This document shows, one piece after another, positions 1 to 64,000 of a stretch of DNA of 64,000 bases. Position 1 is the stretch's first letter, and each line of letters begins with the position of its first letter. The notes under the pieces were generated by a model, which made no database searches, was not told the origin of the DNA, and saw nothing but the letters and a program-made list of their open reading frames with translations. The stretch is from Salminus brasiliensis (taxonomy: Eukaryota > Chordata > Actinopteri > Characiformes > Bryconidae): assembly GCF_030463535.1 (NCBI RefSeq), contig NC_132893.1:18088027-18152026 (forward strand). The letters run 5' to 3'. Position numbers and translations under genes: made by a program.

Positions 1-450
1 TTGCACATGAGAGCTATAAATACCTGCAGGGTGTGTGATGGGATTCATGGACTGAGAAGAGGTGGTACAGTGCAGATGTGGAGGTAGGACGACCCTAAGG
101 ACCTGCGACTGGCAGGGGACCTAAAGATGTATTCATGAAGTATTTTATACTTCATCAATACAGTATATGATCTTTGCATGAGTTCCAAAATAATCTGCAG
201 CGCCCATGGGTGTAAGATGAAGACGGTAAAAGCCTATTCATCTAGCTATCATGCCTTAAACATTCAGCAGCACTGGGGTGGGGTAACATTAACCACATGT
301 ATGTAGCTACACCTCCTCCTCCTCCCGCCACCCCACCTATCATCGAGCTAAAGGGCCCATCTAACATTTCACTGCTAAATAACAAACTTAACGTCGTAAG
401 TTTCCAAAGTTTTATTTTTCGAACTCGACTTTCGTTCGAATCGTTTCGAG
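1..450. other. Intergenic DNA upstream of supt20h
   Basis: No coding exon, RNA gene or recognisable repeat is visible. The stretch is AT-rich and ordinary, apart from a run of CCTCCT-type pyrimidines near 310-330. It probably lies just outside the supt20h promoter. No part of the next gene in the conserved block is seen. Confidence 0.5.
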
Positions 451-1139
451 TCCTCCGATTCGACTCCTCCGCTGATGCCGCTCCGCCTCCTTCTCTCGCC
501 GGAAGTTTGGATTTTGTTGTTACACTGGAAGAAAATGGCTGCTGTGAGTTTTTTTCATTGAAGGCACTGGAGGAGCGTTTTTCGTGGTTGTTGCTGTGCA
601 TTCTCGAGCTGCGGGGATGCGCCTCACTGGGCAAGTCCGTGTTTCTGTTCGTTGCAACCGTCCCTTAATGCCCCCGCGTCCCCGCTCGCAGAGCCCTCCT
701 AACTTCTGCAGCTTTTTTGGCAGCAGGCTGAGGGAGCAGCGGAGCTGTTAGCCAGTTAGCATTAGCCTCAGCTAGCCTGCCATTTGCCTGAGAGCGAGCA
801 ATGAAGTTAGCCTGGTAACACGATGAGGTTATTGTCTCCTCGAGATGCTCATGCACCGCATTTGTTCACCACAGCCTGGCGTTTCTGCTTCTCGTAGACT
901 CTCAGTTAACGCTCTCCGTCGGTGTGTTGCTCCTACTGTTAGCCAGGTGATCACACAATGTTCAGTGCTTAGGCTAACTGGCTGGCTAGGCATCTTCATG
1001 GACCTTCATTAAGTTTCCTGTTATTTTCTTTTCGTGTCACCCACGCCTTGTGCACTGGCTTGATGAGACGCAGTGAACTGAGTGGTGAAGTCTTGTGGGG
1101 AGAACATTTCTGAAGCTATAACTGCTTTTCTGACTCCAG
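451..1139 (+). promoter_or_regulatory. supt20h: Probable supt20h promoter and first non-coding exon/intron
   Basis: Base composition turns GC- and CpG-rich from about 450. There is an ETS-type CCGGAAG core at 499-505 and an AAAATGGC motif (YY1-like) near 533-540, both common in TATA-less housekeeping promoters. The first exon with a known acceptor starts at 1140, so an untranslated exon 1 must lie here. Its donor is uncertain: GT sites near 810 and 947 are candidates. The extent is inferred from composition only. Confidence 0.4.
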
Positions 1140-1146
1140 GGTTTGA

Positions 1147-1181
1147 ATGGACTGTCAATGGACGTGACAGTTTTGGGGTAA
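1147..1181 (+). promoter_or_regulatory. Two overlapping short uORFs in the supt20h 5' leader
   Basis: The untranslated part of exon 1140-1229 contains an ATG at 1147 (six codons, stop TGA ending 1167) and an ATG at 1158 in another frame (seven codons, stop TAA ending 1181). Both end before the main ATG at 1227. If this exon is in the mRNA they would dampen or condition translation of SPT20. The reading frames are seen; the regulatory effect is inference. Confidence 0.45.
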
Positions 1182-1226
1182 GGACAGCATCACCTCCTGT
1201 CACGCAGCAACTGGTGGTGGATCACA

Positions 1227-13707
<12,481 letters not shown>

Positions 13708-14455
13708 CTACGGACTCGATCCACTCATCCAGGACACGCCCATAATGAGGAAGACACTGTGCTTGGTCAGCATTTTTCCTGACTGACTGTGACGACCACA
13801 CGTTATTTTCCTTATTTCTTTCGTTTGTTTTTTCTTTTCGTTGACTTTATAGCTGAGGACACAGTGTATTCACTTGACCTCAGGCCAAAATGAGTGTACT
13901 TTTGAACAAGGATTTTTAGAGCTTGGGACATTTATTTAAGATCCTATTTTTTTTAAAGAAAGAGATATGAAATGAGAATTCCTTTAGAGCCCTCTAAGGA
14001 ATGCTCTCATTTCCTCCTTCCTGACGTCCCTTTCTGTGGGAGCCCGCTAGCCCAAGAATGGAGTATTCTGAAGACGGTCGAATGCATTCTAAAGAGTCCT
14101 ACAGACGTGCCTCAAACTCCTGCTGGTGAACAAATTGTGAAAGAAACTTCCTGAAGGCTGGATGGTGGAGCGATGGGTCTTGTTCTCCCAGCATGCAATT
14201 ACGTGTGCAGTTTTTCTACAGCACATTTAAAAAAAACAACAACAAAAAAAAGGCATTTCGTTGTACTGAAGGGGCAGTCTATGTATATTCTTATGGGGAA
14301 ATTTCAGGATCAGGGGTGTGAAAGATATTTCTGAACACTGAGGCAGATGTTTTGTAAATGGTCTTTGTCAGCAGTTTTATTGTGATAAAAAAAAAGAAAA
14401 TATATATTGACAGTGAAAAATACAACTTTTAGATAAAAGACAAGTCGTCTTGTAT
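13708..14455. other. Convergent 3' region between supt20h and exosc8
   Basis: The stop codons of supt20h (13707) and exosc8 (14456, reverse) face each other 748 bp apart, so the 3' UTRs share this interval and may overlap. Nothing else is recognised. The only clear poly(A) signal belongs to exosc8. Confidence 0.6.
14376..14381 (-). terminator. exosc8 poly(A) signal
   Basis: AATAAA on the - strand (TTTATT on +) lies about 75 nt after the exosc8 stop codon, giving a very short 3' UTR. Confidence 0.6.
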
Positions 14456-17400
14456 TCATTTCGATGGCTTTGTGCTCTCTAGGACTTTGTCGATAAGCCT
14501 GCCAATCTCCCGATGCCGCGTCACAGAACGGGTTATGCAGTCCTGAAGCTTCTCTGCCGATAAGGAGCTGCCTCCTGAAAATAAAACAAGCAATGTCACA
14601 TATGTTTAGCACACACATGAATGTCCTATAGAGGATTTATGCCATATTTAAAAGTTAACACACTTACAACTAAGAAAATGTGTTTCTTACCAGGTTTGTG
14701 GAAAGCGCATAGCTGATCGTCCTCATCTGTGACTGCAGTTATTACTGACGCAGCCAGGCTTTCCTCCTCTGCTGTAGGGTCCACTATAATCACCGTACTG
14801 CACAAGAGAGGACAGATCTGGTCTCACACATCCCTTATGCAAGCTGAGTTCGAGATTCTTTTATAAAGGGCTAGGATTAGGACTCTGCATTAGCAGATCA
14901 GACTCATTTTCAGTGGGTTAACCCACAAGAGGCCATGGAGAGGTTAAAAGCTATGGAAAGTTTTGAGTACTTTGTCCTCCACGTTCACTTATAAGGTCCC
15001 CAAGTGACACTATTTGTGAATGTGTGTACACACGACCTCATTTACAAAACTCTGGTGTGCTTGGTTAGTGCTTGAGACAAAACCAGCTCCTATTAACAGT
15101 GTATTTTTGCCTCTGAACGGTCTGTTTACACACATTTAGCAATTCAAACTTTAACAAAATGTCATATCAAGCTCTGACCCCATTTTAAGAACAAAATGAC
15201 GTGCGACACGTTACATCGGGATTGTAGCCTTACAATATTTAGCAGATTTAATTATTTTGAACCAATATTCAAAACTGGTCTGAGCTCTTATGGTTTAAGT
15301 CAGTGCGTCCGGTGTACGTTTAAGCACAGGGAAACCTCAAGAGTCTTGCCTGTGATAATTCAAGGTTCAATGTGGAAGTGGCACATTAGTAATTAAGTTG
15401 AAAACTGCAGTGTTCTATAACAGTACATTCTCAGAATGCCATTTGTGTGCATATCGGAGTAGACTTGCATTACATGCTCTTTAATAAAGGTACAGTAATG
15501 GAGCTCTGTAGTACATGTCCCCAGAGGAAATTGCTAACAAACAGTAGACGACCTTTAATGAAAATGGCATCAGTCACAAAGCAAAATCAAATAAATGAAA
15601 CTTACTCATCAAACACTGCAAATGAGGAGGCAACAGGGTGCTTATTGATCTGTAGATGCCTCTTATGCTGGAGATCAACCTCAGCCAAGTCTGTCTCTTT
15701 GTTAATTGTGACTTTGGGAATTTGGGCTGTGGATAAAGCAGCAGATTAGTCACAGAGATGCAGTGAATAAATATATAGAAGCGCTAGAATTCAAATTTAG
15801 AAAGAATTCACAATTCGTACTATTCTTTAACGCTGCCAGCAAGGTTATGATGCACGCATCGAGGACGTTTCCATCATAGTCCAAACACATGATATCGCAG
15901 TACAGGACCCAGCACAGCTGAAAGGCACAGACAGCACAGATCAAGTCTAAAAGGATGTTTGAGGATGAAACTGAGGATGAAGACACAATTTAGTGGAACT
16001 GTAATGTCCTACCTTCGACTTCTCTATGCACAGGTCTTCCTTCTTGATTATTTTAGAGCTGCAATTAGGAAGAACGTTTACTTTTAAGATGAAATGCAAT
16101 GACAATTAAAGTTGCAAGAAAACAAAATGTAAGTGAACCCATTGAGTACACTGAATAAATGTCCACCATGCAGGCTAGAAAAAGTAAGTGAATGAGGGTT
16201 TGGGTTTTATGGGTGTTTTGCCTGTTAAATAAAGGCACATAAAGCCTTGTTACTGATAAATATGTTCTGCATGAAGATTGGCTGGTGTGAGCTATGCCTC
16301 GATGCAAACAACTTTCAGGAGATGTGTTCTAGTGATGCATGAAGTTGGAAAATGCTACCAAAGAACTGCTCAACACCTGGGTGTACATCAATGTTTAGAC
16401 AAATAGACCTACTCTGCCTAGTGGTGGGTGCACTGTTAAGATCACTTTAGGAGCACAACAGGCAATCCTGAGACAGGAGAAAGAACTTAATGGTTAGCAA
16501 AAATACCTACAGACAACTCTACAAACTGCAAAAACTTGTTCAACATTAGAAAGACACTAAAGAATTGCTTTAAGGGAAGGACACCTCAGAGAAAGCCGCT
16601 GCTGTGCAATTTCTTTTGTTTTTGTTTTTTAACCCAAGACCACCTAAATACTTTTACAATTCCTCTGGAACTCCTCTGGAATGTACAGCAGCAACAAAAG
16701 CTCATCATCATGGTTTAGGGCTGCTTTGCTTTCTCAGGACCTGCTTGGATTGTGTTTGTCTAGAATTGTGACTTAGATCAGGTCACTTTTTCTTAGTAAT
16801 CAATGCAGAATTCTAGGTAGTTCTAAAGAGCTTGCTTACTTTTTCTTGCAATTGTAGATGAATCAGGTCTGGTAATCCACCACAAAGTAAGAAACGTGGA
16901 GTGAAGGTTCCTCCAAAACAAGGATTAATAACCAGGGCCGGATTTTCAAAACATTTAGGTCAGTCATAGCCAGCAAAAATCTCGTCATAACTGACTGCTC
17001 TGGTGTTTCCCAACATTCTGGCTGTCACCATCAGTCATATCTAGTGGTGTGATTCTAGTGTAAATTTAAGACAGTCCAAGCAGTCCAGCAGAGTAAAATC
17101 AAGAAAGAAAGGTGATTCTCATACAACAACAAACTGGTTTGTCAGAGGAGGAGCAAACTAGCGACAGGGTGTTGGGACTCATTGTTGAGCAAATGAACCG
17201 AAGAGTACCTTGTCTGGTCCGAACTGACAAAAGGGCTACTGTAGCAAGGAAAGTTTTAATGATTGATAGGAGTATGCCATAAACCAGTTAATATGGGCAT
17301 GTGTAGTTGCGGACTTGTCCCATGCTAGTGCCCATGCTAACCCCTGTCCACAGTCAAAAGCACCTACAACGAACGTGAGCGATGAAACTGGGCTTTGGAG

Positions 17401-20400
17401 CAAAAGGTTGCCTGGTCCGAGGAGTGTAAAAACGAACATGCAGCTTAAAGAACATGCTGCCAACGGCTTGGTGCCAGACACTACACTACCACCTTCAGAG
17501 GTCTCATACAGTGAGCTGTTTTGGGGACGTGGCATACCAACGGCATATTAGGCACTGTCAATAATGCATAAAACATGTTCCTGCTATTGTTTTCACTACT
17601 TTAGGAGAGCACCATTTACTGCGTGTCATGCATTCCTCACTCTTTTCCTCCTGAAAGTCATTATTGAGATAAGGGGCTGCTGATGTGCCACCTGCCCTTT
17701 AGGTTTAATCCCAGTGTTTTGATATAACAACCTCAATTGCTTTTGAGACTCACCGGGAAGGTCGTTAAGAGGGCCATAAGAGCGGTATGGTGGCTTTGAG
17801 AATCCGGCCCCGAATGTTTAAATCACTTTTCCTCACCCACATTCCTAGAAAGTACTATTCAAAGTCACTGACACAAAGAAACTCATCTCACCCATCGATG
17901 ACATCAGCGATGAACTGGCTGGCTGCCTGCGCCTGCTCTCCAGGTGGCCCCGGCCGAAATCGGGACGAGCACAGTGGAGGCAGGTCTACATTCGGAACTG
18001 AAACATGGAAGAGCAAGTCAGACTTTAGTCAGCATCAGAGATGAGTGCCTTTAAGAATGATGCATTCCAACTCACCAATATATCCTTTATCAGGAGCATC
18101 AGTAGAGGGCATCGCTAATTCCTGTTTCAAAACATGGAGTCAGTGTTTGTTGTGTTTATTTGAAGGACAGCAAGTATTGATCTGAGGAGTACAGGATGCT
18201 GCTTACTGCTTTTATGCCACAGATCACCGTAGTGTTCCCAATTTTCACCATTGCTGAACCATCAGCTGTGCTTATAGAACCTGCATATAAAGGATACATA
18301 GAGACGGTGTTCAGTTTAGATCTGATCCAGTAATTACACATCAGTAAAGAGGCAGAGGCCTTTATTTCTTCTAGGTTCAGCATCTTTGGGATAACCATAC
18401 ACCTGCACCACAATTCAATTGTACACATAAATTCATAACGGTGAGGAACTCCGAAACGGTTTACCAATATTTAACGTTGTGGGTCTGAACTCTCCCAGTT
18501 CCCTGCCATCTGGTCGGCAGTTTTCTTTCTGTGTGAAGAAAAGCATGTTTGTAACACATGAGCGTCCCTAAATCTATACCGTAATATCCAAAAGTATCCA
18601 GACAACCCTTTTTTTAATTATGTCCCCCAATTTTCTCTTCAGTTTAGTCATTCCCAATTCCACCTCTAACTATAACTTCCCCAGTCACATCACATCACAT
18701 TACATCACATGATGCTACAAGCGCTAGGAGGATGCAAGGGAGGGTGGAAAGCCATCCTACCGACCCAGAGAGAGCAAGATCAACGATGCTCTATGGGACT
18801 CCCAGCCATAGATGGCTGTGGCATAACTGGGGACTGAACCAACCAACATGTAGATGGTTAGATCAGCCAATGGCTGTGCCACTTATGAGCCCCCAGACGC
18901 ACCTAACTAGTGAATTTAGGTAGTTGAAACAACAACTCAGTTATACAATTGTGCATAATCACCACCATAAACGGCTTAAAGTTTTGCGGTAGAGCTACAA
19001 CACTAATGTAATGCATGTTCGGCACCCAAAGTCTATTACAATTGCCCTGTAGCTCCAATGCAGAACTACAGAAGCTTCAGACACAATGCCTCATGGCTCG
19101 TAGATTGTGTTTTGGGTATTATCGAATTGTGATTTTTCATGAACTACTACCATTGCTGACAGCTCAAATGCGCAGTCAGCTAGTATAATCTCAACAGGAA
19201 AGCACTGCCGATAAAGTGGCACGCTCTGCAGCAGTAATGCATAAATCTAAGGCTAAAGGGGTCAGAGGAGTATAAAGTAGGGCTGGGTGATATGGCAAAA
19301 ATACTATGTCACGATATTTAAAAACATTCTTCACGATACATGTAATCACAGGCTAAAAACCATCAGTAGTGACAGATTCTTAAAAACTACTATTCAGATA
19401 CTCTCCCGTACTGGATACAGTGATTCTTACTCAACATCTGCTGAATCTCGTCTAATTAAACCAGTCTAATGACACTGTTGGTAATGAAACCTGCAGTTGA
19501 TCAGTGTCCGTTAAGCCCTAACAATATCCTAAATATGCTTAGAAAGCATATTTTGTAAATCATAACAAAAATTCAGACCCAATGCCTCATGGCTCGTAGA
19601 TTGTGTTTTGGGTAAGGAGACAATTGTGATTTTTCATGAACTACTACCATTGCTGACAGCTCAAATGCGCAGTCAGCTAGTATAATCTCAACAGGAAAGC
19701 ACTGCCGATAAAGTGGCACGCTCTGGAGCAGTAATGCATAAATCTAAGGCTAAAGGGGTCAGAGGAGTATAAAGTAGGGCTGGGTGATATGGCAAAAATA
19801 CTATGTCACGATATTTAAAAACATTCTTCACGATACATGTAATCACAGGCTAAAAACCATCAGTAGTGACAGATTCTTAAAAACTACTATTCAGATACTC
19901 TCCCGTACTGGATACAGTGATTCTTACTCAACATCTGCTGAATCTCGTCTAATTAAACCAGTCTAATGACACTGTTGGTAATGAAACCTGCAGTTGATCA
20001 GTGTCCGTTAAGCCCTAACAATATCCTAAATATGCTTAGAAAGCATATTTTGTAAATCATAACAAAAATTCAGACCCAATGCCTCATGGCTCGTAGATTG
20101 TGTTTTGGGTAAGGAGACAATTGTGATTTTTCATGAACTACTACCATTGCTGACAGCTCAAATGCGCAGTCAGCTAGTATAATCTCAACAGGAAAGCACT
20201 GCCGATAAAGCGGCACGCTCTGGAGCAGTAATGCATGAATCTACGGCTAAAGGGGTCAATTTTATCACGATACGATAAAATATCGTAATATCGCCCAGCT
20301 CTAAGAGGAAGCCATCCCAGCATTAGACTGTGGAGCAGTGAAGCTGTTTTCTGAAGTGATCAAATCAAAAATTTCTAAATCAAAAATCAACATCTGCTGA

Positions 20401-21235
20401 ATCTCGTCTAATTAAACCAGTCTAATGACACTGTTGGTAATGAAACCTGCAGTTGATCAGTGTCCGTTAAGCCCTAACAATATCCTAAATATGCTTAGAA
20501 AGCATATTTTGTAAATCATAACAAAAATTCAGACCCAATGCCTCATGGCTCGTAGATTGTGTTTTGGGTAAGGAGACAATTGTGATTTTTCATGAACTAC
20601 TACCATAATAATAATTAATAGTAATAATAGTAATATCGCCCAGCTCTAAGAGGAAGCCTTCCCAGCATTAGACTGTGGAGCAGTGAAGCTGTTTTCTGAA
20701 GTGATCAAATCAAACATTTTGAGAAAGAGTTAGAAAGTCATCTGTGAGCCAGAATCTGGCCCTCACTAAGGCTTTTGTGACTGAATGCAATCGATTTCTC
20801 ACAGCAATGTTCCAACACTGATAGTATGAAGTCTCTCCAGAAGAGTAGAGGCTGGTACTGCAGCAAAGTATGGCCATCTCCTTAGTAATACCCACTGATA
20901 ATAGCAGTAATGCAGGGTCCTGTCCTACCAGTACCTCCTAGTTTAGAGGTAGACTTACCAGGAAGCTCCTGTGATACTCCAGTGGCTCTGCAGTCCTGCC
21001 AAAACATGCAAAAGTCGTTTAGACGGTAGCTGGCTAACCTAAACCAGGGTAAACCTGAGGGAGGTCCGGCAGCTGGACTAAGCCAGCCACATTGCCCGGA
21101 TGTCCTCCCCATGGTTATAACTGTAAGATTCCCAGCGACCGGCGTCAAAACCAGTATGTCGTTTAATGACTTTCATCACAGTGTGAACAGAGAAACCATG
21201 CCGATCTGCTGCACTTACTTGAAGCCCGCCGCCAT
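14456..21235 (-). CDS. exosc8: Exosome component 8 (RRP43), 11 coding exons
   Basis: EXOSC8 is one of six RNase PH-fold ring subunits of the nuclear and cytoplasmic RNA exosome; the metazoan ring is non-catalytic and threads RNA to DIS3/EXOSC10. Exons in transcript order: 21235-21219, 20995-20959, 18528-18465, 18280-18207, 18121-18076, 17997-17892, 16058-16013, 15917-15821, 15726-15606, 14797-14691, 14574-14456. They join in frame to 834 nt, 277 aa (human 276). Start: MAAGFK, identical to human. Key matches: [86 protein letters not shown] and CAFHKPGGSSLS. The tail [10 protein letters not shown] aligns with human KSMKPK. Introns hold several transposons and a tandem array. The gene is head to head with alg5. 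Confidence 0.96.
16105..16862. mobile_element. Degenerate Tc1-like transposon remnant
   Basis: The left end, AGTTGCAAGAAAACAAAATG followed by AAGTGAACCC, is matched by an inverted right end near 16838-16859 (TTGCTTACTTTTTCTTGCAA). The inner 700 bp has many stops but keeps the phrase order of a Tc1 transposase gene, e.g. the ACTCCTCTGGAATGTACAGC region. It lies in exosc8 intron 6. Confidence 0.6.
16935..17810. mobile_element. DNA transposon with GGGCCGG terminal inverted repeats
   Basis: The left terminus GGGCCGGATTTTCAAAAC and the right terminus, whose reverse complement reads GGGCCGGATTCTCAAAGC, are imperfect inverted repeats about 18 bp long, 876 bp apart. The interior has only short reading frames, so it is non-autonomous or decayed. 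A GGGCC start suggests PIF/Harbinger, but no clear target-site duplication was found, so the class is open. It is in exosc8 intron 6. Confidence 0.6.
18690..18893 (-). mobile_element. SINE, family B ('GGCTC..GAGTGG'), reverse orientation
   Basis: Read on the - strand this begins GGGGGCTCATAAGTGGCACA and continues through a GGACTCCCAGCCATAG-type block and a CGACCCAGAGAGAGCAAG-type block. The same order occurs in the + strand copy at 30196. It lies in exosc8 intron 2. Confidence 0.5.
19081..20714. repeat. Tandem array of a ~496-bp unit carrying a transposon end
   Basis: A marker phrase (AATGCCTCATGGCTCGTAG) recurs at 19085, 19581, 20078 and 20537, giving periods of 496, 497 and 459 bp. Units one to three are almost identical; the fourth is rearranged. 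Each of the first units holds about 200 bp of local sequence plus a partial hAT-like element starting TAGGGCTGGGTGATATGG (19278, 19774). The only matching 3' end (ATATCGCCCAGCTCTA) is at 20288-20303 and again at 20633-20648. Its flank (AGAGGAAGCC...ATCAAATC) is also duplicated at 20304-20370 and 20649-20711. The whole array is in exosc8 intron 2. Confidence 0.9.
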
Positions 21236-21586
21236 GATGCTGAGAAAGCCCCACGTGAAGAGGGCGGATGACGTCAGAAGAAGAGCTCAGCGAGGCCTCC
21301 GGCCCAGCAGGGGGCGTGCTGAGAAAGCCGCTGAGGCAGAGGGCCGGTGTGGAGCCGTTGGCTGTGATGATGTGGTGTTGCAGCGGTGTGGTTCATTTCC
21401 GCAGAGGTGTTTCAGTGTGAGGTGGAAGGAACTTCAGCAATGGCGCTTTAACGGCTCTTACAGGAGTTAAACACCGCGACCCCCCCCCCTTCCTCCTTCT
21501 CCTCCGCTGCGTTTTACACCCCTCTTATGAGCGCGCTCTGAGAGGCCCGGCCTCCGCGACTCTTCTCGGCTGTGAGGGGAGGAAGG
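21236..21586. promoter_or_regulatory. Bidirectional exosc8/alg5 promoter
   Basis: Only 351 bp separate the divergent start codons. The interval is GC-rich, lacks a TATA box, and holds an E-box CACGTG at 21252-21257 and a perfect palindromic CRE TGACGTCA at 21269-21276, both close to the exosc8 start. An ETS-like ATTTCCG is near 21391-21397. These sites suggest USF/MYC-family, CREB/ATF and ETS control; that is inferred from motifs only. A run of nine or ten Cs is at about 21480-21489. Confidence 0.75.
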
Positions 21587-21685
21587 ATGGAGCTGTGTCT
21601 CTGTCAGGTAGTCCAGTGTGCCGCAGCGCTGCTCCTGCTCCTCTTAGTTCTGGTGAGTTTGATGGTACACGTGCTGTTGGACCGT

Positions 21686-21745
<60 letters not shown>

Positions 21746-22097
21746 AGTCAGTCAGTCAGTCAGACAGCGGCGGTTGGACCTGTTTATCAGAAATGACCTG
21801 GAGAGTTCAGAAGCTAGCTAGCTATTTCCTTCTCTTGTAAAGCTGTTATTTTGGAGATACTAGCCCTATTTTTTTGCCTGACAGACCGACACACTGCTTT
21901 ACTGTTTATTAGAGCTTATTAATTCTTCTTCTGATATATTAAGATCAGCTAGGAGAAGTGAGGCAGACCTCATTACCTCATTATCTCACTGATGGATTAT
22001 CTGGTGTCAACATCGAGCAGAATGGGTCTTAGACATGCTTACATGCCTTAAACAGGGCTTTATCTTGGGGTTATTCGTTTCTTTCCCTCTTTTTTAA

Positions 22098-22130
<33 letters not shown>

Positions 22131-24312
22131 TTGATTTAGTAACAGAACAGTCTAACCCCCCCCCCCCCCAGTCTTGCAGCAGCACTGACTAGACTAAAGT
22201 GAAGGAAATGATGACTAGTGGTGTGTGATTTTCTACATTGTCGTCGTATGTGTGTAGAAACTATTACAGGTATTGAGGTATGCTCTTGTGCAAAAGTTTG
22301 GGCACTCCTGATCCTCTGTCCAACCACTTCTTCCTGGTCAGGGTCGCAGTGGGTCTGGAGCCTACCCGGAAGCATTGGGAGACGGGCAGGAATGGCCCCT
22401 GATCGTTTGACTTAGTTGATTTTCTAAAGTGATTGAATCCTCTACAGGAAACAGGAGTTACTTACTGTTTACTTCGAAAACCTTCAAAATCATGTAATGT
22501 GACCAGGGTGGCCAAACATTTGCACAAGACTGCAAGTAAAATGGATGGATCTGTGCTTGCTGAGGTGTTTTTTTCTGAAGTGATGTTTCTGTTTTGTGAT
22601 GAAATGAGTGCAAACCTAACTACATTTCCAGTGCTGATAGATGATAGATGTGCTAAAAGGTCCCCTGCAGTTTTGTAGGAAACTCAATACTAGTCATTAT
22701 TTCACTGGAGTAACAATACCTAGGGTACTCCTCCCACTTCTGGTTATTGTGAGGGGGGAGCGCTTTCAATCATGACACCAGTTGCAGCTCTGCTGAAGTT
22801 CAGGGATTATTTGTACCTAATAAATAAACACCTTTCCTCTGAAGTACCATTCCATTGATTTTCTTTTTTTTTTTTAGGTTATAGTAATTGCCCACGTTAC
22901 GGCCGGGATGGTGGACCAGACGCGTGCAGAGCAGGAGAAGTACTTCCTGACAGCTTCAGGGAGCAAAGAGCCATTCCCTAGTCTGTTTGACCCCCATTCG
23001 AGGGAGCTGTCTGTCGTAGTGCCCTCCTACAATGAGGAATCCAGATGTAAGTTGTGTTATCTACTGATCTCTGGTCAGTGGTGTGTACTGCTCACAATTA
23101 TTAGCACTGCCATAATACTAATACTACAAGTAAGGGATTGTGTAAGAAGGAGGGTGCGGTCACTGTAGGCTAAAGTGTCTTCTTTGTGTTCTGTTGTGTT
23201 TATTGTACTGGTTTCTGGGCCATAATGCCAGTTTTAGTCTTCTAAGATGACATGTTTTATCTTAGTTGACCTGTCAGGGTGGGGTTAAGAGGATTTACCT
23301 TCTTTGTCTCCCTCCCAGTACCTGTTATGATGGAAGAAGCCATGGAGTACTTAGAGAAAAGACAGGTGTGTATATGAATTTTATTTATGTTTATTCATTC
23401 ATTAACCTTCTCCTTTTTAATATTGATCTCAGTGAGAAGAGTAGTTTATGTGATTTATTATTTATACCTCTTCTATCTCTGAGCACAACAGGAAATAATT
23501 TATAGGAAACTTTAAGTGTCTTTTAAGAACACATGATAGTGTTGTGAAACCGCTGTAATGCAGACATGATTGAATGAATGGGATAACTGCACTGTGTGGT
23601 GTTTACCACTAGATGGCACCAATACCATTACTGTGGGAGTCTAATCAGATTACCAGGCTTCTTAGTGTATCAATGGTTCAGACTTGGGTAAGATAGGGTA
23701 AGTAGTTGAACCAGGTCTGATAAAGCAGGGAAATTAATGAGCAGCATTTTCCAGGACAGGTGTATGATTTGGGAATTGCATTGATATGATATATAACTTT
23801 TGTCTGTGCAGAAGAAGAATCCATCATTCACCTATGAGGTTGTTATAGTTGATGATGGCAGCAAAGACAAAACTACTGAGGTATGATAACTTTTTATTCT
23901 GCTCTTATTACACATTGTACACATTAAGCACGACAGGAAAAAGTAGTTTACTCAAATCCGGTGCTAATGTGTTGCTTTTCTAAGCACAAATAAGTTAACA
24001 GATTCTCTGAGAAACAAACTTAAATATGGAAACATTGAGAACTACACATTTTAAAGCACAATTTAGTATTTTTATCTATTTATTAATGTGTAAGAGTGTT
24101 TCTGTAGATGACGGAAACTGTGTGTATGTGTCTGAAATGACACGTTTTGCTGTAAAATAAGTACACATCCTTTACAGAGAAATACTTCTGCAGATTCTAA
24201 AGCATAACTTATCTTAATAATAATAAGATTAATAATAATATCTTTCTTAATTTTTTAATAATTTTTACATAGAACAGAAAAATGTAATTAACATGCCATT
24301 ACTTAAACACTA

Positions 24313-24345
<33 letters not shown>

Positions 24346-27300
24346 CACACAGTCATGCCCGAAAGTATTCATACCCCTGGCAAAGTTTGACTTAAATTTA
24401 CTTTTATTTAACCAGAAGTTATATTTTTGCCTTGAAACGACACAGGCATCTCCCAGGAGATAACACGATGATGTACAAGAGGCATCATTGTGGGAAAAAG
24501 TATTTCTCAGCTTTTATACACATTTGAACAAAAAGTGGCATGTCCAAAATTATTCATACCCTTTGAAAACTGTCACAGTATATGGGAAAATCCAAAGTTC
24601 TATACCATTCCAAATAGTCCAAGCTGTTTTAAAGCATCCTAATTACCCTGATTCATTGGGAACAGCTGTTTTAATCAACTCAACAGGAGAAAAACAGCAG
24701 CTCTCTGCAGTTGGTTTGTGGACAGTCATGGCTAAGACAAAGGAGCTCACTAAGGACCTGCGGCTGTGCATTGTGGCCGCTCACAAGTCAGGAAAGGGCT
24801 ATAAAGCCATATCAAAATGTTTTCAAGTTCCAGTGGCTACAGTGCAAAGTATTATTAAAAAATACAAGAAGTTCCGCACTGTGGAAAATCTCAGAAGATG
24901 TGGTCGGAAGCCAAAAGTGACACCTGTGCTGGCCAGGAGAATAGTGAGAGAGGTGAAGAAAAATCCAAGGATCACCACCAAGGCCATCCTGGTGAATCTG
25001 GACTCTGCTGGTGGCGACATCTCAAGGCAGACAGTTCAACAGACACTGCACACTGCTGGGTTCCACGGACGCAGGCCAAGGAGGACACCACTTCTCCAGA
25101 AAAGGCACACAAAAGCCCGCTTGACCTTTGCAAATGCTCATCTGGACAAAGAAGAAGACTTCTGGTGTTCTGTTTTATGGTCAGATGAAACACAAATTGA
25201 ATTGTTTGGCCACAATGATGTGTGCACCATTTGGCGTGAAAAAGGAGAAGCCTTCAACCCTAAGAACACCATCCCCACTGTCAAACATGGTGGTGGGAAC
25301 CTAATGTTTTGGGGGTGTTTTTCAGCCAATGGACCAGGGAACTTGATCGCAGTAAATGGCACCATGAAAAAAGAGCAATACATCAAGATTCTCAACAACA
25401 TCAGGCAGTCTGCAGAGAAACTTGGCCTTGGGAACCAGTGGACATTTCAGCACGACAACGACCCAAAACACACAGCCAAAGTGGTGAAGAAATGGTTAGC
25501 AGACAAAAACATTAATGTTTTGCAGTGGCCCAGCCAGAGTCCTGACTTGAATCCAATTGAGAATCTGTGGAGGTAGCTAAAGATCAGGGTGATGGCAAGG
25601 AGACCCTCGAACCTCAAAGAGTTGGAGCTCATCACTAAAGATGAATGGGCAAAAATACCAGTGGAGACATGCAAAAAGCTGGTCAGCAATTACAGGAAGC
25701 GTTTGATTGCTGTAATAGCCAATAAAGGCTTTTCTATTAATTATTGAGAAGGGTATGAATAATTTTGGACATGCCACTTTTTGTTCAAATGTGTATAAAA
25801 GCTGAGAAATATTTTTTCCCACAATGATGCCTCTTGTACATCATCGTGTTATCTCCTGGGAGATGCCTGTGTCATTTCCAGGCAAAAATATAATTTCTGG
25901 TTAAATAAAAGTAAATTTAAGTCAAACTTTGACAGGGGTATGAATACTTTCGGGCATGACTGTATATATTTAATTTACAGCTTTGAAGTGTGTGGGGGGG
26001 AAATAAAAATGAATAAAAAGCAATGGTGATACCAGGTTTTTGCCTGACGGCATCCGTGTGTAGAACTGCTGTGATTAATGCTTTCTGTGAATGGATCGTT
26101 TACACTCAAAGTGGGGTATGATTACACAGGTTGCCTTAGGATACACAAGAAAGTACGGAGCAGACAAAGTGAGAGTACTCACACTACAGAAGAACCGTGG
26201 CAAAGGGGGCGCTGTGCGGATGGTGAGTCATAACCCCATACATTGCATTGTTGTTATAAAGGACTTGGAATCACAAAGTTCTCCAGTGTGTTTTAGCCTA
26301 GCAAGATCTGTAACAGCTGGTGGCTGCCCTCTCTTGTGTTCCTCTTCTCAGGGCACTCTAAGCTCTCGCGGCCGTCTCATTCTGATGGCAGATGCAGACG
26401 GAGCCACAAAGTTCGCAGATATTGAGAAGGTGGAGGCTGGCTTGCAGAATGTCAACCCTAAGCCGGTGGGACATAGTTTCTTCTACTCTTAAATAGACAG
26501 TAGCGTGTTGAGTTTCTCAGAAGCGTGAAGTGGCTGTGTTGAGGACATGTGGCAGTAAATTCCTCGTTGCTGTTTTGATGTTCTGCCACCCGGAGGTGTA
26601 AACAAGGGTCAGTCTATCAAAGCCAAGTATGCCTAATCAACTGTGAACGCCTTCTCATGTGTCTGTACAGGAGAACATGGCTATCTCCTGCGGCTCCAGG
26701 GCTCATCTGGAAAAAGAATCTGTGGCTCAGGTATGGACAGTTAGTCCTTATGGCTAGGATGCATCAAAATCTTCTTGTTTAAGGCCATCATCTAAGATGA
26801 GACAGAGTTTTGCTCAGTGTGGTTCATAACGCTGCTGTCTGTTGCCATTGACAGCGGTCCATGTTCCGAACCTTTCTGATGTACGGGTTCCACTTCCTGG
26901 TTTGGTTCTTCTGTGTGAAGGGTATCAAGGATACGCAGTGTGGGTTCAAGCTCTTCACTCGTGAGGCAGCATTAAGGACCTTCAGCAGTCTGCATGTGGA
27001 GCGCTGGTAAGCAGCCCTCTCTGATCAGAGCACTCCATCACATTACAGCATAGTGATGACACGTACCATGATCCGTGCCTGGACTAGGGTCAATTTTCAT
27101 ACACTTAAAATAACCATTTAAAAGGTCTGAAACCGTGTGTTTTTAATACATACATGGCAGTACAGAAGTCATTTCAGACTACATTTTGTATCTGATGAGG
27201 GTAAACATGCAGATCTGGTTTCCTCAAATTTGGTCAAGGGGTGGAATGTGCTTTTGGAGATTTAGGGGCTTGTTTGGAATGTGTTTTTCGTTGCTTTTTT

Positions 27301-29297
27301 GTTAGTTTTTTTTAAGGCCTTTGTCTTAAGTGTTTGAAGCCACAGTGAGGAATTCAGACCATCACAGTGATAGCTCCAACACTGGAGTTTGTAAAAAACT
27401 GAAAGAAGCGGCTGCAGGGCTGTTGATTTGCCATTCTTGACAAGCCAACAACGATGGAGCCAATATGTTTTAAAGGAATACAATCTGGCTTATCAATTTG
27501 CCTCGTCAATCAGCCAAGACATGTCTATTATCTAAAGCTTATTTCTTTAGTTTAGGAGACTAAGAGCCTGTGTCTGACCACCCTCCCTATCCCCATCAAC
27601 AGTATTCAATGAAACCACTAGGCTAATGCTGCTAACAGACACTGGACTTCGTGTCACCAATCTCAGAATCTTCATTTGTTTGCACTGACAAATCGGTGTG
27701 GTTTAGAATGTGCAATGCCTGAGTTTAGTCCGTAAAAACCAAAGTCATCGTCTCCACATAGCTTAATAGTGGGGCCAATTTGAGGAACCGCCCCAGTTTC
27801 AGCCTAAATCTTTAAATACAATCCATCTATTTCATTTTTACTGATTGGCTGCAGCTGTGATTCAAGACAAGACAACCATATTCACCGTTAATTTTGGACA
27901 CAGATGGAATTTGGCCTCTGCCTTTAACTTATCCTCGCAGTGAACACATGCACATTAGTGAGCAAACACACACAGTGACAGTGAGCACACATGTCCAGGG
28001 TGGTGGGCAGCCATTGCTGAAGCGCCCGGGAGGCAGGGAAGATGAGCAAGGGCCCAAGGGCCCAACAGTACACTATATAGACACAAGTATTGGGACACCT
28101 GCTCATTCATTGTTTTTATGAAAAAAAAGTTTATCCTGCTTTTGTTGGAGCAACTGTCTTTACTGCTGTGGATTTAATTACATTCAGAGACAAGAGCATA
28201 CATGTTGGATGACACATGGATGATCACTACCCTACTTCGCCCTCCAACTCATCCTAAAAGTATTGGATGCAGCACCACCATCATTCCAGAGAACACAGTT
28301 CCACTGCTCCACAGCTCAATGATGGAGGGGGGCTTTATACCTTTCTAGCCCATGTGTGGCAATAGGCATAGTGCCAATAGGTTCATGTTTATCTGCTTCA
28401 GAAAATCCTGTTCTATTGGCAGTACCTCTCTACAGGGACTAGACAAGCTGTGTGTGTGCGCGCATTTGTACATGGGTGCAGCTTAAAGTAGCTGAATGCA
28501 TTCGTTGAAATTGGTGTCCACAAACATTTGGACATAGGTCTAGTGTAAGGGATGAAATCGAATCTAATTAACAGGATTTAGTTTGTGTACTGTGTTGTTT
28601 CTGAGCTTCTTAGTTAGTGTAGCTTCCATTTTCGGCTATCTAGCAGATACAGCACCTAATTGGTGTTATTGACAAAAATAGTTAATAATTTCTTTATGAT
28701 TATTATTATTATTATTAGTATTATTATGTTGATAATGACTGAAAGGAACAGTCAAGATTTGTAGCCTTCTACTTTTCAAATCCTCTTTCGGACATTAAAA
28801 ATCGAATTCAATTGTTGTACTCACTTTTTCTTCTCTTTCACTTGTTTAGGGCGTTTGATGTGGAGCTCCTGTACATAGCGCAGTGCTTTAAAATACCTAT
28901 AGCTGAGGTTGCAGTCAACTGGACCGAGATTGAAGGTTAGAGGTGGAACAGTCCCTTCCACTTTAAAACAATTTCATCAATAATTTAATCAGTTATTACC
29001 AAACCAGATGATTTATTTGATATATTTATATTCTATATTTGTATCAGTGTAACATGGGCATAGTTTAAGCTGTTAACATGTGTATTTAATAAAGAAAAAA
29101 TATATAATCATAAAGGTGTTTAGCTATGAAAAGTCCCGTGATCCCTGTCTGAGTGCTTTCTGCCTACTTCGACTTTTCTAGGGTCAAAGCTGGTGCCGTT
29201 CTGGAGCTGGCTACAGATGGGCAGAGATCTAGTCTTCATCAGACTACGTTACATCACTGGTGCCTGGAGACTGGAGTCCCCAAGAAAAACCCAGTAG
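21587..29297 (+). CDS. alg5: Dolichyl-phosphate beta-glucosyltransferase (10 exons)
   Basis: ALG5 transfers glucose from UDP-glucose to dolichyl phosphate on the cytosolic ER face, making Dol-P-Glc for N-glycan assembly. Exons: 21587-21652, 22878-23046, 23319-23365, 23812-23880, 26130-26222, 26352-26465, 26671-26730, 26855-27006, 28850-28935, 29182-29297; 972 nt, 323 aa (human 324). A hydrophobic N-terminal anchor (CAAALLLLLLVLVIVIAHV) is followed by a GT2-family domain: VVVPSYNEE, VVIVDDGSKDKTTE (nucleotide binding), KNRGKGGAVRM, LMADADGATKF (metal-binding DAD), CGSRAHLEKESVAQR, KDTQCGFKLFTREAA and VNWTEIEGSK. All are intact. The start is the first ATG after the shared promoter and gives a human-like N-terminal anchor. 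Intron 4 holds a full Tc1 element. Confidence 0.96.
21688..21764. repeat. (GT)n plus (CAGT)n compound microsatellite
   Basis: About 28 GT units run straight into several CAGT units, starting only about 35 bp after the donor of alg5 exon 1. Long GT runs near a 5' splice site can bind CELF/TDP-43-type proteins; any effect here is inference. Confidence 0.9.
22097..22131. repeat. (ATT)n microsatellite
   Basis: A run of about eleven ATT units lies in alg5 intron 1. It is followed at about 22157-22169 by a C-run. Confidence 0.85.
22271..22535. mobile_element. Tc1-type miniature element with an L2-like insert
   Basis: The left end CTTGTGCAAAAGTTTGGGCA and the right end GGCCAAACATTTGCACAAG are inverted repeats of a widespread fish Tc1-derived miniature element. 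Between them, about 22331-22393 has the GGTCAGGGTCGCAGTGGGTC phrase typical of L2-like retroposon ends, suggesting one element nested in the other. It is in alg5 intron 1. Confidence 0.55.
24350..25962 (+). mobile_element. Tc1-like DNA transposon, full length, IR/DR type
   Basis: This 1613-bp element lies in alg5 intron 4. Both ends carry inverted repeats of about 212 bp (24350-24561 and 25751-25962). By eye they differ at about five positions, so roughly 98% identical, which implies a recent insertion. Each repeat has an outer and an inner copy of a TATTCATACCC motif, the IR/DR arrangement of Tc1 relatives that bind transposase twice per end. A TA follows the right end, as expected of a Tc1 target site. 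The left flank is a CA/TA microsatellite, so its TA is not exact. It carries one transposase gene. Confidence 0.93.
24728..25747 (+). pseudogene. Tc1 transposase with a single internal stop
   Basis: The 340-codon frame opens at the ATG at 24728. Residues 1-60 form the helix-turn-helix DNA-binding region, with a GRKPKV hook at 59-64. The DD34E catalytic triad is intact: D153 (WSDET), D243 (HDNDPKH) and E278 (NPIENLW). A TAG at 25574-25576 follows NLWR at codon 283. The frame then stays open for 56 more codons to the natural TGA at 25745-25747, with normal Tc1 C-terminal content. So one substitution truncates an otherwise complete enzyme. No frameshift was seen. An upstream in-frame ATG at 24488 lies within the left repeat and is not the likely start. 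Confidence 0.9.
27935..28072 (-). mobile_element. Partial SINE, family A
   Basis: The blocks GTGAACACATGCAC, GGTGGTGGGCAGCCA, CGCCCGGGAGGCAGGG and AAGGGCCCAA follow the order of the 46131-46419 SINE, but the tRNA-like head is absent. It directly abuts the miniature element at 28081, which may have landed in it. It is in alg5 intron 8. Confidence 0.6.
28081..28545. mobile_element. Tc1-derived miniature element (MITE), TA target sites
   Basis: The left end CACTATATAGACACAAGTAT and the right end, whose reverse complement is CACTAGACCTATGTCCAAAT, are imperfect inverted repeats that include a shared GGACACC block. Both ends are flanked by TA (28079-28080 and 28546-28547), the Tc1 target duplication. 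It is 465 bp with no transposase, so it must be moved in trans. It lies in alg5 intron 8. Confidence 0.8.
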
Positions 29298-29595
29298 CCT
29301 TTGCTGCTGTTGGCCTATGCATGCACATGCAGTGGTTAATGTATAGAACACCACATGCCATCAGCAGAGCTGGCAGACAGCCGCACAGTTTGCTATCAGG
29401 GTGGCCACGGTTACCACGCCTTGTGTCAAACTGTTCAGTAACTATAATCTCTTTTTTTTATTATTATTACGTCCTGATTTTGTCCAGGTGTACTGTAAAA
29501 AAAAATCCCTACAGTTTTATTTTTGTTCATTTGGGAAGGTTTTGACTGATGCGTAGAGATTTCCATTTAAAGAGCACTCAAAAGTGTTCGGCCAA

Positions 29596-29601
29596 ATAAA
29601 T
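29596..29601 (+). terminator. alg5 poly(A) signal
   Basis: A canonical AATAAA lies about 300 nt after the alg5 stop. It is the first one downstream and gives a 3' UTR of ordinary length. Confidence 0.55.
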
Positions 29602-31581
29602 AAACATTTAATATAATTTATGGTGTTTTAGTTTTTTTTATATGCATTTAAATAGTTATTCATGAGCTAGGTCAGATGGATTATATAAGTAGTTATTCAG
29701 TCCTGTGGACCCACTGCCCAGCCATACACAAATGCTAAATAATGTCCTGTTAATATTAGTGCGATCTATAAAAAGTTGAGCCACTGAGCAAGCATATTTT
29801 AAAGCTACTAATACTAACTACTTACTAATACTTTATTGATATTTTTTTAAATTATTATTATTATTATTTTTTTATTTGTATTTTTTTTTTTGTAATGCTG
29901 TAATGTCACATGGACAGCTATATTACACTGGTATCATGATCCCAGTATTTAATGTTAAACATGGATACATAATTATCTACTCATACAAATATTTGTGATG
30001 AAGAAGACATTGACAGACGTGTCAGTTCGCTAGCAAAATAACAGCAGACCGTCTCATCTCACCAGTAACCACTGTGTGTAAAACCAATCTATTCAGATCC
30101 AGGCTTTTAAGACCCTCGCTGTAGGCATGTTGACATGTATGAAAGTTATGGAACCTCCTACAGTGAGGGAGGATTTCTTAGTAAAACTGGATTATGGGCT
30201 CCCGAGTGGCACAGCCATCTAAGCTCTGATCACCAAAAAGCCACAAACCACAAGTCACAGACAGGACAATTTTGCTCTCTGTGACAGAACTGGCAGTTGG
30301 CACTCTCCTCTCCTCATGTCCGGTGATGCTGTGTTAGTGGCAGACCGAAAAGATGCAGAGGAAGCACATGCTACCCCTCAGCATGTGATAGACGATAGAG
30401 TTCTGTCTATTCACATCCCATGTCTACACTGAGGGGAAATACAAAAAAAAAAAGTTAGCACAGGTAAATCTAGATTGTCCATTACGTACCTGTTCTATCA
30501 GACAGATTGGACATTGTAAAGTGTTTAGTTCCTGACAGTTTACATCCTTAAAGTGGAGAGCAAGCATTGCACTGAACACTCCTGTGTGTAAGAATGGGCC
30601 TGGTCATGCAGGGCAGGGGGTCTCCAGGACCAGACATATTTAAATGACTACAGTGTGAAAACATTCATGGGGCTCCTAATGGCTCGAGTAGCCAAAAAGG
30701 AAAAGGACCCTGGGAACCACTGGCCCTTTAGACCATGCTAAAGTGCTCAATGGCTGGGTGCAAGTTCACAGTGAGGAATGCAGTCCACTCAGCACCAGCC
30801 TGCTCTGCACCCTGGGGAGCAGCATCCTGCTTGGCCTCATTTTTACCATTTATCATTCACTCTCATCCAACCCATCTCACCCTGAAATCTAGCACCATTA
30901 TTATATTACCCTGTAAATGCATCACTGACCAAAGCAAAGGCCTAAACGCACCTAAATGTCAACTGTCAGCTTTACTGTGACCTCCTCCCCCTCCTCCTCC
31001 TCCTCCTCCTGAGTAATGAGGCCGGTGCACCTTGACGGACGGCCGTTACTGTTGACCGTCCCTGTATCGTTTTTCCACCTCCTCTGTGTTGGAAACGGCT
31101 GAGCAGCATGTCATGCCCGCTCTCATTATTGGGAGCTCTGCTTGGTTCCCCTGCAGTTGCTGTAAACTGTGAAAATGTCAAACTTCTAGACTCTCTGTCG
31201 CCATCCAGGCTTGCGTCATTAACTAGACTGGTCACCGCGCGCACGCAAAATCGAAACGTATCCATCCGCAATGACGAGCGCTCCGGAAATAGATCCATCG
31301 ATTAAAAAACTTTTGGCATGCCGCCAAGTTGTGTTTTTTTTATTATTATTATTACATTATTACTATTAATATTATTACTATTCCCTACTGTAAACGACTG
31401 AGATGCGGTGGCTGTGTAGGAAGGGGAATGTGAAACAACACAACCGCTGCATGCGATAAGAGTCGGGATATGATAGCTAGTCCCGTTATATTCGATTACC
31501 TGAACGGGGTCTCAGTGTGTGAGGACACAAAGCGGTCCCGTAACAGAGGGTCGCATAGAAACGGGCTGGTAGGCGAGACTT
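29602..31581. other. Intergenic DNA between alg5 and smad9
   Basis: No gene is seen. The first kilobase is AT-rich. A SINE-like copy occupies about 30196-30451. From about 31000 the sequence turns CpG-rich, with a (CTC)n run at 30984-31010, which may mark distal smad9 promoter DNA. Confidence 0.5.
30196..30451 (+). mobile_element. SINE, family B, with A-rich tail
   Basis: It begins GGGCTCCCGAGTGGCACAGC, a tRNA-derived SINE head common in fish, and continues through a GCAGACCGAAAAGATGCAG-like body. It ends in a poly(A) tract at about 30441-30452. Related copies are at 18690 (reverse) and 36657. Confidence 0.55.
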
Positions 31582-31721
31582 GCAAATCCAGGTCCATAGA
31601 GTAAAGATCCACCTCCGGGGTTTTGTTCCAACTGCCTGGGCGGCTCTGCTGCAGCAGAGCCGCCCAGGCAGTTGGAACAAAACCCCGGAGGTGGATCTTT
31701 ACTCTATGGACCTGGATTTGC
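31582..31721. repeat. Perfect 140-bp palindrome, 70-bp arms, no spacer
   Basis: Every base from 31582 to 31651 pairs with its mirror position from 31652 to 31721, with the centre inside CTGCTG|CAGCAG-type sequence at 31651/31652. Pairing fails immediately outside (31581/31722). The arms are GC-rich and unique in the window, and no target-site duplication flanks the palindrome. It may be a true hairpin locus or a fold-back assembly error. Confidence 0.97.
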
Positions 31722-32085
31722 CACGTTTGGCAGGTGTAGGTTAGCCGAGCCCTGTTGTTTCTTAACTTTTACATATTTTCATACACTTAAAAAAAAAAAG
31801 TAGTAAGATATAATATGATAATATTATTATTAAACATCCTATATACACACACACACGCGCGCGCACGGGGATGAGTCCAGCGTGTGTCAGGCGCGCTGGG
31901 AGAGTTCCAGCGCTGCGGATGAATCGTGCACGAAGGCACTGAGGCTCCAGTCAGGCTGACGCCGGGCGCTGCTGCTGCCGTGGAGTCCAAACACGCGCTA
32001 CACCTCCAATCAGAGCGAGGCTGGGGAGGCCAGACCGAAAACACACAGCGCGGAGAAGTTCCTCAAAACAGCAAGGTGAAGGAAG
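31722..32085 (+). promoter_or_regulatory. smad9: Likely smad9 promoter and non-coding first exon
   Basis: The interval is CpG-rich with GCGC runs (about 31857-31864, 31890-31895). A GGAAG|GTAAG splice donor at 32085/32086 ends a plausible untranslated exon. The matching acceptor (long T-run, then CAG) is at 34311-34312, opening the exon with the smad9 ATG. The exon start is unknown. Just downstream are (AC)n at 32107-32130 and (GT)n at 32531-32558. Confidence 0.45.
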
Positions 32086-32527
32086 GTAAGAAACACTGCG
32101 CGCGCATACACACACACACACACACACACACCTCTCAACTAAGGTACTGCGAGTTATTTTAATAGCACACCCTGAAGAAGTCAGTTTGAGCCGAATATGT
32201 GTCTGTATAACCGTGTGGGACGACAAGTGCGCTCGTATAAGTGACATAGAAGTAGATAGCTTGTTTTTCCGCCTTTTCCGTCCTTTCTCATGCCTGCTGA
32301 ACTTGTTGCTTCGTGCATCCACTCTCCAGAGGAGGCGTGGTGGGCACTGACATTGTTTTCCCAGCCCCTGAGCGGAGACGATGCTGCAGTCCGAGCTAAC
32401 TACACCTACTCTGGAGAGTTTAGCTAGCTACCTACTATAGTGTACCTATTTAACCTCACCTCCAACGTTTCCCCTCTTTTTTTAGGGATTAACAGCAAAG
32501 CTGAAGCCAGCTGTGTCAGTTCAGCTG

Positions 32528-32561
<34 letters not shown>

Positions 32562-33001
32562 TGAGGGGGAGCTGTGATGTGAGTGTGCATGAGGTGATTA
32601 AGCCTATCTGCGCTCTCAGACTGTGAGACGCCAGTTTCATAAGGAGCCACTGCCGGGGAGAATGGAGCTGCCTGTGTTAACCCCCTTTATTGTTTTTCTT
32701 TTCTTTCCTTTACTAACTCTATTCTTAGATTTGTATTTACGGCTAAATACCGAACAGTCGCTTATTTATCAGTTCTGGTACTGGATTTCAAACTGCACTG
32801 CACTGTTTTTCATGCTCATGCTCATTTTAAAGGAGCAGTCCCTAATATTTTGCTCATTTCAGTTGAAAGCAGTCCGAGAAACGTCTGTCCGAGTGGGACG
32901 GGGCAGCCTGTCCAAGCGGGATGGGGCAGAAACAGTGTGCTGGCGTGAACATCTCTGCAAAAGCCTAATATGTTCATCCTAAAAACATATGAGAGTGGTC
33001 T

Positions 33002-33207
33002 GGTAGGTGGTGGTGTGGTGCAATAGATAACACCACTACCTGCCAGTGAGCTACCACACCATGTGGGTGACTGGGGTTCGATTCCCGGTCTGGGTGACTG
33101 TGCTGCGCTACACCATTAAGAGTCCTTGGGCAAGACTACCTACATTGGCCCACCTCTGTAATACAAGTACCCTTGTATGTCGCTCTGGATAAAATGTAAA
33201 TGTAAAT
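33002..33207 (+). mobile_element. tRNA-derived SINE (family C)
   Basis: A tRNA-like head has an A-box-like TGGTGCAATAGATAACACC and a near-perfect B box, GGGTTCGATTCCC, at 33075-33087. The body has CCTTGGGCAAGACTACC, then the TCGCTCTGGATAA tail and a short (GTAAAT)n end typical of fish SINEs. It sits in the 5' intron of smad9. Confidence 0.8.
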
Positions 33208-34470
33208 GTTTTCGTGGCCATGTCACATCTTTACGTACTTGGGTCACATGCACAGCCTCTAAAGAAGGATCCAGCAGCGCCTTCTGGTTATCTGACCAAC
33301 CATAGTGCGGATAGTCTTCTAATAGTGCTTCTTAAAGACAAACAGGACGGCAAACTCAGTCTTCATCTGCTCATTCGCTCACTGTCAAACCAGGGTCATC
33401 CGCTCTAAAAGGAGACGCCAATGCACATTTTAAAAGTACTCTTCTGCTTACTTAATGCAATGCACGTTTTCACCAGAGAGGTCTCTAAATCCCCAAAACT
33501 TACAGACTGTGGCTTTAAAGGAATGCTTCACCAAGTAGACGTCTGACTAATACACTTTGGTGTCTGGAGTTTGCTTTTTTCGATTTACCCTGGAGCTTCT
33601 AGCATAAAAAATCTTTTGGGTGATATTGACTTCCATTACTTGTTAGCTTAATTACCTTCGTAGTTTCTTTACCAAACTAAAGAAGCAAACTTTAAACACT
33701 GAATGTCTAAAGTTTATTAATACTTATTTAGTAATAAGGAAAAACGTGTAGGTTAGAATTTTTATTTAAACTATTCCTTTAAACTTTAAATATTTAAGTG
33801 GTTCACTGACTGAGGAGCTGAGTCAGGTGTGTGAGTAGAGAAAGCCCAGAAATATGATTCTTTTCAAATCATGCAGAATTTACAAAAAGCTTTTAATAGC
33901 TCGGCACAGTTGATGAACTCTGACTCAACTCTGATGTTCGCTCCAGCAATCTGGAGGTGTCAAGTTCAGTAAAACAAGCAGATCATCTGGATTTCTGTAG
34001 ACCAGGTCTGTTTTGATTAATGGTAGAGGTGTACGGCAGTGAGGAACTTTAGAACCTGCTGAGAGCAGAAGTCACTCAGTGATGCTGCTGAAGTCTCAGC
34101 AGTGCTCTAATGAGTGTAATGGCAGTGTAATAAAGAGTAGGGTATTGGATTCCAGCACAAAGAGATTTTCAGAAATGCTTAGGCCAGTAACCTATTGTTC
34201 CTGGAGACTGCAGTTAATATTTGAAGGGCAAACAGTGCCCGCCCTCTTTTAGTGCATTCAGTTTTGGCTTCTCCTAAGTGTCATGCTGTGTGTGTGGTTT
34301 TTTTTTTTTCAGCAAATAAAAAGAGCAACATCCAGACGGTGGGCTTTCCAAAGACAATATCCCCATCCAGGGGTTCACCGTCAAGTTCAGTTGGATCTTG
34401 GCTAAGAGGAAAGAAACTGAGTCTTTTTTTTCCTCCTCAGTAGCAGCCACTGCAGCCCAGCTTGCTCTAA

Positions 34471-40244
<5,774 letters not shown>

Positions 40245-40950
40245 CAGTGTATATACACTCGGTATTCCAGAGCTTGTCAGATAATCAGCACAGAAGGAGG
40301 CATTGTCAAAACCACCATCTCATTTCCAGTACAGCTGTATGGTACAGGGAGACTGTCAGAGGCTAAACATACCTTTTGTGTAAAAAACAAAACATGGTAG
40401 AATAAGTGTTGAGACTGTTTTCTTTTCCTTATCTTTTTTCAATCCAGATCACTACTTTACACTCCTTCCACCTCTGTACAATTCAGACACACAAATAGAA
40501 AATGAAGGAAAGATAATAGACAGGCAGAGCATCAGTAGTAGCAATGTTAGCTTGGTGTTTGTTTTTTGTTGGTTGTGTCCTTTTTTCAAATACAGAATTT
40601 TCCTGTCAATCATGTGCTTACTGTCTTGGAAAATGAAGCAAGAATGGAAAGGAAAACACAAAACAGTATAGAAAAAAAATCTAAATTATTTCTAATTAAA
40701 ACTTCCTTCATGCATAAGATTTTATACAATATTTCACACAATATATGGACACAATATATCCATATAGGATACCCAAAACTTGAATGTACACAAAATGAGG
40801 TTCAGCAGAAAAATAAATAAATAAAATTAAAAATCATAACAGAGATTCAATTTGTTTGTACAAAGAAATGAGATTCAGCAACTCTCATTTGCAACAAAGA
40901 TGAATCCATACGTACAACCATTATGCTGCTGACATTATGTGGCAAACAAA

Positions 40951-41176
40951 GGGGGGCAGTTGTGGCTCAGCAGTTAGAGCTCTGGGTTATTGATGACAGG
41001 GTTGTGGAATCGATACCCGGGCTCAGCAAGCTGCCACTGTTGGGCCCTTGAGCAAGATCCTTTCCCCGGGCGCTGGAGTTCACTGGTGTGTGTTCACCAC
41101 CACGAATGGGTCAAATGTGGAGGACACATTTCGCTGTACATAGTACAGTGACAAATACTTGCACCTTTACCTTTAA
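40951..41176 (+). mobile_element. tRNA-derived SINE, family A
   Basis: The A-box-like GTGGCTCAGCAGTTAGAGC and the B-box-like GTGGAATCGATACCC form a tRNA head. The body has CTGCCACTGTTGGGCCCTTG and ACACATTTCGCTGTACA, and it ends CACCTTTACCTTTAAAG. The longer reverse copy at 46131 has the same order. Confidence 0.8.
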
Positions 41177-41300
41177 AGCAGTAAGTAAATAAAAAATAAA
41201 ACCCACTCAATCCATTATTAACCCTCATTATTAACAATACATTAATAATGGGAGTATCAAAAAGAAATGAAATCAAGATATGTTTTAATAGCACACACTA

Positions 41301-41362
41301 GAGATGGAAAATTCAGGTCCAGAAACTCCAGCAGTTGGACCAAATCCTGAATTTTCCATCTC
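41301..41362. repeat. 17-bp perfect inverted repeat (hairpin)
   Basis: GAGATGGAAAATTCAGG (41301-41317) is the exact reverse complement of 41346-41362. GGTCC/GGACC pairing continues partly inside. It may be a tiny palindromic element or a structured 3' UTR segment. Confidence 0.85.
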
Positions 41363-42416
41363 CAGCACACACCAAAATGACCAGTGTTAGATTACTAATG
41401 TGTTGTTAACACGAAGGGTCTATTTCCTGGAAGTGGATTAAGCCTAATCCTGGACAACATTTACCTTTCAATTGGACAATTGCCATTCAGAATGATGAGG
41501 AGTCCAGGACTAGACGTGTCTAAGATTTTTTACATAATTGCTGGAGTACAAAAAAAAACCAACCAAAAAAAAAAACAAAACAATACAAACAAACACATAA
41601 TAAAATCAAATACAAATGTATTTGATAATGTAAGATCTGGGGATCTTGCCCATCCAACTTTATGTTATTCAATGGCAAAAATCATGCTAAATATAAGAAA
41701 CATTAAGTTAAGGATGAATTAAAGAGCCTTTTCCCCCCAGGAAAAACTGAGCGTCTTCCCAGCTTCGCTCTTACTCCCAACTTCCCTGACTATCAAAATA
41801 CACAAATACACTCTCAAATTCTGCACATCCTAATATTTTTCCAGCCTGAACTAACCTATGATTTTGAAGGAAAAAAAAAAAGTACTTTGAGATGAAAGGT
41901 GTGACATACTGTATGTGTAAAAATGTGCTGTGTGACATACAGACATCTTGTCAGTACGTATTTATGAACTTTAACACTTTAAATTATTCTTTTTTTGATT
42001 CTGTAATACCATTAAATAACAAAGTTGAACGCGCAAGATCTCCAAATCTTTCACATAATGCATAATAAAAAGCTTCAGTTCTTTAAAAAAAAATGCTCAT
42101 AAAATAACGCACATATGATAAACTCGCAGTGTAAAAAGTGTTCTTAGATACAGTAGATCAGCTTCTGATGATTGTCATGATAACTGCCATGGTTTATAAT
42201 GACTTGGCTGCTTTAGTTCATTCTCACATCACATCAAATCCTCCCCGACATGATAGGTTTTCCTTACAGACACTGATGTAATTCCAACTTAACGTAAGCC
42301 AGAGTCCACAATCTTCACATTTTCTTCAGCCGAATGAGCTCTTAATAAAATGCTTATAACAGCGTGGTTCTTTAAATGTCCCTGCATCATCAGTCCTGGC
42401 TACGTACAAAAAGCGG

Positions 42417-45400
42417 TCAGTAGTCCTGCTGGTTCTGAGCTCGAGTCTGGGTCGTCAGCAGGCGCTGCTGCTGCTGCAGGAAACTGATGACCTCCGGACT
42501 CCGTAGCAGAGACTAGAAACCATAGACACAGCATTACTGAGGATAGCCTTTTACTCCGACTTTATTTAAAGGACATTATAATGATCATATTTTATGGTTA
42601 CTTTGTTTACAGAGCATTATAAACTCCACTGGGAACTGCCAAAGCCATAGACGCTCCAAAGATAGCTTTTGGTTTATTGATAGAGAATGCGGTCATTAGT
42701 GGGTGTAGTCCAAGGACTCTTCACTGGAGCTCTAATACAGGCACGATAACAAGGTCTCAAGTTCAATATTCATACAAAATGCTCTCAGATTCTGTTAAAA
42801 ACCATTAGCAGCTTCAGGGCCAGACTACTTGTTACAGGTCATTTCACTCCATAACAGTGGCTGGGTAGGTGGCACCCACACTAGATTGTAGAGACAATAA
42901 CACACTTTAGTGCATAAAAGCTCAAATCAGCTACTTTTACTTTCATATCAATGTTGACATACTTAGTAAAAGCGACCCATTGTGTAATAACATGGTACAC
43001 CGCACACATGCAAGGCAGACAGCAGGATATCTATGTAATCTGCAGATAATGGCATAATCCATGCTAGGTACAGCTACAGGAATGACCCACTCACCAGCCT
43101 CTTTTGGTTTAACACTTGCTCTATGAGGGAAGGCCTTGCAGGACGGTCTCCCATGGTCCCGAGCCGCTGTTTCGTTACGGAAACAGGTCTCTCCTCTGAG
43201 CCCTCCTGTAAATGACAAAATCTGGTTCATGCCATGATACACAAGAAGCTTAAAAACAGGAAAGTCACTACACTGTACACTACACTGGAAACTTAAATAA
43301 TGCTAATAGCTGTGTTTCATTAAAGTTGAGAGCTTAAGTGTCTTCTTGTCCATTTGGTTAAGGTGCACTTTCAAGCCGCAGCCCAGCTCAGTAATGTGTT
43401 TAAAATGTAAACACAGCTTACATGTTATTTATGTGTCTAAGGATTGTAATTAGGGACCGCCTTCTTCCACAAATGGAACTTTAAGGGACAAATGTGGGGT
43501 GCTATGTAACACACTATATATATATATATATATAAACTATTTATGTGAGGTAGACCATGTTTTGTGTCAATGGTCAGGCCTACAGTTACATTTAAAGCAT
43601 CTGGCTGTCTCTCTTATCCAGAGCGACTTACATCTCAAATCATGTTACACAGGTAGGAGAATGTATCATTAGGCGTCTTGCTCAAGGACTTCTACTGCTT
43701 GCGTGTGGTGTGCTTGCCCGGCCAGAGAACTAAATACTGAACTACACACTCTACTACACACAGCCAAATTATTATGACCAGTAGGGGTGTGTGATATGTA
43801 TCGTCTACGGTTAGATCTTAATTGTGGTATTAACCATGTGCGAGCAGACATTATCAAGTATGTCACTGACTTTGCAGAAATCAATGAAAAACACGACTTC
43901 ACATATTCACTGCGCCCTTTAGCCTGATAGGATAGGCTACCACGCATGTGCACGGACTGCACCAAGGACCTGCTGAACCGTAATCTGTGACCGTCTGATT
44001 CTGTGAGCTCAGTGCATAGTGTCTGAGACTTCTATAATCTGACTGAGACAGATGTCATCAGATTATGTAACTGCACTGATTATATTTATATTTCATGTCT
44101 TTTATTGTCATTTTCAAAGGTTTTAAGTTATCATTTTACTTTTAGTATGTTTAAACATCTTTAAGAAATTCAAGATCTATTTCACTTAAACTGTAAATTA
44201 TGTGACTGAATAGTTTCTTCTAGAAGTAAAAAGGGGGGACAAAATGTGCCACCGCCAGAAAGTGTGACCCCTGTATACTTTAATAAGAAAATGATAAAAC
44301 TTAAAACCTTTGAAAATGACAATAAATAACATTTTTTTGTTTGTTTGTTTGTTTTTCTTTTTTTTGGAGTTTATTTTTGATTATTAATCATGAATGACAG
44401 AGTCATGAGAATGACAGATTTATTTTTATTGTTTTGATGTGTTCTTTTATTTTATTATCAAAAGTAAATGTGCCATGACCGAACAGAGCTCTGTTCACTA
44501 CTCACAAATGTTTGGATGCAAATATTTCTGATGTATTCAGGTTGGAAAGCTTGTCTGTGTTAAGTTAACTGTGCTTTTACAATTTTACCACATTTTTTAG
44601 CAAATGTTACACCTAGCCCCTCAGCCTCGCTTACAGAGTTTGTTACTGAGCTGTGGCAAGAAGCAAAGTGTATGACTGTATTTCTAGCATAGATGTCTAG
44701 TTTACATGTGTGAAATATTCAGATAATTATTGATCTAAGCTAAAAATGTGAAATTATTAAGCTAAATAATGCACAATGTTCAGTGTCAATGCCTGCAGGC
44801 TTCTCCATGCGAACACTAACTCTAGTGGTCTGCTGTTGGTAATGAACAGATTCAATGTTTAATGTACACTTTATTCAGTGTACACACTCAATGTTTATTA
44901 GCTAGTGGATACAGAACATTAGGCATATAAAGGAGCAATCCCTGATATAAACAATAATAAACGACTATGGCTCCTGCTAGGTTTAACTGGTGCCCCCCTG
45001 CGCCCCACAGTAGCGCACTGATGCCAGCAGTCACTGATGCCACATGTTTGTGAGAGTGTGCTGTTTTTAACTGACCGGAGGTAGTTTTAATAAGACAAAG
45101 CCTGTGTATGTCTAATCTGTACTCAGATACTCTTCTTCCAGTCCACTAACCATTAGCTGGTCTACTTTAAGAGCACAATGCCAAGTCAACATAAGCACAG
45201 GCTGAAGGCTGAGCAGCGCTGCGGTCCTGCACTGTGCACCTGTCTGAGAGCCGCTCTAGCCTCGTCACGGCTTTAGCATTAGCTAGCTAGCACACCAAAC
45301 ACCGCCAGCCCAGTGAACTCACACTGATACTCACTTCTAACTTGCCGGACGACATGGCCTGGTCGCTTTTCTTCTTCTTATACTTGTCCTTGTACATTTT

Positions 45401-45730
45401 GTTGCGGTGCTTTTTACACATCCACGGCTTCCTCTGCTTGGCCACCTGCTTGGTCGTCTCCGTGCAGCCGTCATACACACACTTCTTGGGCGCGTTCTCG
45501 CCGCCCAGCGCCTCGTCCTCGTTGGTTTCTGAGGGGCTCGCGCCGCTCTCCCGCGGCTCCAGCGCGTCCATGGCGTCGCTCTCCTCTCCCGGGTCGTCCG
45601 GGTCGTACGAGTACAAAGTGTCCGTGCTTACCGTGCCACTTTCCGCGGCGCCGCCTTTGTCACCGCCGAAGGAGCTCTGAGCCTCACTCCCAGCAGCGGG
45701 TGCAGAAACCATACCCTCACTCTCACTCAT
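42417..45730 (-). CDS. rfxap: Regulatory factor X-associated protein (3 exons)
   Basis: RFXAP joins RFX5 and RFXANK in the nuclear RFX complex that binds the X box of MHC class II promoters. Exons in transcript order: 45730-45335, 43205-43095, 42512-42417; 603 nt, 200 aa (human 272, longer in the N-terminal half). The N-terminal part is acidic and Ser/Gly/Ala-rich (YSYDPDDPGEESDAMD). The conserved core KKCVYDGCTETTKQVAKQRK runs into KPWMCKKHRNKMYKDKYKKK, a basic NLS-like stretch. The C-terminal interaction region reads RPARPSLIEQVLNQKRLSLL, then RSPEVISFLQQQQRLL, close to human. All three exons are codon-phase 0. The reading frame is intact and the gene is convergent with smad9. Confidence 0.95.
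43206..45334. other. rfxap intron 1
   Basis: No exon is seen. It contains a SINE-tail fragment (43586-43700), a short (AT)n at 43514-43532, TTTG repeats near 44337-44355, and otherwise ordinary AT-rich DNA. Confidence 0.5.
43586..43700 (-). mobile_element. SINE/LINE 3'-tail fragment
   Basis: TTACATTTAAAGCATCTGGC followed by CTTATCCAGAGCGACTTACA is the reverse of the TCGCTCTGGATAA-type tail seen in the SINE at 33002. The GTCTTGCTCAAGGA block belongs to the same body. No tRNA head is present. Confidence 0.55.
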
Positions 45731-46130
45731 GTCGGAGCTGACCGTCTGAAGAGCGGGATATGACTAAAGCAACAACGCCGCGCGACGAGGAGCTCTCCCT
45801 CTGCTAGCTAGTTAGCCAGCTAGCCAGCTAGCTCTTCTAGACGTCAGCTTGACAAGCTAGCTGAACACACTGTCATTTTCCCTATAACTGAAAAACTGAG
45901 TGTAAACAGGACTTCTCCTGCTCAGTGCTGACCAAAGAGACGGGCTAATAGCCTGTGTAATAGGTGCTAACTAGTAGCCTAAGTGGCTAATGTGAGACCA
46001 GTGAGCTTGACCACTCGCTCACTCGCTGCAGACCGTCTCCAGCTCCCCCGCCACGGAAACCTCATTTGGCTGCTTTGCCGCCGCCTAGAGGCCACTTGCA
46101 GTACTGTTGGGCACCTCTGGCTACATGATA
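45731..46130 (-). promoter_or_regulatory. rfxap: Likely rfxap promoter
   Basis: The sequence upstream of the rfxap ATG is CpG-containing close to the gene (CGCCGCGCGACGAG near 45775) and has clustered CTAGCTAG-type repeats at about 45805-45865. No TATA box was recognised. It fits a housekeeping promoter, but the boundaries are arbitrary. Confidence 0.35.
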
Positions 46131-46419
46131 TAAAGGTAAAGGTAAAGGTGCACGTATTTGTCACTGTACAGCGAAATGTGTCCTCTGCATTTAACCCATC
46201 TGGTAGTGAACACACACTCACACACACACATGTGTTAGGGGCAGTGAGTACACACACACACCCAGAGCGGTGGGCAGCCAACTCCAGCGCCCGGGGAGCA
46301 GAGAGGGTAAAGGGCCTTGCTCAAGGGCCCGACAGTGGCAGCTTGCCGAGCCCGGGAATCGAACCCACAACCCTGTTATCAATATCCCGGCGCTCTAACC
46401 GCTGAGCCACCACTGCCCA
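46131..46419 (-). mobile_element. Full-length tRNA-derived SINE, family A (reverse)
   Basis: On the - strand the head reads GTGGCTCAGCGGTTAGAGCG, then the B box GGGTTCGATTCCCGGG. A GGTGGGCAGCCAAC-type body and a tail of GGTAAA-type repeats follow. It is the best-preserved copy of the family seen at 40951, 27935 and 2757. Confidence 0.85.
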
Positions 46420-46539
46420 CTATAGTTATATTATTGTCATTTTTATACAGTCTTTATATAAAGAAATATAATCAAATCTTTCGAATGCACATTTTTAACA
46501 AGGCCTAGGCCTTAAGGCATGTCACCAACCATTCAGGAA

Positions 46540-47390
46540 CTATCAACTGAATCAAGTGTCCGAGCTTTAGAAAATCTATCTGACCTCTGGCCCTCTAAGC
46601 CACTGTCTAAAGAGCTGAAAACGAAGGGATTCCATACCCGCAAGGCAAGGGAAGGGAATAAGCCAAATAGATAGCCAGAGCACTTTCAGCTTGCAGCTCC
46701 TACAGTGCAGCATGCTATTAAGAAAGGTCAGCGCAGGGCTGTGGAACCGTGACGGTCAAGATGAGATCTGGAACACCAAGAAAACAAGAGCTGTGCGACC
46801 TCATCACAAAACTCAACATTCAGTGATACTACAGAAGATCTAGAGAACCTGATGGGTTTGGAAAACAAGTGCTGTGAAGTGATGAAGTCAAAATATACTC
46901 ATTCTTTGGCCTCAATCAGCAAATGCTGTTGTTTTTTTTGTTTTGGTTTGGTTTGTTTTGTTTTTTGGAAAGAACACCTTGCCAACTGTGAAGCATGGGG
47001 GCGGATCTATCATACTTTGAGGTTGTGTTGCTGTCAGTGGCATTGAAAATAGTGCACAAATGGAGGGAAAGAATGGATTCCACCAAATACCAGCACATCC
47101 TGGATGCAAACCATCTGTTAACAAGCTGAAGCTGAACTGAGGATGACTTCTACAACAGAATAATGATCCAAAACATACCTCAACACCATCATGGACTCAC
47201 TAAAGAGACACAGATTAAAGCTTTTGGAATGGTTCTCACAGCCCCCTGACCTCGCTAACATTTGTGAGTAGATCCGAAGGGAACTGTGCACCCAAGATGA
47301 ACTAATATACCTTGAAGAAGAGTGGGAAACTAATCCATCTACAAAAAGCGAAAGTACTTTTAGCAGCTGCAAAAGCTTGCATATTGTCAA
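46540..47390 (+). pseudogene. Decayed Tc1/mariner transposase remnant
   Basis: The order of phrases matches a Tc1 transposase gene: CAGTGCAGCATGCTATTAAG (helix-turn-helix end), GAAGCATGGGGGCGGATC (KHGGG), AATAATGATCCAAAACATAC (the DPKHT site, with its first catalytic Asp changed to Asn), and a SQPPDL-like segment near 47240. Stops and frameshifts are frequent, and a TTTTG-rich run at 46930-46965 interrupts it. No clean terminal repeats were found. Confidence 0.7.
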
Positions 47391-47711
47391 TTAAAAAAAA
47401 AAAAAAAATACTAAATGTGTCACTTTGCTAAGCATGCCCAAACACAGAAGACTGTACATATGTACATCTTTTTTTGTCCCAGGACCATAGGACTTTTTTA
47501 TTCTGGAGCCTTGCTGACAAAAGCCTGTTAACAGACTTTAACAGAACGGTAATACATGAATAGTGCAACCTAGCCAGTTAGCTAAGTCATATTATGAGCT
47601 TCCCAAGAATCAATGTACGTCCCTGCCCTCCCAGGTGACATGACTCAAAATGTTTGCCTCATAGATGTAAAAGACCACTGGAGCAATTGTAAGCTTTTTT
47701 GAGAATTTTAT

Positions 47712-47735
47712 GGGGGGGGGGGGGGGGGGGGGGGG
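47712..47735. repeat. Poly-G run of 24
   Basis: Twenty-four consecutive G residues in otherwise AT-rich DNA upstream of rfxap. Such a run can form a G-quadruplex and is also a common place for sequencing length errors. Confidence 0.9.
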
Positions 47736-48905
47736 TATTGTTACATTTAACAATACAGAGTTTCTTTGCTGAAATATTTATAGCAATATTCATATCAGAA
47801 TTTCAGAGGGAAAATGCCATTTTGGCAAAAACATTGGATCTCTATGCTGAAAATGTGTCAGAAAATGCATGATGTTATTAGTCCTATATTAGTAATATTA
47901 GTGTTATACTATTGAGATATAGACAGTTAGATTTTCTGGTTTATGTACAGTCTCATGTATAAGTTGCTGTATGTAGGCTGTTGCTTACAAATGTTGGTCA
48001 CCCCAACTTACCAGACCTGCAGATCTGCACTCCTTGTCAAGACATTAACCTCATTAGTGTGGGACTCTAAAGCCCAATTCAGATGGTATTAGATTTACTT
48101 TGGGCTTGGGGCTTGAATTTCCTCTTCTCTGGATACACACCACAGCTATGTTTGATTGTGCATGTATTCATCAGAGACCCTCTTCTAGTTCCTAAATCAC
48201 TAAATGAAAATGTTTTGTGAGAGTTACTCACTCCATTTGGGCACTTTCACACAAAAAAAGGAGAAAAAAACTTCCAAACTTTGAATGGAAATTGGTGTAA
48301 AATGATTTTACTAATTTTTGGGCATTTCTACTGGTCCAGTTACAGTTTTACACAATGTAAAGAACAACTGTCAGTAATAACAATAATAATATCAATGAGG
48401 GCCCATGTTGTAACAGAGCATGATATTGGCTGTGTCTGAATCTGGAGGTAGCTGGCTGAGTTGATGCCTTGCTGTTCATGCTGTCTCAGAAGGCAGTGTA
48501 GTGATGAAGGTCTCTGTAACCGAATCACTAAGGCAACACTATGTTGTGATGTTGCCAAGCTATCGGCAGCTCACTGCTCGATATGAGTGTATAGCCGTAT
48601 TGTCATTATCCATTGGCATTTTCCCCCAATAAAGTAGAAGGCTACATTACTAACCTTTGATTCTGAAATGACCGGGTGCCTTCCTGCCTCAGGATCCTGT
48701 CTGAGTAGCATTTCCTACATATCAGATACAGCCCTTGAAACCATATAATGCAAACATTCAGGGACTGAACTGGCTTTATCTTCCACTGATTTTATTGCTG
48801 TCTGGATGTGAGGGTTTTATCATTAAGCAGACATGTAAAAGTCTGAAGTCATTAAAATAGGAACCCCCACCCCCTCTGTGGAAAGCCCAGAGCTGTGATA
48901 ATATT
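47736..48905. other. Intergenic DNA between rfxap and sertm1
   Basis: Ordinary AT-rich sequence with no exon recognised. A block at about 48066-48140 (CCCAATTCAGATGGTATTAG) resembles one at about 51965-52040 (CCCTATTCGGACGGTATTAC), so both are probably copies of an old repeat. Confidence 0.4.
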
Positions 48906-48911
48906 TTTATT
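48906..48911 (-). terminator. sertm1 poly(A) signal candidate
   Basis: AATAAA on the - strand lies about 155 nt after the sertm1 stop codon. Confidence 0.4.
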
Positions 48912-49065
48912 CCAGATTCATGACATGAGTCATTATGTACATATGCAGTGATGTCGCTGTCAGTTTTACAAATGATTCTGTGTTACAAAGAAAATCTTTA
49001 TGTAAAATAACCTGTCGTCTAGTTTCTGTTTTGTGAGTGTGTGCTTGTCTGTGTCCATTCATCTC

Positions 49066-49398
49066 TCAGCAGGAGAGTGACGATACTGTGGATCTCTGTG
49101 AGGACAGGCTGCAGATTTCCATGTTAGTGAAGGAGCTTCCTGCCTCACTGGTGCACTCCGGGTATGACGAGCTGGACGAGATGATGTTCTTCAGCCTGTG
49201 TAAGGCGATGATGAGGAGGGTTAGGAGAAAGAAAAGCAGGCTGAGGAAGATGGAGACATAGATGTAGACGCTCTCTGTGGGGCCGGATGAGGCTGCAGCG
49301 GCACCAGTGGACAGAGACGTGGGGCTGAACCTCAGAAAGCTCTGTCCCTCCAGATCTGTTCCATTCAGATCTTCCAGTTGGCCACCCATTCCAGACAT
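49066..49398 (-). CDS. sertm1: Serine-rich and transmembrane domain-containing protein 1
   Basis: SERTM1 is a small single-pass membrane protein of unknown molecular role. This one is 110 aa (human 107) in a single coding exon. A polar Ser/Thr-rich N-terminal part (FSPTSLSTGAAAASSGPTES) is followed by one transmembrane helix at about residues 45-67 (VYIYVSIFLSLLFFLLTLLI). A Ser-rich tail follows: LHRLKNIISSSSSYPECTSE, then SSFTNMEICSLSSQRST. VYIYVSIFLSLL, RLKNIISSSSSYPE and SSQRST are near-identical to human. A splice acceptor (TTTGTGCAG on the - strand) gives an exon top at 49415, 17 nt before the ATG, so a non-coding upstream exon exists but was not located. Its position beyond rfxap matches human synteny. 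Confidence 0.93.
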   Translation of the reverse strand: MSGMGGQLEDLNGTDLEGQSFLRFSPTSLSTGAAAASSGPTESVYIYVSIFLSLLFFLLTLLIIALHRLKNIISSSSSYPECTSEAGSSFTNMEICSLSSQRSTVSSLSC

Positions 49399-49766
49399 GG
49401 CAGTGAGTAGAGAGTCTGCACAAAGACAAGGAGGCAGTTAGCACACTCGCTGACTGTTGGATGAAGGTGTTAAAATGAGTAGTAGTTCACATGAAGCAAT
49501 CAAGACGTGATTAAAGTGTAGATGTTCAGCTTAATTTTAAAGGGTTTACCAAAAATGCTACTTTAAATGTGGCCCATGTTTTACGCAGTCCCTCCATTTT
49601 TACAGGCTGAAAAGTAATTGGCAATACTTGCATGCAAATCCTTTGCACTCAATGATTGCCTGAAGTCCAGAACCCATGGACATCACCCCTCCGCTGTTTC
49701 CTCTTTTCAGAGGCTTTGCCAGACCTTAACTGAGACCTTTCAAGAAGCTCAAGGGTTCATTGTGAT

Positions 49767-49920
49767 GTGTTTCTCAACCCTGGTCCTGGAGGCACCCTGA
49801 ATCAGGAACACACCCAATTCAACTAATCAGCTCATTAACAAGCCTTTTCAGAGTTGCATGAGGGAGTGTTGAAGCAGGGAGTCTACTCAAATGCTGCCTG
49901 CAGAACCAGGGTTGAACACT
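49767..49920. mobile_element. Miniature inverted-repeat element
   Basis: The left end GTGTTTCTCAACCCTGGTCC and the right end, which reads in reverse as AGTGTTCAACCCTGGTTC, are inverted repeats 154 bp apart. This is a common fish short hAT-like element. The interior is non-coding. Confidence 0.6.
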
Positions 49921-52166
49921 GCATTGTCCATCTGCACTGTAAAGCACCATCTTCTCAGTTTTGCAGCATTTCACTGAATCCGAGCAGACAGTAGCGCTCT
50001 ATACACTTCCAAATGTATCCTGCTGCTTTTATCATCATTCTCCACCTGAAAATCATATACATGCCGTAACTGTGCCTTCACCATGTTTGACAGATGATGT
50101 GGAATGCTCCTTGATCATGAGCTCTTTCCTTCCTTCTCCATACTCTTCATTATTCTAGTAGACGTTAATATTGTCCCAAGTTTTTTTTAAGCATTTTCAA
50201 GCATTTTCAAGCATTTGTTCTTGTTCTTGAGTATTACCAGTGATTTGCATCATGAAGTAAACCCTCTTTATTTACATTCATGAAGGTATCTATTGACTGT
50301 AGACTTTCACAATGATATGCCTATACCTCCTCGATGGGGGCCTTTGACTAGGTGTTCTGAAAGCGATCTATACCAAGAAAAGTATTCTGAGATCACTTTA
50401 GTTGTCTTAGATTTTACCAAGGTGTTGATATGGACACTCCCAAAGTTTCTGTTTGGTCTTTCTGAAAGGTTTGATTTATTTGATGGCCTACTTTACTTGC
50501 ATTAACACATCTTTGAGCCACACATAGAGAGTTCTAGAAAGCTAGAACTCCAAATTCAACACTTGGAATCAACTCCAGACCTCTTATCTTCCTATTTCTC
50601 ATGAAATAACTAAAAACAGGCCAACCTCGGCCATGAAAAGTCAATTGTCAGTCAATTGTCCAATTACTTTTGAGCCTGTGAAAATTAAAAGACTATAAAA
50701 CAATGGCTATATTTCATATATGCCTAATACATCTAACAGGTCTAATACAGACAGCCTAAACAGGCTGTTATAGACATGCTGCTAACACCAGTCTGGAACT
50801 GAAGCTTCACTGAATTAGGCTGAGATTAGGGAACCAGTGAGCGTGTTAGAATTACGACCAGGGTTAGGGTTAGGTTTTGGGTGAGTCTGGGTTAGGGGGT
50901 CAGGTTTTGCTTAATGAAAGTAATAGATAAAGTCTACTTGAAGTAACATAAAAATAGTACATTTAATTAATGTCAGTAATGCATCAACAGAACATCTTCC
51001 AGATATTTACCTGAGCATATTCAGATGCTTTATTTCTGCTACTGCACTGATTTGCTGTTAGGAGTTTATTAATCATCTACACTTAAAATAAAGTGTTACC
51101 GGACCGGATTTGTCAAAATCAAATCATATCACTTGTATTGTAGCGTCACATTAAAACAGGTGTGAAGCTAAGTGAAAATAGTAGGTGGATAGTCTCTCCC
51201 TGTAAATAAATACACAGTATATACACACCAAAATACACTATTGCAGTGTCTGTGCCATTAAACAAGCTAGAAATATACAAGCTTCAAAATTAAGTGCAGC
51301 AGCACCTGAGATTCATAAATAAATATTACATGAATATAATAAACTATTGCTCATCTGTTTTCTTAAACATTCACTCCACTGGTTACTGCATAATTAACCC
51401 CCAGTTCATTTTCGAATGCACAAGTCCCTCTCATAGAGAAGATCATTAGCTTTCTACGCAGGTAATTCAATCATAGTTTATTTTGGGCCTCCAGAGTTTT
51501 CACAAAGCAAGCATCCCCACCTATCTCTTGTGGCCTGTATTAATATATCTGGACTTGTTATTGTTTGGGAGGGTAGGTATGAAGAGGCTCATAATCACGT
51601 TTAATTATGCTTTTTGTATCCTGGCAACGTGCATATGTGCGTGGTTATTAGTGAGTGAGTTTGTGTTGGTGTGTCAGAGTGCTGGTGCATTAGGAGTCCT
51701 GGGTGACCACACAGGGTTAGTCTCTTTCTCTCACACACAAACACACTGAGAAGGTCACTTGGTTGTTTACGCCGCCTGTGTGCCAGTAGCACGCTATGAA
51801 TAATAGATTGTGAAGCACCTGAGTGGGGAAATGTCACGGCTTTTTGGGCCAAGCAGGAATACATATTATCTGTCTATCTATCTATCTGCATGGCTGTAAG
51901 GCTGTCTATCCAAAAATCACATCACAACCTTCATTAGAGAAGCTCGGCATATTCATTCTCTGATGCCCTATTCGGACGGTATTACTATTTACATGGGGCC
52001 TCAGGGTCATTCTTTTCTTTTACACATGCTGCTCTGTGATTTTACTGCCATCCGGATCAGCCATATCTATTTCTTTCTCACCTCCTAGGAGAAAATTACA
52101 GGCCAAATTACCCACTGTTTTTTATTGAGTCTTATATTTTTGGCCCATAATGACTTTTTTGTGCCT

Positions 52167-52197
52167 CCAACAGGAGGCAGATATCGCCTCCTGTTGG
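52167..52197. repeat. 12-bp perfect inverted repeat with 7-base loop
   Basis: CCAACAGGAGGC (52167-52178) pairs exactly with GCCTCCTGTTGG (52186-52197) around AGATATC. It is a short stable hairpin of unknown meaning. Confidence 0.8.
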
Positions 52198-53242
52198 GGG
52201 GAGAAAAAGGTTTTGTCTGTTTCGACATACCGTAATTTGGTCTCAGAGCATCAGCCCTCCACTAAATATTAAGCAAAATGCAAAAATTATTGTTGGATCT
52301 TCGCTTCAAACTGGAGTAAGAACTAGGGTCTTTACTCCAGAGTTTCTTCAATTGTTTGGACACAAATCTTATGCGGACTAAAATTGTTAAGACCAACACA
52401 GAGTTCAGTGAAACACAGTAGGTAATCTGGCCTGTGATATTCTCTGAGGAAAAGGTATAAAACTGATCCAGATGGATTTAACATCACAGAGAAAATTTCC
52501 CTTACTTGCAATAATACCTGAGAGAAAGTGCTATAACGTGAGACAGCTTCCACGCTGTTGCTTGCATGCTATCCCAAACCTCACATAAGTCCACTACACA
52601 CAGACACGTGGGTTTAAAACAGAGCAATCCTTATCTGAAGTGTTGCTAGACAAGTAGGTAGGGTACACATAGGGTTCACATAAAAGTAAGTTTGAAATAT
52701 TTAATAGCTTTGGCAGTGTGTAGCAGTGTGTGTCACTAAAGAATGAACTCCCTAAACAGGCTAGGGCCTGTCGGCAGGCTAAAAGTGTTATTACAAACTT
52801 CTATTAACAAAGAATAGCCCCACCAGTTTGTAATAAAACCTGTAATATCGCCCAATGTTTCGGCCTTTAAGCCTGCTGTTGCTTGTAGCCCTGATGATTG
52901 GGAAATGAATGATTGTTCCTTCACACCCTTGGCAGCGGGGTGACTGGTAGCCTCATGCCTATGACCACAGTACATCTGAAAGGTTTTTGAAAGGTTTGCC
53001 ATAACAAAGACATCTAAGCTATTAAAGACTCATCAGAAGAATCAGGCTGGTCATTAAATGCTTCATCTTCCAAATTTAAATCGAAACAACTGTTTTCAAA
53101 GGCAGTATATTTTATGAACTCATTATTCATGTTGTCACTCTTTGTTGCAGGTTTGTTATGGCTAGTGTTTTTGTCTTGTAAGCGCTGGCATCGTTGCTGT
53201 GTTAAGTGTGTATGTGGCTTGAAGAGCTTTGGTCAGAGTGTC

Positions 53243-53330
53243 ATTTACATGTACATTTAAGGCATTTAGCAGACGCTCTTATCCACAACGACTTACAAAA
53301 GTGCTCTGGATAAGTGCCATTATCATGCAA
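53243..53330 (-). mobile_element. SINE 3'-tail fragment
   Basis: ACATTTAAGGCATTTAGCAG followed by ACGCTCTTATCCACAACGAC is the widespread teleost SINE tail motif in reverse, like the piece at 43586. No tRNA head is present. Confidence 0.6.
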
Positions 53331-53612
53331 TATCGGATGATCACTAACTGTGGTATAATGATAAATTTACCACCAAATTCTCTGCGACACATTCTCTGTA
53401 CAAGTTTTTACAGCTTTCAACACATCTGTTGAAGTCCTGATTTCTTGCCGCCACAACTGGTCTACATGTACCTGTATACACAGGCAGCCATTAGTCAAAC
53501 TGCTCCCCACCACAGATAATTTACCACTTATTAAAAATGTCTAAACACAAATGTAAATACACACAAATCAGCAGACTTTTGTTTAAAAAAACAAAAAACA
53601 AAAAAAAAACAA

Positions 53613-53621
<9 letters not shown>

Positions 53622-53659
<38 letters not shown>
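53622..53659. repeat. (GT)n microsatellite
   Basis: About 19 GT units, preceded by a short (AT)n and an A-rich tract. No gene is nearby. Confidence 0.9.
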
Positions 53660-53660
<1 letters not shown>

Positions 53661-55083
53661 GCAGAAGAAAAGACAATTTCATGTAAAAGGTGCTAACAGA
53701 ATTCTTGTTTTTTCCTTTTTAATAATTTTTACTCACATTAGCTGAATCATTTGGGCATAAAGGTTATTAAGGCTATTTATTAGTCTTGGTAAATGAATAA
53801 ATATTTAATATTGTATTGTATTTAACTCTCTCCCACTCTTACACACACAAACACACACTACCATGGTCCTATAACTTATAATATTAAAATATTATCTGCC
53901 TATGTGAAGCTCCTTAGAAATGTTTCTTGGTTTCTTGACAATATCAGAATATAGAATCATGTCTAAAATGGACATATTAGTGGATATCTGACCCAACTTC
54001 AGTTTTAACGGACAGCAAGAATCATCTGGGCTGGAGAGCGATTTCCTCGGAGATTGCACATTTAACATCAGGGGTCCATTCTGCTGCTCTGAATCTGATT
54101 TCACCGCCATTAGCTTCATTAGCCTGCTTGTGTTTGTCAGGAGCTGTGTGTTCTCTGGCATGAGAATTAGCAGTGTCTTCTCTGTCTGCTTTAATTGCAT
54201 GATAGGTGCCTCACAATGTCCATGCCAAACAGACACACACACACACACACACATCTTGCTCTTTCACAGAGTGACATTTGATCATTGTCTCTTTCACACA
54301 CAGTTCTCACACAGCCTTGGACAGTGCCTGGTGGTATTTGGCAGAATGAAAGATACCACATTGAGCCAGGTATCATGGCTTCTTAGGTGTCTTAAACTAG
54401 GTTGATTGATCCTGTGTCTGAGCTTGTGGTACAACAGTATTCCTCTGTAATGGTCTACATTCATTTGCAGAGTTTTTCTAGTCAGGGCTGCATTTGCTGC
54501 ACAACCCACAGTCATATGTATATAAATAATACAGTCACACAGTTTAAATAAGATGAGCGGATTAATACTGCAGTAAAATTATTATGAGAGATTCTGGACT
54601 GATTGATTTAGTTTAGCCCTGAGATTTTTTTAATTGACTGTTTTATAGTGTGTTTAATATCTTATAATCCAGTCTGACTCACCTCCCTGACCAATCAGCT
54701 CCCAGCTCCCAGCTAGACTGATATCTGTTGTTTGTCGACTACTGATGTGAACTAACAGTTTTATAGTGGGTGAATGTGCTATGATTTGGGTTTCTATAGA
54801 GTGTGTATTAGCATTAGTGTTAGCTTCCACCTGGTTCCGAACAAACTTTGGATTGGGACATCCCTAAAATATATACATCCTCGCATCAATGATCCATAAT
54901 CTAGTAGAAGGACTTCCCTGGACAAAAAAACGACAGTTACAAAATAAATGAGAAGGTGTCCCAAAACTTTTGTCTTACTTATCTTTAATGTGGTGCTTTG
55001 AGCCTGGTTTTGCATTGTTGTGTACAGTTTCCTTTTACAATGTCCTTTTGGAGGTGTACGGCAAGTTAGCGGTTGGGCTGAAG

Positions 55084-55358
55084 TAGGGCTGGGCGATTTG
55101 GTAAAAATACATTTTTACAATACACAATATTTAGCATGATGCACGTAATCACTATTCAGATACTCTCCCGTACTGGATACAGTGATTTCTTCAACATCTG
55201 CTGCTCTTCATCTTATTAAACCAGTCTAATTTACACAGTTTGTAATGAAACTTGCAGTTGATCAGTGTTTATTAAGCACTACCAATATCCTCAATATGCT
55301 TAGAAAAGCTTATCGTATTGTTTAATACAATGAAATATAGTCCTATTGCCTAGCTCTA
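55084..55358 (+). mobile_element. hAT-like MITE with 8-bp target-site duplication
   Basis: The left terminus TAGGGCTGGGCGATTTGG and the right terminus (reverse complement TAGAGCTAGGCAATAGG) are inverted repeats. Flanks GGCTGAAG (55076-55083) and GGCTGTAG (55359-55366) match at 7 of 8 bases, the hAT signature. The inner sequence (CAGATACTCTCCCGTACTGG etc.) is the same family as the partial elements tandemly repeated in exosc8 at 19278-20303. It is a solo, non-autonomous copy. Confidence 0.8.
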
Positions 55359-55499
55359 GGCTGTAGTACATCCTTAACTTCGACATCTTGTAAGCATTGT
55401 TGTAAAACTCTGGAGAGGGAAAACAAACTGCAGTAGGAGACTCTGGTTTGCTAGTCAATCAGAATATATGAAGCATGACAAATCTGAACAACTCTTACA

Positions 55500-55745
55500 T
55501 TCCTTTGAGGAGCAATAATGGGAGGGTGAGGGCTGACACATGCCTCCTTCGAAACACACGCAACCAGCCACCACCTCTTGCTCGAACTGCCACTGATGCA
55601 ACATCGCCAGGCAGTCAACACGCTCTGAAGAAAGTACCCAGCTAGGTTTCACATGCCGGCCCGTATCACACTAAAGTGATGTGGGGGGAGAGAGCAAGGC
55701 CAGTTGTGCTCTCTCAGGCTCTGGCTGCTGATGGCAGGCCATGCC
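55500..55745 (-). mobile_element. Possible degenerate SINE (family B body)
   Basis: GGGGGGAGAGAGCAAGGCC with CTCTCTCAGGCTCTGGCTGC resembles the body of the family B copies at 18690 and 7600. The head is not clear, so this is tentative. Confidence 0.35.
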
Positions 55746-56791
55746 TTCAGTGTTAAAGCAGGTTACTTAGTACTGAATACCAATCCTGGATGATTCCGAT
55801 CCTTTGTCTGTCTCCACCAATGACTGTAGAAAACATTGATGCTATGGTTCTACTTCCTTCTGTTCCATAGAAATGAAGCCATCATTGCCCGCCATGTTGG
55901 TGGAGCCAGACTCACCTTCTCATTTGGTTGACCTACCCCCTTCTCCCAGACTAAGCGTGTCTCAAACCTCCTTCACTAAGCTCATAGCACAGAAGCAGAG
56001 CAGATTTTTTTCCATGTGTACCCAGTTTGTGTGGTAGGAGTCATAACAGTAAAAGTGCAGTTCGACTACAACTCAGTTACTCCATGTAATGAACTGAAAG
56101 CCCACAATGAAGGTCCTGCAGACAGTCTCTGCCAGCCGAGGCTTGTCAGTCACTTAATTCCTAAGTGTAACCCCGACCATCTTAACAGTTTGAAAAGTGA
56201 TTTCCGAAGGGGAAATATAAATGGGGCAGTATTAGCACAGGGACAACTAACTGTTGGAATTAGACACTGGAGATGGAAAGACAGTTAAGAGGAGTAAAAT
56301 GGTCTGTTTTCTCATTGAAACATATGAGGATGACTGAAGCTACACACCATACTGCAACCAGCCAGCAGAGGCACTAGACCTATGGTGGCTTCACTTTTGA
56401 GAGATGTTGCCCTGACAGCATCACTGCTAATTTTAAAACATTAACAATAACCCTGCTGATCATTTTGGGTGGGCAGATTATTAAAAAAAAAAACGTGTGG
56501 GCCTACATGTCACATAGTGTACAGCTTCATCATTTGTACTCCTGTAAGCTCTTGGACTTGGAGGAATGTTTGAGGAGGACTTTGTTCATGGCTAGGATGA
56601 CAAAATTCTTCTTGTGGTCCTAGAATAGTGTGGCTTTTTGCAATTTGCCTGTTTGTTTGGCAGATGGCAGAAGCCACAGGAATTAGGCCCAAGCCACTTG
56701 AGGATTCAGTCTGTGGTTTCAAATTTGCACTTTGTTTGCACATTGCTTTAATTCCTGGAAAGTGAAGCAGTGGTATGACCACGGTTAAACC

Positions 56792-57376
56792 CTATTCCAA
56801 CGCCCACGGTGCCTGCGATCTGTTTGCTCTTTCTTTTTTCTCTCTCCCTTTAGAACCTGCATCCTTCCAGGGACTCATCCAAGTGGCCTTGGTCATCCCT
56901 TTGGTGCCGAATTTCACTTCGTTACATAAGTCTCCTGAGTGCTTCTTCATCACTGAACTCAATCTAGTTAGCCCTCCAGGTTCAAACACCTCCAACATTG
57001 CCACCAACCCCCACAGGCCCTTTCGATTCATATTTGAGAATCAGGCTTAGCTTATCCCTAAGGAAATCAGTCTCTGGCACTGCGTCCCTTTCTCCTTCTG
57101 TTTAAATAACTTCTTCTCATTCCCATCCATTAATCGGCCCTTTTTTCGCGCCAGAAGTTCAGCAGTTTTCACTCCTCTGCCTTTGTAGAGGGCAAGTGGA
57201 TTTTTGTGGAGATGCCGTGACCATAGGAGGAATGTGACCATGAAAAAAAAAGAACACGCACAGAAAGAGTGCCACAGAGGATGTGAATGAGACAGAGAGA
57301 CTGAGACTGAGAAGTGTTGTCTATGGCTTCCACGAAATGTCAATTCAAAACATGTGTGTGTTGTGAATTGTGCCAT
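56792..57376 (-). other. Unexplained minus-strand reading frame with two stops
   Basis: Two reading frames (57376-57047 and 57031-56792) lie in the same codon register and are separated only by a TAA and a nearby TGA. The translated sequence is mixed and charged in places (e.g. LYKGRGVKTAELLARKKG and GDLCNEVKFGTKGMTKATW) rather than low-complexity. I do not recognise a family. It could be a decayed gene or mobile-element fragment, or chance. Confidence 0.2.
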
Positions 57377-57379
57377 ATG

Positions 57380-57380
57380 C

Positions 57381-57425
<45 letters not shown>
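57380..57425. repeat. Compound (GT)n-(GA)n microsatellite
   Basis: Short GT units turn into about 16 GA units. Nearby 57900-58030 is CT-rich. No gene is associated. Confidence 0.85.
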
Positions 57426-57426
<1 letters not shown>

Positions 57427-59390
57427 ATTTGTTCCTCACTCTGCCATCTTATCACCCCCTTGTTGACTTGTGGAACAATCAGATTACTCCACATAGAGCC
57501 CATCTATGAGAAGCACTGTCAGAAATCTGCAGGACCATCGTTTTAGCTGTAACCGAAATCTTTGGCAGCTGCAGCACTGTCTCAGACACATCATACTGAG
57601 TGTGTGAAGAGTGTGAGAGCAGCAGTCAGAGGGGAGAACATTTCTGTGCACTGAGAGAGAGAATTCGCCACTGACCTTTTGTTGTTACGGATGTACGGAG
57701 TCGTGTCCTCTACTGCGAGCAGAAGTCCATTCTCTTGCTGTCACTGCTCCAGGAGAGAACGGCTCATATCCTGAGTGTGAATGGGAAACACACACACACA
57801 CACATGCACAGAGGCAAACACCACCCTGGGATGTGTTGGTGTAGAGGAGGCGGAGGAGACGTTGATCGCTCTGTTGCGCCGATCCTCAGCTGTGAGCTGG
57901 ATGTTGACTGTCCAGCTGTTCTACTCTGAATTCCTCCCCTCCCTCTACCCCATCCCCACTCTCTCTCTCTTTCTGTTAGTCTGTCTCTCTCTGTCTCTCT
58001 TTTTGTTCCCATGCTGTTTCTGCTCCTCTCTCTGTCGTTTTTGATTCACATATTTACATTTTTACCTTGCCCGTCACTCTTGCTGCTCACATTTGCCCTT
58101 CATGTTCCATGCATTTTTTCATTTGCCTTGTTTGCCTCCAGTCTCTCTTGTTCTCAACATTCGTACCCTTTTCCCATTTACTGCCCCTTACTTGTTGACT
58201 TCACTCTTTCTCTTTATTATTGCTGTTTAGTATATTAGACTAAATAAGACTAAATAATGGACAACACTGAGTTTATGTACATTTAAATATTTTACTTTTT
58301 TATATGTCAGGTGGCAGAAATCCTGGTTCTTCAAAGGGTTTGTTTACTTTTTTTTATCCTTTACTGACTGGCAACCAGTGAAAATGTGTTTTAGGTTGTT
58401 TGCATATTTAACTTTCATTTCTAAACAGCTAAAAAGAAACTGATGGTAAAACTGAATATGAACCAGTTTTGTGTTGGTAATGATGTGTTGCGGTCATGGC
58501 CTCAACACATCTTGTTCTCCATAGCTTTCTCCACAAGTTTTATTGCGCTGAAGAAATGTACTCCATGATCAGGAGCAACAGATGATTAAATTACTCACTT
58601 TTTCAGACACCACATCTCACTCTCACTCTCGCGGCTGACATGTTCCACCCGTCAGTCTTTGTTTACATGTTACGTAATACGCACGTTTTGTGATAATGGC
58701 AGTAATGTTGGGGATGGTAATATATTGTTTCATATATCTAAAAGTTGGGTGGCCATAAAAGTAAACCATTTATGTATTTTTAAGTTATTATAAAAACACA
58801 TTTGTGATTTTTTTTTTTAATGAATTTAGCACTTTTGATCATTTTATTGGAGCAGAATAGTTTCAAATTCTATATATACACATATATTTATAAATGGAAA
58901 TCATACTGATTTTGATGCATTTATTTTCAGTGCAGTAGATAATATATTGCAGACCTAAGCTATTTCATTTTTTAAATATTGTTTAGGCATTACTTTTAAG
59001 TATTCCTAAAAAGAATTTATCACCTGGGGACATAAAAGTTCTCCTAATTCTTTCCATATCGTTCCTTCTACATTCATATTCTTTCCTCTTTCTGTATCTT
59101 CTTATATTATATATGCTCACTCATGCCTTTGATGTGTAGTTATAGACTTTTGTCTTTCCTTTTCTGAATTTTCTCTCTCTCTTTCTCTATCTGTCAATTA
59201 ATTCACCACTTTCTCTGTCTCCTTGAATTCTTTTCTGATCTTACCCTTTCTCTTGTTTATTTCCTGCCCCATCCCTAAGGATTTTGCTCTCTCTGCCTTT
59301 TCCTTTATTGTGGTTGTTTTACGTTTGTTCCCTCTGGCTGCTCACCTCTGCCTTGATGTTTGTTCCTCTAGTTTTTACACTCCCTAAAAT

Positions 59391-59547
59391 CAGTGGTCTC
59401 CAACCCTCCTCTTGGAGAACTACTTTTCTGCAGGTTTCAACTCTGACCCAAAACTGACACACCTCATTCAACCAATCAAGAACTTCTGAAGGCAGCAATT
59501 AGTTGGCTGGGAAGGCAGATCTCCAGGACTAGGGTTGGGGACCATTG
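59391..59547. mobile_element. Miniature element with ~27-bp inverted ends
   Basis: CAGTGGTCTCCAACCCT...TTGGAG at the left and its imperfect inverse (CTCCAGGACTAGGGTTGGGG, ACCATTG) at the right bound a 157-bp non-coding element. This family is abundant in fish. No target-site duplication was clear. Confidence 0.7.
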
Positions 59548-60810
59548 GGCCACTCTATCATTCTCTGTATTGCTCTCTCACTCTCACAACCTTTCCTGTC
59601 CTTTACCCACAGAGTTGAGCTACGTGCCTATTTATTAAAATTATTACCCAGACCATATTTAGGCTGGCATTACTCATAAGGGTCATTTGATGTGCTTTAC
59701 ACAGTAACAGCAGTCCTCCATGTTGAAAATGTTCTTTCTTCTTTTGTGTGTGTGTGTGTAGTTGCTGGATGTGCCGCGCTGTGCCCAGTCATTCATATCT
59801 GACAGCGTTAATAACCACCCTCGGCAGCAGTGGGAGTGGAGGGACCTCACTCTGAGCCCACTGGCATTGTGCAACGGCCTTTATTTTCACAGACGGAACG
59901 ACAGCGAGACCCGCCAAAATGAGTGCTGCTTGAGAGAGCGTGCTGGGAGGCAAAAGGCCTGAAAGAGTAACAGTCCCACTCTCTGTAGCACTGCTTCTAA
60001 GTGGCCATAGCTCCTATTATATCATAGCTCTTATTTGCAGTTGGGGCTTTTGTTTAGATTGATTGTACAGTGGGTACTGAGATAAGCACACTCTTTAAAA
60101 AGAGGGTTTCTTTAATAAAATCGGTGGTTCTATATATAAACAGGGCACCTCCAAAAACCACTTGATTGCTTAAATGGATCTTCAGCTATTACATTTGAAG
60201 GAAAACCTCTTTTAAAAAAGGTTCTACCATTGCTGTGAGTAAAAAAAAAAACATTTTCAGTACTCCTTTTGGCTTAGAGTGAAAGAAAACAGCTGTTTTC
60301 TATCTTTATTGTTATATGTAGGACAGAAATGACAAAAAAATAGACCAAAGGTTTCAAATCTTCAGTAATAGTATGTCATGTTTGATATTTATGATATAAC
60401 CATCTTTTCCAAGGCACAGGGTGCCCCCCTTCAGCCACTGGGATATTCCAGAGCTTTCATCTTTTTTTTCATACACAAGCTATACACCATTTTGCCCCTA
60501 GGCGGCAAAGAGTCGACAAAAGATCTCTCATTTTTTGTGACCACAGAGTCTGGAGGATATATGCTGTAGACACCGAGTTTAGGAAAAGAGAGAATAGTAA
60601 ATGGGGAGGACATTGCTGCACTGCCTGAGGTATGTGATGCAATTTTGTCATGTCGCTTCCCAAAGATCTAAAAAAACCTGCTTTTACAACACAGACTGTT
60701 GTCAGCAACAATGTCAGCACCCCTGAACTGCTCCCAGACGTTTGTTGGCTTTAGTCCTCACATGTTTATTTAGGTTACAAATTTATTAGAATTACAAATC
60801 TATTACTTCA
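59548..60810. other. Non-coding DNA with one possible conserved block
   Basis: The block 59760-59960 is less AT-rich and lacks repeats or low-complexity sequence. It follows a TGTGTGTGTAG sequence that could be a splice acceptor, but no convincing coding exon emerges. The rest is AT-rich spacer. Confidence 0.3.
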
Positions 60811-61530
60811 GACAGAACTCAGAATTATTGGCACCTGGAAGAAATGTAAGAACTGTAAACTGTAAGAAATAACTGGATTTCAATCATGTGATGCTCCTGT
60901 AATTTATATTTTTGGCAAGTTACTGGTGCTGGAAATATAGATATTACATGTTCAACCAGTTTAAATGGAGAAAAGATGACTCAGTCTTTGTGTCTGTCCA
61001 CAATTTTGGTTCTCATATTATTAGACGTTCTTTCTTTACTCTTCATTTTTTTCAATAAGGAATGAAGGATGAAGAGCGTAGAATTGTCTGAAGATGGGAG
61101 AACCAAAATTCTGGAACCAATCTCAAGGTCACAATTCCATCTCCCGAGATATTATTGTTCCTGTGTCCCCTGTGTGCAACATAATTATGATGTTCACAGA
61201 CCATTGTACTGTAGCTAACCTCCCTGGATGAGGATGGAACAGAAAAATTGATGGAATTGATTCCAAAGAAGGCTTGTTTGAATGTCAGCTCAAACTAGAG
61301 TGTTAGCTCACATTATCAGCCATCTGAATGAAATGTGACACCATGGAGGACCACACACTGTGTAGACAAAGAGACATAAAAAAGCCTGACTGAAGTAATT
61401 TAGGAAACCACAATGGGAGAACATTCTGTCCAGCAGGACAAAGACCCAAACATACCTCAAAAAGCACCTAGAAATGGTTTAAGAATAGAAATATTGAGTT
61501 GAGGGTGCCAATAATTTTGTTTAAAAATTC
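60811..61530. mobile_element. Decayed Tc1-like transposon
   Basis: The inverted end motifs GAATTATTGGCACC (about 60829-60842) and GGTGCCAATAATTTTG (about 61503-61519) bound 700 bp with a relic of the transposase DPKHT region (CAGGACAAAGACCCAAACAT near 61433). Many stops show it is long dead. Confidence 0.65.
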
Positions 61531-62975
61531 TGGCCATGACTGAAGTTAAAAACTCTCCTGAAAGACTCTGTAAGGTTCCGAATGCGGTTTCTCTACCTTT
61601 ATTTTTAAGCTCGTAAAGTCCACCCTAACATCTCTAGTGGCTAAATGAAACCTCCAAAGGGTCACTGCCAACAAGGACAACCGTGCAACTATGAATCCAG
61701 ACACCAACATGAACATATTTATCATTCATAATTTCATGTCACCTGATGTGGCGCAGATGCTCCTGCTGGCTGACATGTGGATCAGGCTTTATGAAGGAAA
61801 GCAGAGCAGCTGAGCTGTGCATATCAATGCAGCAGCCACGTCCTGCCTGGGCCTCCTGGGAAAGCTCTTATCTTTTCAGGGCAACCATGAGAGAAACTGG
61901 CGAGAGAGACTGCACAGAATGTTATCTCAGCCCGGCCGCAAAGGAACAGCAGTGGATGCAGAAATCAATTTCTCTCATTGTTCTGGGTGATGCTTGGATG
62001 CTGCTTTGACTGCCAGTAATAACAGAGGCTCTTGTATGTGCTGGCACTTTGCACAGTTTGCCAGAAACACTATTTGGAGTAAAAATAGAGGTGCCAATCG
62101 AGGTGTTGCTGGCATTGATCCTATCAGAGAACCACTTTTGGTTGTCTAAAGAACCTTTCGATACATGGCTGAAAGACTTTAAAAGTAATATACATACATA
62201 GTGATTTGAACAACCCTATCACAGGAATTATATAACGCTGTGTAACTGTAGTCTTATCTATGTAAAATTCTGTAAATTGATGAAGTATGACTCATTAAAC
62301 ACAAAGGGACTGCTCATCCTCACTGATCTTCAGAAAAGGTGTCATGGCTTAGACACGTATGGCTGCTCCGGTACTATTGATGATGTAACTGCTGAAGGCA
62401 GCAGCTCAATGAATTCTGAGGTGTAAAGGAACATCATATTTGCTCAATTTCCAGTAAATGAATGAACCACAGACGTACCAAACACGCAGAGGGCTGATCC
62501 GCAAGCTAGCTTACTAAGATGCTAACTAAGTAAGCTTTAGCTTGCAAGGTTGCTACGCCTTGATAAGAGGACAGAGCCATGTTAACCTTGTGATTGGTGA
62601 GGGTTATGCTGACATACATTGACAGTGGAGCAATACTGGTGAACTACAGCAGACATTTATTAGACTTTGGGAAGATCTCCATAAGACATTCTTTGTACAT
62701 TTACACTGGGGACCCCGAGGAGCCAGATTAACTTAATCAGAAAGAAAATTCAGAGTTAGGTTCCCGGGGGATTTAAGAGAACACACACCCTAAAACAAGC
62801 ATGAACTGAAGATGACTGCATTAGAGGCATGGCAGAGACATCAGCAGAGAAAATACTCAGCATGTAGTGATGTCTATGAATCACAGACTTGTAATGCAAA
62901 CAATGGTGCTGCAGTGGATTTTGGGCTCTAACACTACATTAACACATTTATTTCCCTATATACTGTATATGTCTG

Positions 62976-63032
<57 letters not shown>

Positions 63033-64000
63033 TCTATTCTAGACTAATTAAAGCTTTTTCTTGGAATTATGCATCCAAACCAACTAGCATTTCTAACTCT
63101 TTATTTTTAAGAGTTTAGCCTCAGCTTCAGAGGCAACAGACTGTCCTGGCAAAAGGACAAGGACACATAGAGGGCGTTTTGCCCCCCCCTGGCATTTAGA
63201 GCTGCCTTTCCAGTGCCAGCTGTGATGGCCACTGGGGATTGTGGGTAACCTTCTCCTTTCCCGCAGTGGCTTAACCCTGTGCTGAGGGTCTTGCGGCAGT
63301 GCCGGGGACACGTGTGAGTGCTGAGGGGTGCTGATAAGAGCACAGTCTCAACTGGCCTTTCCCGCTAATCCCACGCAGAACAGAACTGGCAGGAGGTTCA
63401 TTTGCTTTTCCTCTAATTCTTTTGTGTCCCTTCTCAGCGCACTCAGGGAAGCACTTATGGGGAAGCTGTTCCATTGCATTCCAACTGACAGGCCTGTAGG
63501 ATCTTTTTTGATCAGATCGTATTAGATATTATATTAGAACTAATATTAGACAAAAGAAGGATTCATGGTTAAGGGATGTCCCGCTTTGCTTGAATACGTC
63601 CCACCGGCTTTAGCATGAATGGCATGTTCACAGAGGCTTTGCCACAGAAAAACGGCGACACGTCAATCAGGATTACAATATAAAATACTTGGGGTTGAGC
63701 TTGACACAGCGTAGCATGTCGGCAGAATCCACCAGGGAAAGATCTTTCCCTCTCCTCTCTTCTTTACCCCCCCCCCAACCCTCCACACACACACCATCTC
63801 TCCTCACTCTTTCAGTTTCTCAAAAGCTCCCTTTTCTCTTCCTCCAACTGCCACGTTTCTGCGCCGATGCGTTCTGCATGGTAATCGGAAGCTCAGAGGT
63901 CTCCAGATGTCTCTGGCAGTGCAGACAGAATTACCTTCTCACAGAGGCCTAGCAGCACAAACACACCAGCTGAATCCCAATTACACATCTCAGTCATTTA
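61531..64000. other. Gene-poor right end of the window
   Basis: No gene is recognised. Unique, moderately GC-rich blocks at about 61740-62010, 63110-63500 and 63690-63960 could be conserved non-coding elements or exons of an unseen transcript. (GT)n occupies 62979-63031. In human the next gene outward is CCNA1; none of its exons is recognised here. Confidence 0.35.
62979..63031. repeat. (GT)n microsatellite, 53 bp
   Basis: GT units with one TTT interruption near 63016. No gene is associated. Confidence 0.9.

What the first reader, a model, noticed from the sequence alone, without database searches (positions are those of the whole stretch)
31582..31721. Perfect 140-bp palindrome without spacer upstream of smad9
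Seen directly: 70 bp are followed immediately by their exact reverse complement, with zero mismatches and no loop. Such structures are unstable in replication and rare in assemblies. It is either a very recent fold-back inversion, a locus able to make a perfect hairpin RNA if transcribed, or an assembly/library artefact such as a read turning back on itself. It lies at the CpG-rich 5' side of smad9.
Basis: partly seen in the sequence, partly recalled or inferred. Interest (0 to 1): 0.75.

Follow-up and report, generated by a model that had tools for sequence, protein, structure and literature searches.

The report
Old transposon hairpins kept perfectly palindromic
The 140-base mirror-image sequence near a fish smad9 gene looks like an old, dead mini-transposon whose two halves were copied onto each other long after it landed, and dozens of its relatives in the same genome show the same thing.

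Summary
The palindrome is real in the assembly: 31582-31721, arms 70+70, no loop, no mismatch. It is not a one-off fold-back. It is one copy of a dispersed, non-coding, hAT-type hairpin MITE family in this 1.07-Gb genome (TIR CANNGGTGGCAAATCC, 8-bp target-site duplications). Many copies are near-perfect palindromes although the loci differ from each other. A 24-base piece of this arm, at up to 2 mismatches, was found exactly twice in the genome, in its own two arms; the 2 other loci answered gave the same. In 84 intact-centre arm pairs, inner-30 mismatches are 0 (55 pairs), 1 (2) or 4-23 (27), nothing between. Target-site duplications are similarly decayed in both classes, so perfect arms do not mean young insertions. 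Best reading: the arms are copied onto each other after insertion, probably by template switching in a replication hairpin (quasi-palindrome correction), often enough to outrun mutation. The mechanism is known from yeast; its scale in a vertebrate transposon family looks new. An assembly artefact is not excluded (about 8%): no reads or sister species were available.

The parts
31582..31651 (+). left arm of the palindrome (70 nt)
   Evidence: a 24-nt piece of it was found only in the two arms genome-wide at up to 2 mismatches
31652..31721 (-). right arm, exact reverse complement of the left
31648..31655 (.). centre GCTGCAGC, the zero-spacer form of the family centre; other loci carry GCTGCAGC-NNN-GCTGCAGC
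31720..31729 (-). outer end of the right terminal inverted repeat, GCCACGTTTG (family form GCCACCNNTG), mostly outside the perfect tract
31572..31583 (+). decayed left terminal inverted repeat end (GGCGAGACTTGC), unlike the right end
   Evidence: inference
31564..31571 (+). candidate decayed target-site duplication GGCTGGTA
   Evidence: 6 of 8 match with shifts -2/-1; 7.7% of re-paired controls do as well; weak
31729..31736 (+). partner of the candidate target-site duplication, GGCAGGTG
   Evidence: weak
41299..41364 (.). second, internally deleted 66-bp relative with another TIR type (TAGAGATGGAAAATTCAGG...CCATCTCCA) between perfect 8-bp repeats GCACACAC (41291-41298 and 41365-41372)
   Evidence: read; found through weak matches
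34471..34941 (+). frame with the smad9 MH1 domain, the neighbouring gene (context only)

Best explanation
The palindrome is an old copy of a non-autonomous hAT-type hairpin MITE (about 150-170 bp, two mirror-image arms around a GCTGCAGC centre). After insertion its arms were made identical by copying one arm onto the other. Most likely route: during replication the single-stranded arms fold into a hairpin, the nascent 3' end switches to the other arm (or folds back on its own copy), copies it outwards from the tip, and returns to its template near the base of the stem. At 57 of 84 intact-centre pairs the last copying was so recent relative to insertion that correction appears to keep pace with mutation. 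Shown: the family, its target-site duplications, arm identity with locus-private sequence, similar TSD decay in perfect and imperfect copies. Inferred: template switching as the route, and continuous rather than one-off correction.
For: Dispersed family: 40 scored places of 373 candidates, each listed on both strands. 8-bp TSDs: at least 6 of 8 identical at the unshifted predicted ends in 10 of 33 homogenised and 12 of 46 non-homogenised pairs, re-paired controls 0.8% and 0.4%. Private arm sequence: 3 of 3 answered private patterns hit only the two arms of their own locus at up to 2 mismatches. Rare substitutions (in at most 3% of other arms): homogenised pairs 47 in both arms vs 22 in one; non-homogenised 11 vs 217. 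The partner arm is the nearest of all arms for 91 of 102 homogenised arms (2 ties) and 2 of 80 non-homogenised arms. Inner 30 positions: 55 pairs with 0 mismatches, 2 with 1, 27 with 4-23; mean age of the last correction at most 1% of insertion age under a constant rate. An insertion (L037, L042, L058, L082) or a deletion (L170) present once in each arm and in no other held locus. Nine loci have an exact inner run (361 positions, exact by definition of the run) but outer arms only 69.7% alike (198 positions).
Against: No ancestral imperfect state or sister species was seen, so the direction is inferred. Sets A and B are enriched for intact cores; in the outer-TIR sample only 2 of 18 intact-centre pairs have an exact inner run of 25 or more. 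For the window locus no single base change is rare (3% or less) by itself, its nearest arms (L067) are 94% alike over 50 positions, and its TSD is weak. An artefact that overwrites one arm in the assembly would give the same private identity.
Confidence: 0.72

Rival explanations
1. Arm-to-arm copying by recombination: gene conversion between arms, or cruciform extrusion, cleavage and repair of hairpin-capped ends, instead of polymerase template switching.
For: Gives the same identity with private sequence; inner positions are more perfect than outer ones (1529 of 1530 at consensus 40-69 against 1168 of 1217 at 10-39), which fits cruciforms too. Several loci have changed or missing centres.
Against: Arms of about 35-80 bp are short for homologous gene conversion (general knowledge). 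Arm homogenisation of short inverted repeats is what has been reported for template switching (passages of PMC8604942; abstract of PMC5677150).
Confidence: 0.12
2. Assembly, library or polishing artefact: the true loci are quasi-palindromes and one arm has been overwritten by the other in the assembly.
For: Explains the many zero-mismatch pairs (55 of 84) and would also produce private identity.
Against: The same assembly keeps 27 of 84 pairs of the same family with diverged arms. Isolated interior mismatches between perfect stretches occur, e.g. L007, L033, L051, L084. Tracts stop at different points. Different DNA lies outside the tracts.
Confidence: 0.08
3. The perfect copies are simply young insertions of a family whose source is a perfect palindrome.
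For: Three of 33 homogenised pairs have perfect 8-bp TSDs; the family plan is itself palindromic; nearest arms to the window arm are 94% alike over 50 positions.
Against: 3 of 46 imperfect pairs also have perfect TSDs and the two TSD distributions are alike. Nearest other locus to a homogenised locus: median 0.891, maximum 0.943. Best-scoring other place for this palindrome: 86% over its full length, shorter pieces up to 89%. Step loci are exact inside and decayed outside.
Confidence: 0.05
4. Selection keeps the hairpins because their RNA or DNA structure works, for example as microRNA-like precursors.
For: Very stable fold; sub-threshold matches to microRNA families.
Against: Dozens of dispersed loci with different sequences; Rfam scores below gathering on both strands; no relaxed positions in the inner arm.
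Confidence: 0.03

Closest known systems
hAT-type MITEs (non-autonomous hAT elements)
   Same: Short, non-coding, dispersed, terminal inverted repeats, 8-bp target-site duplications, single-arm and deleted relics
   Different: Almost the whole element is arm, with mostly a 0-4 nt centre in the perfect copies, and many copies hold perfect arms despite old age; no autonomous partner was searched for
Quasi-palindrome to palindrome correction by template switching (yeast rad27 mutants and yeast evolution, PMC5677150, abstract seen; yeast genes, PMC8604942, passages seen)
   Same: Imperfect inverted repeats become perfect; arms share locus-specific changes
   Different: Tracts here are about 35-80 bp against 7-16 bp arms in the passages seen, the host is a vertebrate, and dozens of copies of one transposon family are affected, with the last correction apparently recent in all 57 restored pairs
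Template switching that creates and maintains RNA hairpins (PMC8794818, abstract and start of the introduction seen)
   Same: Perfect stems made or mended in single events
   Different: There it concerns RNA genes; here dispersed non-coding transposon relics
Y-chromosome palindromes with arm-to-arm gene conversion (recalled, no call)
   Same: Arms more alike than their age predicts
   Different: Those arms are far longer and corrected by gene conversion

Membership tests
hAT-type MITE | 8-bp target-site duplication | tested here: met
   Family: 22 of 79 pairs with at least 6 of 8 identical at unshifted ends, re-paired controls 0.4-0.8%; perfect in L006, L008, L009, L020, L028, L103. Window copy: weak, 6 of 8 with shifts
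hAT-type MITE | Terminal inverted repeats with CA...TG ends | tested here: met
   By eye: CANNGGTGGCAAATCC at left and its complement at right in many loci; decayed in the window copy. That hAT ends look so is recalled
hAT-type MITE | Short, non-coding, dispersed in many copies | tested here: met
   373 candidates; 88 exact outer-TIR hits on 29 of 103 contigs
hAT-type MITE | Mobilised by a hAT transposase encoded elsewhere | not tested
   no autonomous partner was searched for
Quasi-palindrome correction by template switching | Arms identical although the locus is old | tested here: met
Quasi-palindrome correction by template switching | Locus-private changes present in both arms | tested here: met
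Quasi-palindrome correction by template switching | Observed imperfect ancestor at the same locus | not testable with these tools
   no related fish genome held; no clear duplicated insertion among the held loci (25 best pairs listed)
Quasi-palindrome correction by template switching | Dependence on DNA replication | not testable with these tools
   needs cells
microRNA precursor | Rfam family score above gathering | tested here: not met
   12 matches listed for 30000-34000, all below gathering; best 62.4 bits against 100
One-off fold-back inversion of local DNA | Arm sequence unique to the locus apart from its own copy | tested here: not met
   the arm belongs to a dispersed family; only its private variant is unique

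The most novel reading that the evidence does not exclude
These are self-maintaining palindromes with two stable states. A copy that is still nearly perfect forms hairpins so readily that a new mutation in one arm is soon copied to, or erased by, the other, so it stays perfect while its sequence drifts; once an indel or centre loss breaks the hairpin, correction stops and the copy decays like ordinary DNA. The empty middle of the distribution (no pair with 2 or 3 inner mismatches, 57 with 0-1, 27 with 4-23) would be the mark of that switch, in a vertebrate germ line.
Probability: 0.4. Interest if true: 0.82.

Novelty: new variant of a known kind. Interest (0 to 1): 0.62.

Why it matters
If true, one transposon family gives dozens of natural, independent test sites for how often DNA hairpins form and redirect polymerases in a vertebrate germ line. 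It would mean that identity of inverted-repeat arms cannot be used to date such elements, that compensatory changes in a hairpin need not signal selection on RNA structure, and that palindromes thought to be unstable can persist by correcting themselves.

Tried and rejected
One-off fold-back inversion, rejected by the genome search. tRNA or known RNA gene: no tRNA, no Rfam match at gathering score in 30000-34000. Young-burst explanation, disfavoured by nearest neighbours and TSDs. Single correction events at uniform times, rejected: about 309 inner mismatches expected in 57 pairs, or about 85 if each pair must have fewer than 4, against 2 seen. Duplicated insertions as natural before/after pairs: none clear; L070 holds two palindromes about 1 kb apart with partly inverted, 81% alike flanks, left unexplained. 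Other palindromes as background: in 241,002 held bases the 54 non-simple palindromes with arms of at least 16 and loop up to 12 belong to this family (53 by motif, one by eye); these bases are the window plus family loci with their flanks, not a random sample. In one search the centre finder failed for L082 and L172 (tract 5), so its 34 mismatch-free tracts of 50 should be read as 32 of 48; of its 23 mismatches 7 lie within six positions of the centre and are loop letters. Its 14 transversions to 9 transitions resemble the 256 to 260 of non-homogenised pairs and say little. Three held loci contain masked letters; one of them, L132, gave no arm pair.

Full report
Observation. The sequence 31582-31721 is a perfect palindrome, 70+70 with no loop. 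The next longest in the window is a TA run of 31+31. The neighbour downstream is smad9.

It is a repeat. Searching the whole genome (1,066,335,885 bases, 103 contigs) with the 140 bases gave 373 first-look candidates, of which 40 were scored; each of the 40 places is listed on both strands, that is, palindromic in plan. The best-scoring place after the window itself is 86% alike over the full length; shorter pieces reach 89%. I fetched the other 39. A core pattern found 96 exact hits and no control hit: 60 loci, 35 with the core in both arms and 25 in one (recounted, where L070 holds two of the 35). All 60 are held; 19 were already in the first set and 41 are new. An independent pattern at the outer end of the terminal repeat found 88 hits; 9 of these lie in loci already held and the other 79 were fetched as 72 regions. 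The tool warns that counts of repeats are lower bounds.

What the family is. Read by eye, the arms run CANNGGTGGCAAATCCAGGTCCRGAAAGTAAAAATCC(A/G)C(C/T)CCAGGATTTTGTTCCAACTGCCTGGGC(A/G)GCTCTGCTGCAGC from the outside to the centre, followed by the mirror image, mostly with no loop or a 3-base loop in the perfect copies. At the ends predicted from the arms, 8-bp target-site duplications are present: at least 6 of 8 identical without shift in 10 of 33 homogenised pairs and 12 of 46 others, against 0.8% and 0.4% in re-paired controls. This is the plan of a hAT-type MITE; that 8-bp duplications and such ends point to hAT is general knowledge. No transposase partner was looked for. A 66-bp deleted relative sits in the same window at 41299-41364 between perfect GCACACAC repeats.

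The anomaly. If the arms were merely old, they should differ. I aligned the arms to a common 81-base arm and paired neighbouring plus and minus arms (114 pairs). Of 94 pairs with at least 45 common positions (L072 dropped as a repeat of L070), 51 have arm identity of at least 0.92 (mean 0.976), 40 are below 0.90 (mean 0.749) and 3 lie between. For homogenised arms the partner is the nearest of all arms in 91 of 102 cases (2 ties), for the rest in 2 of 80. Substitutions rare elsewhere are shared by both arms 47 times and confined to one arm 22 times in homogenised pairs, 11 and 217 times in the others; 25 of the 51 homogenised pairs have at least one such shared change.

The window locus itself. 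Its arm carries a run (GATCCACCTCCGGGGTTTTGTTCC) found, at up to two mismatches, exactly twice in the genome: once in each of its arms. The same held for L029 and L024; a fourth test and a negative control did not complete (81, 85). Position by position, each base change of the window arm also occurs in some other loci (11 of 290 arms for the rarest), and the nearest arms, those of L067, are 94% alike over 50 positions; it is the combination, with one extra base, that is private. Its candidate target-site duplication is weak.

Not youth. TSD decay is alike in both classes. In 9 loci with outer identity at most 0.85, an exact inner run (361 positions in all, exact by definition; at 25% divergence a run of 25 has a chance of 0.00075) sits beside outer arms only 69.7% alike over 198 positions. 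L037, L042, L058 and L082 carry an insertion, and L170 a deletion, once in each arm and in no other held locus.

Timing. Among 84 pairs with an intact centre, mismatches in the inner 30 positions are 0 in 55, 1 in 2, and 4-23 in 27 (mean 10.9). If corrections were single events at uniform times, 57 corrected pairs should hold about 309 mismatches, or about 85 even if each must have fewer than four; 2 are seen. The upper bound for the mean age of the last correction is 1.0% of the insertion age, at a constant rate. Either correction recurs faster than mutation, or something recent, biological or technical, did it all at once. In homogenised pairs identity is 1529 of 1530 at consensus 40-69, 1168 of 1217 at 10-39, 120 of 135 at 0-9, and 484 of 501 at 70-79, next to the centre where loops vary. 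The fall towards the outside is expected if copying starts near the hairpin tip.

How common. The first two sets favour intact cores. In the outer-TIR set only 2 of 18 intact-centre pairs (L129, L142) have an exact inner run of at least 25. So perfect copies are a minority of the family, perhaps one in ten of the copies with a centre.

Mechanism. [quoted passage not shown] passages of PMC8604942 describe arm homogenisation in yeast genes with arms of 7-16 bp; the abstract of PMC8794818 argues that template switching creates and maintains RNA hairpins. Passages of PMC13155455, a survey of perfect inverted repeats in 118,019 genomes, report symmetric insertions and deletions in plasmid inverted repeats. 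I found no paper describing this for a MITE family: 'MITE' with 'quasi-palindrome' gave 0 papers; MITEs with template switching, terminal inverted repeats and arms gave 2, one on fungal alkaloid loci and one on methods of transposon discovery, which I did not open; the listings show only the top 12-20 of larger sets. The library lacks most subscription journals and all preprints.

Limits. No reads, no second individual and no sister species were available, so an assembly artefact is not excluded, though the same assembly shows 27 of 84 pairs with diverged arms.

Noticed in passing
window 24340-25972: Tc1/mariner-type transposon: an open frame of 370 codons (24464-25576) with Sleeping Beauty-type HTH, HTH_Tnp_Tc3_2 and DDE_3 domains; inverted repeats of 224 bp (24340-24563 and 25749-25972) 96% alike lie around it, the left one overlapping the start of the stop-to-stop frame.
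   Followed up: partly
window 19076-20719: Tandem array with a 497-bp unit (98% matches) and further partial copies, with an 87% relative at 55151-55306.
   Followed up: no
window 41291-41372: 66-bp deleted relative of the palindrome family with a different TIR (TAGAGATGGAAAATTCAGG) and perfect 8-bp target-site duplication GCACACAC.
   Followed up: partly
L070 1220-2887: Two homogenised palindromes about 1 kb apart with partly inverted flanks 81% alike, while the printed inner arms of both look identical. Unexplained: shared homogenisation, or a younger duplication.
   Followed up: partly
L086 500-616: The right arm of a palindrome is duplicated in tandem, giving a three-arm structure, as a second round of switching might leave.
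   Followed up: no
L046, L053, L066, L076, L078, L080, L083, L090, L091: Copies with the core in one arm and no clear full partner arm beside it, as if one arm had been deleted at the centre.
   Followed up: no
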